A stretch of 64,000 bases of DNA from Planktomarina temperata RCA23 (lineage in GTDB: Bacteria; Pseudomonadota; Alphaproteobacteria; Rhodobacterales; Rhodobacteraceae), in assembly GCF_000738435.1 (NCBI RefSeq), contig NZ_CP003984.1, positions 1,736,001-1,800,000 on the forward strand, in the 5' to 3' direction. The position numbers and the translations under genes are program-made. How positions within the stretch are numbered: the first letter of the stretch is position 1; each line of letters begins with the position of its first letter. The notes below the pieces were generated by a model, which was not told the origin of the DNA, did not search any database, and worked only from the letters and a program-made list of their open reading frames with translations. Shown here piece by piece: positions 1 through 64,000 of this stretch.

Positions 1-1
1 A

Positions 2-940
2 ATCAACGAGGCCCTGCCCTCCTTGCCGATTGATCCCCCCACCATATCGGTGACCTTTGGGATCAATGACAGCCCCCTGGCCGGCCGTGACGGTAAAAAA
101 GTGCAAAGCCGGGTGATCCGCAAGCGTTTGATGGAAGAAGCGGAAACCAATGTGGCGATCCGTGTGACAGATACGCCGAGCGGCGAGGCCTTTGAGGTCG
201 CCGGCCGCGGCGAGTTGCAAATGGGTGTACTGATCGAGAACATGCGCCGTGAAGGTTTTGAGCTGTCTATCAGCCGCCCGCGGGTTTTGTTCAAAGAAGA
301 GGATGGCCAGCGCCTAGAGCCCATCGAAGAAGTGACCGTCGATGTGGATGAAGAATATTCTGGTGTTGTGATTGAAAAGCTGACCGGCTTTCGTAAGGGT
401 GACTTGGCAGAGATGAAATCCGCAGGGGCCGGCAAGACGCGCATCATCGCGCATGTGCCGTCGCGCGGCCTGATCGGCTATCAAGGCGAATTCATGACCG
501 ACACCCGCGGCACGGGCGTTTTGAACCGCGTATTTCACACCTGGGCGCCGCACAAAGGCGCAATCCCAGGCCGTCGCGCTGGCGTATTGATCTCCATGGA
601 GAATGGGGTCTCTGTGCCCTATGCGATCTTTAACCTTGAAGACCGCGGTAAATTCTTCATCGGCAGCCAAGAGGATGTCTACCAAGGCATGATTATCGGC
701 GAGCACAACCGCGAGAATGATCTTGAGGTGAACCCGCTCAAGGGCAAGAAATTGACGAACGTGCGCGCCAGCGGAACCGATGAAGCGGTGCGCTTGACCA
801 CGCCAATCAAAATGTCTCTGGAAGAGGCCATCGCCTATATCGACAATGACGAGCTGGTAGAAGTCACGCCAAATGCCATTCGTTTGCGTAAGATCCACCT
901 TGATCCACATGAGCGCAAACGCGCCTCACGCAGCGCATAA
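2..940 (+). CDS. typA: Translational GTPase TypA/BipA, C-terminal part (5' end outside window)
   Basis: This is the C-terminal half or so of the ribosome-associated translational GTPase TypA (BipA), an EF-G-like factor linked to ribosome assembly and stress or low-temperature growth. The reading frame is open from base 2 to a TAA at 940, so the G domain and start codon lie to the left of the window. About 312 residues are visible, covering the EF-G domain III and V-like modules and the TypA-specific C-terminal domain. Recognisable stretches are the PTISVTFGINDSPLAG segment, GRGELQMGVLIENMRREG and the SRGLIGYQGEF/TDTRGTG block, all hallmarks of the family. It stands alone before a strong bidirectional hairpin terminator. 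Identification is firm; only the N-terminus is unseen. Confidence 0.97.
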   Translation: MNEALPSLPIDPPTISVTFGINDSPLAGRDGKKVQSRVIRKRLMEEAETNVAIRVTDTPSGEAFEVAGRGELQMGVLIENMRREGFELSISRPRVLFKEEDGQRLEPIEEVTVDVDEEYSGVVIEKLTGFRKGDLAEMKSAGAGKTRIIAHVPSRGLIGYQGEFMTDTRGTGVLNRVFHTWAPHKGAIPGRRAGVLISMENGVSVPYAIFNLEDRGKFFIGSQEDVYQGMIIGEHNRENDLEVNPLKGKKLTNVRASGTDEAVRLTTPIKMSLEEAIAYIDNDELVEVTPNAIRLRKIHLDPHERKRASRSA

Positions 941-945
941 ACAGC

Positions 946-981
946 AAAAAGGGATGCAGAGTTTCATCTGCATCCCTTTTT
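946..981. terminator. Bidirectional rho-independent terminator between typA and the DUF1330 gene
   Basis: A 9-bp GC-rich stem (gggatgcag at 951-959 with ctgcatccc at 968-976) is flanked by A5 on the left and T5 on the right. It therefore gives a U-tract in both directions. It ends typA on the plus strand and the alaS-DUF1330 transcript on the minus strand. Confidence 0.9.
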
Positions 982-1013
982 ATTCTTAAGCCTATACCCG
1001 GTTCAATCCGCGA

Positions 1014-1304
1014 TCAGTCGATGGTTTCCACAATCATCAATGAGCGCTGAAACCCGCCCTCTCCCAATTTAATTGCCGCTTGATAACCCTCGGAGTGGTA
1101 GCAATCATGCGCGGCCTGTAGGCTGGGGAACTGCGCCACGACATTGCGCGTATGATCCGGGCCTTCCAATTGCTCATAGGCACCACCGCGGGCCAAAAAC
1201 ACTCCGCCGTATGAGGCAATGACGGGCGTGGCGGCGCTGGCGTAGGCGGCAAGTTTTTCCGCGTCCAAAACGTTGACATGGGCAATCCAGAGAGCTTTTG
1301 GCAT
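1014..1304 (-). CDS. DUF1330 family small protein
   Basis: A 96-residue protein of the DUF1330 family, which has a dimeric ferredoxin-like alpha/beta-barrel fold. Family signs are the N-terminal ALWIAHVNVLDAEKLAAYA strand-helix, a GGVFLARGG turn near residue 38 and the W/FPSLQAAHDCYHSEGYQAA segment near residues 60-75. No enzymatic activity is firmly established for the family. The gene begins 6 bp after the alaS stop on the same strand, so it is probably cotranscribed as the last gene of an alaS-DUF1330 unit that ends at the 946-981 terminator. No signal peptide or membrane segment is seen. Confidence 0.85.
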   Translation of the reverse strand: MPKALWIAHVNVLDAEKLAAYASAATPVIASYGGVFLARGGAYEQLEGPDHTRNVVAQFPSLQAAHDCYHSEGYQAAIKLGEGGFQRSLMIVETID

Positions 1305-1310
1305 CTTTTC

Positions 1311-3971
1311 TTACTCCTCTAAGAGTGTTTTGACGGCTAAAATTGCGGCGTCTGAGTCTTGGGTCGATTTTGCGCCGCCCTGGGCCATATCAGCCCGGCC
1401 GCCGCCTCCCTTGCCGCCAAGGGTTGCAACAACAGTTTTAACGATATCCACCGCAGAGATGTGCTCGGTCAAATCACCCGTGACGCCCGCGGCCACCGCG
1501 GCCTTGCCATCCGTATCCGCGATCAGCAAGACCACACCGGAGCCCATCTTTGCTTTATGCGCATCCACCAAAGCAGGCAAATCGCGGCCCGTTACCCCTT
1601 GCAAAACCTGTGCAAGGAAGGCCTTTCCACCGATGGAAATCGGATCTGCGGCTGCGGCCTCTGTGCCACCAGACAATGCAAGCTCGCGGCGCAGGTTGGC
1701 CACTTCGTTCTGCAAAGCTTTGCGCTCCTCGAGAAGCTGTTGCGCGCGGTCGGCGATCTCTGTCGGCTGGACTTTCAAAACATTCGCAGCCGCGGCCATT
1801 GCAGCCATTTGTTGTTGAATGTGATGTTCTGCGCCCACTCCGGTCAGCGCCTCAATGCGCCGCACCCCGGCCGAGGAGGCCCCATCGCTCAGCAAGACGA
1901 ATCCGCCGATATCTCCAGTTTGGCGCACATGGGTGCCGCCGCAAAGCTCCAAGCTGTAGGTGTCTTGCCCCGATCCTTTGCCAGAGCCGGGCAAATGCCC
2001 CATAGAAACCACCCGAACCTCATCGCCATATTTTTCGCCAAAGAGCGCTTGGGCCCCCAGGGCGCGCGCATCGTCAGGTGTCATAATACGAGTCTCAACC
2101 GTGCTGTTTTGCCGGATGAAGGCGTTTACTTCGCTTTGCACCTGTTGCAACTGCGCGGCCGTAAGCGCTTGCCCATGGCTGAAGTCAAACCGCAGGCGGT
2201 CATCTGCGTTCAGTGACCCGCGTTGCGCCACATGATCACCCAGTGCCCGGCGCAGAGCTTCATGCAACAGATGGGTTGCGGAATGATTTGCACGAATACG
2301 CGCACGGCGTTCCGACGCGACTATGAGCTCAGCGGCCTGCCCCATTCCAACAAAGCCTTTCGTGACTTTGGCCATGTGAATGAACAGATCCGCAGTTTTG
2401 CGGCAATCGGTGACCTCAAGAATGCCACTCTCTGTCACAATCTCTCCACGGTCACCGATTTGACCGCCGCTTTCCGCATAGAAAGGCGTTTGGTTGAGTA
2501 CAATTTGCACAACAGCGCCCGCGTCAGCACGGTCCACTTGCCCGCCATCCTGCACGAGCGCCACGATCTGACCTTCAGCTTGTTCGGTGTCATAGCCCAG
2601 AAAATCTGTCGCGCCATGGTTGTCCAGCACGTCAAACCAAATCGTATCATCGGCCATTTCACCCGAGCCTGCCCAAGCAGCACGGGCTTTGGCTTTTTGA
2701 GCGGCCATCGCGATGTCAAAGCCATCCGTATCGACCGAGAGGCCTTTCTCACGCAGAGCATCTTGCGTCAGGTCAAGTGGGAAGCCGAAAGTGTCATAGA
2801 GCTTAAAGGCGGTGGCGCCAGGCAAGGCGCCGCCCTGCGGCAGATCGCCAACCTCATCTTCCAACAGGCGCAAACCCCGGTCCAAAGTGGTGCGGAAACG
2901 GGTTTCTTCCTGCAACAAAGTTTCTTCAATCATCGATTGGGCCTGAACCAATTCAGGATAGGCCGCCCCCATTTGCTGCACCAAAGCAGGCACCAAACGA
3001 TGCATCAAAGGATCCGCCGCGCCGATCAAATGCGCATGACGCATTGCACGGCGCATGATCCGCCGCAGCACATAGCCACGCCCATCCTTGGAGGGTAAAA
3101 CCCCGTCGGCAATCAGAAAGGATGTTGAGCGCAGGTGATCTGCAATCACCCGGTGGTGGGTCTTATGCGGGCCGTCCGGATCCGAAGAGGTCGCCTGCGC
3201 TGAGGCCTCAATCAGATTGCGCACCAAATCCGTGGCGTAATTGTCATTCGTGCCTTGCAACAATGCCGCAACCCGCTCAATGCCCATGCCGGTGTCGATG
3301 GACTGTGCGGCCAAGGCTTTGCGCGTGCCGTCTTCAAACTGCTCATATTGCATAAAGACCAGGTTCCAGATTTCGACAAATCGGTCACCATCTTCATCCG
3401 GGCTGCCGGGAGGGCCGCCCCAGATGTGATCCCCGTGATCGTAGAAAATCTCTGAGCTGGGGCCACAAGGACCGGTCGGCCCCATCATCCAAAAATTATC
3501 ATCCGTGGCGATGCGGATGATTTTATCATCACTAAATCCGCCAATTTTCTTCCAAAGGGCCACGGCCTCATCATCATCATGATAGACGGTGACAACCAGT
3601 TTTTCCTTGGGAATACATAGCTCTTTTGTGATGACCTCCCAAGCAAAGAGAATGGCCTCTTCCTTGAAATAATCCCCAAAGCTGAAATTGCCCATCATCT
3701 CAAAGAAGGTGTGATGGCGGGCGGTGTAGCCCACATTGTCCAGATCATTATGTTTGCCGCCGGCGCGCACGCATTTTTGTGCGGTGGTGGCCCGCGTGTA
3801 ATCGCGCGTTTCAACGCCCGTGAAAAGGTTTTTGAATTGCACCATACCTGAGTTGGCAAACATCAGTGTGGGATCATTGCGCGGCACCAAGGGGCTAGAT
3901 GGCAAAACACGATGACCCTGGCGGTCAAAATAGTTCAAAAACGTGGAGCGGATATCATTGAGCGTGGGCAT
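1311..3971 (-). CDS. alaS: Alanyl-tRNA synthetase
   Basis: Alanine-tRNA ligase, 886 residues, in the normal size range of the bacterial enzyme. The class II catalytic core is N-terminal, with the [13 protein letters not shown] motif near residue 50 and the [20 protein letters not shown] motif near residue 90. The editing domain carries the zinc-binding [12 protein letters not shown] motif and the later [13 protein letters not shown] motif. A C-terminal coiled-coil and a glycine-rich [15 protein letters not shown] tail complete the protein. The frame is open for 24 codons further upstream. The ATG at 3971 is chosen because the protein then starts [12 protein letters not shown], the usual beginning of the family. 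It lies downstream of recA on the same strand, but a terminator separates the two. Confidence 0.97.
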
Positions 3972-4046
3972 TTCTTCGCAAAAACCTTGTAAATTGGGGT
4001 TGCCCGAAGACTTACCTTTCCTTTCCACAAGTGTCCACGGCAAAGC

Positions 4047-4081
4047 AAAACACCCCGGAGCTTCCTGCGCCGGGGTGTTTT
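4047..4081 (-). terminator. Rho-independent terminator of recA
   Basis: A 12-bp stem (aaaacaccccgg 4047-4058 with ccggggtgtttt 4070-4081) and an 11-base loop lie 38 bp past the recA stop. The stem arms contribute A/T tracts on both sides, so it can act on the minus strand and possibly both. Confidence 0.85.
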
Positions 4082-4118
4082 ATCTAACTTTGTCTATTAA
4101 CTGAGGGCGCGGGCCACC

Positions 4119-5207
4119 CTAGAGGTCGATCACATTGTCCTCATCTTTTGAGCTTGGCCCCTCTACATCGGTAGGCCGTTCAAACTTCAACCCGTGAGAT
4201 TCACGGATTTTAGCTTCAATATCATAGGCCATAGCTTTGTTTTCACTCAAGAAAACTTTTGCATTCTCACGGCCTTGGCCGATACGCTCATCACCATAGC
4301 TATACCAGCTGCCGGATTTCTCGACAAAGCCGCCTTTGACACCAAGATCAATCAGCTCGCCCATTTTGGAGATGCCCTCACCATACATGATGTCAAATTC
4401 AACCTGTTTAAAGGGCGGGGCGACTTTGTTTTTCACGACTTTGACGCGGGTGGCATTGCCCACGACCTCGTCGCGATCCTTCAAAGCACCAATCCGGCGA
4501 ATATCCAATCGCACCGATGAGTAGAACTTCAAGGCATTGCCGCCGGTTGTGGTTTCCGGGCTGCCAAACATAACGCCAATCTTCATCCGAATTTGGTTGA
4601 TAAAAATAACCATACAGTTTGATTTGCTGATGCTGCCGGTCAGTTTGCGCATGGCTTGGCTCATCAACCGGGCCTGTGCGCCGACCTGTGCATCGCCCAT
4701 ATCGCCTTCCAACTCCGATTTCGGGGTCAAAGCAGCGACAGAATCAACCACCACCATGGAAACCGCGCCTGAGCGTACCAAAGTGTCTGTGATTTCCAAT
4801 GCCTGCTCGCCTGTGTCAGGCTGCGAGATCAGCAGCTCTTCCAGATTTACGCCAAGTTTACGCGCATAGAGTGGATCAAGCGCGTGTTCTGCATCGACAA
4901 ATGCGCAGACGCCGCCCTTTTTCTGTTCTTCCGCCACGCAATGCAGGGTCAAAGTTGTTTTGCCCGAGGACTCTGGGCCGTAGATCTCAATGATCCGCCC
5001 CTTGGGCAGACCGCCGATGCCAAGAGCAATATCTAGGCCGATGGAGCCGGTGGAGGTCGACTCAATCCCGGGGATGACTGCGCCCTCGCCCAATGTCATG
5101 ATTGAACCTTTGCCGAACTGACGTTCGATTTGTGCCAAAGCGCTGTCTAGCGCCTTTTGACGGTCGCCTGTTTTTGGTGCCATTGTGAGTAAATCTGCCG
5201 TTGCCAT
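4119..5207 (-). CDS. recA: Recombinase A
   Basis: RecA, 362 residues, the ATP-dependent strand-exchange protein of homologous recombination and the coprotease that triggers LexA self-cleavage. The Walker A motif GPESSGKTT is at residues 77-85. The [13 protein letters not shown] Walker B segment, the [16 protein letters not shown] block and the acidic C-terminus are all present. The frame extends 32 codons further upstream, but the ATG at 5207 has an AAGGAG ribosome site about 9 bases before it and gives the usual N-terminus. Upstream lies an SOS operator overlapping the likely transcription start (5258-5272). The neighbouring genes (alaS, a sulfotransferase) follow the usual Rhodobacteraceae order. 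Confidence 0.98.
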
Positions 5208-5257
5208 TGTTTCACGCTCCTTATTCCACACCCGAGACGGGGGGACAATGATGTAAT

Positions 5258-5272
5258 GTTCGCTTCTTGTTC
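5258..5272 (-). promoter_or_regulatory. LexA/SOS box of recA
   Basis: On the minus strand the sequence reads GAAC-AAGAAGC-GAAC, an exact match to the alphaproteobacterial LexA operator GAAC-N7-GAAC (GTTC-N7-GTTC on the other strand). It sits directly after a candidate promoter: -10 GATAAA at 5275-5280 and -35 TTGATT at 5298-5303, with a 17-bp spacer. LexA bound here would cover the transcription start. Confidence 0.85.
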
Positions 5273-5274
5273 TT

Positions 5275-5303
5275 TTTATCGGACCAAAAGGAGAACAAAT
5301 CAA
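5275..5303 (-). promoter_or_regulatory. Candidate recA promoter
   Basis: TTGATT (5298-5303) and GATAAA (5275-5280) read on the minus strand, separated by 17 bp. The start site would lie inside the SOS box at 5258-5272 and about 70 bp before the recA ATG. Confidence 0.6.
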
Positions 5304-5382
5304 GATTTTTCTACAAATTTATCTTTTATTCTTAGCAATAATCTTTAATAATTGGTGAAACACATATGAATTTAAAAGATTA

Positions 5383-5979
5383 ATGCTGATATTTTCGCGC
5401 TATAACCTTGTTCTCCTGGCCGTGCCTAAAACGGGATCAACGGCTTTAGAAGTGGCTTTGGGACAAGAGGCCGATGGTAGATTCGGCAATCCGCCAGAAA
5501 TGAAGCATTTACCGCTCTACCGGTATAATCGCTTCGTGCGACCTTTGTTGCAGCTCACCACTGGGCAGGATCCAGAAACCTTTGCGCTGATCCGTGAGCC
5601 GATTAGCTGGCTGCGCAGTTGGTATCGGTATAGGGCCCGCAATTCTATGGCCCTATTGCCCACCTCGACCTGTCATATCAGTTTTGACCAATTTGTGCGT
5701 GAGGCGATGTCAGACGATCCCCCGCCCTTTGCCCAAGTCGGTTGCCAAACGCGTTTTTTGTCACCTGGAGGCAGCGGCGGGCCGATCACGCATCTGTTTC
5801 AATATGAGCAAATGGATTTGGCCTGCAAATTCCTCGAGAACCGTTTGGAATTGGAACTGGATCTGCCGTGGCTCAATCAAGCGGCCATCGGCCCGGCACC
5901 GTTGGACCCAGACTTGGAGGCACAATACCGGAAGATCCATGCGGGCGAATTTCAACTCTGGCAAGACGCTTCTATCTAG
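5383..5979 (+). CDS. Sulfotransferase family protein
   Basis: A 198-residue P-loop protein of the sulfotransferase superfamily, whose members transfer sulfate from PAPS to an acceptor. The 5'-phosphosulfate-binding loop is VPKTGSTAL at residues 14-22. The 3'-phosphate-binding region is IREPISWLRSWYRYR around residues 69-83. The acceptor cannot be named from sequence. It is divergent from recA and converges with cckA, ending 8 bp from the cckA stop. The chosen ATG at 5383 has no clear Shine-Dalgarno site; an ATG at 5366 runs into a stop after five codons. A gene of this type next to recA is common in Rhodobacteraceae, so it is not obviously a foreign insert. Confidence 0.8.
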   Translation: MLIFSRYNLVLLAVPKTGSTALEVALGQEADGRFGNPPEMKHLPLYRYNRFVRPLLQLTTGQDPETFALIREPISWLRSWYRYRARNSMALLPTSTCHISFDQFVREAMSDDPPPFAQVGCQTRFLSPGGSGGPITHLFQYEQMDLACKFLENRLELELDLPWLNQAAIGPAPLDPDLEAQYRKIHAGEFQLWQDASI

Positions 5980-5987
5980 CGCTCGCC

Positions 5988-7391
5988 CTATGATGCTGGC
6001 ACCACGACATCCAGAACGGCTTGGGTCAGATCGTTAAGTGAAAAAGGTTTCGGCAAGAACACGGAGCCCTCAATTTCAGATTGTTGTTTGTCAAACGCAT
6101 CCTCAGCATATCCCGAGACAAAGACGACACGCGTCCCGGGCCGGCCCATGAGCGCAAGCCGCACCCAGGTTGGGCCATCCAGCCCCGGCATCACCACATC
6201 GGTCACGAATACATCGATTTTCAATGACTTATCTTCGAGAATTTTCAACGCGGCTTCGGCGCAATCGGCTTCATAAACGGTGAGACCCTTGATCCGCAGC
6301 GCCCGCGAAGCAAAGGCGCGCACGGGTGCCTCATCCTCCACCAGAAGCACAACTTGTTCGCCTTGTGTTGGCTGTGACACGACCTCTGCTATCAATTTTT
6401 GTTCCTTCTGTTTGGCGCGCCGATCAACTGCCGGGATCAGCACATCAAAAACCGTGCCCTTGCCGATCTCGCTTTCTGCAAAGATAAACCCATTGGACTG
6501 TTTAACAATTCCATAGACCGTCGATAGCCCCAAACCGGTCCCCTCGCCCGTGCGTTTCGTGGTGAAAAACGGTTCAAATATTTTCTGGCGGTGTTCGGGG
6601 GGTATGCCCGAGCCAAAATCTTCCACTTGAATCTTCACATACTCTCCCGCTGGGATCACCGCACTGTCGCGCTCTTGCGCCTTGTCAAAGGTTTCAGATT
6701 GCGTGCGGATGACAACATCGCCCCCCTCGACCATTGCATCGCGCGCATTCACCACAAGGTTCATTAACACCTGTTCCAATTGCCGCTTGTCCGCCCGCAC
6801 CATGGGAAGTTTCGTGCCATGGTACAGCAAGAGATTTACTTTCTCGCCCACCAAACGATCCAACAAATGCGCCAAGTCAGAGATAATTTCACGAATATTG
6901 AGCAGTTTCACCTGTAGGTTCTGCTTGCGTGAGAAAGCCAGCAATTGCCCAATCAACGCTGCGGCCCGATTGGCATTCTGATGGATTTGCATCAGATCAC
7001 TGAAATCAGGATCATTTTTATCATGGCGCAATAGAAGTAGATCACAGTGACCGGAAATCGCAGTTAACAAATTGTTGAAGTCATGCGCCACACCTCCGGC
7101 AAGCTGGCCAATTGCTTGCATCTTCTGGCTTTGCACAAATTGCCGCTCAAGAGACTTTAAAGCCGTGACGTCGGAAAACGCCGCGATTAAGACATGCTCT
7201 TGCCCATCAAACACCCGGCTTAATGCGGCCTGAAACACTGTCCCCGATTTGGTGCCTGGGATTTGTAAAACAATGGATTTATTCCAAATTTTTCCCTCAG
7301 ATACGTCTGAAATCCATCCCAGGAGCGATTGCTGATTGCTAATAAAAACTTCGGTGATGTCATGGCCAATATTGATTTTCTTGCCAAACAA
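5988..7391 (-). CDS. cckA: CckA hybrid histidine kinase, C-terminal part (frame-disrupted gene)
   Basis: This frame carries the catalytic half of CckA, the hybrid sensor kinase that feeds phosphate through ChpT to CtrA. It shows a PAS-like segment, the phosphoacceptor motif GVAHDFNNLL (His at about residue 103 of this part), and HATPase motifs (VVNARDAM, DFGSGIPPE, GTGLGLSTVYG). A C-terminal receiver domain carries the phosphoacceptor Asp in DVFVTDVVMPG. The first possible start is a TTG at 7391. However, the frame is open and homologous further upstream (IKSVNAAARSLFG), up to the GGGG run at 7423-7426. There it joins the frame of the 7409-8278 part if one G is added. With that correction the protein is about 763 residues, the normal CckA length for the family. 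Confidence 0.88.
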   Translation of the reverse strand: MFGKKINIGHDITEVFISNQQSLLGWISDVSEGKIWNKSIVLQIPGTKSGTVFQAALSRVFDGQEHVLIAAFSDVTALKSLERQFVQSQKMQAIGQLAGGVAHDFNNLLTAISGHCDLLLLRHDKNDPDFSDLMQIHQNANRAAALIGQLLAFSRKQNLQVKLLNIREIISDLAHLLDRLVGEKVNLLLYHGTKLPMVRADKRQLEQVLMNLVVNARDAMVEGGDVVIRTQSETFDKAQERDSAVIPAGEYVKIQVEDFGSGIPPEHRQKIFEPFFTTKRTGEGTGLGLSTVYGIVKQSNGFIFAESEIGKGTVFDVLIPAVDRRAKQKEQKLIAEVVSQPTQGEQVVLLVEDEAPVRAFASRALRIKGLTVYEADCAEAALKILEDKSLKIDVFVTDVVMPGLDGPTWVRLALMGRPGTRVVFVSGYAEDAFDKQQSEIEGSVFLPKPFSLNDLTQAVLDVVVPAS

Positions 7392-7408
7392 ACTGCGCGC
7401 CGCGGCAT

Positions 7409-8278
7409 TTACGCTTTTGATACCCCTTTGGTTGAGAGTTTTATCAAAGGGACAGAGAGATGCTCAAACAGGTCCCAATAACTTTGGGTCGAGACCTGCT
7501 GTTCATCGGTTACAGGAAAGAAATACAACTCTTCCGTTTCATCACTGGGCCAATGATCCAACACATGAAAATTGCGCTCGCCGTCCAAGGTTTTGAGTTG
7601 TTGCACTTGATTGCGCAGCACGCGGTTGCCATTGGCCAAAACATCAATCCAACGGGGCGTTTCACCGAACAGGGCTCGGAAAGCCGCATTGACATCTGTG
7701 ACAATGCGATCTCCGTTCATTCGGGCCATTGCAACAGAGGGTTGTGCAATGCCCTCGCGCGCCCCCCGTGGAACAATGGGTTTGAAACTCCAAACCAATT
7801 GCCCGGCAGATCGGCACAGATCAAGCGTAAGGCCCTGACCGCCGATGGTCACACAATCTTGTGCCCAACCTTTCGTGACAGCCCGGCGCATCAAACTTTC
7901 CAGTTTTGGCGCGAGATCCCCATAAGCTTTTGGCAACACGCGATCGATGGAACCGGGCTCAATGGAAAACCCTTGCTCTTTTGCCGCGCGGTTCACCTGT
8001 GTCACCCCGCCGTCCAGCCCGCTGATCACCACGCCATAGTCACAATTTTCATAGGTTTGCGCCAATATTGCTGAGCGCCGCAAATCTGCAAGACAGCGCA
8101 CCACCCAAAAACAAGCCAAGCCAGCCGCGCATATCACGATCGAGAGTGCGAGAACCAAAAGCCAATGCCCTGTGCGCAGAAACCCAGTTAAAACAATTAA
8201 AAAAGCAACGGAAACACAGAAACTAACAAGGGCGAAAGAATGGTGCCAGGCGTCAAATATTCGTAAAATATTTTTCAT
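7409..8278 (-). CDS. cckA: CckA hybrid histidine kinase, N-terminal membrane and PAS part (frame-disrupted gene)
   Basis: The 289-residue first part of CckA has two transmembrane helices near residues 15-35 and 39-61, followed by PAS-type sensor segments (for example VVISGLDGGVTQVNRAA and MNGDRIVTDVNAAFRALFGE). The frame ends artificially. After FEHLSVPLIKLSTKG it runs into VSKA and a TAA, where CckA proteins continue with a third PAS core. The shift lies at the minus-strand run AAAGGGG (GGGG at 7423-7426). The kinase and receiver follow in the next frame (5988-7391). A CtrA-type box lies 55-69 bp before the ATG. Whether the break is real or a sequencing error is treated under findings. Confidence 0.85.
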   Translation of the reverse strand: MKNILRIFDAWHHSFALVSFCVSVAFLIVLTGFLRTGHWLLVLALSIVICAAGLACFWVVRCLADLRRSAILAQTYENCDYGVVISGLDGGVTQVNRAAKEQGFSIEPGSIDRVLPKAYGDLAPKLESLMRRAVTKGWAQDCVTIGGQGLTLDLCRSAGQLVWSFKPIVPRGAREGIAQPSVAMARMNGDRIVTDVNAAFRALFGETPRWIDVLANGNRVLRNQVQQLKTLDGERNFHVLDHWPSDETEELYFFPVTDEQQVSTQSYWDLFEHLSVPLIKLSTKGVSKA

Positions 8279-8332
8279 TTAAATCGTGCGCTTGTTGATA
8301 AAAATTCCAATGCGACACATACAAAAAATTGG

Positions 8333-8347
8333 TTAATTGATTATTAA
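8333..8347 (-). promoter_or_regulatory. CtrA-type binding box upstream of cckA
   Basis: On the minus strand the sequence is TTAA-TAATCAA-TTAA followed by C, an exact match to the CtrA consensus TTAA-N7-TTAA(C). It lies 55 bp before the cckA ATG in the 90-bp gap between rsmB and cckA. The surrounding DNA is AT-rich, which raises the chance of a coincidental match. Confidence 0.5.
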
Positions 8348-8368
8348 TTACCACAGCAAAGCCCGCGC

Positions 8369-9525
8369 TCAAATACCTTTCTTAAAGATAACCAAATAGA
8401 GCCCATCCTGCGTTGCACTGGGTAAATATTGCTCTGTGCTGCAAAAGGTTAAATCCGGGAAATTTTCGCTGACAAACTGCCGCTGCCCTTGATTTTCGGC
8501 CTCAAAAATCGAGCAAGTGATCAAAGCGAGACATCCATTTGGCGCCAAATATGTTATGGATTTGGCAATGATATCCCGTTGAAGCCGCACAAATGCCTCC
8601 AGGTCCTTTGGTGTAAGGCTCCATTTACCTTCCGGAGATCGGCGCCACGCCCCGCTGCCCGAACAGGGTAAATCACACACCACAGTCTCAAATTTTGCCG
8701 ATTTTGCCAAATCTTGCGGCGCTATGACCTCAATGTCATGCCCACCACGCGCCGCCCGCGGTGCTATTTCTGCCATACGCGCGGTTGAAATATCATGAGC
8801 AAAGATCTTCGAGCCGCTGCGCGCTGCCAGGGCCAAGGACTTGCCACCGCCCCCGGCACAGTAATCCAAAACCCGTCCATTGAGTGCAATAGCATCCGCC
8901 ACGGCCTGAGACGCCGCGTCCTGCAGCTCAAACCAACCCTGTTCAAAACAAGGTTGAAGCACGGCGCGGCGCGGATTGCTTACGATGGTCAGCGCCGTAT
9001 CAGAGGCCAAATTGGGGGTTGTTTCAATCTCGGCCTTGGCCAATTCCGCCTGGAGCTGGGCCCGCGTCGTCTTTTGTAAGTTTACCCTCAGCGTAATTGG
9101 TGCGCGATGTCGCAGGACCGCGCCAATCTTTGCAGTTTGCTCGGCTCCATATTGCTGGGTTAACAGGTCGATCACCCAATCTTGCAGATCCAAACGATCG
9201 CGGTCTGAGGGAGCCGGCGTGACATCGTCAGCACACAATGCCGCTGGCGCATGCGCTATTCCGGTAAAAAATTCATTTGGATCTTCGCCATGGGCGCGCA
9301 GCGTCCCAATGGCCCAGGCCCGCGCAGATTGCGGCGCCGGCCAGGCGCCAGCTGATCGGCGGCAGCGCAGCGCTTGAAAGACCAAATCGCGCAATGCAGC
9401 CCGATCTTTTGACCCTGCGAAACGATTGCCCCGCGCCCAATTGGTCAGAGCCTTTTCTGCCGGCACCCCAGATAGAATAGCCTCTAGTATATCAATCTGT
9501 GCCGCAACGCGGGCGCCGGGTGTCA

Positions 9526-9526
<1 letters not shown>
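8369..9526 (-). CDS. rsmB: RsmB-type rRNA cytosine-C5 methyltransferase
   Basis: A 385-residue SAM-dependent RNA m5C methyltransferase of the RsmB/NOL1/NOP2/Sun family, whose reference member methylates C967 of 16S rRNA. An N-terminal NusB-like helical segment covers about the first 130 residues. The catalytic domain shows VLDYCAGGGGKSLALAA (SAM binding), the motif IV cysteine in DLPCSGSGAWRRSPEGKW and the nucleophilic cysteine in ITCSIF. The ATG overlaps the guaB stop by one base (TGATG), so translation is coupled to guaB. Rhodobacteraceae often carry more than one paralogue of this family, so the exact target base is inferred. Confidence 0.85.
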
Positions 9527-11178
<1,652 letters not shown>

Positions 11179-11234
11179 TTACCCTTCGCTGAAGCGCAGT
11201 AAGTTAAGCGCAAGTTTTTCTTTAAAGGTTCCCC

Positions 11235-13274
11235 ATGACACAAGAGCATCTGGTGCTGTTCACCCCCTCAGGCAAACGTGGACGTTTCGAAACCGGCACA
11301 CCGATCCTCACCGCAGCCCGGCAATTGGGCGTGGATCTCGACTCGGTTTGCGGCGGTCGCGGCATTTGTTCCAAATGCCAGATCACACCGGGCTATGGAG
11401 AATTTTCAAAACACGGGGTCACAGTCGCCGAAGGCGCGCTGTCCGAATGGAATTCGGTTGAGCAGCGCTACAAAGACAAACGCGGCTTGATCGATGGTCG
11501 CCGCCTTGGCTGTCAAGCCACGGTTCAGGGCGATATCGTGATTGACGTGCCGCCTGAAAGCCAAGTGCACAAACAAGTGGTTCGCAAACGCGCAGAGGTG
11601 CTCGACATTACGCTGAACCCTTCGACACGGATCTACTATGTCGAGGTGGAAGAACCCGATATGCACAACCCATCGGGAGATTTAGAGCGCTTGGTTGCGG
11701 CCCTGGAAAGCCAGTGGCAACTGCGTAACGTGCAGGCAGATTTCAGCATTCTGCCGCAGATGCAGCCAATTCTTCGCAAGGGCGGTTGGACAGTGACCTG
11801 CGCGGTTCACCATGCGGATGCCGGCAGCGACCCGCAGATCATCCATCTGTGGCCGGGGCTCTATGAGGGCACAATCTACGGCATGGCTGTGGATCTTGGA
11901 TCAACCACAATCGCCGCGCATCTGTGCGATCTGCGCACCGGTGAAGTTGTCGCCTCCTCTGGATTGATGAACCCGCAAATCAGGTTTGGCGAGGATCTGA
12001 TGAGCCGGGTCAGCTATGCGATGATGAACCCGGGTGGTGATCAGGAAATGACCCGGGCTGTGCGCGACGGTATGGACGCATTGTTCACCCAAATTTCGGC
12101 TGAAGCGGAGATTGACAAGAGCTTGATCATGGATGCCGTCTTTGTTTGCAATCCCGTGATGCACCATCTTTTCCTGGGAATAGACCCTTTTGAGCTTGGG
12201 CAAGCGCCCTTCGCTTTGGCCACGTCCAACGCCCTGCGCTTATTTGCCCATCAGTTAGACATCAACATCCACCCCAGCGCCCGCGCCTATATCCTGCCCT
12301 GCATTGCCGGCCATGTTGGAGCCGATGCCGCCGCGGTTGCTCTTTCAGAAGCGCCAAATCGCTCTGAAGATTTAGTGCTGGTTGTGGATGTTGGAACGAA
12401 TGCGGAAATTTTACTCGGAAACCGGGACAAGGTGCTGGCCTGCTCCTCCCCCACTGGCCCGGCCTTCGAAGGGGCGCAGATCAGCTCGGGGCAGCGCGCG
12501 GCACCAGGGGCCATTGAAAAGGTTGAAATTGATCCGGTGAGCAAAGATCCCCGCTTCCGCGTGATCGGATGCGAGCTTTGGTCTGATGAGGAGGGTTTTT
12601 GGGAGGCCATTAAAAGCAGTGGCATCACAGGCATTTGCGGCTCAGGCATCATCGAAGCCATTGCCGAAATGCGTATGGCTGGAATTTTGGACCCCTCCGG
12701 GCTCATCGGGTCGGCGGAACAAACGGGCACAGAGCGCTGCGTGTTAGACGGCCGCACCCACAGCTATGTGATGTATGACGGCAGCGCCGAAGGCGGGCCA
12801 ACAATCACCGTCACAAATCCCGATATCCGCGCCATTCAAATGGCCAAAGCTGCTCTCTATTCCGGCGCGCGGCTCTTGATGGATAAATTTGGCGTGGATA
12901 AAGTGGATCGCGTTGTGCTCGCCGGTGCTTTTGGGGCTCATATTTCCCCCAAACACGCGCTAGTTTTGGGAATGATCCCCGATGTCCCCTTTGACCGTGT
13001 GACCTCTGCGGGCAATGCTGCGGGATCCGGGGCGCGGATTGCTTTGATTGACACAGCGCAGCGGGCTGAAATAGAGCAAATTGTGCGCCAAATTGAGAAA
13101 ATTGAAACCGCGATTGAGCCACGGTTTCAGGAGCATTTTGTCAATGCCTCGGCAATTCCCAATTCCGATGATCCATTCACAACGCTGAAATCTGCGGTGC
13201 CTTTGCCGGATGTAAATTTCAACACAGGTGGCGGGGATAGTGCCTCAAGCGGGCGGCGGCGCAGAAGGCGCTAA
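11235..13274 (+). CDS. Corrinoid-protein reductive activator homologue (2Fe-2S ferredoxin + ASKHA/DUF4445 domain)
   Basis: A 679-residue protein of the RACo family, iron-sulfur ATPases that reduce the cobalt of corrinoid methyltransferase proteins from Co(II) back to Co(I). The N-terminal 2Fe-2S domain has Cys39, Cys45, Cys48 and Cys93 (C-x5-C-x2-C spacing plus a distant Cys). A linker follows, then the ASKHA ATPase fold from about residue 215: YGMAVDLGSTTIAAHL (phosphate 1), LVLVVDVGTNAEILLG (second phosphate loop) and VVLAGAFGAHISPKHAL. The C-terminus is an Arg-rich tail. A partner for it, an MttB-family methyltransferase, lies 45 kb away at 58310. The role is inferred from family and content. 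Confidence 0.85.
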   Translation: MTQEHLVLFTPSGKRGRFETGTPILTAARQLGVDLDSVCGGRGICSKCQITPGYGEFSKHGVTVAEGALSEWNSVEQRYKDKRGLIDGRRLGCQATVQGDIVIDVPPESQVHKQVVRKRAEVLDITLNPSTRIYYVEVEEPDMHNPSGDLERLVAALESQWQLRNVQADFSILPQMQPILRKGGWTVTCAVHHADAGSDPQIIHLWPGLYEGTIYGMAVDLGSTTIAAHLCDLRTGEVVASSGLMNPQIRFGEDLMSRVSYAMMNPGGDQEMTRAVRDGMDALFTQISAEAEIDKSLIMDAVFVCNPVMHHLFLGIDPFELGQAPFALATSNALRLFAHQLDINIHPSARAYILPCIAGHVGADAAAVALSEAPNRSEDLVLVVDVGTNAEILLGNRDKVLACSSPTGPAFEGAQISSGQRAAPGAIEKVEIDPVSKDPRFRVIGCELWSDEEGFWEAIKSSGITGICGSGIIEAIAEMRMAGILDPSGLIGSAEQTGTERCVLDGRTHSYVMYDGSAEGGPTITVTNPDIRAIQMAKAALYSGARLLMDKFGVDKVDRVVLAGAFGAHISPKHALVLGMIPDVPFDRVTSAGNAAGSGARIALIDTAQRAEIEQIVRQIEKIETAIEPRFQEHFVNASAIPNSDDPFTTLKSAVPLPDVNFNTGGGDSASSGRRRRRR

Positions 13275-13290
13275 GGGCGTCAATCGCGGC

Positions 13291-13319
13291 TTGACCCCTT
13301 GTCATGAAGCCGCTAGGCA
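13291..13319 (+). promoter_or_regulatory. Candidate promoter of the tRNA-Gly gene
   Basis: TTGACC at 13291-13296 and TAGGCA at 13314-13319, with a 17-bp spacer, end 10 bp before the mature tRNA start. The -35 is good and the -10 is poor, though it sits in a CTA context typical of alphaproteobacterial stable-RNA promoters. Confidence 0.45.
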
Positions 13320-13329
13320 TCGGCGCAGC

Positions 13330-13403
13330 GCGGGTATGGTGAAAAGGTATCACGCGAGCTTCCCAAGCTTAAGTTACGGGTTCAATTCCCGTTACCCGCT
13401 CCA
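13330..13403 (+). tRNA. tRNA-Gly (anticodon CCC)
   Basis: The acceptor arms GCGGGTA and TACCCGC pair fully, and an encoded CCA ends the gene at 13403. The D arm is GTGA/TCAC. The anticodon loop TTCCCAA has CCC at 13362-13364. The T arm is ACGGG/CCCGT around TTCAATT. The outermost anticodon-stem pair is a C-A mismatch and the next is G-T; the rest is standard. It reads GGG codons and lies alone between the activator gene and the convergent sufS. Confidence 0.95.
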
Positions 13404-13450
13404 AATCTCGGCAAAACTATAGCATGTTCCGTTATACGCGCAGCATTCAC

Positions 13451-14674
13451 CTAGCCAAAGAGCTCGTGGCAGAACTCCAAGCCCTCAACCAATGCATCCA
13501 CCTCCGCCTTTGTGTTATACATGGCGAAGCTGGCACGACAGGTGGCGCTGACGGCGAGGTGATCCATGAGCGGTTGCGCGCAGTGATGCCCTGCCCGCAC
13601 CGCGATGCCCTTCTTGTCCAAAACTGTTGAAATATCATGGGCATGGGCGGCACCATCGAGGGTGAAGGAGAAAATTGCACCTTTGCTGGCGGAATGCCCT
13701 TGGACGTTCAACCAGTTGAGCCCATCGAGCCTTTGACGCGCATAGGCGCAGATTGAGGCTTCATGGGCGGCGATCTGTTGCATCCCGATCCCCATCATAT
13801 AGTCCACCGCCACACCAAGCCCGATTTGCTGGACAATGCCGGGTGTTCCGGCCTCAAACATCATCGGAGGGGTATTATAGGTGACCTCTTCGCGGCCGAC
13901 GTCTCGGATCATATCACCACCGCCCATGAAGGGCCGCATTTCAGCCATGCGTTCGGGTTTGATGTAGATGGCCCCAGAGCCGCTTGGGCCATAAAGCTTG
14001 TGGCCTGTGATGGCATAGAAATCACAGGCGATATCCTGCACGTCGACCGCCATATGGACCGCCGCTTGTGATCCATCCACCAAGACCGCAACCCCGCGCG
14101 CTTGGGCCGCTTGGGTAATGGTTTTCACATCCACCACCGTGCCCAATACATTTGACATTTGGGTAATGGCCACGAGCTTTGTCTTGGGTCCAATGGCGGC
14201 AATAACGGCCTCGGGATCCAAATCACCGTTGATATCCACATCGACCCAAGTCAGTTTCACACCCATCCGCTCACGCAGAAAATGCCATGGGATAATATTG
14301 GCGTGATGCTCCATAATGGACAGCACAATCTCATCTCCGGCCTCGAAGCGCGGCATGGCCCAGCCATAGGCCACCAGATTGATGCCTTCGGTGGTGCCTG
14401 AATTGAGCACGATATGCTCTTCTGACGCTGCATTTAGAAACCGCGCCAGCTTACCGCGGACGGCTTCATATTTGTCCGTTGCCAAGTTGGACAGATAGTG
14501 CAGCCCTCTATGCACATTGGCATATTCAGAGCTGTAAGCCTGGGTGACAGCATCGATCACCACTTGGGGTTTTTGCGCCGAGGCGCCATTGTCGAGATAA
14601 ACCAATGGCTTATTGTTCACCTGTCGCGACAGGATCGGAAAATCAGCACGAATACGGGATAGATCAAAACTCAT
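13451..14674 (-). CDS. sufS: Cysteine desulfurase SufS
   Basis: A 407-residue class II (group II) cysteine desulfurase that supplies sulfur to the SUF scaffold. The PLP lysine is Lys226 in ITGHKLYGPSG. The persulfide cysteine is Cys365 in the short-loop motif RAGHHCAQP. MEHHANIIPW carries the conserved histidine that stacks on PLP. It is the last gene of the iscR-suf operon and its ATG overlaps the stop of the preceding membrane protein (ATGA). The operon also carries a second, IscS-like desulfurase (19327-20373), so two sulfur donors of different types are encoded together. No sufE or sufU is seen in the window. Confidence 0.96.
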   Translation of the reverse strand: MSFDLSRIRADFPILSRQVNNKPLVYLDNGASAQKPQVVIDAVTQAYSSEYANVHRGLHYLSNLATDKYEAVRGKLARFLNAASEEHIVLNSGTTEGINLVAYGWAMPRFEAGDEIVLSIMEHHANIIPWHFLRERMGVKLTWVDVDINGDLDPEAVIAAIGPKTKLVAITQMSNVLGTVVDVKTITQAAQARGVAVLVDGSQAAVHMAVDVQDIACDFYAITGHKLYGPSGSGAIYIKPERMAEMRPFMGGGDMIRDVGREEVTYNTPPMMFEAGTPGIVQQIGLGVAVDYMMGIGMQQIAAHEASICAYARQRLDGLNWLNVQGHSASKGAIFSFTLDGAAHAHDISTVLDKKGIAVRAGHHCAQPLMDHLAVSATCRASFAMYNTKAEVDALVEGLEFCHELFG

Positions 14675-15249
14675 AGCGCCACCTGTCCCGGAGCAAATCC
14701 GAGGAATACCAAAAGAAATGCACCGCCCAGAGACAGCGCAACCAAACCGAGAACAAAGCAGAGGGCGGCTTTAAACATGGACCCCAAGTCAAGCCAAGCA
14801 TTGATCAAACCAAATAGGATCCAAAACATCAAAACTGTCGCGAATAGGCCAACAGTCCCGGCGATGGTCCCAGAAATCACCATCAAAGCCGTTTGCACAA
14901 TGTGCAGCAATATTTGCAGCACCTGGATCCAGGCAAATACCAATATCCCATCGGCAAACCGCCCAGTTTGACTGAAAGCTCGAGAGATCAGCCAAATACA
15001 GCACACGAGCCCCAGGGTGCCGCCCCCCATGATCGCAGTCAAAGACCATGGAGAAAGCGGCGCAACGCCCGGCAGGACCGTCACGCCCTGAAAGCCGGAC
15101 AGGGTGAACATCAAGAGCACCGCGCCGATGATAACAAGCGCAAAAGCGCTAAAGGCCGCGCTGAGATTGAGGCGCAGATCAACCAATACCTGCCCCGCTT
15201 CCGTTGGGTTGGTCAGACTTAGCCTCAAAAGCACAAGGATCAGGTTCAT
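14671..15249 (-). CDS. Yip1-like integral membrane protein in the suf operon
   Basis: A 192-residue membrane protein with about five hydrophobic helices (near residues 32-55, 69-90, 103-125, 130-150 and 160-185) and very little soluble sequence. It resembles the YIP1 domain family, whose bacterial members have no agreed function. It overlaps the next gene (sufS) by 4 bp and the previous membrane gene by 4 bp, so it is translated as part of the suf operon. No cysteine motif that would suggest iron-sulfur binding is seen. Confidence 0.7.
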   Translation of the reverse strand: MNLILVLLRLSLTNPTEAGQVLVDLRLNLSAAFSAFALVIIGAVLLMFTLSGFQGVTVLPGVAPLSPWSLTAIMGGGTLGLVCCIWLISRAFSQTGRFADGILVFAWIQVLQILLHIVQTALMVISGTIAGTVGLFATVLMFWILFGLINAWLDLGSMFKAALCFVLGLVALSLGGAFLLVFLGFAPGQVAL

Positions 15250-15722
15250 TGTTCTGCCTCAATAAGGGAGTTGATTAAGATCCGCAGGAAAATCATCAGC
15301 CACAGCACGCCCACGGCCGTATTGGCCGGCCCCGGACCGATGAAGCCCTTGACCATCCCAGCCAATACCACCGCAGGGCTGCTGGCCAACAGAGACCAAG
15401 ACAGCGCCAATCGAGCGGAATAGAAATCCGCCTCCGCCCCGAAGGCACGGGTCACCAGACGCAGGAGCGCCGCCAAACCATAGGCCAGCAGCGGCAGGAC
15501 AAAGATCAAACCCACCGCATCATGCTGGATCGTATCGGTCAGCGTTCCGCCGGTCTCATGCGCCTGCCGGGCGCGGTAGGGCCATTGCGACATAAACAAC
15601 AAAAGACAAGAGCCCATGAGCATCGCCAAAGCCCGATCCTCACGCACGCCCATAGCCATGAGCCGCGCCATAACGCGCCTTGGGCGCCGGTGCGCCTCCA
15701 CAATATCCCGCGTCACAGCCAT
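15246..15722 (-). CDS. Yip1-like small membrane protein in the suf operon
   Basis: A 158-residue protein with a basic N-terminus (RRPRRVMARL) and four likely membrane helices (near residues 34-46, 68-90, 104-122 and 132-150). The family resemblance is to YIP1-type proteins, though weaker than for its neighbour. It lies 5 bp after the sufD stop and overlaps the next gene by ATGA. The pair of adjacent membrane proteins may form a heteromer. No function is assigned. Confidence 0.65.
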   Translation of the reverse strand: MAVTRDIVEAHRRPRRVMARLMAMGVREDRALAMLMGSCLLLFMSQWPYRARQAHETGGTLTDTIQHDAVGLIFVLPLLAYGLAALLRLVTRAFGAEADFYSARLALSWSLLASSPAVVLAGMVKGFIGPGPANTAVGVLWLMIFLRILINSLIEAEQ

Positions 15723-15727
15723 GCGCG

Positions 15728-16993
15728 CTACCGGGCCGACAGGGTTTCTGTCAAATGGTCGAGAATGTCCTGCGCCAAGTCTTCATCCTCAATTTCTTCA
15801 ATCGCTTCGGCCACAAAAGATAGGGTCAAAAGATCCACGGCTTTGGCCTCCGGCACGCCGCGCGAGCGCAGATAGAACAAAGCTTGCGCGTCAATCGCCC
15901 CGGAGGTGGACCCGTGCGAGCAGGCCACGTCATCGGCATAGATTTCAAGCTCTGGTTTGGCCAAAAACTGGCTGTCATCATCCAACAACAACGATTGGCT
16001 GATCTGATAGCCATCGGTTTTTTGTGCACCGGCTTTGACCAAGATTTTACCTTGGAACACCCCTACGGCACCATTGCGCAAGACCTTCTTGAACACCTGG
16101 CGGCTTTCACAATTCACCGCATCATGGGTGATGAACACCGTGTCATCGTGATGAAAATCGCCATCCCCCAAACAGGCCCCGGCCACAGATACAGAAGCGT
16201 CATCGCCCAACAGCTGCAAGACGCATTCGTTGCGAGTTAATTGACCACCTGCCGTGAGGGTAAAGGATTTAAAACTTGCCTTTGCGCCAATCCTGGCGAA
16301 GATGTGCGTCAGCATGTGGCGCTCATTGCCGTCTTGCACACGAATATGATGGAAGCGGCCTCCATCAGCCACATCAACTTCCAACACAATATTGGAGCGC
16401 GCACCATATTGCCCGGTTTCAATCAGGGTGACCTCTGCGCCAGCGGCCACTTTGATCACATGGTGAATAATCGCATCACTTTGGCCCGATGAGGTGGCAT
16501 GGATATGGATGGGTGCCTCGACGGCACCGGTGACATTGACCAGCAGCCCATCGCGCGCAACAGCGGTGTTCACAGCGGCCAAACTCCGTTTGACCGGATT
16601 TTGTCCTGCCTCTTCCAAGCGCCCGTAAACATCGCGCGCCCAATGCAGATCTAGAATGGAGGCAGAAGCCAAGCTCTCGAGCGTGCACTGCGCCGCGTTT
16701 GGCAGCGCTGCCGCTTGAATTTTTCCATCTTCAAACGTCACTGAAATGGTGTTTCGCTTATCGAAAAGACCCAAACTGCTGCGCAGAGACGCTTGCAGCG
16801 TGACATCAGCTTGAACAAAGGCATCCGGGCGGGTGTACTTCCAATATTCATCCCGCCGTTGCGGCAACCCGGCCGCCTGCGCCCGATCAGAGGCCGTCAA
16901 CCGCGCCTCTTTGGCCCAAGCGCCTGAGCCGTCAATGAGATCCGCATCGCGCAGTGCGCGGGTGGGCAAGGTCTGTTGTGAAGATGCGGCCAT
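15728..16993 (-). CDS. sufD: Fe-S cluster assembly protein SufD
   Basis: A 421-residue SufD, the partner of SufB in the SufBC2D scaffold. It has the beta-helix core typical of SufBD (ILVKAGAQKTDGYQISQSLLL, FLAKPELEIYADDVACSHGST). The conserved C-terminal ACSHGSTSGAID segment precedes YLRSRGVPEAKAVDLL. The ATG overlaps the sufC stop (TAATG). Confidence 0.95.
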   Translation of the reverse strand: MAASSQQTLPTRALRDADLIDGSGAWAKEARLTASDRAQAAGLPQRRDEYWKYTRPDAFVQADVTLQASLRSSLGLFDKRNTISVTFEDGKIQAAALPNAAQCTLESLASASILDLHWARDVYGRLEEAGQNPVKRSLAAVNTAVARDGLLVNVTGAVEAPIHIHATSSGQSDAIIHHVIKVAAGAEVTLIETGQYGARSNIVLEVDVADGGRFHHIRVQDGNERHMLTHIFARIGAKASFKSFTLTAGGQLTRNECVLQLLGDDASVSVAGACLGDGDFHHDDTVFITHDAVNCESRQVFKKVLRNGAVGVFQGKILVKAGAQKTDGYQISQSLLLDDDSQFLAKPELEIYADDVACSHGSTSGAIDAQALFYLRSRGVPEAKAVDLLTLSFVAEAIEEIEDEDLAQDILDHLTETLSAR

Positions 16994-17748
16994 TAGGCGA
17001 TCTCCTCCAAAAGGTCCGCATAGCCATTGTTTTCAACTTCCAACGCCAGCTCAGGCCCGCCTGTTTTGATGATGCGGCCATTGGCCATGATATGCACCGC
17101 ATCTGGTTTGATATGGTCCAAAAGCCTTTGATAATGGGTGATAACAAGGAAGGTGCGCTTACCATCGCGCAAAGCGTTCACGCCCTGGGCCACAAGTTTC
17201 ATCGCATCTACATCAAGGCCGCTGTCTGTTTCATCCAAAATACACATTTTGGGCTCAAGCATTGCCATTTGCAATATTTCGTTACGTTTCTTTTCGCCAC
17301 CGGAAAATCCCACATTTACGGGACGTTTGAGCATGTCAGCGTCAATTTTCAGATCCTTGGCCTTGGCCCGCACCACTTTCAAGAATTCGCCTGCGCTCAT
17401 TTCCTCTTCACCACGCAATTTGCGCTGGGCATTCACAGCGGTGCGCAAAAAAGTCATATTCCCCACGCCGGGGATCTCAACAGGATATTGGAAGGCCAGG
17501 AATAGACCGGCTGCCGCGCGTTCTTCGGCCTCCATATCCAAAATATCCACACCCTCCAGCTGTGCAGAGCCGTCAGTGACTTCATAGCCGTCTTTGCCGG
17601 ACAGCACGTAGGAGAGGGTCGATTTGCCAGATCCATTCGGGCCCATGATCGCATGCACTTTGCCAGGCTCCAAGGACAGGTTCACACCCTTCAAGATCTG
17701 CTTATCTTCTTCTTCAAGTTTAACGTGTAGATTTTTGATATTTAGCAT
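16993..17748 (-). CDS. sufC: Fe-S cluster assembly ATPase SufC
   Basis: A 251-residue ABC-type ATPase of the SufBCD complex that drives opening of the scaffold. Walker A is GPNGSGKSTLSYVLSG near residue 36, the signature is NVGFSGGEKKRNEI and Walker B is MCILDETDSGLD. The conserved SufC feature of an ordered Q-loop region (AFQYPVEIPGV) is present. It lies between sufB and sufD. Confidence 0.97.
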   Translation of the reverse strand: MLNIKNLHVKLEEEDKQILKGVNLSLEPGKVHAIMGPNGSGKSTLSYVLSGKDGYEVTDGSAQLEGVDILDMEAEERAAAGLFLAFQYPVEIPGVGNMTFLRTAVNAQRKLRGEEEMSAGEFLKVVRAKAKDLKIDADMLKRPVNVGFSGGEKKRNEILQMAMLEPKMCILDETDSGLDVDAMKLVAQGVNALRDGKRTFLVITHYQRLLDHIKPDAVHIMANGRIIKTGGPELALEVENNGYADLLEEIA

Positions 17749-17809
17749 TTTATATTCCCGCGAGCCTTTGCGGCCCTCATGAGTTTAGACGCAGATCGCG
17801 CCGATGTTA

Positions 17810-19321
17810 TTATCCGACTGACCCTTCAAGCGAAATCGCCACCAGCGCCTGTGCTTCCATGGCAAATTCCATGGGCAGAGCTTGCAGCACTTCCTTGCAA
17901 AACCCATTGACCACGAGCGCCACGGCCTCCTCTTCATCCATACCGCGTGAGCGGCAATAAAAGAGCTGGTCATCATCAACTTTTGAAGTGGTCGCCTCAT
18001 GCTCAACCCGAGAGGAGTTATTTTTCACCTCGATATAGGGCACCGTATGCGCACCGCATTTATCCCCAATCAAAAGGCTGTCGCATTGGGTATAGTTGCG
18101 GCTATTTTTGGCCTTCGGATGCATAGAGACCAAGCCACGGTAGGTATTTTGCGCCCTGCCCGCGCTGATGCCTTTTGAGACAATCCGAGACTTGGTATTT
18201 TTGCCCAAATGCACCATTTTCGTGCCGGTATCGGCTTGTTGCATATTGTTGGCAATGGCGATGGAATAAAATTCCCCCTGGCTGTCATCGCCGCGCAATA
18301 CGCAAGAGGGATATTTCCATGTCACTGCAGAACCGGTTTCCACTTGGGTCCACATCACCTTTGAGCGATGGCCGCGGCAATCGGCGCGTTTGGTTACGAA
18401 ATTATAAATCCCGCCCTTGCCGTTCTCATCGCCGGGAAACCAGTTTTGCACTGTAGAATATTTGATTTCTGCGTCATCGAGCAGCACCAATTCCACCACG
18501 GCCGCGTGCAACTGTGCCACATCGCGCTGCGGTGCTGTGCAGCCTTCGAGGTAGCTGACGTAAGACTCTTTGTCGGCGATGATCAAAGTGCGCTCAAATT
18601 GCCCTGTATTTTCCGCATTAATGCGAAAATAGGTCGACAATTCCATAGGGCAGCGCACCCCCGGCGGTATATAGACGAAAGACCCATCGGAAAAGACGGC
18701 TGAATTGAGCGTTGCATAGTAATTGTCCGAGACGGGCACGACAGAGCCGAGATACTGACGCACGAGCTCTGGATGCTCACGAATGGCTTCAGAGATAGAA
18801 CAGAAGATCACCCCCGCCTTGCGCAGCTCAGCTTGAAAGGTTGTGCCGACCGATACGCTGTCAAAGACCGCATCAACAGCAACCCGGCGTTCCCCTTCGG
18901 GAGCCTCGACACCCGCCAGAAGAGCCTGCTCTTTCAGCGGAATTCCCAGCTTTTTATAAGTTTCCAAAAGTTTAGGATCGACGTCATCCAAGGATTTTGG
19001 TTTTTCTTCCATGCTTTTGGGCCGGGCATAGTAATATTGGTCTTGAAAGTCGATTGTCGGATAATCGACCATGGCCCAATCTGGCTCTTTCAGTTCCAGC
19101 CACCGGCGGTAGGCCGCCAAGCGCCAATCCAGCATCCATTCCGGTTCGTCGTTTTTGGATGAGATCAAGCGAACGATATCCTCGGAAAGACCCTTGGGCG
19201 CATATTCCATCTCGATTTCTGTATTCCACCCATATTTATAGGTGCCAGAGAGAGCTTTGACCGCCTCAACTGTTTCGGCATCCACACCGTCTTTGACCTG
19301 AACATCATCCATCGCCATCAT
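17810..19321 (-). CDS. sufB: Fe-S cluster assembly protein SufB
   Basis: A 503-residue SufB, the cluster-building subunit. Family signs are [21 protein letters not shown], the [12 protein letters not shown] segment with a conserved cysteine, the [24 protein letters not shown] block and the C-terminal [29 protein letters not shown]. Three possible ATG codons occur at 19321, 19318 and 19312. The first follows an AGGG run by a few bases and is used here. A 61-bp gap separates it from sufC. Confidence 0.96.
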
Positions 19322-19326
19322 ATTCC

Positions 19327-20373
19327 CTATCTGGCCGCCTTGCGTGCCAAAAGCCGCTCATATGCAGCCAGCCAAACCTTGGCGAACTGCTGAACTTCAT
19401 CTTCTGTGGTCTCAAGTCCAAGCGATACGCGGATCGCTGAACTGGCTACGTCTTCATCATATCCCATCGCCCGCAGAACGCGGCTGGCCTTGACCTTGCC
19501 TGACGAGCAAGCCGAGCCGGCCGATACTGCAAATCCCGCAAGGTCCATTTGCATGACCTGCGTCTCGCCTTTCCATCCGGGGGCTGCAAAGCAGGCGGTG
19601 TTGGGCAGGCGTGGCGAGTCAGTCCCTACTAAAATAAGGGGTTTTCCGCTGGCTTCCAGTGTCTTTTCTAGAATATTTCTAAGTTTCTCGATTGTCGCCC
19701 ATTTTCCGGCACTTAAATCGCGGGCACTGGCCTCTGCTGCGGCGCCAAAACCGGCAATACCGATGATATTTTCCGTGCCAGCGCGCCGGCCCATTTCCTG
19801 ACCACCGCCCAGGACCTGCGCGGCCACCTCCACCCCGGGTTTTAACAATAAGCACCCAACACCTTTTGGCCCGCCCAGCTTATGGGCCGAGGCACAGGCC
19901 ATGTCAGCCCCACTCCAAGAAAATGCTAAGGGGAGCTTGCCAAAGCCCTGGGTCATATCGCAAAACCCCAATCCCTCTGGCAGGGTTTGCACAATGCCTG
20001 TTTCCGAATTGGCCAGTTGGAGCGCGGTCCCTGTGGGTTGCGCAACACAGACCTGACCGGTCTTTAGCGGCAAATCGGCCTGCACCCAAGCGGCGACGGC
20101 ATCATGTTCTATGTCGCCCGCATGAAAGCCGCGATCCTTCAGGGCCAAAGCGGCAGCCTCAGTCGCGCTGCCGGTAAACACAATGTCATGGGCGCCGACG
20201 CCAAAGGCCTCAGAAATTTGTCCACGGGCTTTTTCCACAATGGCTTTGGCCGCGCGCCCCTCGGAATGGACAGACGAGGGGTTGCCCAGGGCATCCATCG
20301 CAGCAATCATCGCCGCCCGTGCCTCAGGACGCAGTGGGCTTGTGGCGTTGTGATCAAGATAGACCCGCTGCAT
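19327..20373 (-). CDS. Cysteine desulfurase, IscS/NifS type
   Basis: A 348-residue group I PLP enzyme that mobilises sulfur from cysteine. The PLP lysine is Lys165 in [11 protein letters not shown]. The persulfide cysteine is Cys289 in [10 protein letters not shown], on the long flexible loop typical of IscS/NifS. The protein is shorter than classical IscS (about 400). The ATG at 20373 overlaps the iscR stop (TGATG); a GTG one codon earlier is the alternative start. The order iscR-desulfurase-sufB is usual for Rhodobacteraceae. Confidence 0.9.
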
Positions 20374-20831
20374 CACTCATCAACCACTTCAAAAAGGTTC
20401 GGCACAGCCGGGCATGGTGACAGCGTGTTGGCGACCACATCGGACAGACGCGTCTGGTGCAGATAGACATAAACCTGCGCGCTTAATCCCTCCCAAAGGC
20501 GATTGGTCACGCTCTGCGCGCGGCTGCCGGACACACCGCCAGACGCACCAGCCCCGGTTTGCAGGGCATCCACCGTTTCATCTACCGCTTCAAGAATTTC
20601 AACCACCCGAATATCATGGGCCGGACGCGCTAAACGGTATCCCCCGTTTGGACCGCGCACAGAGACAACCAAGTTCCCCCGGCGCAATTTGACAAAGAGC
20701 TGCTCAAGATACGGCAGTGAAATATTTTGCCGACGCGATATATCGGCCAATGACGCCAGCTCGCCGGCCTCCAAAAAAGCCAAATCCGCCAAGGCCACCA
20801 TCCCATACCGCCCTTTTGTCGAAAGTTTCAT
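20373..20831 (-). CDS. iscR: Rrf2-family regulator IscR of the suf operon
   Basis: A 152-residue winged-helix regulator with the IscR N-terminus MKLSTKGRYGMVALADLA and the wing segment RGPNGGYRLARPAHDI. The region that carries the three cluster-binding cysteines in E. coli IscR contains none here (ALQTGAGASGGVSGSRAQ). The only cysteine is Cys140 in TLSPCPAVPN. A single-cysteine IscR has been described from Rhodobacter sphaeroides, so this is probably a lineage trait and not a defect. It is first in the operon and probably autoregulates through the palindromes in 20939-20976. Confidence 0.92.
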   Translation of the reverse strand: MKLSTKGRYGMVALADLAFLEAGELASLADISRRQNISLPYLEQLFVKLRRGNLVVSVRGPNGGYRLARPAHDIRVVEILEAVDETVDALQTGAGASGGVSGSRAQSVTNRLWEGLSAQVYVYLHQTRLSDVVANTLSPCPAVPNLFEVVDE

Positions 20832-20934
20832 GTCAAATCACACTTTCATGGGGCTTGTCATGCCCATTTCGCTCAAATTAATTGACCTAGGCCGCTCGGT
20901 TGCGTAACCCACGTCATACAGCGGCGCGCCGCAT

Positions 20935-20963
20935 TTGATTTAGAATTGTTCTAATCTTAGACT
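20935..20963 (+). promoter_or_regulatory. Candidate promoter of the esterase gene
   Basis: TTGATT (20935-20940) and TAGACT (20958-20963) with a 17-bp spacer read toward the hydrolase at 21012. The promoter overlaps the divergent iscR promoter almost completely, so the two cannot be occupied at once. Confidence 0.45.
20939..20955. promoter_or_regulatory. Irr/ICE-type iron box in the iscR control region
   Basis: TTTAGAATTGTTCTAAT is a near-perfect palindrome (TTAGAA-ttg-TTCTAA) that matches the iron control element bound by Irr in alphaproteobacteria. It overlaps the candidate -10 of the iscR promoter (20948-20953) and fills the spacer of the divergent plus-strand promoter. Binding would therefore be expected to repress, and may affect both directions. 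Confidence 0.75.
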
Positions 20964-20976
20964 GACCGCAGGTCAA
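20948..20976 (-). promoter_or_regulatory. Candidate iscR-suf promoter with second palindrome
   Basis: On the minus strand, TTGACC (20971-20976) and TAGAAC (20948-20953) are separated by 17 bp. The -35 is embedded in a perfect inverted repeat TGACC-gca-GGTCA at 20963-20975. This repeat is a natural candidate for an IscR operator, distinct from the ICE box that covers the -10. Confidence 0.6.
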
Positions 20977-21011
20977 GCCAGAGTAGAGCCAAAACACACC
21001 AAAGGAACGAT

Positions 21012-21665
21012 ATGCCCGAAGTGATATTTCCAGGCCCAGAAGGCCGCCTCGAAGGCCGTTACCACCCGCAAAAATCCAAAGACGCCCCCATCGCCATTGT
21101 GTTGCACCCGCATCCGCAATTTGGCGGCACTATGAACAATAAAGTGGTCTATAATCTGCATTATGCATTTTACAACATGGGCTTTACAGTCTTGCGGTTC
21201 AACTTCCGGGGTGTCGGTCGATCACAAGGCGAATATGATCTTGGTGTCGGCGAGCTAAGCGATGCGGCCTCTGCATTGGATTATTTGCAGTCGATGAACA
21301 CCAATGCGAAACATTGCTGGGTCGCCGGGTTCAGCTTTGGCGCCTGGATCGGGATGCAGTTGTTGATGCGCCGCCCAGAAATAACCGGTTTTATCAGCGT
21401 AAGCCCGCCGGCCAATATGTATGACTTCAGTTTCCTCGCCCCCTGCCCCTCATCCGGCTTGATGATCAATGGCCTGGCCGATCGCGTCGCCCCGCCGGCC
21501 GATACAGTCTCCTTGGTCAGCAAACTGCATGAGCAAAAAGGGATCACCATTACACATGAGCAAGTCGAGGGCGCTGGGCATTTCTTTGAAGATCCCCATA
21601 TGGACCCAATGATCGAAACAGTGCAGACCTATGTCAAACGCCGGTTGACAGAAAATACGCGGTAA
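21012..21665 (+). CDS. Alpha/beta hydrolase (serine esterase-like)
   Basis: A 217-residue cytoplasmic alpha/beta hydrolase. The nucleophile is Ser108 in GFSFG. The oxyanion-side motif is LHPHPQFGGTMNN, and RFNFRGVGRSQG is a recognisable family block. The acid is probably in GLADRVAPP and the histidine in GAGHFFEDP. The natural substrate is unknown. It is divergent from iscR-suf and shares that control region. The start has an AAAGGAACG site a few bases upstream. Confidence 0.85.
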   Translation: MPEVIFPGPEGRLEGRYHPQKSKDAPIAIVLHPHPQFGGTMNNKVVYNLHYAFYNMGFTVLRFNFRGVGRSQGEYDLGVGELSDAASALDYLQSMNTNAKHCWVAGFSFGAWIGMQLLMRRPEITGFISVSPPANMYDFSFLAPCPSSGLMINGLADRVAPPADTVSLVSKLHEQKGITITHEQVEGAGHFFEDPHMDPMIETVQTYVKRRLTENTR

Positions 21666-21674
21666 AACCGCCCC

Positions 21675-21704
21675 CTCTGGCCTGCTGTCTTGAGCGGGCC
21701 AGAG
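21675..21704 (+). terminator. Hairpin after the esterase gene, possible terminator
   Basis: CTCTGGCC (21675-21682) pairs with GGCCAGAG (21697-21704). No T-run follows, so it may be a weak terminator or only a 3'-end structure. Confidence 0.35.
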
Positions 21705-21735
21705 CACAGCCGTTGCTTTGCCAAAATATGCCCTA

Positions 21736-21763
21736 TTGACGATGCCTAGGGCTCCGCGATAAC
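21736..21763 (+). promoter_or_regulatory. Candidate promoter of the oxidoreductase-isomerase operon
   Basis: TTGACG at 21736-21741 and GATAAC at 21758-21763 have a 16-bp spacer. The expected start site falls at the edge of the palindromic operator at 21769-21786, which is a repressing arrangement. Confidence 0.5.
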
Positions 21764-21768
21764 AGGGA

Positions 21769-21786
21769 TTTGCAACCGGTTGCAAA
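21769..21786. promoter_or_regulatory. LacI-family operator, copy 1
   Basis: TTTGCAACCGGTTGCAAA is a perfect 18-bp palindrome with the central CG expected of LacI-family operators. The same 18 bases recur, extended to 20, at 29331-29350 before the ABC importer. The likely ligand is the LacI regulator encoded at 24999-26000, between the two sites. Confidence 0.8.
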
Positions 21787-21806
21787 ACCATTTGAAAGGT
21801 CGGAAT

Positions 21807-22907
21807 ATGGGTAAAATAGGCATCGGAGTTATCGGTGGCGGATATATGGGAAAAGCCCATTCCGTTGCCTTTGCAGCAGTTGCAAGTGTCTTTGACACGG
21901 CCTTACGCCCAGAGCTTATCTCAATCTGTGCCAGCAGCCCCGAAAGCGCAGAGCGCTATCGCAAGGCCTATGGTTTTGAAAAGGCCACCCATGACTGGCG
22001 CGAATTGGTGGCCGATCCCGCCGTTGAAGCTGTTGTCATCGCCTCACCACAAGCGACCCATCATGACATTGCCATTGCGGCCTTCGCTTTGGGAAAGCCG
22101 GTTTTATGTGAAAAGCCATTGGGTGTGTCTTTGGAGCAAAGCCGCGCCATGGTGGCGGCCGCCGCGGCGGCCGGCGTGGTCAATATGGTGGGGTTCAACT
22201 ACATCCGAACCCCGGCCAGCCAGCAAATCCGCAAGTTTGTGGCTGAGGGTCGCATTGGCCAGATCACCTGGTTTCGCGGCGAGATGACCGAAGATTTCTT
22301 TGCAGATCCCGAGATTGGCGGTTGGCGCGCCCAGGGGGACGCCAATGGCACGATGGGCGATTTGGCCCCACATATGATCAATGCAGCGCGCGCCTTAATG
22401 GGGCCCATTGAGCGCTTGTGCGCCTCGGTGGAGACCGTCCACAAGATCCGCGCCGGCACGCCGGTCACTAATGACGATCACGCGCAAATGATGTGCCAAT
22501 TTGCCAGTGGTGCGCAGGGGCATTTGTATTTCAGCCGTGTCGCGACTGGGCGAAAAATGGGCTATGCCTATGAAATTCATGGCACAAAAGGCCATATTCG
22601 CTTTGATCAAGAAGATCAAAACGCCTTTTGGCTCTATACCACCGAAGGCCCCGAAGAAGAGCGCGGCTTTCGCAAAATCCTAACCGGTCCGGCCCATCCA
22701 GACTATCTGCCCTTCTGCCAGGGGCCTGGCCATGGCACGGGCTACCAGGACCAAATCATCATTGAGGCCAAGGATTTTCTGACCGCAATCGCAGGGAACC
22801 GCTCGATATGGCCAACCTTCGAAGAGGGTATGGAAGTCAATCGCATCGTCACCGCCGCCCTCTCCTCCAGCGCCAAACAGGCCTGGGTGAACGTGGCGGA
22901 TTATTAA
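21807..22907 (+). CDS. Gfo/Idh/MocA family oxidoreductase (first of two in operon)
   Basis: A 366-residue NAD(P)-dependent sugar or cyclitol dehydrogenase. The Rossmann motif GIGVIGGGYMGKAH is at the N-terminus. The family lysine lies in CEKPLG near residue 107, and the middle HxxD-like segment is DLAPHMINAARALMG near residue 190. It has the MocA-type fold used for inositol, rhizopine and keto-sugar oxidation. The ATG at 21807 is chosen over an earlier in-frame codon at 21780 because the earlier one lies inside the operator and the later one has an AAAGG site. It is first of three tightly spaced genes under operator copy 1. Substrate specificity cannot be read from sequence. Confidence 0.85.
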   Translation: MGKIGIGVIGGGYMGKAHSVAFAAVASVFDTALRPELISICASSPESAERYRKAYGFEKATHDWRELVADPAVEAVVIASPQATHHDIAIAAFALGKPVLCEKPLGVSLEQSRAMVAAAAAAGVVNMVGFNYIRTPASQQIRKFVAEGRIGQITWFRGEMTEDFFADPEIGGWRAQGDANGTMGDLAPHMINAARALMGPIERLCASVETVHKIRAGTPVTNDDHAQMMCQFASGAQGHLYFSRVATGRKMGYAYEIHGTKGHIRFDQEDQNAFWLYTTEGPEEERGFRKILTGPAHPDYLPFCQGPGHGTGYQDQIIIEAKDFLTAIAGNRSIWPTFEEGMEVNRIVTAALSSSAKQAWVNVADY

Positions 22908-22923
22908 GTTAAGAGGCAATCTA

Positions 22924-23811
22924 ATGATCAAAATAGGTAATGCGCCCTGCTCATGGGGTGTGGAATTCGCCGATGACCCACGCAATCCCGATTGGCGCCG
23001 CGTGCTCAAAGAGAACGCTGAGGCGGGCTTTACCGGCATTGAGCTTGGCCCTGTCGGCTATATGCCCGAAGATCCCGCCGTTTTGACCGAGGCCTTGGCA
23101 GAATATAACCAAGAGTTGATCGGCGGCGTGATTTTCCGTGCTTTTCATGATCCGGACGCTTGGGAGGATGTCATGGATGGCTCAATCCGCACCTGCAAAG
23201 CGCTTGCGGCCCATGGTGCGACACGGTTGGTCATCATCGACAGCATCTCGCCGCGCCGCGCCCCCACTGCCGGTCGTGCCGATGAGGCTGAACAGATGGA
23301 TAAGGCCGAATGGGCTGCCTATCGTGACCGGATTGCCCAAATCGCCAAGATGGGCACGGAAGACTACGGTCTGACCGTCGGCATTCACGCCCATGCGGCT
23401 GGCTTTATGGATTTCGAACCTGAGCTCGAGCGATTGCTAGATGAGGTCGACGAAAAAATCCTCGGCATTTGTTTTGATACAGGCCACCACTCCTATGCGG
23501 GATTTGATCCAGTGGCCTTTATTAAAAAACATATGTCACGCATTAATTATTTGCACTTCAAAGACATTGACCCAAAAGTTAAAGCAGATGTCATCGCCAA
23601 TCGCACCGGCTTTTATGACGCTTGTGGTCAGGGAATTTTCTGCAATCTGGGGGATGGCGATGTGGATTTTCCAGCGGTACGTCAGCTTTTGCTCGACTCC
23701 GCTTTTGATGGGTGGTGCACTGTGGAGCAAGATTGTGATCCCGCCGGTGATACCTCCCCGATCGACGACGCGCGGCTCAATCGCGCTTATTTACAATCTA
23801 TCGGTTTTTAA
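22924..23811 (+). CDS. Sugar phosphate isomerase/epimerase family TIM-barrel protein (IolE/MocC-like)
   Basis: A 295-residue xylose-isomerase-like TIM barrel. The N-terminus IGNAPCSWGVEF and the segments GFTGIELGPVGYMP, GICFDTGHHSYAGFDP and INYLHFKDIDPKV match inosose dehydratase (IolE) and the rhizopine protein MocC. Metal ligands are expected among the Glu, Asp and His of the barrel (VEQD near residue 262, DTGHH near 188). A dehydratase or isomerase step on an oxidised cyclitol or keto-sugar made by the flanking dehydrogenases is the natural inference. It lies 16 bp after the previous gene. Confidence 0.8.
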   Translation: MIKIGNAPCSWGVEFADDPRNPDWRRVLKENAEAGFTGIELGPVGYMPEDPAVLTEALAEYNQELIGGVIFRAFHDPDAWEDVMDGSIRTCKALAAHGATRLVIIDSISPRRAPTAGRADEAEQMDKAEWAAYRDRIAQIAKMGTEDYGLTVGIHAHAAGFMDFEPELERLLDEVDEKILGICFDTGHHSYAGFDPVAFIKKHMSRINYLHFKDIDPKVKADVIANRTGFYDACGQGIFCNLGDGDVDFPAVRQLLLDSAFDGWCTVEQDCDPAGDTSPIDDARLNRAYLQSIGF

Positions 23812-23822
23812 GGGCAGCTGTT

Positions 23823-24977
23823 ATGAGAAAACTACAATGGGGCATGATTGGCGGCGGTGAAGGCAGCCAAATCGGGCCAGCTCATCGTTTGGGTGCGGGG
23901 CTCGACGGGTTGTTTGAATTCACGGCAGGTGCCTTGGATCATAGGCCCGAAGAAGGTATCGGCTATGGCCGCAGCCTTGGACTGGGCGATCGCGCCTATG
24001 GCAGTTGGCAAGATATGCTGGCCGGCGAAAAAGCACAGGACAACCCGATTGATCTTGTCACTGTCGCCACTCCCAACTCTACGCATTTTGAGATCACCAA
24101 AGCCTTTCTCGAGGGCGGGTTTCACGTCCTTTGCGAGAAACCCATGACGATGACCGTCGAAGAAGGCGAAGAGATTGTCAAAATCGCGCGGACGACAGGG
24201 AAGATCTGCGCGGTGAATTATGGCTATTCGGGCTATTCGCTCGTGCGCCACATGAAAGCGATGATTGCCCGCGGCGATCTGGGGAAAATTCGTCTGGTCA
24301 ATGCTGAATTTGCCCATGGTCACCACGCAGATGCCGCTGATGCGGAGAATCCGCGGGTGCGCTGGCGCTACGATCCGGCGCAGGCGGGTGTCTCGGCGCA
24401 ATTTGCCGACTGCGGCATCCATGCGCTGCATATGGCCTCTTTCGTCACAGGTCAGGATGTCACCAAATTAAGTGCCGATACGGTCTCTTGTATAGATGTC
24501 CGCGTCTTGGAAGATGACGCGATGGTCAATTTTCGCATGGATGGCGGCGCAGTGGGGCGTCTTTGGACCTCCTCCATCGCAATTGGGCGCCAGCATGGTC
24601 TGGGCATTCAAGTTTTTGGTGAAAAGGGCGGATTGCGTTGGTCGCAAGAACACCCCAATCAGCTTTACTATATGCCGTTGGGTGAAAGGTTGCAGATTAT
24701 TGAGCGCGGCGAGGCCAATCTCTCACCCGAAGCCGACCGCACCAGCCGCGTGACCATTGGACATGCGGAGGGCATGCCGCTGGCCTTTGCCAATATCTAT
24801 GCCGACCTCGCCGAAGCTATTCGAGCCCGCAAAGAGAACCGCAGCATTGATCCGGCAGCAGATCTCTATCCCCGGGCCGAAGATGGGCTCCGCTCAATGG
24901 CCGCGGTTTTCGCTGTTGCGCAATCAGGCAAGGAAGATGGCCTCTGGTGTGACGCGCGCCCGCCGATGTTTAGATAA
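23823..24977 (+). CDS. Gfo/Idh/MocA family oxidoreductase (second in operon)
   Basis: A 384-residue paralogue of the gene at 21807. It has a Rossmann motif (GMIGGGEGSQIGPAH), CEKPMTMT near residue 105 and a DCGIHALHMASFVTG segment in the catalytic region. The insertion AHGHHADAADAENPRVRW is typical of a Gfo/Idh subgroup found in sugar clusters, different from its neighbour, so the two enzymes probably act on different intermediates. It starts 11 bp after the isomerase and ends just before a shared hairpin facing the LacI gene. Confidence 0.85.
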   Translation: MRKLQWGMIGGGEGSQIGPAHRLGAGLDGLFEFTAGALDHRPEEGIGYGRSLGLGDRAYGSWQDMLAGEKAQDNPIDLVTVATPNSTHFEITKAFLEGGFHVLCEKPMTMTVEEGEEIVKIARTTGKICAVNYGYSGYSLVRHMKAMIARGDLGKIRLVNAEFAHGHHADAADAENPRVRWRYDPAQAGVSAQFADCGIHALHMASFVTGQDVTKLSADTVSCIDVRVLEDDAMVNFRMDGGAVGRLWTSSIAIGRQHGLGIQVFGEKGGLRWSQEHPNQLYYMPLGERLQIIERGEANLSPEADRTSRVTIGHAEGMPLAFANIYADLAEAIRARKENRSIDPAADLYPRAEDGLRSMAAVFAVAQSGKEDGLWCDARPPMFR

Positions 24978-24984
24978 ACAAAGA

Positions 24985-25020
24985 TTTGCGGCCCAGTCTT
25001 AGCTGAGGATGGGCCGCAAA
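24985..25020. terminator. Hairpin between the convergent oxidoreductase and LacI genes
   Basis: An 11-bp perfect stem (TTTGCGGCCCA 24985-24995 with TGGGCCGCAAA 25010-25020) overlaps the last codons of the LacI gene. Only a loose T-rich stretch follows on the minus strand and none on the plus strand, so it is a plausible but imperfect shared terminator. Confidence 0.5.
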
Positions 25021-26000
25021 CTGCCCCGCTCCACAATATGACCGGGGAATAGCACAGCTTCCGGCGGTTGACTGGGATCGGCCAATATGCGCACCACAAG
25101 ATCCACAGATTTTGCCACGACTTCCGCGATGGGATTGTGAATCGTCGTGAGATTAATGTTCGACCATTGCGCCATTTCCATATCATTGAGACCCAAAAAC
25201 CCAATATCCTCTGGCACCGATAGCCCATAAGTTTGCGCCGCCGAAAGCGCTCCAATTGACAAGACATCATCGCCGCAAAAATACGCCTGCGCCGGCCCTG
25301 CCTCGATCAAGCGGAGCATCTCCCTGCGCCCTGCCTCAAAGGAATAGGCGCTGGCATAGGAAATAGAATGGATCACAGCGCTATGCGCCTGCAATGCCGC
25401 CATAAAGCCGTCACAGCGATCTTGGGTCGATGTCGCCGATTTTGGCCCGCCCATGAAGGCAATTTTCGCGTACCCCCGCGCCAACAGCGTTTCAGCAGCC
25501 AGCTGCCCGGCGGCAAAATTATTGATGCCAAGCGTATTGACGCGCGGGTTTTCAGAGTGGCGACCAAAACAATGCACCACCGGCACGCCAGCGCTGTTAA
25601 AGGCCTCGGCAAAGCTCACGGGCAAGGTTGACGAGGCCACGATCACACCATCGACCGAATATTGCCTGAGCATACGGACAGAATTGGCCGGATCCACCTC
25701 ATCAGACAGGTTGACCAGCAAAGGGCGCAGACCACGATCCTGCAAGCCCTTGGTCACCAGGTCAAAGACTTCCAGAAACACAGGATTGTGAAAATTATCG
25801 GAGATCACCCCAATGAGCTTCGTGCGGCCGGTGGTGAGCGATGAGGCCAAAGCATTGGGGCTGTATCCCAGGGCCTGAGAGGCCTCCATCACCTTTTGAC
25901 GAACCTTCGCAGAGACAGAGGCGCCTTCTGTAAATGTGCGCGATACGGCCGAACGGGACACGCCGGCCATTTCCGCGACATCTTTTAAAGTTACGGCCAT
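24999..26000 (-). CDS. LacI-family transcriptional regulator
   Basis: A 333-residue repressor with an N-terminal LacI headpiece (TLKDVAEMAGVSRSAVSRTFTEG, then hinge helix PNALASSL) and a periplasmic-binding-protein-like effector domain. It is encoded last in the importer transcript and converges with the oxidoreductase operon. Both transcripts carry the same palindrome (21769-21786 and 29331-29350), so it probably represses both until the imported sugar or cyclitol, or a catabolite, binds. Confidence 0.9.
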   Translation of the reverse strand: MAVTLKDVAEMAGVSRSAVSRTFTEGASVSAKVRQKVMEASQALGYSPNALASSLTTGRTKLIGVISDNFHNPVFLEVFDLVTKGLQDRGLRPLLVNLSDEVDPANSVRMLRQYSVDGVIVASSTLPVSFAEAFNSAGVPVVHCFGRHSENPRVNTLGINNFAAGQLAAETLLARGYAKIAFMGGPKSATSTQDRCDGFMAALQAHSAVIHSISYASAYSFEAGRREMLRLIEAGPAQAYFCGDDVLSIGALSAAQTYGLSVPEDIGFLGLNDMEMAQWSNINLTTIHNPIAEVVAKSVDLVVRILADPSQPPEAVLFPGHIVERGSLRPILS

Positions 26001-26013
26001 TCACCCACTGCCC

Positions 26014-26217
26014 TTATTCTCCACCATCCTCGTTCGTATAATCGATTACGGCAAAGCGCCAAGCTGAAAATACGGCCAAGGCGGCAAAGAACACGGCCCA
26101 GCCCTGCGCACCGGCGACAAGCTCAATCATCGTCCAAAAGCCGAGTAGCACCACAATCGTAGCGCGAATCCAGAGCGGTGCGAAGAAGGGATCGTCGAGA
26201 TTGAAAAACTTTTTCAA
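26014..26217 (-). CDS. Small two-helix membrane protein of the ABC importer operon
   Basis: A 67-residue protein with two hydrophobic helices (near residues 16-33 and 38-53) and an acidic tail (DYTNEDGGE). It overlaps the ATPase gene by 4 bp (ATGA) and precedes lacI by 13 bp, so it belongs to the importer operon. I do not recognise a named family. A small accessory of the permease is possible. Confidence 0.65.
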   Translation of the reverse strand: MKKFFNLDDPFFAPLWIRATIVVLLGFWTMIELVAGAQGWAVFFAALAVFSAWRFAVIDYTNEDGGE

Positions 26218-26996
26218 GCGGCACCCTCATATTCGGCGCCTGTTTTCGCTCCTGTAATATAAGATACCACATCCTCACCGGTATAATCGCCACTTTTGAT
26301 ATCCAGATTGGCGCAAATCCGGCCCCGACGGAACACCACGATGCGGTCGGCCAAATCAAAGACCTGCCGCATATTATGGCTGACCAGGATCAAAGGTTCA
26401 CCCTGCGCTTTCAACTGACGGATTATGTTCTCCACCTGCTCGGTTTCTTGCACCCCAAGCGCAGCGGTGGGCTCGTCCATAATCGTCAGTTTGGAATGAA
26501 AGGAGGCCGTGCGGGCAATCGCCACACATTGTCTTTGCCCGCCGGACATTTTCTCAATGGTGTTGTGAATATTCGGAATTTTCACCCCGGTTTTTTCCAG
26601 GGCCGCTAAGGTGTCTTGCCGCATCGCCTTATAGTCGAGAAGCCGGAACGGACCGAGCCAATCCCATTTTGTTTTCTCTCGCCCCAAAAAGAGATTGTCG
26701 GGCACATCCAGATGATCGGCCAAAGCCAGGGTTTGGAACACGGTTTCAATTCCAAATTCCCGCGCTTCAATCGGGCCGGCAAAAGACACTTCTTTGCCAT
26801 CAAAGATAACGGTGCCGCGTGTGCGCTGCTCCACCCCGGTGATCTGACGAACGAAGGTGGATTTCCCAGCCCCGTTGTCCCCCATGATGGCGACATGTTC
26901 GCCTTTGCGCAGTTCAAAATTCGCGCCTTCCAGAGCATGGACCCCGCCGTAGTGTTTGGTCAGGTCTACCGTCTTTAGAACAAATTCTTCGCTCAT
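26214..26996 (-). CDS. Sugar ABC importer ATP-binding protein (ribose/inositol class)
   Basis: A 260-residue single-domain ATPase of the CUT2-like importers. Walker A is GDNGAGKSTFVRQITG, the signature is KMSGGQRQCVAIAR, Walker B is LTIMDEPTAALG and the switch His is in LVSHNMRQV. RbsA-type proteins have two fused ATPase halves; this one has a single half, like FrcA. It energises the permease at 27012-28085. Confidence 0.9.
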   Translation of the reverse strand: MSEEFVLKTVDLTKHYGGVHALEGANFELRKGEHVAIMGDNGAGKSTFVRQITGVEQRTRGTVIFDGKEVSFAGPIEAREFGIETVFQTLALADHLDVPDNLFLGREKTKWDWLGPFRLLDYKAMRQDTLAALEKTGVKIPNIHNTIEKMSGGQRQCVAIARTASFHSKLTIMDEPTAALGVQETEQVENIIRQLKAQGEPLILVSHNMRQVFDLADRIVVFRRGRICANLDIKSGDYTGEDVVSYITGAKTGAEYEGAA

Positions 26997-27011
26997 GTTG
27001 TAATCTCCTGA

Positions 27012-28085
27012 CTAAGCTTTGTTGCGTTGGCGATATTGATCCAAAATCACCGCGGCGATGATGATGCCGCCCATGGCCATCAACTGATAGGATCCGTCCA
27101 ATTTGATATAGGTAAAGCCAGAGCGAATGACGCCCAAGACCATGGCCCCAAGCACGGTTCCAATAATGGATCCACGTCCACCAGAGAGGCTAATGCCACC
27201 GATCACCGCCATCGCAATTGCGAAGAGTTCATAAAATTCGCCCATACCCGCCTGCGCGGTTGAGGCTTTCGCACTCAAAACAATCCCCGCAAAGGCCGCC
27301 AGGATAGCCGCAATCATATAAACCATGATTTTATGGCGCTTTACATTGATCCCTGACATCCGCGCGGCCTCTTCATTGGACCCGATTGCGTAGGTATGTT
27401 TGCCATAAACAGTGTAGCGCATAATGAGATGAAAAATCACGGCCAGAGACAGAAACCAAACGACTGGCATCATGCCGCCACCGATCGCGTGAAACTGCGC
27501 CGTTGGGAAAGAAATCGGATTGCCCGAGGACCACCAAAGCGCAATGCCCCGGCAGATCAAAAACATGCCTAAGGTTGCGATAAAGGGGGGGATCTTGAAA
27601 TAGGCCACGAAGGTGCCATTGATCGCGCCGATAAGGGCGCCGAAAAACAAGCCAATCACAATCGGGACAAGCACCGGAAGATCCATGGCCCAGGGACCGA
27701 ACAGAGCTTTAGGATTGGCAAATCCGTTGACCAATTCGGTCTGTCCAAAACTCATCGCAATCATCGCTGTTGCAGCCACTAAGGGTCCAGAGCTCAGATC
27801 AATACCTCCGGTAATAATCACCTGCGAGACACCCAGGGCAATAATGCCAATAATCGCAACTTGTAAGATGATGATCTTTAGACGCGCTTCGTTGAATATA
27901 GAGTCAAATCGATCTCGGGTGTCGAACAAAAAACTTTGGTCATTCATATAGGGCAGAACCTGACCCAAAATCTCAAAAATGACGATGATAATGATCAATG
28001 CCAACAGGACGTTTAATTCACTTGGCCAAGATCGCTTTGTCTTGTCGAATGTAAGTCCGCCGGTGCCGTGACTGGTATCTGACAT
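27012..28085 (-). CDS. Sugar ABC importer permease (RbsC/FrcC class)
   Basis: A 357-residue inner-membrane permease of the branched-chain/ribose type, with roughly ten hydrophobic helices. It has the segments GGIDLSSGPLVAATAM and the conserved loop NEEAARMSGINVKRHK that contacts the ATPase, plus the GGISLSGGRGSIIGTVLGA block. It lies 15 bp before the ATPase gene. Confidence 0.92.
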   Translation of the reverse strand: MSDTSHGTGGLTFDKTKRSWPSELNVLLALIIIIVIFEILGQVLPYMNDQSFLFDTRDRFDSIFNEARLKIIILQVAIIGIIALGVSQVIITGGIDLSSGPLVAATAMIAMSFGQTELVNGFANPKALFGPWAMDLPVLVPIVIGLFFGALIGAINGTFVAYFKIPPFIATLGMFLICRGIALWWSSGNPISFPTAQFHAIGGGMMPVVWFLSLAVIFHLIMRYTVYGKHTYAIGSNEEAARMSGINVKRHKIMVYMIAAILAAFAGIVLSAKASTAQAGMGEFYELFAIAMAVIGGISLSGGRGSIIGTVLGAMVLGVIRSGFTYIKLDGSYQLMAMGGIIIAAVILDQYRQRNKA

Positions 28086-28174
28086 AAATAAGCCCCATGT
28101 TGTACGGTCAAATATGGCGAAGACGGCGCAAATTGTGATCGCGCCGCCTCCGGTTTTTATCGTCTCAAAAGACC

Positions 28175-29113
28175 TTAGTTTTTGTCGAGGAAATCACCCA
28201 TATTGTCTGGTGTCACCAGAACGAATGGGATGTAGACTTTTTTGTCAACTTTCTCGCCGGCGATCAGGCGCAGAGCTGTGTCGATGGACCCTGTGCCTTG
28301 GCCAACAGAGTCTTGGAAAACTGTGACATCATAGTCGCCAGCAGCCATTGCCAAAAGCGCGTCTTGTGAGGCATCAACGCCACCAACCTGCACATCAGCC
28401 ATGTCCATACCGGCCGCTTTCATTGCCTGAATCGCGCCAATCGCCATTTCATCATTATTGGCCAAAACAAAGTCAAATGGTTCGCCCGAAGACATCCAGT
28501 TTGTCATCAAATCTTGCGCTTCGTCGCGAGACCAATTTGCAGTCTGCTCATCAATGATGGTCATGAAGTTACACATATCCATGCCAATCACGTCATGCAC
28601 ATCTTTCGAACGCTGTACAGCGGCCTGGTTGGACAGTTGTCCATTCATCAGATAGCCACGCGCACCACCGGCCTTGCCGTCAGCACGCAGGTTTTTACAG
28701 ATTTCAAATGCGGACAATGTGCCAGATTCAATCTCATTGGAGGCCACAAAGGCCTGTGTCGCAGGCAATACATCCACGTTGTCAGGCTCACGGTTTACAT
28801 AAACCAGCGGCGTGTCCCCAGCAGCAGCAGAGACAGCAGCACCCGCCGAGGTGTCCACGATATTGACAATAATGGCGTCTACACCAGAGGCCACGAAGTT
28901 ACGCACCTGGTCAATTTGCTTGGCCAAATCATCAGAGGCATCTTCTTGCTGGTAGGATAACCCATCGATTGTCCCGGCATATTCAACCATGCCGGTGCGC
29001 AGAACAGTCAACCAGTTATCATCAAACCGCGAAAATGTCGCGCCAATCTCTTGCGCCGCAGCTGTGGTGCCCATCAAGGCTGTCAGGCCAGTCGCCAATA
29101 GTAGTTTTTTCAT
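28175..29113 (-). CDS. Periplasmic sugar/cyclitol-binding protein (rhizopine/inositol-like)
   Basis: A 312-residue binding protein with a cleavable signal peptide (KKLLLATGLTALMGTTAAA, cut about residue 21). The mature fold is that of the ribose-binding family. The N-terminal FSRFDDNWLTVLRTGM and the ADDSDDLAKQ-like region resemble the MocB/IbpA group that binds rhizopine and inositol. The other key blocks are DAIIVNIVDTSAG, VYVNREPDNVD and ANNDEMAIGAIQAMK. The ATG at 29113 is chosen because a GGGAGAG site precedes it and the signal peptide starts there; the longer frame to 29194 lacks these. It is the first gene of the importer operon. Confidence 0.88.
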   Translation of the reverse strand: MKKLLLATGLTALMGTTAAAQEIGATFSRFDDNWLTVLRTGMVEYAGTIDGLSYQQEDASDDLAKQIDQVRNFVASGVDAIIVNIVDTSAGAAVSAAAGDTPLVYVNREPDNVDVLPATQAFVASNEIESGTLSAFEICKNLRADGKAGGARGYLMNGQLSNQAAVQRSKDVHDVIGMDMCNFMTIIDEQTANWSRDEAQDLMTNWMSSGEPFDFVLANNDEMAIGAIQAMKAAGMDMADVQVGGVDASQDALLAMAAGDYDVTVFQDSVGQGTGSIDTALRLIAGEKVDKKVYIPFVLVTPDNMGDFLDKN

Positions 29114-29310
29114 AGTTCTCTCCCAAAATGTGCCCGGCGCACAATGAAGTTTTCCGGGTTGCCCAAAATATTGTGAGCGTTTGCTGCCCGCCAACTCTTC
29201 CTCTTTGCAAGGATATCTTGACGGAAACCGTTAAAAACGCGGTCCCAAACCTCCCAAAGAGCAGCCACCAAAAAAGACAGCGCCCACCGCGCGGCTCGAA
29301 ACATAACAGG

Positions 29311-29338
29311 ACTATAATCTGATTCGCTTTTTTTGCAA
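29311..29338 (-). promoter_or_regulatory. Candidate promoter of the ABC importer operon
   Basis: On the minus strand, TTGCAA (29333-29338) and TATAGT (29311-29316) are separated by 16 bp. The -35 lies inside the palindromic operator, so bound LacI would exclude polymerase. The untranslated leader would be about 190 bases. Confidence 0.55.
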
Positions 29339-29350
29339 CCGGTTGCAAAA
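29331..29350. promoter_or_regulatory. LacI-family operator, copy 2
   Basis: TTTTGCAACCGGTTGCAAAA is a perfect 20-bp palindrome containing the 18-bp sequence of operator copy 1 (21769-21786). It overlaps the -35 of the importer promoter. It is 54 bp from the end of the GH1 gene, which is transcribed in the same direction from upstream. Confidence 0.8.
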
Positions 29351-29404
29351 TACCAACCAACAATTCAAATTGCCGCGATCCAAACAATCTGACGCGCCTG
29401 CGCC

Positions 29405-30724
29405 CTACCGCTCAATCCAGCCTTTGAGGGTTTCAAAGCTCTTTTTGGGTCGGCGCTCCAGGGTGTCGAAATCCACATGCACCAGGCCGAAGCGTTTCTC
29501 ATAACCCAGGGCCCATTCGTAATTGTCCAGGAGCGACCAGATATAATATCCCATCAAAGGCGCGCCGTCCTTGATCGCGCGCATGGCCGCTTGCAGATGC
29601 GCCTCAATATAGGCAATGCGGGCATCGTCGGTGATGCAGCCTGACACAATCGGATCGTCATTGGCCATGCCATTTTCGGTGACATAGATCGGTAGGCCCT
29701 TGGTGTACTCGCGGTGGGTGCGCATGATGAACTCATAAAGCCCATCTGGATAAATCTCCCACCCCATTTGGGTTTTCTCCAAAGGCCCTTCAACCGCTTG
29801 CACATTTGGCCAGGCGCCGTCTTTGGCTGCAATATTTGAACGGGTGTAATAATTAATGCCGCACCAATCAACCGGTGCCCCAATCAAATCAAAATCACTG
29901 TCCCAACCCTTGGGCAAATGCGGCTCAAGCCCTTCCAGCACCAAATCTGGATAGGACTTGTGGAATATACCGCCCATGAAGAAACGATTGTAAATTGCGT
30001 CATAGCGCCCTGCAGCCGCGGCGGACTCTGCGCTATCATCTGCGGGATTGGCAAATTCGAAATTGCACACAGCCCCAAGGTTCGTCATACCCAAGGACCG
30101 CATCCGGGCAATCGCGGTACCATGGGCGCAAAGCACGTGGTGCATTGCGCGTGCCGTCGCGCGAATATCACGCAGACCGGGCGCATGTGCCCCTTCAAAA
30201 TGTGACAACCAGCCGACGCACCAAGGCTCATTGATAGGAGCGACCGAAAACATCCGATCGCCAATCCGCCCCATGATGACATCGGTAAAATCGCCAAACC
30301 AATGGGCAATATCACGATTGCGCCAGCCGCCCTGATCCTCAAGAGCAGAGGGCATTTCCCAATGGTACAACGTGGCCGCGGGTTTCAATCCGCGCTCCAA
30401 CATCGCATCCGTGAGGCGATCATAAAAATCCAAGCCCTCTTGGTTGACCGGCCCCCTGCCCTCGGGCATCACCCGGGCCCAGCTGGTGGAAAATCTATAG
30501 GTGTCAAACCCCGCCGCAGCCACAAGGTCCAAATCTTGCTCAAAGCGGTGATAGTGGTCACAGGCCAATTGCCCATGCTCAGCGCGCACGACATTTCCAG
30601 GGGTGGCGGCAAAACTATCCCAATGGGTGAGCCCGGCCCCACCCTTGGCATGCCCTTCAATTTGGTAGGCCGATGTGGCCGTTCCAAATAGAAACCCTTC
30701 TGGAAAATCGCTGCGCTGTATCAA
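29405..30724 (-). CDS. GH1 family beta-glucosidase
   Basis: A 439-residue cytoplasmic glycoside hydrolase family 1 enzyme that removes beta-linked glucose or galactose from small glycosides. The acid/base is Glu166 in APINEPWC and the nucleophile is Glu350 in YVTENG. The N-terminal FLFGTATSAYQIEG is the family signature and no signal peptide is present. It is the last gene of the agl operon. The start is a TTG overlapping the aglK stop (TTGA), with GGTG about 8 bases before it. A beta-glucosidase in an alpha-glucoside operon broadens the range of imported disaccharides that can be split. Confidence 0.93.
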   Translation of the reverse strand: MIQRSDFPEGFLFGTATSAYQIEGHAKGGAGLTHWDSFAATPGNVVRAEHGQLACDHYHRFEQDLDLVAAAGFDTYRFSTSWARVMPEGRGPVNQEGLDFYDRLTDAMLERGLKPAATLYHWEMPSALEDQGGWRNRDIAHWFGDFTDVIMGRIGDRMFSVAPINEPWCVGWLSHFEGAHAPGLRDIRATARAMHHVLCAHGTAIARMRSLGMTNLGAVCNFEFANPADDSAESAAAAGRYDAIYNRFFMGGIFHKSYPDLVLEGLEPHLPKGWDSDFDLIGAPVDWCGINYYTRSNIAAKDGAWPNVQAVEGPLEKTQMGWEIYPDGLYEFIMRTHREYTKGLPIYVTENGMANDDPIVSGCITDDARIAYIEAHLQAAMRAIKDGAPLMGYYIWSLLDNYEWALGYEKRFGLVHVDFDTLERRPKKSFETLKGWIER

Positions 30725-31779
30725 AAGATATGCACCTTTTCAGGGTCAAAGCCAAAACGCACAACATCTCCTGCCGTCACATTTATAGCCTCTGCCGTGG
30801 CGAAGCGGAACAGCGTGTTGTCAGCGGCCATTAACTCGATGATTGTGTCCGTGCCCAGACGCTCCACCAAGGACACAGCACCCTCAAGTGGGCCTTTGTC
30901 ATCCATAATCAAATGCTGCGGACGAATGCCGAGTTTTACCGAATCGCCAATGGATTTTTCCGTGGACACCAAGCGCACATCACCCGTTTCAATGCCGCCA
31001 CCAGAAAACCGCCCCTGCTCTGGTGTTTCAGACTTCCCAGTTAACGTGCCGTGAAAGAAATTCATTGTGGGCGAGCCCAGAAATCCAGCAACGAACTCAT
31101 TGGCTGGCTTATTGAAAAGCTCCATCGGCGCGCCCACTTGCATCACCTCACCTGCTTTGAGCACGACAATCTTATCCGCCAGGGTCATCGCTTCGACTTG
31201 ATCATGGGTGACATAGATGGTTGTTGCTCCCAGTTGCGCATGGAGCCGCGCAATTTCCACCCTTGTGTCATGCCGCAGGGCCGCATCGAGATTGGAGAGC
31301 GGTTCATCAAACAAAAACACATCGGGATTGCGGACAATCGCCCGACCAATCGCCACCCTTTGGCGCTGCCCACCTGACAGAGCTGCCGGGCGGCGGTCCA
31401 GCAACGTCTCCATCTGCAAGATCTTCGCCGCCGCCTCAACCCGCTCCCGGATCTCTTTTTTGGGCACACCTTGCAGATCAAGCGAGAAAGCCATGTTATT
31501 ATAGACTGTCATATGCGGGTAGAGTGCATAAGATTGGAACACCATGGCAATGCCGCGTTTCGACGGCGGCAAATCCGTGACCGTCTTATCGGCAATGCAG
31601 ATATCGCCGCTGGTGAGCGTCTCAAGCCCGGCGATCAGCCGCAGCAGGGTCGACTTGCCACAGCCCGAGGGGCCAACAAAGACCACAAATTCGCCTTTTT
31701 CAATTTCCAACCCAACGTTGCGAATGACTTCCGTTTTGCCGAATGCCTTATTCACACCCTGTAATTCTACTTGAGCCAT
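30721..31779 (-). CDS. aglK: Alpha-glucoside ABC importer ATPase (MalK/UgpC class)
   Basis: A 352-residue ATPase of a CUT1 sugar importer. Walker A is GPSGCGKSTLLRLIAG, the signature is LSGGQRQRVAIGRAI, Walker B is VFLFDEPLSNLDA and the switch is THDQVEAM. A C-terminal regulatory OB/TOBE domain follows from about residue 240. The ATG abuts the TAA of the alpha-glucosidase gene. By order and family it corresponds to aglK of Sinorhizobium aglEFGAK. Confidence 0.92.
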   Translation of the reverse strand: MAQVELQGVNKAFGKTEVIRNVGLEIEKGEFVVFVGPSGCGKSTLLRLIAGLETLTSGDICIADKTVTDLPPSKRGIAMVFQSYALYPHMTVYNNMAFSLDLQGVPKKEIRERVEAAAKILQMETLLDRRPAALSGGQRQRVAIGRAIVRNPDVFLFDEPLSNLDAALRHDTRVEIARLHAQLGATTIYVTHDQVEAMTLADKIVVLKAGEVMQVGAPMELFNKPANEFVAGFLGSPTMNFFHGTLTGKSETPEQGRFSGGGIETGDVRLVSTEKSIGDSVKLGIRPQHLIMDDKGPLEGAVSLVERLGTDTIIELMAADNTLFRFATAEAINVTAGDVVRFGFDPEKVHIF

Positions 31780-33330
31780 TTAAATCTCCGCGATGGATGC
31801 TGTTAATGTTTCAAAATCAAAGCGACATCTTAGATTTTGCGTCTCTGACATGCGATCAAAGACAAGTTCTTTCGGCCCGCTGGCCACTAACGTCATATTA
31901 TTGGCACGCATCATGGCGGGCTGTTTCTTGCGCCAAGCCAAAAACTCGGAAAATTGGCAATAGACTGAGCCGGGGCGCTCCGCCTCATCGAGGCCGGCGC
32001 GCGCCAGATGGGGCTCTGCTACGGGCAACCAAGTGCTGGCCGCATCCGAAAACCCACCCCATTGATTGTCAGACCTGCGCCAAACCATGGGTGTGCGGCA
32101 GGTGTCACGACCGAGGAAGACGGGCGCAAATTCAATCCCCCAAGGATCTTGCATTTGATCGAGTGGAATGTCTTGCACATCGCTGAGGGCCAATTCCTCA
32201 CCTTGGTAGACACAGGCCGAGCCAATCAGACTGGTTTCCAATTTCAGCAAGAGCAACTGCAACGCCTCTTGCTGCTCTTCCCCAAGACCCAAAGGCGCCA
32301 ATTGGCGCGTGGCGGAGCGCGGCACGTCGTGATTGGAAAAGGCGAAAGTGAGACGCCCGGTCCCATTAAACGCCTCAATCGCCGTTGAAATCGCCTTCTC
32401 CAGCCCAGCCACATCAAGCCCGGCCCATTCGAGGAGGTTAAAGTTATAGGTCGCATGCAGACGCCCGGGTGCTGTGAAAGTCTCACTGGCCAAAACCGGA
32501 TCATCGCCGTGCAATTCACCCATTAAGAAGCGATCTCCATCATATTCATCCGCAACTTTGCGAAAGGCTTCAATGAAGTTTTGAATGGCAGGTTGATTGA
32601 GCTGCGCACTGTCATGCAATTGCCGGAAGAAGGGTTGCTGCTCTTGCGGCAGGCTGCCCAGCTTAAAATTTGGTTTCGGCAGGTTGTCACGATAAGGCGC
32701 AGTATCGGCATTGACCGTATGCACCGCATCCATTCGAAACCCATCGACACCGCGATCGAACCAAAAACGGGCAATCTGTCGAAAGGCTTCAATGACGTTC
32801 GGATTGGCGTGATTGAGATTGGGCTGGCTTGGCAGAAAATTATGTAAATAATACTGCTGGCGCCGCGGCTCCCATGTCCACGCCCGACCGCCAAAGAAGG
32901 ACAGCCAATTGGTCGGTGCCGAGCCGTCCGCCAATGGATCGGCCCAGTGAAACCAATCCGCTTTCGGATTGTCGCGCGACTGCCGGCTTTCTTCAAACCA
33001 AATATGTCGATCGGAACAATGACCCGGCACGATATCAATCATCACCTTAAGGCCAAGCCCATGCGCCTTGGCAATCAAGGCATCAAAATCCGCCAAATTG
33101 CCGTATTCAGGATTGATATCGCAGTAATCGGAGACGTCATAGCCGAAATCCTTCTGCGGTGAGGGGTAGAATGGGCTGATCCAAATCGCATCAACCCCGA
33201 GATTGGCGATATACTCAAGCCGCGTGGTAATCCCCGGCAAATCGCCAATCCCGTCAGAATTGGAATCCTGAAAAGATCGTGGATAGATTTGGTAAATAAC
33301 GGCGGTTTCCCACCATTTAAGTTCAGTCAT
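31780..33330 (-). CDS. aglA: Alpha-glucosidase, GH13 (oligo-1,6-glucosidase type)
   Basis: A 516-residue cytoplasmic GH13 enzyme that hydrolyses imported alpha-glucosides such as maltose, trehalose or sucrose-type sugars. The catalytic triad is visible: nucleophile Asp201 in DGFRMDAVH, acid/base Glu272 in GELHGDD and stabiliser Asp335 in FSNHDVPR. The conserved region I reads DIVPGHCSD, where most relatives have an Asn before the His. The ATG at 33330 follows GGTGG; a TTG two codons earlier is the alternative. It overlaps nothing but lies 2 bp from the aglG stop. Confidence 0.93.
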   Translation of the reverse strand: MTELKWWETAVIYQIYPRSFQDSNSDGIGDLPGITTRLEYIANLGVDAIWISPFYPSPQKDFGYDVSDYCDINPEYGNLADFDALIAKAHGLGLKVMIDIVPGHCSDRHIWFEESRQSRDNPKADWFHWADPLADGSAPTNWLSFFGGRAWTWEPRRQQYYLHNFLPSQPNLNHANPNVIEAFRQIARFWFDRGVDGFRMDAVHTVNADTAPYRDNLPKPNFKLGSLPQEQQPFFRQLHDSAQLNQPAIQNFIEAFRKVADEYDGDRFLMGELHGDDPVLASETFTAPGRLHATYNFNLLEWAGLDVAGLEKAISTAIEAFNGTGRLTFAFSNHDVPRSATRQLAPLGLGEEQQEALQLLLLKLETSLIGSACVYQGEELALSDVQDIPLDQMQDPWGIEFAPVFLGRDTCRTPMVWRRSDNQWGGFSDAASTWLPVAEPHLARAGLDEAERPGSVYCQFSEFLAWRKKQPAMMRANNMTLVASGPKELVFDRMSETQNLRCRFDFETLTASIAEI

Positions 33331-33332
33331 AA

Positions 33333-34025
33333 TCAACCACCTTTTACGGAGCCAGCCAGCAGCCCACGAATGAAATACCGCTGCATCGACAGGAAGACGA
33401 CAACTGGCACGATCATGGAAATCACCGCAGATGCGTTTAGCAAATGCAGTTGATCTTTGAAGGTTCCCAATTGTTTTTGCAGCCGAATGGGGAAGACCAA
33501 ATCCGACGAATTGTTCGGCCCGATATACAAAGCCACGATCAAGTCATTCCATACCCAAAGAAATTGGAAGATGCTGAAAGAGGCCAAAGCCGGCACAGAA
33601 AGCGGTACGATGATCCGCGTGAAAATTTGCAAATGGCTCGCGCCATCAATTCGCGCGCTTTGCAAAAGCTCTTTGGGCAGGCCGACAATGTAATTGCGCA
33701 GCAGGTAAATCGCCAGCGGCAAGCCAAAGGCCGTGTGGGTGATCCAAAGGCTGGCAAAGGACTTGGACGCCACTTGGCAGCTGTCGGTCAGCTCACAATC
33801 GGTCAACCATTGGTTTAAGGCTGTGGCCCAAGAGGCAATTCCACTGAACCCTTGCAAGATAGGCAGGAAGGCCAATTGCGTTGGCACAACCATCAGTGAG
33901 ACCACAATCACAAACAACCAATCCCGGCCCGGAAACTGCATCCAAGCAAACGCATAGGCGGCGAAAGCGGCAATGGTGATTGGAATGATCGTTGCGGGAA
34001 TGGTGACAATGAATGAGGAGATCAA
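33333..34025 (-). CDS. aglG: Alpha-glucoside permease AglG, C-terminal part (frame-disrupted gene)
   Basis: This frame holds the core of a MalG-type permease: about five membrane helices and the ATPase-contacting EAA loop (KELLQSARIDGASHLQIFTRIIVPLS). The first ATG-like start is at 34025. However, the frame is open and clearly homologous up to the AAAA run at 34165-34168 (NGDFTWTFDQATAPKPKNLDVF), where it must join the N-terminal part. Restoring one A gives a single permease of about 408 residues. As read, this part alone would lack the first membrane helix. Confidence 0.85.
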   Translation of the reverse strand: MISSFIVTIPATIIPITIAAFAAYAFAWMQFPGRDWLFVIVVSLMVVPTQLAFLPILQGFSGIASWATALNQWLTDCELTDSCQVASKSFASLWITHTAFGLPLAIYLLRNYIVGLPKELLQSARIDGASHLQIFTRIIVPLSVPALASFSIFQFLWVWNDLIVALYIGPNNSSDLVFPIRLQKQLGTFKDQLHLLNASAVISMIVPVVVFLSMQRYFIRGLLAGSVKGG

Positions 34026-34558
34026 AGCATTGGGGACGTTCTTATTGTCAAATAAGACTTCAATATAGGCATCTGCCCCGAAGGCCGGATCTTGATTGAT
34101 AAAGACATCAAGGTTTTTGGGCTTGGGCGCCGTGGCCTGATCGAAGGTCCAGGTGAAGTCACCATTTTGGTTTCGAAAACAAAGGCGCCGCCCCGGACAT
34201 CCATCACCTCTCCGGCTGGCACCAATTTGCGGACCAACTTGGTTTTTCCCGGGTTTTCAGGATCGGCGATACGGGTCTTGATCAAAATCGATTTCACATC
34301 GCCCGAGACCGCATAGCCAGAGGCCTCGGCGTTGATCCGCTCCAGGATGTTACCACGCATGATCACAGCAGGCTCCATCACGCCCCGCTCATGGGTTGCA
34401 AACCGATGCCCCAATTCCGTCGGTGTAAATGAGGTCCAAAACCCGGAGGTTTTCGCGGCCACCTCAGAGCGCATCGACGTCGAGACGAGGGCCACAAAGG
34501 GCACGACCCAAATAAATACGATCAGGGCGAGGACAATATGGCTGAGAGTTTTTGTCAT
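34022..34558 (-). CDS. aglG: Alpha-glucoside permease AglG, N-terminal part (frame-disrupted gene)
   Basis: The first 131 or so codons encode the start of the permease: one membrane helix (residues 8-27), then a long periplasmic insertion with VMRGNILERINAEAS-like and ILIKTRIADPENPGKTKLVRKL segments, as in AglG proteins. After FVFETK the frame leaves homology and reads a Pro/Ser-rich nonsense tail to a stop at 34022. The cause is one missing base in the minus-strand run ACCAAAATGG (34165-34168). The gene follows aglF by 11 bp. Confidence 0.8.
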   Translation of the reverse strand: MTKTLSHIVLALIVFIWVVPFVALVSTSMRSEVAAKTSGFWTSFTPTELGHRFATHERGVMEPAVIMRGNILERINAEASGYAVSGDVKSILIKTRIADPENPGKTKLVRKLVPAGEVMDVRGGAFVFETKMVTSPGPSIRPRRPSPKTLMSLSIKIRPSGQMPILKSYLTIRTSPML

Positions 34559-34569
34559 CTATCTATACC

Positions 34570-35823
34570 TTAATTCCCAAGCTCTTTTTGTTCGCGCCGA
34601 ATGCGCCAGCCATTGAAAACCATATTAGGTACAACTGTCAGCATCAGCATCACCGCGATAGAGGCATAAAGATTGTCCACATTGTCACCTCCAATCGACC
34701 AGTTGTTACGGGCGTTTTCCATCATGGTTGCCAGCAGCAATTTATCGTCATCATTGGCGGACAGCGCATAAGGGATATCGAAGACTTTGAGCACCAACAC
34801 CACCAATGTCGTCCAAACCACCAAAACAGTGGAATAGATTTGCGGCAGCTTCACGCGAAAGAACATCTGAAAGGGATTGGCCCCATCAATCTTCGCCGCT
34901 TCAATCGTGTCCTCTGGAACGCCGCGCAGCGCCGCCGAGAAAATCACCATAGCAAAGCCGGTTTGAACCCAAACCAAGATCCACATCAAAAAGAAATTGC
35001 CCCAAAATTTCAGACTGTAAAGCGGCTCGTTATATTCTGCTGTATGGCCGAGTAAGGATTTAAGCAGTCCGATTTGATAGGAGGGCGTCATGCCGTTGAG
35101 TGTCTCCAACGGCTCGATCCCGCCACCGGCAAATATATTGCGCCAGATCACCGCGGCCCCAACAAAGGAAATCGCCAAAGGCACAAAGATAAAGGTTTTC
35201 GCCACCACGCCCCAAGAAACAGAATCGGCCAAAACAGCGATCAAAAGCCCGAAGATGATGCAGGTTGAGGGAACAAGAATAAGCCACATTAGACTGTTGC
35301 GCATCGCCAGACGAAATTGCAAATAGCCCAAGGAGTCAGGATCCCAAAGGAAGGCATAGTTGCGCACCGAGGGCGTGCCGTCATACTCTTGAAACGACAA
35401 TGACAGTGTGGACAAAGCCGGCACCAGCAAGAACAAGAGCAGCAAGACCAAAGTCGGGCCCACGAAAATCCAAGGCTGTATCGCTTCAACGATATTGGAT
35501 TGGCGGCCAAGAGAGTTTTTGCAGCGCACCCGCGCCAAACTGGCGTTCAGCCAATTGGTGATCCCGAAATAAAAGAAAGAAATCCCCACCGCAATCACAA
35601 CGGATCTCAAGGCAAATCCCATTTTTGCAAACCGCTCTTGCGTGTCAAATTCGGGAAAAGACCACTGCCATTGCGCATGCATCCAAAGACCCAAGTTTGC
35701 CATTGCATCGTCTAATGGCGTGGTCACGACGAAAGCAAAAATTGCCGTTATGGGCAAAAGAAAGACAATTGTCAGAAATATCGCAAAACCATTGCTGGCT
35801 ATAATAGGGCTGAGGGCGCGCAT
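34570..35823 (-). CDS. aglF: Alpha-glucoside ABC importer permease AglF (MalF class)
   Basis: A 417-residue permease of the CUT1 class. It has two extra N-terminal membrane helices, then the conserved six-helix core with the EAA loop GVPEDTIEAAKIDGANPFQMFFRVKLPQI near residue 310. The ATG at 35823 is preceded by AAGGA at a good distance. It forms the membrane channel together with AglG. A terminator in front of it probably lowers its expression relative to the binding protein. Confidence 0.9.
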   Translation of the reverse strand: MRALSPIIASNGFAIFLTIVFLLPITAIFAFVVTTPLDDAMANLGLWMHAQWQWSFPEFDTQERFAKMGFALRSVVIAVGISFFYFGITNWLNASLARVRCKNSLGRQSNIVEAIQPWIFVGPTLVLLLLFLLVPALSTLSLSFQEYDGTPSVRNYAFLWDPDSLGYLQFRLAMRNSLMWLILVPSTCIIFGLLIAVLADSVSWGVVAKTFIFVPLAISFVGAAVIWRNIFAGGGIEPLETLNGMTPSYQIGLLKSLLGHTAEYNEPLYSLKFWGNFFLMWILVWVQTGFAMVIFSAALRGVPEDTIEAAKIDGANPFQMFFRVKLPQIYSTVLVVWTTLVVLVLKVFDIPYALSANDDDKLLLATMMENARNNWSIGGDNVDNLYASIAVMLMLTVVPNMVFNGWRIRREQKELGN

Positions 35824-35864
35824 CGCATGATCCTTAAATCATATCTGATAACAGGGGAGCTTAG

Positions 35865-35898
35865 AAAAAGAGGAGCGCAAATACTCTTTGCGCTCCTC
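35865..35898 (-). terminator. Terminator/attenuating hairpin between aglE and aglF
   Basis: A 12-bp stem (GAGGAGCGCAAA 35870-35881 with TTTGCGCTCCTC 35887-35898) has a 5-base loop and a minus-strand T5 tract (35865-35869). It lies right after the aglE stop, where partial termination would give more binding protein than permease. Confidence 0.85.
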
Positions 35899-35921
35899 AA
35901 ATTTATCACATCAGGCGCATC

Positions 35922-37262
35922 TTATTTGATGGCGTCCCATGCGGCTTGGATGTTGTCACCTGTGGTTTTAGCATCCTGGCCGTTTGCAAAAGCGGTCATC
36001 TCTGACCAGAAGGCACCTGCGCCAATCGCCCCTGGCATCAGGTCCGAAGCGTCGAACCGGAATGTCGTGGCGTTGGAAAGGATCTCACCCTGTTTGCGCA
36101 AAGCAGGTGTCGCATAGGCATCCAAATTTGCACCTTTATGCGCGGTCAAAAATGTACCTTGTGACATCCAAGCTTCATGTGCGGATGCTTCGGTCATGTA
36201 TTGGAAGAACGCCCGTGTCGCGGGGGAGTCTTTTGCCATGGTCCAAAGCGTACCGGCGCCCAAAACTGGGTTGCCAAGATTTGCTGAAGCGTAGGGTGGG
36301 AAGTAGAAGAAATCTGCTTCGCCATTCGCCACTTCTTCGCCTTTCTTCGGGAAGAAGGCTGGGATGAAAGATGCCTGACGGTGCATCAAGCAGCTGGCAG
36401 GCGAGGAGAACAGACCTTTTGGCGCGTCACCGAAGAAGGTTGTCGCAACTGAGGAGGCCCCACCGGCAACATAATCGTCATTGCGTGAGAACTGGCCATA
36501 AACTTCCATCGCATTCAGCACTTCAGGGCTGTTAAACGGCAGATCATTGGAGACCCAGCGGTCATAGTTTTCTGGCGAGGTTGTGCGCAGCATCAGATCT
36601 TCCATCCAATCGGTCGCCGTCCAGCCCGTCGCATTGCCCGATTCCACACCAATACACCAAGGCGTATTGCCATCGGCCACCATTTGATCGGACAGAGCAA
36701 TCAGCTCTTCCATTGTGGATGGGATTTCATAGCCATTGTCTTCAAACTGCTCTGGAGAATACCAAACCAAGGATTTCAGATCCATTTTGAAGGCGAAACC
36801 GTAGAAGTCTTCTTTGCCATTGGCATCGGCATATGTGCCCAGATCAACCCATGAAGACCCCGCACCGTAGTTGTCAGACATCCAGCTGGCCAATTCGTCA
36901 CCAAGTGGCACCAAGTGGCCTTCTTTGGCCATATCCGCGGCCAGACCAGGCTGCGGGAAAATCGCAATATTTGGCGCGTTGTTGGAGCGCAAATCTGCAA
37001 CCACCAAAGCGGCAAAATCACGTGAACCGGAGTATTGCACGACAGCGCCAGTTGCTTTTTCAAAGCAGCTCACGGTGTTCAGCAGCATTTCTTCGTCTTT
37101 GCCCTCCATAGAGCCAGCAATGGTGATAACCTCACCCGCAAAATTGCCAAGATCGCCGAGTTTAGAGGGCGTATCACAGGCATCCGCTTGCGCCATTCCG
37201 GCGAAAGACATGGACAAAGCCGCCACAGCAGCCCCGCTCAAAAATTTATTCGAAAAAGACAT
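35922..37262 (-). CDS. aglE: Alpha-glucoside periplasmic binding protein
   Basis: A 446-residue extracellular solute-binding protein (MalE-like, family 1) with a signal peptide (residues 1-26, cut after GMAQA). Typical blocks are ITIAGSMEGKDEEMLLNTV, SNNAPNIAIFPQPGLAADMA and GAGTLWTMAKDSPATRAFFQYM. It captures alpha-glucosides for the AglFGK importer. A strong GGGAGGAA site precedes the ATG. It is first in the agl operon and divergent from the LacI regulator at 37635. Confidence 0.92.
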   Translation of the reverse strand: MSFSNKFLSGAAVAALSMSFAGMAQADACDTPSKLGDLGNFAGEVITIAGSMEGKDEEMLLNTVSCFEKATGAVVQYSGSRDFAALVVADLRSNNAPNIAIFPQPGLAADMAKEGHLVPLGDELASWMSDNYGAGSSWVDLGTYADANGKEDFYGFAFKMDLKSLVWYSPEQFEDNGYEIPSTMEELIALSDQMVADGNTPWCIGVESGNATGWTATDWMEDLMLRTTSPENYDRWVSNDLPFNSPEVLNAMEVYGQFSRNDDYVAGGASSVATTFFGDAPKGLFSSPASCLMHRQASFIPAFFPKKGEEVANGEADFFYFPPYASANLGNPVLGAGTLWTMAKDSPATRAFFQYMTEASAHEAWMSQGTFLTAHKGANLDAYATPALRKQGEILSNATTFRFDASDLMPGAIGAGAFWSEMTAFANGQDAKTTGDNIQAAWDAIK

Positions 37263-37282
37263 TTATTCCTCCCTAAAGTCTA

Positions 37283-37306
37283 TTCTTTTCACAGTTCTTT
37301 TCACAG
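37283..37306 (-). repeat. Tandem 12-bp repeat in the aglE leader
   Basis: CTGTGAAAAGAA occurs twice in direct tandem (minus strand), ending about 20 bp before the aglE ATG and just upstream of its Shine-Dalgarno site. The purpose is unknown; it is purine-rich and unlikely to fold. Confidence 0.75.
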
Positions 37307-37442
37307 TCTCCACCCTTTCAAAACGCGCCTCGAACAGTTCGCAACGCCTCTCAAAACGGCACCTTAAAAACCAGCATGGTTCCCAAAATACAACATAGAT
37401 TTCGAGTCCAAAATGCAAGCAGTTTTTACGCTCTCAAGCTCT

Positions 37443-37454
37443 CAAAGCGCTTTG
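37443..37454. promoter_or_regulatory. AglR (LacI-family) operator candidate 1
   Basis: CAAAGCGCTTTG is a perfect 12-bp palindrome with the AAGCGCTT core typical of LacI-family sugar repressors. It lies between the divergent aglE and regulator genes, 180 bp before aglE. Confidence 0.7.
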
Positions 37455-37627
37455 GATTTTCTTTGACTATTCTGCACTCCGCCCGCTGTCAATTCATTTA
37501 AAATCTCTCGAATGCAAAAAAGACCTTTATTATTGCGAAACAATGAGGCAGGAATAATATAAAATAGGCAAAACGCTCAAAAAATAGTTTTTTTGAGACC
37601 GTGCTAAGAACACCTGCAAAATAATGG

Positions 37628-37635
37628 AAGCGCTT
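37628..37635. promoter_or_regulatory. AglR operator candidate 2, at the regulator start codon
   Basis: AAGCGCTT shares the 8-bp core of operator candidate 1 and overlaps the Shine-Dalgarno/TTG start of the LacI gene, just after its candidate -10. Binding here would give autorepression. Confidence 0.55.
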
Positions 37636-38675
37636 TGACGAATTCTACAAATCTCAAATCTCTGTCCCAAGAGCTTGGCATGTCGCAGACCACGGTGAGT
37701 CGCGCGCTAAATGGCTTCCCCGAGGTCAGCGAAAAAACCCGCCAACTGGTCCTTAAGGCCGCGGCAAAACGTAATTACAAACCCAACGTCCGGGCCCGGC
37801 GCTTGGCGACGGGGAAATCGATGACAATCGGGCATTTGGTCTCCGTTTCCAAAGAACATGAAATGGTCAACCCGATCTTTGCCGATTTCATCGCCGGTGC
37901 CAGCGCACGCTATGCGCAAAGCGGCTATGATTTGCTGCTGTCACTGGTGCCAGATGAAGATGAATTTACCAGCTACAAGGAATTGGCCGCGCGCTCGGCG
38001 GTGGATGGCGTGGTGGTTCATGCGCCGCGCGTCGACGAGAAGCGCATCGCCCAGCTCAACAATCTCAATCTGCCCTTTGTTGTGCATGGGCGCTCAAGCA
38101 ATACAGTTGAGAAATACAATTGGGTGGACGTCAACAATGAGCGATCCTTTTTTCGCGCGACGCAATTGTTGATAGAATTGGGCCATACCACCATCGGATT
38201 GATCAACGGCTTGGCAGATATGGATTTTGCCATGCGCCGGGCACAGGGCTATCGGCGTGCGCTCAAAGAAAACAACATCGAACTGGCCGACGCCTATCTA
38301 ACACATGGCGAAATGACCGAGCCAAATGGCCACAAAAACGCCCTTGCGCTCCTAGATTTGCCCACCCCCCCGACGGCCTTCGTCACCTCATCGATCATTA
38401 TGGCAAATGGTATCCGGCGCGCGCTCGACGACCGGGAGTTGAAACTCGGACGTGATGTTTCAGTGATCACCCATGATGATGACTTGTCATATTTTCGTGA
38501 TGCCGCTGCGGTGCCGGTCTATACCGCGACCCGCTCTTCGGTGCGTGAAGCCGGTCGTCTCAGCGCGGATCTCTTGCTGAAAGCCATTGCTGACCCCGGT
38601 CGAGACCCCGAAGGTATCTTGCTGGATGCTGAGTTAATTCTCGGCTCCTCGACAAAACCACCGCGCAGGCGGTAG
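37635..38675 (+). CDS. aglR: LacI-family regulator of the agl operon (AglR-like)
   Basis: A 346-residue LacI-type repressor with headpiece NLKSLSQELGMSQTTVSRALNG and hinge PNVRARRLATGKS, followed by a sugar-binding effector domain. The start is a TTG. An upstream ATG at 37624 hits a stop after four codons, and later ATGs would cut the helix-turn-helix. GGAAG precedes the TTG. Position and palindromes suggest it represses aglEFGAK and itself until an alpha-glucoside is bound. The name is by analogy with Sinorhizobium aglR. Confidence 0.88.
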   Translation: MTNSTNLKSLSQELGMSQTTVSRALNGFPEVSEKTRQLVLKAAAKRNYKPNVRARRLATGKSMTIGHLVSVSKEHEMVNPIFADFIAGASARYAQSGYDLLLSLVPDEDEFTSYKELAARSAVDGVVVHAPRVDEKRIAQLNNLNLPFVVHGRSSNTVEKYNWVDVNNERSFFRATQLLIELGHTTIGLINGLADMDFAMRRAQGYRRALKENNIELADAYLTHGEMTEPNGHKNALALLDLPTPPTAFVTSSIIMANGIRRALDDRELKLGRDVSVITHDDDLSYFRDAAAVPVYTATRSSVREAGRLSADLLLKAIADPGRDPEGILLDAELILGSSTKPPRRR

Positions 38676-38681
38676 CAAAAG

Positions 38682-39566
38682 CTATGGCACCTCTTGGCCA
38701 TTGGCCGCTTCAAACACCTCAAACCAAAGCTCACGGTCAAATGTAATGGCACGGGCGGCGTCTAATTTGGCGATGCGCGCGAGGTTATTGGTGCCAAACA
38801 CCGGCAGGATGCGCGCGGGATGCGCCAGCAACCAGGCCACTGCGGCCGCGGCCACATCACCGGCGCCGATCTCTTGCAGCAGGGTCAAAAGCTTAGGGTT
38901 CTGGCCCTGGAACAATGCTCCGCCTGCCAGCGGCGACCAAGCCATGGGCGGCACGCCAAATTCCTGTAAAAAGGCCAAATCGCCATTGGTAAATGCGCTA
39001 TTTTCCAAAACGCTCATTTCAATCTGATTGGTGACCAAAGGCGTTTTCATCGCTGATTGTAGTAAGGTCCAGTCATGGCGCTTAAAGTTGGACACGCCAA
39101 CGCAAGCCACCTTTCCAGAGGCCACCGCCGCGTCCAGAGCCGCCCCTGTCTCGTGATGATCCATCATCGGGTCAGGCCGGTGGACCAACAAAAGATCAAT
39201 CTTTTCTGTCCCCATAAGGCGCAAGGAGTGATCAATCGAGGCGGCAATATGCGCCGCTGACGTATCATAATGTTTCACCCGCGTGCTGGAATAGCGCCCG
39301 GCCCCAACAAGAATATCGCATTTGGTCACGATTTCGATTTGATCGCGCAGATGCGGCGCGGCGCGCAGAGCGTTGCCGAACACCTCTTCGGCCTCATAGC
39401 CGCCATAGATATCCGCTTGATCCATCGTCGTGATGCCCTGTGCCAAACAGGCCTCGATTTTCGCCTGCACATGGCGCGGGCTGGTGTCGCTGTCATCTGC
39501 CAGGCGCCACATGCCATAAATCAAACGGCTCAGGGCCACAGTCTCAGTCAGTGAAATTCGTTCCAT
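38682..39566 (-). CDS. Aldo/keto reductase (possible SmoB-like 6-oxo-glucose reductase)
   Basis: A 294-residue NADPH-dependent aldo/keto reductase. The (beta/alpha)8 barrel shows the catalytic tetrad region: Asp in TTMDQADIYGGYEAEEVFG (Asp and Tyr near residues 49-56), Lys in IVTKCDI near 82 and His in LLVHRPDPM near 127. The ATG overlaps the stop of the flavin monooxygenase gene (TAATG), so the two are translationally coupled. In the known sulfoquinovose monooxygenase pathway an enzyme of this class (SmoB) reduces 6-oxo-glucose to glucose after the monooxygenase step. That assignment is inference from the pairing. Confidence 0.75.
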   Translation of the reverse strand: MERISLTETVALSRLIYGMWRLADDSDTSPRHVQAKIEACLAQGITTMDQADIYGGYEAEEVFGNALRAAPHLRDQIEIVTKCDILVGAGRYSSTRVKHYDTSAAHIAASIDHSLRLMGTEKIDLLLVHRPDPMMDHHETGAALDAAVASGKVACVGVSNFKRHDWTLLQSAMKTPLVTNQIEMSVLENSAFTNGDLAFLQEFGVPPMAWSPLAGGALFQGQNPKLLTLLQEIGAGDVAAAAVAWLLAHPARILPVFGTNNLARIAKLDAARAITFDRELWFEVFEAANGQEVP

Positions 39567-40723
39567 TACACGCGGGGTCCATTTCCAAGTGGGGTTGCAG
39601 GGGTCTCATGGGGCACGCGCCCATACTCATGCGGCAAAGAACATGTTGCCATATGCGGCAAGACCAGCTTGCCTACGTAGTCACATTCTTCCAAATGCGG
39701 ATAGCCAGAAAAAATAAATGAGCGCATGCCCATCTTTTGGTAGGCCTCAAGCTCTGACAAAATTTGATCGGCAGATCCCACAAGGGCCGCGCCACAGCCA
39801 GAGCGGGCGCGGCCCACCCCGGTCCACAGATGCGGCTCGATAAACCCATCCATATCAGCCAAATCACGATTCCGCGCTTGCCGCGAAACCCCATAAGATC
39901 CGCTATCCAGGGCCCGGTCGCGGATCGCGCTGCCGGTTTCATCATCGAGCTTCGAGACCAATTCTTGCGCAAACTCGCGCGCTTCTTGCTCCGTATCGCG
40001 CACAATCATATGCACACGCAGCCCATAATCCAAAGTGCGACCATAGGTGGCCGCCCGTGCATGTACCGCCTGCATCCTTTGGCTCAAATCTTCCTTGGTC
40101 TCCGGCCACATGAGATAGACATCACAATGTTCGGCGCAAAGCTCGACCGCATCGGGAGAATAGCCGCCAAAATAAAGCAGCGGGCCACCGTTTTGTTGAT
40201 AGGGACGGGCCGGCTCCGTACTAACCCCTTGGAAGTTATAAATCTCTCCTGAAAAATTTATCTCATCGGCCGTCCAGGCTTGCTTGAGGATCTGCACCAC
40301 TTCACGCGATCTTTGATAGCGATAGGGGCTCGGCTCTTTTTGGCCTGGAAAATCGGATGAAATCACATTCAAGGTCAAACGCCCTTTGAGCATGTGATCC
40401 AATGTCGAGACCGTTCGCGCCAACATGATCGGCTGCATCTCACCGCAGCGAATGGCAGCCAGCATATTGATTTTCTCGGTCAACGGGGCGCATCCGGCAA
40501 CGAAAGACAAAGTGTCTTGCCCGACCTGATAGGAGGAAGGGCATAGGATATTGCGAAAGCCATTGACCTCTGATTGCTGCACAATTTTGCTGCAATGCGC
40601 CCAAGAGGAGCGCAATGCGCCATCGGGCACGCCAAGGTATTGGTAGTCATCCGAGCAGAGGGCCGAAAACCAAGAGACTTCGGCCGCTTTCAAATCAGCG
40701 GAGGTAATTGGAACGACGGTCAT
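39566..40723 (-). CDS. LLM-class flavin monooxygenase, SsuD-like sulfonate desulfonase (possible SmoC)
   Basis: A 385-residue bacterial luciferase-like monooxygenase closely resembling SsuD, the FMNH2-dependent enzyme that splits C-S bonds of alkanesulfonates. Family blocks are GFRNILCPSSYQVGQDTLSF, FINV/NVISSDFPGQ, PLLYFGGYSPDAVELCAEHCDVYLMWPETKED, VHMIVRDTEQEAREFA, WTGVGRARSGCGAALVGS and FIFSGYPHLEE. It would need a separate flavin reductase, and none is in the window. Its coupling to an aldo/keto reductase points to sulfoquinovose monooxygenase (SmoC) and away from general alkanesulfonate use. Both fit the sequence. Confidence 0.82.
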   Translation of the reverse strand: MTVVPITSADLKAAEVSWFSALCSDDYQYLGVPDGALRSSWAHCSKIVQQSEVNGFRNILCPSSYQVGQDTLSFVAGCAPLTEKINMLAAIRCGEMQPIMLARTVSTLDHMLKGRLTLNVISSDFPGQKEPSPYRYQRSREVVQILKQAWTADEINFSGEIYNFQGVSTEPARPYQQNGGPLLYFGGYSPDAVELCAEHCDVYLMWPETKEDLSQRMQAVHARAATYGRTLDYGLRVHMIVRDTEQEAREFAQELVSKLDDETGSAIRDRALDSGSYGVSRQARNRDLADMDGFIEPHLWTGVGRARSGCGAALVGSADQILSELEAYQKMGMRSFIFSGYPHLEECDYVGKLVLPHMATCSLPHEYGRVPHETPATPLGNGPRV

Positions 40724-40765
40724 TGCGGTCTCGAAAAATAGGCTTGCATTCCACGTTTAAACCTC

Positions 40766-40777
40766 ACATCAAGATGT
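40766..40777. promoter_or_regulatory. Inverted repeat, candidate GntR operator
   Basis: ACATC-AA-GATGT lies in the 63-bp gap between the divergent monooxygenase and GntR genes, about 10 bp before the regulator start. It is the only clear palindrome there apart from GTTTAAAC nearby. Confidence 0.5.
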
Positions 40778-40786
40778 AAATCAATA

Positions 40787-41521
40787 GTGGATCAATTTGC
40801 AAACCCCATGGCCAATCCAACCCCCTCACCCGGCGCTTTGCCCACCTATGTGCAGATCAGCGAAGCCATCGCGCGCCGCATCACTGCAGGGCAATGGCTT
40901 GACGGCGAGCGCTTGCCACCGGAACGGACCATGGCGGCAGAATTTGGCGTGGCTGTGGGCACTCTGCGCAAGGCCTTAAGCCGCCTGCAAGGCCAACAGC
41001 TCATTCGCAGCAAACACGGATCAGGGAATTACATAAATATAACGCCGCAAGCCGCTAATATTTATTCATTCTTTAGGCTGGAATCTCTCACTGGGGCCGG
41101 CCTTCCGACCGCGGAGCTTTTGTCGGTTGACCGGATTCCAAAACCTATGGATGCGCCATATTTTGGCCCAGATTCAGCCGCTTTTCGCTTCCGCCGCTTG
41201 CGGTTTCTCGATCACCAACCCGCCGCCCTTGAAGAGATATGGCTCGACGGTTCAGTGGCCGATCATATCGCCGCTGAAGAGATTTCAGAGTCGCTCTATC
41301 ATACCTATCAAACCCGTTTTGGACTGTGGATTGTAAGGGCCGAGGATCACGTCACTTTTGCTCCAACACCACCTTGGAGCGTAGATCAATTTGGTCTGCG
41401 CCCTGGCGAGACAGCCGGTTATGTCGAAAGAATCGCATGGGCCAATACAGGCGCGCCCCTCGAGTTTTCACGAAACTGGTATGATCCTTCCGTTTCACGC
41501 TATGTCGCACGTATCAAGTAA
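40787..41521 (+). CDS. GntR-family regulator, HutC/UTRA type
   Basis: A 244-residue regulator with an N-terminal winged helix (YVQISEAIARRITAGQWLDGERLPPER and VGTLRKALSRLQGQQLI) and a UTRA-type ligand domain (residues 90-240). The start is taken as GTG at 40787; an ATG at 40808 is the alternative, and neither has a strong ribosome site. It is divergent from the monooxygenase-reductase pair and 9 bp before a Gfo/Idh gene. It is probably the local regulator of this four-gene module, with a sugar or sugar-acid ligand. Confidence 0.85.
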   Translation: MDQFANPMANPTPSPGALPTYVQISEAIARRITAGQWLDGERLPPERTMAAEFGVAVGTLRKALSRLQGQQLIRSKHGSGNYINITPQAANIYSFFRLESLTGAGLPTAELLSVDRIPKPMDAPYFGPDSAAFRFRRLRFLDHQPAALEEIWLDGSVADHIAAEEISESLYHTYQTRFGLWIVRAEDHVTFAPTPPWSVDQFGLRPGETAGYVERIAWANTGAPLEFSRNWYDPSVSRYVARIK

Positions 41522-41530
41522 GGACAGATA

Positions 41531-42616
41531 ATGACACTACGCTATGGATTAATTGGCTGCGGCATGATGGGCCAGGAGCATATTCGCAATATTGAGCTGT
41601 TAGACGACACGCAGATCACCGTTGTCTTTGAACCAGACGCCCAGATGCGCGCACAGGCCGCGAAGGCTTTGCCGAATGCCACAATGGTTGACAGTCTGGA
41701 CGCGCTCTTAGCCTTCGAAGCTCTAGATTGCTTGGTCATTGTCAGCCCCAATCACTGCCATATGGCACAGCTTCAACAGATCGCGGCCCTGCGGGCCTTG
41801 CCGATCCTCTGCGAAAAGCCGCTCTTCACAGATCCTGCCGATTTGGCGCAGGCTACGGCCTTCGCCCAATCTTACCCCGCCCCGGTTTGGGTTGCGATGG
41901 AATATCGCTATATGCCGCCTGTTGCGGCGTTGATTGAGCAAGCCGAGGAGGTCACCGGCGGGATTAAAATGCTCACCATACGCGAGCATCGCTTTCCGTT
42001 TCTGCCAAAAGTTGGAGATTGGAACCGCTTCAATCATAATTCCGGCGGAACATTGGTTGAAAAATGCTGCCATTTCTTTGATCTCATGCGGCTGATTTTA
42101 AAATCTGACCCAATACGGGTGATGGCCAGCGCGGGTCAGGAAGTGAATCACCTCGATGAGGTCTATGCGGGACATCGCTCAGACATCTGGGACTGCGGCT
42201 ATGTCATCGTTGACTTCGCCAGCGGTGCCCGCGCCATGTTAGAGTTGAGCATGTTCGCTGAAGGCTCAGAATATCAGGAAGAAATTCACGCCGTCGGGCC
42301 CAAAGGAAAGATTGCCTGCAATGTGCCCGGCCCGGCGCGTTTTTGGCCGACTCATATGCCATCCCCGCCGGTCCCTCATGTTGTGATCAGCCCGCGCAGT
42401 CCGATGGGCCCACGCCGGATCGACACCCCAGTGCCCAAAGCGCTCCTCGCCGCCGGTGACCACAATGGCTCAACCTTTTATCAACATCAAAAATTTCAAC
42501 AGGTTGTCTTGCAGGGCGCGGCGCCAGAGGTCAGCCTCACCGATGGGATTTGGGCCGTGCGCATGGGTCAGGCGGCCCAAGTTTCGGCGCTGGAAAACCG
42601 GGTGGTGGAGCTTTAA
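41531..42616 (+). CDS. Gfo/Idh/MocA family enzyme of the monooxygenase module
   Basis: A 361-residue NAD(P)-binding protein: Rossmann motif [25 protein letters not shown] near residue 96 and the catalytic-region [19 protein letters not shown] near residue 180. It is cotranscribed with the GntR regulator (9-bp gap). This fold includes sugar dehydrogenases and also NAD-dependent glycosidases (GH109-like). In the sulfoquinovose hypothesis it could release sulfoquinovose from its glycoside. From sequence alone a dehydrogenase is equally likely. The stop overlaps the convergent pgi stop within TTTAAA. Confidence 0.82.
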
Positions 42617-44202
42617 ACGCGCAGCTGCGCCACCAGGTTCACTGTTGAGGGATCATTCTGCCCCCCGGCACTGTCGCCTTTCAAAACAGGTTCCAAAGCC
42701 GTGGCCAATTCTTTGCCCAGCTCAACACCCCATTGATCGAAAGAGTTGATCCCAAGGATCACCCCTTCCACAAAGACCCGGTGCTCATAGAGTGCGATCA
42801 GCTGTCCAAGGCAAAACGGCGTGAGTTTGGGATAGATTAATGTCGTGGATGGGCGGTTGCCTGTGAACACACGGTGGCGGGCCTGACGCTCCAATTCCGC
42901 GCCCTCAAACCCTTTGGCCTCTGCGATCTTCCGCGCTGCGGGCAGGTCGCGCCCAAGCATCAATGCCTGTGATTGCGCCAGACAATTGGCCTGAAGCAAA
43001 TGGTGTTGATGGGTCAAATGCGGCTCATGGCTCTCTTTGGCCAGCATGAATTCGCAAGGAATGATGTGGCGGCCCTGGTGGATCAATTGATAAAAAGCGT
43101 GCTGACCATTTGTGCCGGGCTCACCCCAAACGATCGGCCCAGACGGATCGGTGAGGTCATGACCGTCAATGCCCACACCCTTGCCGTTGGACTCCATTTC
43201 AAGCTGCTGTAGGTAGGCGGGAAAGCGCGACAGGCGCTGTTCATAAGGCAAGACAGCCCGGGTGGCATATCGGGCCGCCTGGGCGTGCCACACCCCCACC
43301 AAGGCCAGCATGATGGGCAAATTGTCTTGTGCGGCGGCGGTTTGGAAATGCCGGTCCATCGCCTCTGCGCCGCCTAAAAACGCCCGGAAATGCTCCGCGC
43401 CAATGGCGATGGCGAGGCTCAGACCAATCGGCCCCCAAACTGAATAGCGTCCACCAACCCAATCTTCGAAGCCAAAGACGCGATCTGCGGCAATCCCAAA
43501 GGCCGAGGTTTTATCCTCCGCAGTGCTCAGGGCCACAAATTGATCCGCCGGCCGCTCCACGGTATCAGCCATCCAGCTCAGGGCCGTCTGTGCATTGGTG
43601 AGGGTTTCAATCGTGGTAAAAGTTTTCGACGCCACGATCACCAATGTGGTGCGCGGATCCAAATTCGCCAAAACATCGGTCACATGCGCGCCATCGACAT
43701 TGCTGACAAAATGGCATCGAGGCCCCCGCGCGTAGGGTTTGAGTGCCAAACAGGCCATAGCCGGTCCCAAATCGGAGCCGCCAATGCCGATATTCACCAC
43801 ATCCGTATAGGCCCCACCCTGCCCCTGCACCGCCCCAGAGCGCACGGCCTCGGCAAAGTCTAACATCCGGTCGCGTGTGGTCAAAACCTGCTCCATGACA
43901 TCGCAGCCCTCGACAAAAACCGGACCGGAGGTGCGCCGCAGAGCGGTGTGCAACACCGCGCGATCTTCGGTGATATTGATCTTTTCACCCGAAAACATCG
44001 CTGCGCGCTTTTCAGGTAAATCAACCTTACCCAGAAGCGCCAAAAGCATATCCCGGGTTTCATGATCAATGTTTGTCTTGGAATAGTCGAAAAACAGACC
44101 ATCGGCCTGAACCGAAAATTCTCCGGCTCTTTGGTCATCAAATAAGCTGATAATCTGACGGCCGCGCACGGCAGTATATTTTTCTTTTAAATCTGTGAAC
44201 AT
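42613..44202 (-). CDS. pgi: Glucose-6-phosphate isomerase
   Basis: A 529-residue phosphoglucose isomerase that interconverts glucose-6-P and fructose-6-P. Signature blocks are [59 protein letters not shown]-type ([16 protein letters not shown] here), [11 protein letters not shown] and [13 protein letters not shown]. It forms a unit with pgl and zwf (order zwf-pgl-pgi, gaps -1 and 9 bp). Together they connect the glucose released by the neighbouring sugar modules to 6-phosphogluconate. edd and eda are not in the window. Confidence 0.97.
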
Positions 44203-44211
44203 CTTTACGTC

Positions 44212-44889
44212 CTAAACCGGGCTCCAATGCACAGTGGCATTGGGTAAAAATTGTGCAATCGGCGCATCAATGGGCGACAGACTTTGCGCTTGAGCAAGGG
44301 CCGTCTTTTTATCATCTCCAATGATCAAAACATGAGTCTGACGCGCAGTTTCAAGGGCCTGGGCGCTCAACGTCACGCGCGGCTCGAGGTCAGATCCCAC
44401 AGGCACCATCGGCATAACCGCATCGGCCCGCGCATCTTGCGCGAGTGACAGCTCGGGCGCTCCGGGAAAAAGCGATGCTGTGTGCATATCCGCCCCCATC
44501 CCCAGAACCACCACATCGATCGGCAAATTCGGCGCAACTTGTTGCGACAGGGCACGCGCGCCGCCGACGTGATCTAAGCCCGGCGCATAAAGCGCGATAT
44601 AGCGCGCTGCGCTGGCGGAATTGACCAACAGACGGTTTTTTATCAAACCCGTATTTGATCGCGGGCTGTCCGTGGGAACCCAGCGCTCATCGGTCAACAT
44701 CACGGTCACATTGGCCCAATTTAACGCCGCTTGACTAAGCAAATCAAACAGTGGGCCCGGCGTGCTGCCACCGGGTACGGCCAAACAAGCGCGCCCGCGC
44801 AGCGCAATCGCCGCAGACAGCTCTGACGCAATTTGAGCCGAGAGGCTTTGCATCATCTCAGATGCGGTTTCATAAGATGTCAGCTGCAT
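44212..44889 (-). CDS. pgl: 6-phosphogluconolactonase
   Basis: A 225-residue lactonase of the NagB/Pgl fold that hydrolyses 6-phosphogluconolactone. Typical blocks are LAVPGGSTPGPLFDLLS, VTVMLTDERWVPTDSPRSNTGLIKN and VVLGMGADMHTASLFPGAPEL. The ATG at 44889 overlaps the zwf stop (TGATG), and a GTG one codon earlier is the alternative. Confidence 0.94.
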   Translation of the reverse strand: MQLTSYETASEMMQSLSAQIASELSAAIALRGRACLAVPGGSTPGPLFDLLSQAALNWANVTVMLTDERWVPTDSPRSNTGLIKNRLLVNSASAARYIALYAPGLDHVGGARALSQQVAPNLPIDVVVLGMGADMHTASLFPGAPELSLAQDARADAVMPMVPVGSDLEPRVTLSAQALETARQTHVLIIGDDKKTALAQAQSLSPIDAPIAQFLPNATVHWSPV

Positions 44890-46340
44890 CACTTCACCTC
44901 GCGCCAGCGCCGACCGTCACGGTGGATGAGCGCCATGGCATCTTCAGGTCCAGCCGAACCGACGTCGTAAAGCTTGGGCACATCATTGCGCGCCTCCCAG
45001 GCTTCAATAATGGGATCGGTCCATTTCCAGGCCGCCTCCACCTCATCGCCGCGCATAAACAGCGTTTGGTCGCCCCGTATCACGTCCATGATCAACCGCT
45101 CATAGGCATCTGGTGTGTCCTCTGAGTGATCTCCAAGGGCATCGGCAAAAGTCATATCTAGCGGCACATGCACCAAACGCATCCCCCCGGGACCAGGCTC
45201 TTTAATGGTGACATCCAGCGTCATTCCCTCATTGGGTTGCAGTTGAATTGCCAGCACATTTTGCTTTTCATCTGCTGATTTTTCGAAAATAGAATGGGGC
45301 AATTTCTTAAAGACAATTGCGATTTCCGAGGTGCGTGCTTTGAGCTTCTTGCCGGTCCGAAGATAAAACGGAACCCCGGCCCAACGCCAATTCTCAATAT
45401 GCGCCTTAATGGCGACATAGCTTTCTGTGAAGCTACGCGGGTTTTCTGCATCCGTGCGATAGCTGGCCGTTGTAGCGGTGGCATCATATTGGCCGCGCAC
45501 AACGTGATGTGCGGCCACGGGCGCCAAGCTTCGGATGACTTTTAGCTTTTCGTCGCGCACCGCATCGGGATCAAAATGTGACGGTGGCTCCATCGCAATC
45601 AAGCATAACAGCTGCATCAAATGGTTTTGCACCATATCGCGCATTGCGCCCGATTTGTCATAATAGGCCCCGCGCCCACCAACGCCCACAGTCTCCGCCA
45701 CAGTGATCTGGATATGATCGATATATTGCGCGTTCCACAAAGGTTCAAACAACAGATTTCCAAAGCGCACGGCCATGAGATTTTGGACAGTTTCCTTGCC
45801 CAAATAATGGTCAATCCGGTAGATTTGGCTTTCATCAAATTGCTGTGACAGAACTTTGTTGAGCGCTTTGGCACTTTGCAGGTCGCGGCCAAAAGGTTTT
45901 TCAACGACGATGCGCGCCTCTGGGGTGGCTATGTCCCATGAATTCAAGCGCGCCGCGATATCGCCAAAGAGACTTGGAGCAACAGAGAAATAATAGGCAT
46001 TCACCAAATCTTTGCGGATCAATTTTGCCAATTCACCCCAGCCGCCGTCGCCGCAAATATCGATCGCAACATAATGCAGCTGTGCAATGAAGGCGTCGAG
46101 ATGCACCAGGCTCTCAGCGGAGGGCGCACCAAATTCATTGATAGCCCCGCGGATCATGTCTTGATAGCCTTGCTGGCCGATATCCCCGCGCGCAGCCCCT
46201 ATGATGCGCGCGCCAGCGGGCATTTGGCCGGCGCAAAACCTACGAAACAACCCTGGCAGTATTTTTCGGCGTGCCAAATCACCCGTGCCACCAAAGATGA
46301 CAAGATCGAAAGGCTCAACGGGAATGACACGGGAGACCAT
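44889..46340 (-). CDS. zwf: Glucose-6-phosphate 1-dehydrogenase
   Basis: A 483-residue NADP-dependent dehydrogenase, first in the zwf-pgl-pgi unit. It has VIFGGTGDLARRKILPGL (nucleotide binding), the active-site RIDHYLGKETVQNLM, EKPFGRD and the structural-NADP region. It starts the Entner-Doudoroff and oxidative pentose phosphate routes. A 177-bp gap to the divergent radical SAM gene holds its promoter, which I could not define. Confidence 0.97.
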   Translation of the reverse strand: MVSRVIPVEPFDLVIFGGTGDLARRKILPGLFRRFCAGQMPAGARIIGAARGDIGQQGYQDMIRGAINEFGAPSAESLVHLDAFIAQLHYVAIDICGDGGWGELAKLIRKDLVNAYYFSVAPSLFGDIAARLNSWDIATPEARIVVEKPFGRDLQSAKALNKVLSQQFDESQIYRIDHYLGKETVQNLMAVRFGNLLFEPLWNAQYIDHIQITVAETVGVGGRGAYYDKSGAMRDMVQNHLMQLLCLIAMEPPSHFDPDAVRDEKLKVIRSLAPVAAHHVVRGQYDATATTASYRTDAENPRSFTESYVAIKAHIENWRWAGVPFYLRTGKKLKARTSEIAIVFKKLPHSIFEKSADEKQNVLAIQLQPNEGMTLDVTIKEPGPGGMRLVHVPLDMTFADALGDHSEDTPDAYERLIMDVIRGDQTLFMRGDEVEAAWKWTDPIIEAWEARNDVPKLYDVGSAGPEDAMALIHRDGRRWREVK

Positions 46341-46517
46341 GGGCGGATCCTCTGAAATGTTTGCGCTAACGGTGCCTTACAACGGCGCGCGGCCCCTGTC
46401 CACCTTATAGGCCGCGATCAATTCTCTGTCAGTATGTTTCATCACTGTTTTTTTTCGCTCCATGCCGTATTATGGAGGGATCAAGCGGCACCGCTATATT
46501 TCAGGGAGCGACAACCT

Positions 46518-47450
46518 ATGGCCCATCTCGATAAATTTTCCGACCCCAACGTGACCGCCAAAGGTGAGGCGCGCGCGCGGGTGGCCCTGACCCATCCTGA
46601 GACGCTGTGGTTCAACACCGGTACGCTTTGCAATATTGAATGCGTCAATTGCTATATCGACAGCAGCCCGACCAATGATGCATTGGTCTATATCACTGCC
46701 GATGAGGTAAAAGACTATCTGCAACAATTGCTCAGCCGAAACTGGCCCGTGCGCGAGATTGCCTTCACCGGTGGTGAACCTTTCATGAACCCAGAAATGA
46801 TTGACATCGCTGAATGCAGCCTCGTTGCCGGCTATGAGGTCCTCATCTTAACCAATGCCATGCTGCCGATGATGCGCAAACGGGTCAAACAAGGGCTTTT
46901 GGGGCTCAATGCCGCCTACCCCGGCAAGCTTACCCTGCGGATTTCGCTCGACCACTTTGACCGCGCCAACCATGACACTGAGCGCGGTAAGGGAGCGTTT
47001 GACAAGACACTCCAGGGCATGAACTGGCTGCGCGATGTCGGCATCCGAATGCATGTCGCCGGCCGCACCGTCTGGGGCGACAGCGAGGCGAGCAGCCGCG
47101 CCGGCTATAGCGCGCTTTTTACACAGAACGGATATGATATTGACGCCTTCAATCCCGGCGTCACCGTACTGTTTCCAGAGCTGGACGAACGTGCCAAAGT
47201 GCCAGAGATCACCACAGCCTGCTGGGGAATTTTGGACAAGGATCCCAACAGTTTGATGTGCGCCTCCTCACGCATGGTAGTCAAACGCAAGGGCGCCGCG
47301 CGCCCAGCGGTTTTGGCCTGCACGCTTTTGGCCTATGCGCCGGAATTCGAATTGGGAACCACTTTGCAAGAGGCAGAACAAGACGTCGCGCTCAACCATC
47401 CTCATTGTGCAAAATTCTGTGTGCTCGGTGGTGCCAGCTGCTCGGCCTAG
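46518..47450 (+). CDS. Radical SAM protein of unknown function
   Basis: A 310-residue radical SAM enzyme. The cluster motif is C-x3-C-x2-C at Cys38, Cys42 and Cys45 (LCNIECVNCYI), followed by the SAM-binding FTGGEPFMNPEM and RISLDHFDRANHD segments. A C-terminal cysteine group (CAKFCVLGGASC) could hold a partial auxiliary cluster. The frame is open 28 codons further up; the ATG at 46518 follows CAGGGAG and is preferred. It overlaps the convergent HNH gene by 4 bp. I do not recognise the substrate. No peptide precursor or partner enzyme is adjacent. Confidence 0.85.
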   Translation: MAHLDKFSDPNVTAKGEARARVALTHPETLWFNTGTLCNIECVNCYIDSSPTNDALVYITADEVKDYLQQLLSRNWPVREIAFTGGEPFMNPEMIDIAECSLVAGYEVLILTNAMLPMMRKRVKQGLLGLNAAYPGKLTLRISLDHFDRANHDTERGKGAFDKTLQGMNWLRDVGIRMHVAGRTVWGDSEASSRAGYSALFTQNGYDIDAFNPGVTVLFPELDERAKVPEITTACWGILDKDPNSLMCASSRMVVKRKGAARPAVLACTLLAYAPEFELGTTLQEAEQDVALNHPHCAKFCVLGGASCSA

Positions 47451-48031
47451 GCCTCAAGCTCTGCATCCCAATATAGAAAATCGACCCAGCTTTCATGCAG
47501 ATGGCCCGGTGGAAACTTTCGCCCGAGATTGCGCAACTCTTCGGCCTGCGGTTTGCGGATCGGTTTGCGCAGATGCAGGCCCGATTGTTTCAGACTGCGG
47601 GACCCTTTTTTCAAGTTACATTTGGAGCAGGCCGCAACCACATTTTCCCAACTGGTGCGCCCGCCGCGCGTGCGCGGCACCACATGATCAAAGGTCAAAT
47701 CGCCGCGCGAACCGCAATATTGGCAAGAAAACTCATCGCGCAGAAATAGATTGAAGCGCGTAAAGGCGACAGTGCTTTGCGGTTTGACATAATCGCGCAG
47801 CACAACGACCGACGGGATACGGATTTCGGTTGTGGGTGAGCGCACAATATCATCATATTCGGCAACAATTTGCACCCGGTCAAGCCAGGCCGCCTTCACC
47901 GCATCTTGCCAACTCCACAGAGACAGCGGGTAATAGGATAAAGGGCGATAATCTGCGTTAAGCACCAAGGCCGGCCGCTGCGCCGGCGAGGCCGCTTCTT
48001 TCACAAATTGCGTTCTAAAGTCTCCAGTCAT
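47447..48031 (-). CDS. HNH endonuclease family protein
   Basis: A 194-residue protein with a C-terminal HNH module. Zinc cysteines are Cys103 and Cys106 (CQYCG) and Cys135 and Cys138 (CSKCN). The catalytic His116 is in TFDHVVPRTRGG and the Asn in SWENVVAACSKCN. The N-terminal ALVLNADYRPLSYYPLSLWSW block is conserved in chromosomal HNH proteins of alphaproteobacteria. It is not next to phage or restriction genes, so a housekeeping nucleic-acid role is more likely than a mobile element. Confidence 0.85.
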   Translation of the reverse strand: MTGDFRTQFVKEAASPAQRPALVLNADYRPLSYYPLSLWSWQDAVKAAWLDRVQIVAEYDDIVRSPTTEIRIPSVVVLRDYVKPQSTVAFTRFNLFLRDEFSCQYCGSRGDLTFDHVVPRTRGGRTSWENVVAACSKCNLKKGSRSLKQSGLHLRKPIRKPQAEELRNLGRKFPPGHLHESWVDFLYWDAELEA

Positions 48032-48111
48032 AGATGGCGCCCCGTTCGCTACATGGGGCCACTATATCTGGGGAAATAAAACAGGCAACCCCTGTATCTG
48101 GTGTGTGCTTA

Positions 48112-48786
48112 TCACTCCATACCCAGCTGTTTGCGCATAAAGGCCAAAGCCACCTGCAGCCCATCGGGACCAATGCCATGGCCCGTGCCTTTCATGATAT
48201 GGGCATAAACCTCTTTGAAGCCCGCGGCCTCCAAAGTCTCGGCCGCATGGGGCAATGCATCAATTGGCACTACCTCGTCTTCATCCCCATGCACCAGAAG
48301 GATCGGCATTTTGGATTGCACATCATCTTGCAATGCCTCCGCCTGCAGCAACCGACCCGAAAAAGCCACGACCCCGGCCACCGGATCCTCGCGCCGCGGC
48401 GCCACATGCAGCGCCATCATCGTGCCTTGCGAAAATCCAAAAATGACCACTTGTTCCGGCAGCAGATCATAGTCCACCATCACCCCATCAAGATAGGCAT
48501 TTAGGTCCTCTGACGCCGCTTGCAGACCATTGGCAGCATCTTCTTCTGACGATCCATCAATCCAAGGGATGGGAAACCATTGCAGCCCCATGGGCGCCAT
48601 AACGGTCGTCTCTGGTGCATCGGGCGCAAGAAATAATGTGCCCGGCATATGGTCCGCAAGCACCTCCGCCAGCCCCATCAGATCCGCACCATTAGCCCCG
48701 TAGCCATGTAAAAAGATGACCGCTGAGGTGACAGCGCCATCTTGATCCTGTGGCAACTGGCTCATCGATTTCAAAACCCGTGTCAT
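48112..48786 (-). CDS. Phospholipase/carboxylesterase family alpha/beta hydrolase
   Basis: A 224-residue esterase of the acyl-protein thioesterase/carboxylesterase group. Ser119 is in the nucleophile elbow GFSQG, Asp in VHGDEDEVVP and His in GTGHGIGPDG. FLHGYGANGADLMGLA forms the oxyanion region. The frame is open further up, but the ATG at 48786 overlaps the stop of the glycosylase gene (ATGA) and gives a normal-length protein. The substrate is unknown. Confidence 0.85.
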   Translation of the reverse strand: MTRVLKSMSQLPQDQDGAVTSAVIFLHGYGANGADLMGLAEVLADHMPGTLFLAPDAPETTVMAPMGLQWFPIPWIDGSSEEDAANGLQAASEDLNAYLDGVMVDYDLLPEQVVIFGFSQGTMMALHVAPRREDPVAGVVAFSGRLLQAEALQDDVQSKMPILLVHGDEDEVVPIDALPHAAETLEAAGFKEVYAHIMKGTGHGIGPDGLQVALAFMRKQLGME

Positions 48787-49406
48787 CCTATCCCCTCTCG
48801 CGATTTGTGATCTTTGTAATAGGCCCATAACAGACGCGCTGCAACGGCTCTGAACGGTGCCCAATTTTCAGCCAAGGCGCGCATATCAGCCTCGCTGGGG
48901 CGCTTCGGCAGATGAAACACCTGCCGTGCCGCCTCTTGGAGGGCCAAGTCCCCATGTGGAAACACATCCGCCCGGCCCAGGGCTTGCAATGCGTAAACCT
49001 CCGCGGTCCACCGCCCGATGCCTGTGATAGCGGTCAGGCGGGACAGCACCTCCGCATCGGACAAAGCCGCCAAACCCTCATAATCAAGCCCGCTCAGCGC
49101 CAAGGCCTTCGCATAGCGGATTTTGGGGCGAGACAGGCCCAAGCGCGCCAGGTCTTCCGTGCTGGCCTGCGCCATTGCGGCCGCACGACACAGGCCGGCC
49201 GCCTGAATACGCTCCCAAATCGCAGCCGCAGAGGCGACCAAGACTTGTTGACCGATGATAGCCTGCAGCAAGCTGGCAAAACCGGGCGGTTTGCACCTCA
49301 GGGGAATGGGGCTGCATTTTTCATAAATGACATTGAATTGCGGAATGTTGAGCTGGGCGACAGCGTGATCAATATCAGCCGGACTGGAGATCGTTATTAT
49401 GTCCAT
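48783..49406 (-). CDS. DNA-3-methyladenine glycosylase (AlkA-like)
   Basis: A 207-residue HhH-GPD glycosylase of base excision repair that removes alkylated purines. The helix-hairpin-helix is LTAITGIGRWTAEVYAL and the catalytic residue is Asp153 in FPHGDLALQ. It lacks the N-terminal AlkA extra domain, so it belongs to the short DNA-3-methyladenine glycosylase II group. The ATG at 49406 overlaps the end of cobK by 10 bp. Confidence 0.88.
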   Translation of the reverse strand: MDIITISSPADIDHAVAQLNIPQFNVIYEKCSPIPLRCKPPGFASLLQAIIGQQVLVASAAAIWERIQAAGLCRAAAMAQASTEDLARLGLSRPKIRYAKALALSGLDYEGLAALSDAEVLSRLTAITGIGRWTAEVYALQALGRADVFPHGDLALQEAARQVFHLPKRPSEADMRALAENWAPFRAVAARLLWAYYKDHKSREGIG

Positions 49407-50128
49407 TGCGCCAACCAAGCCTCCGCCAGTGATCGTTCCGATAGGCATGGCCGGGCCGTGCAAGGCGGGCGTTCAATCATCAATACTTTTAGCCCCAAAG
49501 CGCGCGCCGCATCCAATTTTGTACGGCTGGCCGCACCGCCGGCATTTTTAACCACAAGCACATCGACGGAAAGACGGCGAAACAATGCCTCCTCATCGGC
49601 CATGGAAAATGGCGGTCGTCCGATCAGATACGCGCCATTGGGCCAGGGAAACGCACCCTCGGGAGGATCAATTTGCCGGCAGATCAACTGCGCATGTCCA
49701 AGATTGGCAAACTTTGGCAGGCTTTGCCGCCCCGTGGCCAGAAACACCACCGCATCCAGGGCGATATGCGCCGCAGCCTCTGACTCATCGTGTAAAGAGA
49801 TCCAATGATCGCCCGGTCCAGGTTGCCAGGCCGGCCGTTCAAAACGCATATAGGGCAGACCCATCTCGCGGGCGATGTCATGGCTGCGCCGGGTGATTTG
49901 ATGGGCGAAGGGATGGGTGGCATCCAACACAGCACGAATCTCATGGCGTTTCAAAAAAGCGCGAAAACCGTCACCGCCGCCAAAACCACCATGGTAGGTG
50001 GGCACGGCCAATTGTTTCGGCTGGCGCGTCGCCCCAGCTAAACTGGCGCAGGCGGCAATATTGTGATCGGCGCAGAATTGAGCCAAATGCCGGGCATCTC
50101 CCGTACCTGCGAGGATCAAGACCGTCAT
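49397..50128 (-). CDS. cobK: Precorrin-6A reductase
   Basis: A 243-residue CobK/CbiJ, the NADPH-dependent reductase of precorrin-6A (or its cobalt form) in corrin ring synthesis. It starts TVLILAGTGDARHLAQ and carries the family blocks VLDATHPFAHQIT, FLATGRQSL and LVVKNAGGAASRTKLDAARALG. The upstream frame is open for 36 codons, but the ATG at 50128 overlaps the cbiD stop (ATGA). Confidence 0.93.
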   Translation of the reverse strand: MTVLILAGTGDARHLAQFCADHNIAACASLAGATRQPKQLAVPTYHGGFGGGDGFRAFLKRHEIRAVLDATHPFAHQITRRSHDIAREMGLPYMRFERPAWQPGPGDHWISLHDESEAAAHIALDAVVFLATGRQSLPKFANLGHAQLICRQIDPPEGAFPWPNGAYLIGRPPFSMADEEALFRRLSVDVLVVKNAGGAASRTKLDAARALGLKVLMIERPPCTARPCLSERSLAEAWLAQWT

Positions 50129-51168
50129 GACTGCGCCAATATTCGACCTGTGCGATCTATGACCACGCAATCCACTGTGATATCGGCGCTTTGCAAGATG
50201 GATTGGCAATTGGCCAAGGCAGAGTGCGCCACCCATTGGGCCATATCCGGGCCAGCCAGCGTATAGGCCTCAAGCGCAGTATTGGCTTTGGCCAGACCCG
50301 GTTGGTCGAGAACCTGCGCCAGGGCGGTGAAATCCACCTGAGAGCGGGCGGAATGCAGATCGCGTGCGCCCTGCGCCAATTTGGTCATCTTGCCAATGCC
50401 GCCGCCGATGGTCAGCCGCGCCACCGGATGGCGCCGCAAATATTTCATCAACCCGCCAGCAAAATCTCCCATATCCAGCATAGAGGTGTCGGGCAAGCCA
50501 TGCAGCGCTTGGACCGCGCGCTCCGAGGTGGCCCCAGTGCAGCCGGCCACATGCGGCGCCCCGCAAGCGCGCGCCACATCAATGCCGCGGTGAATGGAGG
50601 CGATCCAGGCCGCGCAAGAAAATGGGCGCACGATCCCCGTCGTGCCCAACACCGACAGGCCATCGACAATGCCCAGCCTTGGGTTCCAGGTTTTCAAGGC
50701 CAGAGCTCTGCCCCCTGGGATGCGAATGGTGATGTCGATATCGGGCGCTTGACCATAATGGACCGCCAACTCCTCCACCTCAGCCTGCATCATTTGTCGC
50801 GGCACCGGATTGATCGCGGGCTCGCCCACAGCGATTGGCAACCCTGCCTTTGTGATCGTGCCGACGCCGTCGCCTGCATGAAAGCGCACACCGCCCAAGG
50901 AGCGCGCCACCCGCGCAATGATTAAAGCGCCATGGGTGACGTCAGGATCATCGCCGGCATCCTTGGTAATGCCAATTTCCACCCAATCTGCCGTCACCTC
51001 GCGATGCGCGATTTTGAAGACCGGCCTTTCTCCTTTGGGCAGGGTGATCTGCACCTCGTCCAATTGCGCGCCGCCCCATAGGGCGCATAGCCCAGCACGC
51101 ACAGCAGCGGTGGCACAAGCGCCGGTCGTCCAACCGCGACGCATAGGGGGGGATTCACGGGTCTCCAT
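50125..51168 (-). CDS. cbiD: Cobalt-precorrin-5B C1-methyltransferase CbiD
   Basis: A 347-residue CbiD, SAM-dependent methylation at C1 of the corrin ring. The N-terminal RRGWTTGACATAAVRAG, the GDDPDVTHGALI block and GTTGIVRPFSCAAWIASI are diagnostic. CbiD belongs classically to the anaerobic (early cobalt) route, while this lineage is aerobic and its usual C1 enzyme is CobF. The ATG at 51168 has no Shine-Dalgarno site but lies about 7-9 bases after a good -10 (TATAGT, 51175-51180), suggesting a leaderless transcript. It is divergent from cobA. Confidence 0.93.
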   Translation of the reverse strand: METRESPPMRRGWTTGACATAAVRAGLCALWGGAQLDEVQITLPKGERPVFKIAHREVTADWVEIGITKDAGDDPDVTHGALIIARVARSLGGVRFHAGDGVGTITKAGLPIAVGEPAINPVPRQMMQAEVEELAVHYGQAPDIDITIRIPGGRALALKTWNPRLGIVDGLSVLGTTGIVRPFSCAAWIASIHRGIDVARACGAPHVAGCTGATSERAVQALHGLPDTSMLDMGDFAGGLMKYLRRHPVARLTIGGGIGKMTKLAQGARDLHSARSQVDFTALAQVLDQPGLAKANTALEAYTLAGPDMAQWVAHSALANCQSILQSADITVDCVVIDRTGRILAQS

Positions 51169-51174
51169 TGCGCC

Positions 51175-51202
51175 ACTATAGCAGGGCAATTCATGCCGCC
51201 AA
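51175..51202 (-). promoter_or_regulatory. Candidate leaderless promoter of cbiD-cobK
   Basis: On the minus strand, TTGGCG (51197-51202) and TATAGT (51175-51180) have a 16-bp spacer. The start would fall at or within a few bases of the cbiD ATG. Confidence 0.5.
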
Positions 51203-51264
51203 TCACAAAGCGCGTGTCGCTTGCACTCTATTCCCTCCGATGAATTTTCGCCATAAAGAGAGCT

Positions 51265-52116
51265 ATGAGCGATTCACTTCCCCTTCCCCAAAAGGCATGG
51301 CCCGAGCTGCGCGCAGGCTGGGTATGGCTATGCGGTGCAGGACCTGGCGATCCCGGCCTTCTCACCCTGCATGGGCTCAACGCTTTGCGCCAAGCTGATG
51401 TTGTCGTCTATGATGCTTTGGTTGGTGAAGATATTTTATCTTGGGCGGGCGATGCCGAGTTGATCTATGCCGGCAAACGGGGCGGCAAGCCTTCGGCCAA
51501 ACAGCGCGATATCTCGTTGCATTTGGTGGAGCTGGCCCGCGCGGGAAAACGCGTGCTGCGACTCAAGGGGGGCGATCCCTTCGTCTTTGGTCGTGGCGGC
51601 GAGGAAGCACAAACCTTGGTGCAGCATGGGGTGCCCATTCGTATTATTCCAGGCATTTCAGCCGGTATCGGCGGGCTGGCCTATGCGGGAATTCCCGTGA
51701 CACACCGAGACGTCAACCAATCGGTCACATTTGTGACCGGCCATGATCAAACCGGCGACACGCCCGGATCCCTCGACTGGAGCGCCATCGCGCAGGGCAG
51801 CCAAGTCATCGTGATCTATATGGGCATGAAACATATCGCTCAGATCACTCAAAGATTGATGGAGGCTGGCCGCAGCCCGTCTGAACCTGTGGCCTTTGTC
51901 ACCTCCGCCACCTTAGAGCACCAAAATGTCGTCGAAAGCACGCTCGGCACAGCCGTAGATGATGCCAAGGCCGCTGGCGTTGAGCCGCCCGCGATCATCT
52001 GTATCGGACGCTCCGTGCTCATGCGGCAGGTGTTGGATTGGCAATCTCTCGAGGCCGGCGCCGCACCGCGCAATCTGGATCCTTTGGATCGTGGACGCCC
52101 TGCGGAAAGCGCATGA
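51265..52116 (+). CDS. cobA: Uroporphyrinogen-III C-methyltransferase
   Basis: A 283-residue SUMT that methylates uroporphyrinogen III at C2 and C7, the branch point from heme toward cobalamin and siroheme. It has GAGPGDPGLLTLHG at the N-terminus, VVYDALV, RLKGGDPFVFGRGGEEA and GIPVTHRD. It contains only the methyltransferase domain (no CysG or HemD fusion). AAAGAGAG precedes the ATG. It overlaps cobB by ATGA. Confidence 0.95.
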   Translation: MSDSLPLPQKAWPELRAGWVWLCGAGPGDPGLLTLHGLNALRQADVVVYDALVGEDILSWAGDAELIYAGKRGGKPSAKQRDISLHLVELARAGKRVLRLKGGDPFVFGRGGEEAQTLVQHGVPIRIIPGISAGIGGLAYAGIPVTHRDVNQSVTFVTGHDQTGDTPGSLDWSAIAQGSQVIVIYMGMKHIAQITQRLMEAGRSPSEPVAFVTSATLEHQNVVESTLGTAVDDAKAAGVEPPAIICIGRSVLMRQVLDWQSLEAGAAPRNLDPLDRGRPAESA

Positions 52117-53378
52117 GCCGCTTTATGATTGCCGCGCCAAGTTCGGGCGCCGGCAAAACCACCGTCACGCTCGCCCTTATGCGGCTTTTGCAGCGCGCAA
52201 AGATAGAGTTTCAACCGGCGAAATCAGGCCCTGATTATATAGATCCGGGTTTTCATTCCGTCGCCGCTGGCACCCCTTCGGTGAACCTAGACGCCTGGGC
52301 CATGCCCGCAGATCTAATCGGCACCCTGGCCGGGTCGAGCGGCTTGGTGGTTGAGGCGGCTATGGGGTTGTTTGATGGCGCCGGCAAGGCCGGGAGAGGC
52401 TCCGCTGCGGATTTGGCGAAGATTTTAGATATCCCGGTCATCTTGGTGGTGGATGCCGCCAAAACGGCCCATTCCATCGCCGCGCTGGTAACAGGCTTCA
52501 GAGATTATGATCCACAGGTCACATTGGCCGGTGTGTTTCTCAATCGTGTCGGCAGCGCGCGCCACCTCGACATGCTGACGCAGGCTTTGAACGGGCGAAA
52601 TATCAAAATATTCGGACATTTGATGCGATCCGAGGCCTTTGCCCTGCCCGAACGTCATTTAGGCTTGGTTCAAGCCGATGAAATTGATCAGTTGGAACCT
52701 TGGATCGATCACATTGCCACAGCGCTGCACCCCAGCTTAGATTTCGCGGCGCTTAGAGAGCTCAGCGGACCGACCCTGGCGGCCCAAACCACCCTGCCCG
52801 GGCCACCGGCACAGCATATCGCCATTGCCGCGGACCGCGCTTTTGCGTTTCGCTATACGCATCAAATGAAAGGCTGGCGAGACGCCGGGGCGCAGCTGTC
52901 TTTCTTCTCGCCACTGGCCGATGAGCCAGCGCCCAAAGCTGCGCAGTATATTTTCCTGCCCGGCGGCTATCCGGAACTCCACGCCGGACAATTGGCCGCG
53001 GCCGCACAGTTCAAAGCCTCTCTTGCGCATCATGCGTCGCTTGGCACGCCCATTTATGGCGAATGTGGCGGCTATATGGTCCTTGGCAATGGCTTGGTCG
53101 ATGCACAGGGGCGGCGGCATGAAATGCTTGGGCTTTTGCCGCTAGAAACCAGTTTTCAACAGCGCAAATTGCATCTGGGTTATCGGCAATTGACACCCTT
53201 GAGCCCGCATTTCAGCGCGCCGTTGATGGCCCATGAGTTTCACTACGCCAGCACGTTAAAAGCTGCGGGCCCCGCACTCTTCGCAGCGCAAGATGCAGAT
53301 CACGCAGATTTGGGCGAAATGGGGTTGCACATCGGGCGCACTTGCGGTTCCTTCGCCCATATCATTGCAGGGCATTAA
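52113..53378 (+). CDS. cobB: Cobyrinate a,c-diamide synthase
   Basis: A 421-residue amidase that uses ATP and glutamine to form the a- and c-amides of (hydrogeno)cobyrinate. The P-loop is APSSGAGKTTVTLAL near residue 6. The BioD-like domain precedes a class I glutamine amidotransferase domain with the nucleophile in IYGECGGYMVLG near residue 330. The ATG at 52113 overlaps the cobA stop, so a longer frame reaching back into cobA is rejected. Confidence 0.94.
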   Translation: MSRFMIAAPSSGAGKTTVTLALMRLLQRAKIEFQPAKSGPDYIDPGFHSVAAGTPSVNLDAWAMPADLIGTLAGSSGLVVEAAMGLFDGAGKAGRGSAADLAKILDIPVILVVDAAKTAHSIAALVTGFRDYDPQVTLAGVFLNRVGSARHLDMLTQALNGRNIKIFGHLMRSEAFALPERHLGLVQADEIDQLEPWIDHIATALHPSLDFAALRELSGPTLAAQTTLPGPPAQHIAIAADRAFAFRYTHQMKGWRDAGAQLSFFSPLADEPAPKAAQYIFLPGGYPELHAGQLAAAAQFKASLAHHASLGTPIYGECGGYMVLGNGLVDAQGRRHEMLGLLPLETSFQQRKLHLGYRQLTPLSPHFSAPLMAHEFHYASTLKAAGPALFAAQDADHADLGEMGLHIGRTCGSFAHIIAGH

Positions 53379-53396
53379 CGCCCAAAGGATCCTATC

Positions 53397-54620
53397 ATGA
53401 CACAAGCCCTCCCCGACGACCGTCTGGCCAAACGCAATGTGACGGTTCTCGTCGCAGCGCAAGCTATTTTAGGCGGACAGATGCCAATGATGTTTGTCGT
53501 GGGCGGATTGGCGGGCGGTATGTTAACAGGCAATCCTTGTTTCGCCACCTTGCCGATTTCTTTGATCGTCTTTGGGTCGATGACCACGGCCCCCTGGTTG
53601 TCGCCCTTGATGCAGAAATACGGCCGAAAAACCGGGTTTTTTATCGGCGCTATTGCCGGGGCCTTGGGGGCTGCGGTCTCGGCCTATGGGCTCTATGTTG
53701 CGTCCTTTGCGATATTCCTTCTTGGCTCCTATATATCGGGCATTTATATGTCCGCGCAGGGGTTTTACCGATTTGCCGCAACCGACACTGCCTCGGACAG
53801 TTTCCGCCCTAAAGCCATTTCCTTTGTGATGGCTGGCGGTTTGATCTCAGCCATATTCGGGCCGCAGCTTAATAAATTGGTGCAGGATGCTTCTGTGGTT
53901 CCATTTCTCGGCAGTTACATGGCCATCATCGCGCTGAACCTGGTGGGCATGTTCTTATTTTTGCTGCTGCGCCTGCCCAAAGGCACCGCCAACGAGCCAA
54001 GCGCGCCCGCAACCCTCGCGCCGCGCAGCCGTATGCAGCTCTTGCGTGACCCATCGATTTTGGTCGCCATTGCCTGCGGCATGGTGGCCTATTCTTTGAT
54101 GAATTTGGTCATGACCTCAACGCCTCTTGCGGTTGTTGGCTGTGGTTTAACCAAGAACAACGCCAATGATATTGTCTCGGCCCATGTGATCGCCATGTTC
54201 CTACCATCTTTCTTTACCGGCCATCTCATCAACCGGTTTGGCGTGGAAAAAATCATGGGCATTGGCCTGCTGATTCTTGGCTCTGCTGGGCTTGTGGCCC
54301 TGAGCGGTATGGAGCTTGGGAATTTCTATGCCGCGCTCATTTTACTCGGCGTTGGCTGGAATTTCGGCTTCATTGGCGCCACCACGCTGCTGACCCGCGC
54401 CCATGCCCCGCATGAAAGAGGCTGGGTACAAGGGATGAATGACGCCATTGTCTTTGGCTGCGTCACCATCGCCTCGATCGCTTCGGGTGGGTTGATGAAT
54501 TGCAGCGGTGGCTCTGTGGTGCAGGGATGGGCCGCGGTCAATTACGCAATGGTGCCGTTTCTATTGCTGGCCGGAACAGCCTTGCTTTGGCTCATCATGA
54601 CAAACAAACGCGCGGCCTAG
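53397..54620 (+). CDS. Major facilitator superfamily transporter
   Basis: A 407-residue membrane protein with about twelve helices in two halves split by a basic loop near residues 195-220. The conserved loop 2-3 motif is a degenerate MQKYGRKTGF. The GFYRFAATDTASDSFRPKAISFVMAGG block is typical of a proteobacterial MFS subgroup of unknown substrate. It starts 18 bp after cobB and is probably cotranscribed with cobA-cobB, so a cobalamin or precursor role is possible but unproven. It ends 8 bp from the convergent synthase-like gene. Confidence 0.88.
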   Translation: MTQALPDDRLAKRNVTVLVAAQAILGGQMPMMFVVGGLAGGMLTGNPCFATLPISLIVFGSMTTAPWLSPLMQKYGRKTGFFIGAIAGALGAAVSAYGLYVASFAIFLLGSYISGIYMSAQGFYRFAATDTASDSFRPKAISFVMAGGLISAIFGPQLNKLVQDASVVPFLGSYMAIIALNLVGMFLFLLLRLPKGTANEPSAPATLAPRSRMQLLRDPSILVAIACGMVAYSLMNLVMTSTPLAVVGCGLTKNNANDIVSAHVIAMFLPSFFTGHLINRFGVEKIMGIGLLILGSAGLVALSGMELGNFYAALILLGVGWNFGFIGATTLLTRAHAPHERGWVQGMNDAIVFGCVTIASIASGGLMNCSGGSVVQGWAAVNYAMVPFLLLAGTALLWLIMTNKRAA

Positions 54621-54628
54621 GGTGGAAT

Positions 54629-55369
54629 TTAGCCACAACGCCAAGCCAGCCAGCCCCGCGCAAGGGTTGCGCCAATGCGAAACTGTGGAATCGCGCCGAT
54701 TTCCACGGCGCCGGGATGTTTCACAACGAACCGCAATACCCGGCGGCAATGGGCCGTTTCGATGAGCGCCGGTGAGCGGATCACATCCCCGGTCATATCC
54801 AGCGCCTGGATACAAAGATCTCGGTAAATATGAAGCTTTTGATCTTCCGCCCAAACCGGTGTTTTGCGCGCGATCAATGCGGGAACTCCGCGTAGAAACC
54901 GCGCCAGCCCCAGCTGCGTTGCATGGGCTTTCAGGGCAGAAAGATCTTTGGGCAGATGATCTAGGGCTTCAAGTGCCGCAAGCATGGGCCCCAGGGTGAT
55001 CGTTTGCACATGGGACAAAAGTTCCTCCCCTGTGGTAAACCCTTCTTTATAGATGTCCCAACGGCGTGCCAAAACCATCGCATCTAAAGCCTCGGCCCCC
55101 TTGGGCCCCAAGATGGGCGCCAAAGCCTCGACCACCTCATGTTTGCGCGGCGTGCCGGTCTCTATCTCTTCAAACACATCACGCCACCATTGCAGGCGCA
55201 TTTCTGCAATCATCGGCTCTTGCGTCATCCATGGGGCCCGCGCCACCTCTACAGAGGCGGCATAAATCGGCAAAAGCACCGCACGCGCGGCAAGCGGCGC
55301 CGCCATAGTTGCCGCGAAACGCTCGGGATCCGCACGCGCGACCAGGTTGGCGCAAGCCTGTAGGCTCAT
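54629..55369 (-). CDS. Squalene/phytoene synthase-like protein
   Basis: A 246-residue helical protein of the squalene/phytoene synthase superfamily, short form. The typical first aspartate-rich motif (DXXXD) is not evident. The region reads [16 protein letters not shown], which matches the NDUFAF6-like subgroup instead of carotenoid enzymes. That subgroup in mitochondria helps complex I assembly, and bacterial members have no proven role. It overlaps the cysS stop by 4 bp (ATGA). Confidence 0.75.
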
Positions 55370-56730
55370 CCGAGCAAATCCGGGTTTAAGGCATCGGTGA
55401 TCACCGCCTCTGACAGGCCGCCGGGCTTATCGACAACCTCAACACCCGCAGCGCTGAGCTGCGCGCGTATTGCGTCCGCCGCAGCAAAATTGCGTGCCGC
55501 CTTGGCTTGCCTGCGCGCTTCGATCAGCGCCTCCACCCGCAGGGCCGCATCGCCACGGGCCTCCTTGGGACGCCACCAAGTCTCATCTGCGCCCAACAGG
55601 CCCAAAAATTGACCTGCCGCCAAAAGCGCCGCAGCATCACCAGCTTTGGCCAATTCATGCAGCCTTGCCAAAGCCCCCGGTGTGTTCAAATCATTGGCCA
55701 CATGGGCAAGAACAGTGTCATCCAAAACGGCAGGCTCGACCCCTTGCACCAGCTCATGCCATTTGTGCAACGTGCTCGCCGCCTCCTGCGCCTTCTTTTC
55801 CGTCCAATCCATTGGCTTGCCATAATGAGTCGACAGAAGAACAAAGCGGATCACCTCGCCCGGAATATCCCGGTCCAGCAAATCGCGCACGGTGAAGAAA
55901 TTGTCCAAGGATTTGGACATTTTCTTACCCTCGACCTGCAACATTTCGTTGTGCATCCAGATCTGTGCAAAACTGCCCTCGGGATGCGCACAGCAGCTTT
56001 GCGCGATCTCATTCTCATGATGTGGAAACAGCAGATCATTGCCGCCGCCATGAATATCAAAACTATGGCCAAAAAGCTCATAAGACATCGCCGAGCATTC
56101 GATATGCCAGCCCGGGCGTCCACGTCCCCAGGGGCTTGGCCAGCCCGGCGTTTGCGCATCAGAGGGTTTCCACAGGACAAAATCCATAGGGTCGCGCTTA
56201 TAGGGGGCCACTTCGACCCGTGCACCCGCAATCATGTCATCCACACTCCGGCCCGATAGCGCGCCATAATCGGGGCAGCTGTTCACATCAAACAGCACAT
56301 GCCCCTCGGCCGCATAGGCATGTCCTTTGGCAATAAGATCTTCTGACATAGAAATCATCTGCGCAATATAATCGGTGGCGCGCGGCATTGCCGTGGGCTC
56401 AAGCGCCGCCAAGGCGCCCATATCTGCCAAATACCAACCAATGGTTTCTTCAGTGATCTGCCCTATATCACGCCCTGTTTCGGCCGATTTTGCGTTTATT
56501 TTATCGTCAATATCGGTGAAATTGCGCGCATAGGTGACATGCTCGGCGCCATAAACCTCACGCAGCAAGCGAAACAGGCTGTCAAACACGACAACCGCAC
56601 GGGCGTTGCCCAAATGTGCGCGATCATAGACCGTTGGCCCGCAGACATACATGCGTATATTCTTCGGATCTAGGGGCATCAAAGGCTCTTTGCGGCGGGT
56701 TTTGCTATTGTGCAGCTTGATTTGCATCAT
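55366..56730 (-). CDS. cysS: Cysteinyl-tRNA synthetase
   Basis: A 454-residue class I synthetase. It has the zinc cysteine in [18 protein letters not shown] (HIGH-like HLGN), GWHIECSAM for the second zinc site and the KMSKS motif ([12 protein letters not shown]). The start is set at the ATG at 56730, which has AGGA upstream; an adjacent ATG at 56727 is equally possible. The longer frame to 56811 runs against the divergent aminotransferase and lacks homology. Confidence 0.96.
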
Positions 56731-56920
56731 CGGGCATGTCCTAAAGTTACGGAAGGCACGGAAAGAAAGTGGCGGGCCACCCAAAAAGGCGCGCGTCGCC
56801 GCGGCAGTCATATTATTTCAACAACGCCAAATCATGGGGCCTCTATATCGCCGTGAACCCCGTGTTTCAATTGCTCAAAACCAATTTGACGAATCTATCG
56901 GCTTCAGGCCAAGTCTCGGG

Positions 56921-58108
56921 ATGGAACTCGCACACCGCATGACCGCCCTAACCGGCGATGGATCCGATGGCTGGGATGTTTTTTACAAGGCGCGCGCTTT
57001 GAAAAAACAAGGCCATCCGATCATTGAATTGACCATCGGGGAGCATGACATTCGCACCCATATGGATATTTTGGCCGCAATGGGCCGGTCCGCAAGGGGC
57101 GGTCACACGGGCTATGCTGCTGTGCCGGGCACCGAGGGTCTACGCGCGGCCGTGGCCCGCCGCATTGAGGCGCAGAGCGGCGTTCGCACAACTGAGGACA
57201 ATATTTTGATCACGCCCGGCGGGCAATCGGCACTTTTTGCCGCCCATATGGCTGTGCTGAACCCCGGTGATGTCGCGCTCTATTGCGATCCCTATTATGC
57301 CACCTACCCCGGTACGCTCCGCGGAACTGGCGCCGTGGATCGTGCAATCCCCTGCGATCCGGCGCATGATTTCCAACCGCGCGCGACCTATCTTGAGGCC
57401 GCAGCCAAGGGCGCGCGGTCTTTGCTGGTCAATTCACCCAACAATCCAACCGGGGTGGTTTATGACCGCGCCACTTGGCAGGCCATCGCAAAAACCTGTA
57501 TCACCCATGATCTTTGGCTCATCTCTGACGAGGTTTACGACACCCAAGTCTGGCAGGGCAAACATATAAGCCCGCGAAGTCTGCCTGACATGCAAGAGCG
57601 CACTTTGGTGATTGGTTCGATGTCAAAGAGCCACGCCATGACCGGAAGCCGGATTGGCTGGATCTGTGGGCCGGTGCCTGTGATCGAGTATCTGACCAAT
57701 TTCGCCACCCACACCACCTATGGGGTGCCGGGCTTCATTCAAGATGCGGCAGAATTTGCACTCTCCCAGGGCCAAGAGTTAGAGGATGAGGTGGCCGCGC
57801 CCTTTCGGCGGCGACGGCGCATCGCGCTTGATCTGCTCACGCAGCAAAATCTTGTGCGCGCTGTGCCTTGCTCGGGGGCGATGTATCTGATGCTGGACAT
57901 GCGTGCCACCGGGCTGAGCGGTGAGGCCTTCGCCCATGCTTTGCTCGATGCACATCAAATTGCCGTCATGCCCGGCGAGAGCTTTGGACAAGCCGCCGCC
58001 GGTCACATCCGCGTGGCCATGACCGTTGCCGATGATCAATTTTCCGAAGCACTCGCGGTTTTATTGTCCTTTGCCGCTGAAATTTGCGAAAACAAAAGAC
58101 GTTTTTGA
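56921..58108 (+). CDS. PLP-dependent class I/II aminotransferase
   Basis: A 395-residue fold-type I aminotransferase. The PLP lysine is in GSMSKSHAMTGSRIGW, the cofactor-anchoring Asp in WLISDEVYDTQVW and the Asn in VNSPNNPTGVVYD. The N-terminus GSDGWDVFYKARALKKQGHPIIELTIGEHDIRT belongs to an aspartate/aromatic-type subgroup. The ATG at 56921 is preferred because homology begins there; an in-frame ATG at 56834 would add 29 residues without family similarity. The amino donor is not predictable. Confidence 0.88.
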   Translation: MELAHRMTALTGDGSDGWDVFYKARALKKQGHPIIELTIGEHDIRTHMDILAAMGRSARGGHTGYAAVPGTEGLRAAVARRIEAQSGVRTTEDNILITPGGQSALFAAHMAVLNPGDVALYCDPYYATYPGTLRGTGAVDRAIPCDPAHDFQPRATYLEAAAKGARSLLVNSPNNPTGVVYDRATWQAIAKTCITHDLWLISDEVYDTQVWQGKHISPRSLPDMQERTLVIGSMSKSHAMTGSRIGWICGPVPVIEYLTNFATHTTYGVPGFIQDAAEFALSQGQELEDEVAAPFRRRRRIALDLLTQQNLVRAVPCSGAMYLMLDMRATGLSGEAFAHALLDAHQIAVMPGESFGQAAAGHIRVAMTVADDQFSEALAVLLSFAAEICENKRRF

Positions 58109-58309
58109 ACCATAAGTCGCAAATGGAAAAGATTGTCGGTTTGGAGTTTTTCACTCTAAAGCATGATTTCGAGATTTAAGACAGTGAGCTGGGTCTTCAC
58201 CCTTACGGTGCGCACGATTGGGGCGAGCCGAGGACGTGCGGCGCGCGGGCGGCCAGGGCTCTAAACGGGCCTGCTTAGTTACTCTCAACACCACTCTTAG
58301 GATTTCCCC

Positions 58310-59845
58310 ATGACAGATACCCAAAACCGCCGCGCTGGTGGCCGGGCTGCGCGTAAAGCGGCCAGAGCTGCGCCCCTCTCCGATGCGATGCGTCCCGTCC
58401 GCCCCGGCATGCAAGGCGGCACTTATAAACCACTCACGCAATTGGATATGGAGCGCATCAATGAGGCGGCACTCACCGCCCTTGAAGAGATTGGTCTGGC
58501 CGATGCGCCGCAGTCGGGCATTGATATTATGGTCGGCGCCGGCGCTATTCTTGGGGAGGATGGCCGCTTGCGCTACCCCCGTGCCTTGATCGAAGATATG
58601 CTGGCCAAAGCCAATCGCGAGATCACGCTTAGCGCGCGCAATCCGAAACATGATCTGCACCTTAGCGAAAAGAAGGTCCATTACGGCACCGCAGGGGCTG
58701 CGGTGCATATGGTCGACGTACAAACCCGCAGCTACCGCGAATCCACCGTCCGCGATTTGCACAATGCCGCGCGAATTGTGGAACATTTGGACAATATCCA
58801 TTTCGTGCAAAGACCCATGGTCTGCCGCGATATTCTCGACAATCGAGAGATGGACCTCAACACGATATACGCCTGCGCCACCGGTACGGAAAAACACATT
58901 GGCACCTCCTTTACAGAGCCTGATTTTGTCGATGATGCCTTTGAAATGCTGCATATGATTGCTGGCGGTGAGGACAAATGGCGCGAGCGCCCCTTTGTGT
59001 CCAATTCCAATTGCTTCGTCGTGCCACCGATGAAATTCGCGACCGAAAGCTGCCAGGTTATGGAGAAATGTATTGCAGGCGGCATGCCTATTTTGCTGCT
59101 CAGTGCCGGGCAAGCAGGCGCCACCGCCCCGGCGCCAATCGCCGGCGCGATTGTGCAAGCGGTTGCCGAATGTTTGGCGGGGCTGGTCTATGTCAATGCG
59201 ATCAAACCCGGTCATCCGGCCATATTTGGAACCTGGCCCTTTGTCTCGGATCTGCGCACGGGGGCTATGTCCGGCGGATCTGGCGAGCAGGCCCTGCTCA
59301 CGGCCGGCTGTGCGCAAATGCACCATTACTATGGCCTGCCCGGCGGCGCGGCGGCCGGCATTGCCGATGCCAAACTGCCCGATATGCAAGCGGGATGGGA
59401 GCAGGCCATGTCAAATGTCATGGCCGGACTGACCGGATTGAATATGGTCTATGAAGCGGCAGGTATGCATGCCTCCCTTCTAGGATTTTGCCATGAATCC
59501 CTTATCTTAGGCGATGATTTGCTGGGACAGGCGATGCGCTGCGTGCGCGGCATTGAGGTCAGTGAAGACACGGTGGGTCTCGAGACCATGCGCGCGACCT
59601 GTTTGGGCGGGCCGGGTCATTATCTGGGCTCTGATCAAACCCTATCCTTGATGCAAACTGAGTATATCTACCCGGTTTTGGCAGATCGCAGTTCCCCCAA
59701 AGAATGGCAGGAGAAAGATCGGCCGGACCTCATCGAACAGGCGGTGGCGCGAAAAGAGGCTTTGATTGCGGCTCCAACACCGGCCGCACTGCCGCAGGAG
59801 GTGGACGCGCAGATTCGCCAGCGCTTCAAAATTCATCTGAATTAA
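58310..59845 (+). CDS. MttB-family (trimethylamine/glycine betaine-type) corrinoid methyltransferase, non-pyrrolysine
   Basis: A 511-residue member of the MttB superfamily, which transfers a methyl group from a quaternary or tertiary amine to a corrinoid protein. The frame contains no in-frame TAG, so it is a non-pyrrolysine homologue, the class that includes glycine betaine methyltransferase. Characteristic blocks are KPLTQLDMERINEAALTALEEIGL near residue 40, HYGTAGAAVHMVD, and the GMHASLLGFCHESLILGDD stretch. It stands alone between a GC-rich 201-bp leader (58109-58309) and a strong terminator. Its corrinoid partner is not in the window, but an activator homologue is (11235) and B12 genes lie nearby. 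Confidence 0.88.
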   Translation: MTDTQNRRAGGRAARKAARAAPLSDAMRPVRPGMQGGTYKPLTQLDMERINEAALTALEEIGLADAPQSGIDIMVGAGAILGEDGRLRYPRALIEDMLAKANREITLSARNPKHDLHLSEKKVHYGTAGAAVHMVDVQTRSYRESTVRDLHNAARIVEHLDNIHFVQRPMVCRDILDNREMDLNTIYACATGTEKHIGTSFTEPDFVDDAFEMLHMIAGGEDKWRERPFVSNSNCFVVPPMKFATESCQVMEKCIAGGMPILLLSAGQAGATAPAPIAGAIVQAVAECLAGLVYVNAIKPGHPAIFGTWPFVSDLRTGAMSGGSGEQALLTAGCAQMHHYYGLPGGAAAGIADAKLPDMQAGWEQAMSNVMAGLTGLNMVYEAAGMHASLLGFCHESLILGDDLLGQAMRCVRGIEVSEDTVGLETMRATCLGGPGHYLGSDQTLSLMQTEYIYPVLADRSSPKEWQEKDRPDLIEQAVARKEALIAAPTPAALPQEVDAQIRQRFKIHLN

Positions 59846-59855
59846 ACGGTCTCTT

Positions 59856-59886
59856 GCGGGCGGTTTATTTATCCGCCCGCTTTTTC
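59856..59886. terminator. Terminator shared by mttB homologue and the ABC-F gene
   Basis: GCGGGCGG (59856-59863) pairs with CCGCCCGC (59873-59880), and T5 follows on the plus strand. The hairpin overlaps the stop codon of the convergent ABC-F gene, so its efficiency for the minus strand is less certain. Confidence 0.85.
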
Positions 59887-61683
59887 CTCCAGCTCAAGCC
59901 ACTGCGCTTCAGCTGCCGCCAAAGCCTCCTGCCGCTCGAGCAAAAGCGCGGTGGCTTTGTTGAATTTTACCGGCTGCTCGGTAAAGAGATTTGGCTGACC
60001 TAGGAACTCTTCTAATTTACCAATCTCAGCTTCAATGTGGGCAATTTCAGCTGGCAAAGCCTCCAAACGATGTTTTTCTGTAAAAGACAGGGCCGTTTTC
60101 ACCTCCGCCGTCTCCATCTTAGTCTTTATCGTGCTTTGTTTCGCCGCGTGTTTGGCCGTTTTGCGGCCCGCGGCGCTGGGTTTTTGTGCCTGATAATCGC
60201 TCCAGCCGCCTGCATAGACAGTGGCCTTGCCACCGGGCTCTAACGCGATGGTTGTGGTGGCGACGCGGTCGAGAAAATCACGGTCATGGCTGACCAGCAA
60301 GACCGTGCCGTCATAATCGCCCAGAACATCTTGCAGCAGATCTAGAGTTTCAATGTCAAGATCATTAGTCGGCTCATCGAGAATCAATAAGTTACTTTCC
60401 TGTGCCATCAGGCGGGCCAGCAAGAGCCGCGCTTTTTCTCCCCCTGACAGCGCCCGAACTGGCGCGCGCATTTGCTCTTCGGCAAATAGAAAATCTTTAA
60501 GATAGCCGACCACATGTTTCGGAGTGCCCCGCACCATAATTTGATCGGACCGGCCTGAGACCGCCATGGTCGGATCGCTGGTCAGCGCTTCCCAAAGGCT
60601 GAGATCAGGATCCAGCTTGGTACGACCTTGGTCAAATACCGCAATTTGCAGGTTTGTGCCCAGCTTCACGCTGCCCCGGTCAGGGGCCTGTTCCCCCAAA
60701 AGCGTTTTGATCAAAGTGGTCTTGCCAACCCCATTCGGGCCAACGAGCGCCACGCGATCTTTGCGCTGAACCGTCAGTGAAAAATCTTTCAAAATCTCCA
60801 ATTCACCAAAGGCCAGATCCAGGTTTTTGGCCTCAATCACCTTTGCCCCAGATTTTTGACCCGAATCAAACGCCATAGCGGCCGTGGATTGCCGGTTGAT
60901 TTGCGCCGCCCGCTCGGCCCGCAGCTCGCCCAAGGCCCGCACGCGCCCTTGGTTGCGTTTACGCCGGGCAGAGATGCCCTCCACCGCCCAACGGGCCTCC
61001 GCTTTGATCTTGCGATTGAGCTTGTGCCTTTGTTGATCTTCTTCTTCCCAGGTTTTGTCGCGCCAGGCTTCAAAACTTCCAAACCCTTGCTCAAGGCGGC
61101 GCACCGCGCCCCGGTCGATCCACAGGGTCGCGCGGGTTAGAGCGGTTAAAAAGGCCCGGTCGTGGGAGATCACAACAAAACTATTTCGGCTTTCGCGCAA
61201 AGTGGTTTCTAACCAGGAAATTGCTTCAATATCAAGATGGTTGGTCGGCTCGTCCAGAAGCATCAACTCGGGATCTTCCGCCATGAGCTTGGCCAAAGCC
61301 GCCCGCCGCAGCTCACCGCCGGAGGCGGTTTTCACCGGACGATCTGGATCGAACTTCAACCCTTCCGCGGCAATCTCAACCTTATAATGCTCAGAGACAT
61401 CAAGCGCCGAAAGGGCAAAATCTCCCAGCGTCTCAAACTGTGACAAATCGGGGTCCTGCTCCATATAGCCGACGCTGACGCCGGGCGGGATCACCCGATG
61501 TCCAGTATCGGCCTCAACCAACCCGGCCATGACCTTCATCAAAGTAGATTTACCTGATCCATTTCGTCCCACCAACGAGAGACGATCGCCCGTCTGAACG
61601 ACGAAGCCGAGATCGGAAAAGATCGGGTGACCGCCAAAGGTCAGCGATATATCGGAAAGTTGGATCAAAGGTGCACGTGCCAT
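59869..61683 (-). CDS. uup: ABC-F family ATPase, Uup-like
   Basis: A 604-residue ABC-F protein with two ATPase domains and no membrane part. Walker A motifs are GRNGSGKSTLMKVMAG and GPNGVGKTTLIKTLLG. Signatures are TASGGELRRAALAKLM and LSGGEKARLLLARLM, each followed by an LLDEPTNHLDIE or ILDEPTNDLDIE box. The P-site tRNA-interaction linker lies between them (residues 215-285). A C-terminal coiled-coil (about 535-604) marks the Uup subgroup, linked to ribosome function and DNA repair. Confidence 0.92.
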   Translation of the reverse strand: MARAPLIQLSDISLTFGGHPIFSDLGFVVQTGDRLSLVGRNGSGKSTLMKVMAGLVEADTGHRVIPPGVSVGYMEQDPDLSQFETLGDFALSALDVSEHYKVEIAAEGLKFDPDRPVKTASGGELRRAALAKLMAEDPELMLLDEPTNHLDIEAISWLETTLRESRNSFVVISHDRAFLTALTRATLWIDRGAVRRLEQGFGSFEAWRDKTWEEEDQQRHKLNRKIKAEARWAVEGISARRKRNQGRVRALGELRAERAAQINRQSTAAMAFDSGQKSGAKVIEAKNLDLAFGELEILKDFSLTVQRKDRVALVGPNGVGKTTLIKTLLGEQAPDRGSVKLGTNLQIAVFDQGRTKLDPDLSLWEALTSDPTMAVSGRSDQIMVRGTPKHVVGYLKDFLFAEEQMRAPVRALSGGEKARLLLARLMAQESNLLILDEPTNDLDIETLDLLQDVLGDYDGTVLLVSHDRDFLDRVATTTIALEPGGKATVYAGGWSDYQAQKPSAAGRKTAKHAAKQSTIKTKMETAEVKTALSFTEKHRLEALPAEIAHIEAEIGKLEEFLGQPNLFTEQPVKFNKATALLLERQEALAAAEAQWLELEEKAGG

Positions 61684-61714
61684 AGGCAGCAGCTAGGCGC
61701 TCACGGCCGCGGCG

Positions 61715-62457
61715 TCAATGCGCGGCGAAGATTGCGCGCAAACGCTGCGCTCTTTTTTGTGGAACTTGTGCCACATTCAAACCAGTAAAGAGCAATGTGG
61801 TCCCCAAATCCGGGTCAATGACCGCGTGATCGCTCACTTTTCCACCAAGTCCCAAATAGGCCTGCAAAAGCGGCGGCAAATTGGGCGCACCACCGTCCTT
61901 GTGATCCTCCAATGCCTGCGCCAATCGATAACCGCCATGAAAGACAGGGCGCCAGCTGTGCGGTGCAATATGGTCGTTACGACAAAGATAGCGAAAACCC
62001 GCGCTGTGTGTTTGGGGCTGCGTGCCTGCAAATGAGCTGCACCCAAAGAGAAATGACACATTGTTTTGATCGACCAGCTGCGTGACAACGCCCCAGGCCA
62101 GGCGAAAAATATCCGAATTCCCCCTCTGTGGATCAATGGCAAAACGCCCCAATTCCAGCACGGGCCTGTCAAATACGCGCAGCGGTGACAGATCGAAAAA
62201 CTGCGCTGAATATCCGTGCACTGCGGCTGTGCCGCTTGGAAAAATTCCAAGCCGAAAGCAACCTAAAATTTCATTTTTATCAATGTTTTTAATGCAAAAA
62301 TTTAAGTAAGTCTCATCCCAAATATCACGGTCATCCCCCTGCTAAAAATCGCATTGCGGAATTGCCACAGCTGCCCAAGGCTCCGAGCCGTTTGGCACAG
62401 CTCGACCTTAAGACCACCGCGGGTGAAATTTTGGAATTGAAGCTCTGGGCGCCCCAT
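61715..62457 (-). pseudogene. olsB: Ornithine-acyl-ACP acyltransferase (OlsB-like), frame-disrupted
   Basis: This is a GNAT-fold acyltransferase of the OlsB family, which makes lyso-ornithine lipid. The main part is seen as YLNFCIKN..., LGCFRLGIFPSG, FDLSPLRVFDRPVLELGRFAIDP and a FLFGCSSFAGT block. The first 41 residues (MGRPELQFQNFTRGGLKVEL...) read in another frame from an ATG at 62457. The two frames join at the minus-strand GGGGG run (62335-62339) if one G is added, giving about 247 residues, the family length. Ignoring the shift, the only start in the main frame is a GTG at 62221, which would remove the N-terminal substrate region. Ornithine lipids are common phosphorus-free membrane lipids in roseobacters. 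Confidence 0.75.
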
Positions 62458-62562
62458 GATCCATGACTATCCATTTGTAAATAATGACAGTATTATATTG
62501 CGCAATCGGCTGGTGCACTACCGATAAATGCGTATCATGGGGCAAAACTGTTTGGAGGTTCT

Positions 62563-62961
62563 ATGGCTGATATCGAAAAAACGGATCGCGAGTGGCAGGA
62601 AATGCTGTCTCCACTGGCCTATAAGGTCACGCGCAAGCATGGCACAGAGCGGGCTTTCAGCCACGACAACTTTCCAAAAGAGGCGGGATATTATGCCTGC
62701 GTTTGCTGCGGCGCAACCTTGTTTTCACAAGATGATAAATTTGACAGCGGTACGGGATGGCCCTCCTTTACCCAACCCATGGCGGGTGCTCCAATTGGCG
62801 AAAGCATTGATAATTCGTGGTTCTCCACACGCACAGAGGTGCATTGCGCAACCTGCTCTGCGCATTTGGGCCATGTCTTTCCCGATGGGCCGGCGCCGAC
62901 TGGCTTGAGGTATTGTATGAACGGCGTTGCGCTCACGTTCCACAGGGATGCAGCAGATTAA
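62563..62961 (+). CDS. msrB: Peptide methionine-(R)-S-oxide reductase
   Basis: A 132-residue MsrB that repairs R-methionine sulfoxide in proteins. The catalytic cysteine is Cys118 in LRYCMN. Zinc is held by Cys46, Cys49, Cys95 and Cys98. SGTGWPSFTQP and HLGHVFPDGP are typical. A GGAGGT site precedes the ATG. It ends with a 4-bp convergent overlap with the bamE-like gene. No msrA is adjacent. Confidence 0.96.
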   Translation: MADIEKTDREWQEMLSPLAYKVTRKHGTERAFSHDNFPKEAGYYACVCCGATLFSQDDKFDSGTGWPSFTQPMAGAPIGESIDNSWFSTRTEVHCATCSAHLGHVFPDGPAPTGLRYCMNGVALTFHRDAAD

Positions 62962-63407
62962 GGCTCGCTCAAAATGTCGCTGGCATCGAAGCGTCCGATG
63001 TTACCAAGCAATTGCTGCAGGAAGGAAATTTCTTCCGTGCCGCCGTCGGTCACGCGCCGCGTCAGAGCCACAATCTCGCCATCCTCAAGGCTGTAACGGC
63101 TGACGTTTGTCACAACCTCGGCCGAATCCAACGCGACGGCCACTATATCACGGGAAATAGGCTCGGGCGGGTTCATGCCATAATGCCGCCAGCGGCTTGA
63201 AATATAATAGAGCCGGCCTGTTTCTGTGTCAGAAATCGTGGGCACGCCCAGAGTTTCCTCTGCCGTTGCGCGCGTATCCACGCCCACCACTAGATTCGCC
63301 AGCTGCGCTTCGGACGGCGTGTAGCCATGGTTGCGATAGACCGGCGTACAAGATATGGCCGCGAAAAGACAGAACCCAACCACAGTGGTCTTTGTTTTAT
63401 TTAGCAT
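62958..63407 (-). CDS. bamE: Outer membrane assembly lipoprotein of the BamE/SmpA family
   Basis: A 149-residue predicted lipoprotein. The signal segment VVGFCLFAAISC ends in a lipobox-like AISC with the lipidated cysteine near residue 20. The mature part has the BamE fold: YTPSEAQLANLVVGVDTRATAEETLGVPT followed by YYISSRWRHYG. It is a peripheral part of the BAM complex for outer membrane protein insertion. The longer frame to 63482 would bury the signal peptide, so the ATG at 63407 is used. It is divergent from the DUF177 gene, the usual arrangement in Rhodobacteraceae. Confidence 0.88.
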   Translation of the reverse strand: MLNKTKTTVVGFCLFAAISCTPVYRNHGYTPSEAQLANLVVGVDTRATAEETLGVPTISDTETGRLYYISSRWRHYGMNPPEPISRDIVAVALDSAEVVTNVSRYSLEDGEIVALTRRVTDGGTEEISFLQQLLGNIGRFDASDILSEP

Positions 63408-63495
63408 GAGTGTCCCTGTTGTCTTGCGAGAATAGCCCTCGCCAATTATGACTATGCTATCGAAGCCTAAATATGAATTCAAGAATGGAGCGCAG

Positions 63496-64000
63496 ATGCG
63501 GCCAAACCATGCTCACCCACGCCTCGAGTTGAAACACCTGGTGCAAAACAGAGGCGTTAACTTCGATCTGACCCTTTCAGAGGCGGAGATTTCCGAGATT
63601 GTCGAGCAATTGGATCTGCTTAGCCTACGAAAAATTAAGTTTTCTGGAGTAATTCTGCCCATCGGAAAGGGCGATTGGGGGCTGTCGGGCGAATTGGGCG
63701 CGACGGTGGAGCAGGCCTGCAGCCTGACCCTCGCCCCGGTGCGCAGCCGTATCGACACGCCAGTTGTCCGCAATTTCCGTAAGTCTCCGATCACCTTGAG
63801 CCATTCGGGCCCCGAGCATGAAATTCCAGAGGATGACAGTGAAGAACAATTGGAAGATGTCATTGACCTTGCACGGGTGTTTTCAGAAGCTCTATCACTT
63901 GCCTTGCCCGATTATCCCCGCGCCGAAGGGGCCGAGCTCAAAACTGCCGAATTTGCCCCGCCCGGAGTGACGCCGCTCACCGATGAGGCGGCCAGACCCT
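63496..64000 (+). CDS. DUF177 family protein (YceD), 3' end outside window
   Basis: An open frame from the ATG at 63496 (GGAG a few bases upstream) to the right edge, at least 168 residues. The sequence LELKHLVQNRGVNFDLTLSE, EQACSLTLAPVRSRIDTPVVRNF and EDVIDLARVFSEALSLALPDYPR fit DUF177/YceD. This family is normally encoded just before rpmF and the plsX-fabH lipid genes and is implicated in 23S rRNA or L32 metabolism. The gene has no stop inside the window. Confidence 0.85.
   Translation, partial: MRPNHAHPRLELKHLVQNRGVNFDLTLSEAEISEIVEQLDLLSLRKIKFSGVILPIGKGDWGLSGELGATVEQACSLTLAPVRSRIDTPVVRNFRKSPITLSHSGPEHEIPEDDSEEQLEDVIDLARVFSEALSLALPDYPRAEGAELKTAEFAPPGVTPLTDEAARP

What the first reader, a model, noticed from the sequence alone, without database searches (positions are those of the whole stretch)
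38682..42616. Possible sulfoquinovose desulfonation module beside pgi-pgl-zwf
Seen: an SsuD-like FMNH2 monooxygenase and an aldo/keto reductase are translationally coupled (TAATG), divergent from a GntR regulator and a Gfo/Idh-fold protein, all flanked by sugar operons and pgi-pgl-zwf. Known: the sulfo-SMO route pairs a SsuD-like SQ monooxygenase (SmoC) with an aldo/keto reductase (SmoB) that turns 6-oxo-glucose into glucose. NAD-dependent sulfoquinovosidases of a Gfo/Idh-like fold (GH188) have, as I recall, also been reported. Inferred: the four genes release glucose and sulfite from sulfoquinovose or its glycoside, with a GntR regulator and an NAD-type glycosidase in place of the LacI and GH31 partners of Agrobacterium. 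A flavin reductase and a dedicated importer are absent here, so the set may be split across the genome.
Basis: partly seen in the sequence, partly recalled or inferred. Interest (0 to 1): 0.7.

Follow-up and report, generated by a model that had tools for sequence, protein, structure and literature searches.

The report
Sulfosugar-to-glucose gene module in marine bacterium
Four neighbouring genes look like a known bacterial kit that strips sulfite off the plant and algal sulfosugar sulfoquinovose and leaves glucose; this type of kit is already described in related sea bacteria, but this copy stands without the usual linked importer and flavin helper gene.

Summary
The monooxygenase (39566-40723) is 77% and 76% identical to 7olf and 7oh2 (SmoC, recalled), 34% to SsuD, and groups apart from Ssu/Msu. 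The aldo/keto reductase is 64% identical to 7bby (SmoB, recalled). The Gfo/Idh protein is 50% identical to GH188 chain 8qc2 and keeps eight of eight published sulfoquinovose-contacting residues. Kaur 2023 already reports GH188 as near-universal in Roseobacter sulfo-SMO clusters: a new member of a known kind. The genome is Planktomarina-like.

Found here: (1) a tandem repeat (40776-40796) between the divergent operons, probably the GntR operator, within one mismatch in 98 of 106 distinct regions and exact once in this genome. (2) The linked flavin reductase (36 of 40 relatives) and TRAP importer (26 of 40) are missing, with no close homologue found in the families searched; yet the genes show strong purifying selection. 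(3) The neighbouring alpha-glucoside-type ABC importer directly follows smo genes in two other lineages, so it may import the sulfosugar glycoside; but one of its permease genes is frame-broken in this assembly. pgi-pgl-zwf adjacency is local to the genus. No enzyme activity was tested.

The parts
39566..40723 (-). SmoC-like FMNH2-dependent sulfoquinovose monooxygenase
   Evidence: 77.3% to 7olf, 76.0% to 7oh2, 34.8% to 7jv3 (MsuD, recalled), 33.8% to 1nqk (SsuD); tree; TIGR03565 243.7 bits, under its 518.2 cut-off
38682..39566 (-). SmoB-like aldo/keto reductase (6-oxo-glucose to glucose, inferred)
   Evidence: 64.2% to 7bby; PF00248; overlaps smoC by TAATG
40787..41521 (+). GntR/UTRA regulator; likely start ATG 40808
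   Evidence: PF00392 and PF07702; in 39 of 40 relatives' loci; start by comparison with L104/L105 ORFs
41531..42616 (+). GH188-type NAD+-dependent sulfoquinovosidase
   Evidence: 63.5% to 8zn9, 50.3% to 8qc2; K96 Y125 R154 L158 K160 E177 H181 H311 match the published SQ-contact residues
40776..40796 (+). Tandem direct repeat GTAAATCAATAGTGGATCAAT, probable GntR operator
   Evidence: Pattern GTNNATCAANNGTNNATCAA: 50 of 106 distinct divergent regions (window included) exact, 98 within 1 mismatch, 106 within 3; dinucleotide shuffles average 0 of 106 within 1 and about 1.1 within 3; reversed pattern never under 4 mismatches; one exact site in the genome
37635..38675 (+). LacI-family regulator, probably of the neighbouring agl-type operon (not part of the core module)
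   Evidence: PF00356/PF13377; also in L104 and L105
35922..37262 (-). agl-type ABC solute-binding protein, candidate importer of the module's substrate
   Evidence: PF01547; an 89% homologue follows smo genes in L054/L129 and an 83% one in L136
34570..35823 (-). agl-type ABC permease 1
   Evidence: PF00528
33342..34558 (-). agl-type ABC permease 2, frame broken in this assembly
   Evidence: the L104 protein matches in two frames, 91% and 92%; intact ORFs in L104 and L054
31780..33336 (-). GH13 enzyme of the agl-type operon, alpha-glucosidase-like
   Evidence: PF00128; best solved chains are an alpha-glucosyltransferase and alpha-glucosidases
30721..31779 (-). agl-type ABC ATPase
   Evidence: PF00005
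42613..46340 (-). pgi, pgl, zwf neighbours (glucose-6-phosphate metabolism); adjacency seen only within the genus

Best explanation
A sulfolytic sulfoquinovose monooxygenase (sulfo-SMO) module with a GH188 sulfoquinovosidase. Proposed working: a sulfoquinovosyl glycoside (most likely sulfoquinovosyl glycerol) enters the cell; the GH188 enzyme cleaves it with bound NAD+ by transient C3 oxidation to sulfoquinovose plus aglycone; the SmoC-like enzyme, with FMNH2 and O2, cleaves the C-S bond to sulfite and 6-oxo-glucose; the SmoB-like reductase makes glucose, which joins central metabolism. The GntR/UTRA protein probably binds the tandem repeat between the divergent operons and is released by a pathway metabolite. 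Shown here: gene identity, residue conservation, conserved layout, conserved repeat, purifying selection. Inferred: substrate, chemistry, regulation, and that FMNH2 comes from a general flavin reductase and import from a non-dedicated transporter, perhaps the adjacent agl-type ABC system.
For: Closest solved chains and identities; tree apart from SsuD/MsuD; 8 of 8 SQ-contact residues; AKR, GntR and GH188 in the loci of 39, 39 and 37 of 40 relatives (a 38th GH188 hit, 23% identical, is discounted) and in 67, 77 and 75 of 80 named loci, several cut by contig ends; no GH31; no second SsuD-like gene; window versus L104 dN/dS 0.036 (SMO), 0.048 (AKR), 0.097 (GntR), 0.078 (GH188); Kaur 2023 on GH188 in Roseobacter sulfo-SMO clusters; co-located SmoB plus SmoC as the working definition of a sulfo-SMO genome (PMC13372026, passages).
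Against: No flavin reductase or importer of the kinds found in relatives at the locus, and none close elsewhere in the families searched. That 7olf, 7oh2 and 7bby are characterised SmoC and SmoB is recalled; their PDB labels read 'Methanesulfonate sulfonatase', 'Alkanesulfonate monooxygenase' and 'Aryl-alcohol dehydrogenase'. No biochemical data for this organism.
Confidence: 0.88

Rival explanations
1. The module is a general alkanesulfonate (SsuD-type) sulfur-scavenging pair that happens to sit among sugar genes.
For: Same luciferase-like superfamily; best NCBIfam model is TIGR03565; five positions aligned to SsuD Arg, His, Arg, Tyr, His (taken by recall as R226, H228, R297, Y331, H333) are kept.
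Against: 243.7 bits against a 518.2 cut-off; 34% identity to SsuD against 77% to 7olf; tree; partner genes are a GH188 protein and an AKR; the SsuD Cys position aligns with Val in the window.
Confidence: 0.04
2. The genes are a reduced, partly decayed remnant: importer and flavin reductase are gone and the pathway no longer runs in this lineage, or serves only internally recycled sulfoquinovose.
For: L252, a congener, has TRAP, flavin reductase, AKR, SMO, GntR, GH188 and pgi-pgl-zwf together; IMCC1909 (L105/L250) has TRAP but no flavin reductase at the locus; the window and L104 have neither. The agl-type permease 2 is frame-broken here.
Against: All four ORFs open, all eight SQ-contact residues kept, dN/dS 0.036-0.097 against L104, which has neither partner at its locus; against L105 0.061-0.215; operator repeat exact.
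Confidence: 0.08
3. The module acts on a different 6-sulfo sugar or glycoside rather than sulfoquinovose.
For: Only sequence evidence exists; substrate breadth of these families is not fully known.
Against: SQ-contact residues, including the Glu that touches C4-OH, are kept; high identity to 7olf, 7oh2 and 7bby (SmoC and SmoB by recall).
Confidence: 0.04

Closest known systems
Sulfo-SMO (sulfo-ASMO) clusters of Roseobacter-clade bacteria with GH188 (Kaur 2023, PMC10755693; also PMC13372026)
   Same: SmoC-like plus SmoB-like enzymes with a GH188 sulfoquinovosidase and no GH31
   Different: This copy has no linked flavin reductase and no linked TRAP or SmoF-like importer; it lies between an agl-type operon and pgi-pgl-zwf
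Agrobacterium smo operon (recalled)
   Same: SmoB and SmoC functions
   Different: Agrobacterium, as I recall: LacI-type regulator, GH31 sulfoquinovosidase, linked ABC importer and flavin reductase; here GntR and GH188, without the last two
NAD+-dependent sulfoquinovosidases GH188 (8qc2, 8qc3)
   Same: 50.3% identity to 8qc2, 8 of 8 SQ-contact residues
   Different: Closest solved chain is 8zn9 (63.5%), whose organism and assay I could not trace
Alkanesulfonate monooxygenase SsuD / methanesulfonate MsuD
   Same: Superfamily and several active-site positions
   Different: 34-35% identity, separate branch, different partners

Membership tests
Sulfo-SMO pathway | SmoC-type monooxygenase, not SsuD/MsuD | tested here: met
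   identity and tree; the naming of the reference chains is recalled
Sulfo-SMO pathway | SmoB-type aldo/keto reductase co-located with SmoC | tested here: met
   64.2% to 7bby, TAATG overlap
Sulfo-SMO pathway | Linked flavin reductase (in many, not all, clusters: PMC9594981, passages) | tested here: not met
   none at the locus; best match elsewhere to the relatives' gene 32%. The cited review accepts clusters without it, so it is not strictly defining
Sulfo-SMO pathway | Sulfite release from sulfoquinovose | not testable with these tools
   needs an enzyme assay
GH188 | Published SQ-contact residues K107 Y136 R166 L170 K172 E189 H193 H321 | tested here: met
   8 of 8, anchored on R166 of 8qc2; the published Glu163 reads as 164 with this anchor, and is Glu in the window
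GH188 | Stands in for GH31 in its cluster | tested here: met
   no PF01055 match in the genome at E 0.001
GH188 | NAD+-dependent hydrolysis of sulfoquinovosides | not testable with these tools
   needs an enzyme assay
SsuD (TIGR03565) | Curated model cut-off 518.2 bits | tested here: not met
   243.7 bits

The most novel reading that the evidence does not exclude
In Planktomarina the usual sulfoquinovose TRAP importer and linked flavin reductase were lost, and import of sulfoquinovosyl glycerol was taken over by the adjacent agl-type ABC system, which would then be a shared importer of alpha-glycosyl-glycerols (glucosylglycerol and sulfoquinovosyl glycerol). In L136 the same kind of importer follows smoCB in one direction, next to GH188 and glpD-glpK, which would also use the released glycerol.
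Probability: 0.25. Interest if true: 0.5.

Novelty: new member of a known kind. Interest (0 to 1): 0.33.

Why it matters
Sulfoquinovose is an abundant organosulfur compound, and the RCA cluster, to which Planktomarina belongs, is a major Roseobacter lineage of temperate to polar oceans (PMC10675870, start of abstract and passages). The monooxygenase is present in 17 of 20 genomes of this genus, while the linked importer and flavin reductase come and go. That gives a concrete question: how does the sulfosugar enter cells that have the enzymes but not the usual importer? The conserved repeat is a marker for this type of cluster.

Tried and rejected
HutC-type operator GTNTANAC (recalled consensus): present in the window's intergenic region but in only 4 of 106 regions, 2.8 expected from mononucleotide shuffles; rejected. 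Remote GntR regulon: with up to 2 mismatches 9 sites in the genome against 3 for the reversed control; of the 8 sites other than the cluster's own I looked at 4 (1365309, 1371949, 2409940, 2975917), all inside listed ORFs; 4 were not looked at. Remote importer: among 13 DctP-type and 13 SBP_bac_1-type binding proteins the best identity to the relatives' TRAP protein is 28%, and none matched the SmoF-like one at 1e-5; the IMCC1909 TRAP protein has no match in this genome at 1e-60. Other binding-protein families were not searched. A chance reading of the layout is rejected by its conservation. Papers not held: Liu 2023 ISME J and the 2022 PNAS paper, and no supplements could be read, so whether this very cluster is shown in print is unknown. 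In the held library a search for Planktomarina plus sulfoquinovose found 0 papers, and sulfoquinovose plus GntR listed 9, none by title on Roseobacter clusters. The accession 8ZN9 could not be traced (4 unrelated hits). A search for glucosylglycerol with ABC transporter or sulfoquinovosyl gave 172 papers; the 12 listed showed nothing by title on shared import.
Full report
Observation. The monooxygenase stop and reductase start overlap as TAATG. The GntR start is more likely ATG 40808 than GTG 40787, by comparison with the ORFs of L104 and L105.

Genome. The window is G000:C1:1736001-1800000 of a single-contig 3,288,122-base genome. The nearest named loci are from Planktomarina sp. (L104, 96% in the monooxygenase) and strain IMCC1909 (L105, 95%); contigs of the same lengths appear among the genomes given as the same genus (G161, G160). 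I recall a genome of this size for Planktomarina temperata RCA23, but no call confirms that name.

Identity. Monooxygenase: 297 of 384 (77.3%) to 7olf, 292 of 384 (76.0%) to 7oh2, 119 of 342 (34.8%) to 7jv3, 120 of 355 (33.8%) to 1nqk. That 7olf and 7oh2 are SmoC, 7bby SmoB and 7jv3 MsuD is recalled; their PDB labels are. In a 24-row tree, with 17 relatives chosen from the 80 named and 40 family loci, the 20 sulfo-SMO rows are one group and the 3 Ssu/Msu rows another, both 100/100; the bootstrap had not fully settled and only 4 of 21 inner branches are starred. Reductase: 188 of 293 (64.2%) to 7bby. Gfo/Idh protein: 226 of 356 (63.5%) to 8zn9 and 180 of 358 (50.3%) to 8qc2, the GH188 structure named in PMC11465081 (part 1 of 2 of its text). 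The residues that Kaur 2023 (PMC10755693; parts 1 and 2 of 4 of its text; passages) lists around sulfoquinovose are all present: 8 of 8. The paper's Glu163 falls at 164 in my numbering; it is Glu in the window.

Distribution. 61 of 149 family genomes, this one included, have the monooxygenase at E <= 1e-100. I took 20-kb surroundings (two are shorter, at contig ends, and one starts at a contig end) for 40 of the other 60, leaning to high matches and long contigs. Within these loci: AKR 39, GntR 39, GH188 38 (one a 23% match that I discount, so 37), flavin reductase 36, TRAP binding protein 26, SmoF-like ABC binding protein 5. Among 80 named loci, several cut by contig ends and some the same genomes: GntR 77, GH188 75, AKR 67, flavin reductase 55, TRAP binding protein 29. 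pgi and zwf are near in 0 of 40 and 3 of 80, so that link is local: within the genus they flank the module in at least 8 of the 17 genomes that have it, the window included, three others being cut off by contig ends.

Known status. Kaur 2023 states that GH188 is near-universal in Roseobacter sulfo-SMO clusters and that essentially all Roseobacters investigated encode it. PMC13372026 (passages) counts genomes with co-located SmoB and SmoC as sulfo-SMO-positive and predicts the route in members of the Roseobacter clade. The module is thus a new member of a known kind. GntR has 0 hits in the main texts of PMC10755693, PMC13372026 and PMC12890257, and TRAP 0 in the first; figures and supplements could not be read.

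Regulation. Of 121 loci with the monooxygenase plus the window, 113 have GntR divergent within 260 bases, giving 106 distinct regions. A tandem repeat GTNNATCAANNGTNNATCAA is exact in 50, within 1 mismatch in 98 and within 3 in all 106. Dinucleotide shuffles give on average 0 of 106 within 1 mismatch and about 1.1 within 3; the reversed pattern is never under 4. The two ATCAAT blocks are nearly invariant while columns 4-7 bases beyond carry almost no information, which argues against shared ancestry alone. In the window it lies at 40776-40796, and it is the only exact site in the genome. That GntR binds it is inferred from position; overlap with a promoter element is not excluded. It is not universal within the genus: a strict form of the pattern was absent from 8 of the 16 genus loci tested, two or more of which are fragmentary or have less similar GntR proteins.

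Missing parts. The genome has two PF01613 genes and one PF03358 gene; the closest to the relatives' cluster flavin reductase is 32% identical and matches RutF best without reaching its cut-off (90.8 against 254.75 bits). No close TRAP or SmoF-like importer was found. In the genus, 17 of 20 genomes have the monooxygenase, in two of them (G150, G151) in separate pieces, and 9 of 20 have the IMCC1909-type TRAP binding protein, not the window's genome. At the locus, L252 keeps TRAP, flavin reductase and pgi-pgl-zwf together; IMCC1909, L251 and L253 have TRAP without the flavin reductase; the window and L104 have neither. The simplest reading is stepwise loss. PMC9594981 (passages) accepts clusters without a flavin reductase gene. 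The module is still under selection: window versus L104 dN/dS is 0.036-0.097 for the four genes, and versus L105 0.061-0.215. The reductase gene differs from IMCC1909 far more (dS 2.4) than the monooxygenase does (dS 0.59), which suggests an allele exchange there.

Importer idea. The agl-type binding protein beside the module has 89% and 83% relatives that follow smo genes in the same direction in L054/L129 (with two permeases, GH13 and ATPase) and in L136, where glpD and glpK lie beyond GH188. Among the 52 family genomes with both genes, binding proteins at 80% or more identity lie within 15 kb of the monooxygenase in 2 of 4, more distant ones in 1 of 48; the two genes also co-occur (52 of 61 against 36 of 88; Fisher p 4e-8, not corrected for relatedness, and split contigs can hide links). 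Against it: IMCC1909 has both systems, G139 has this binding protein on another contig and a TRAP at its smo cluster, G045 has the two on different contigs, the operon has its own LacI and a GH13 that fits alpha-glucoside use, and the second permease is frame-broken in this assembly. I give it 0.25.

Sulfite. The RCA genome survey reports soeABC in many species (PMC10675870, passage), a plausible fate of the sulfite; not tested in this genome.

Noticed in passing
window 33342-34558 (-): Second permease of the agl-type ABC operon is split between two reading frames (about 34166-34256); intact in L104 and L054. Could be a real lesion or an assembly error.
   Followed up: partly
G000:C1 about 1362223-1370579 (L197:5223-13579), outside the window: A ZorA-ZorB-ZorC-ZorD (Zorya type I) anti-phage set by PADLOC models.
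   Followed up: partly
relatives of the cluster, e.g. L071:3224-5035: A di-haem cytochrome c peroxidase/MauG-like gene (PF03150) lies in the loci of 17 of 40 relatives, mostly beyond the TRAP genes; role unknown.
   Followed up: no
L136:5698-19963: glpK, glpD, GH188, smoCB, agl-type ABC, GH13 and GH1 in one region with no GntR match: a possible glycosyl-glycerol utilisation island.
   Followed up: partly
window 38682-39566 versus L105:11158-12042: smoB is 94% identical to L104 but 79% to IMCC1909, while smoC is 94-96% identical to both: a likely recombination boundary between the two coupled genes.
   Followed up: partly
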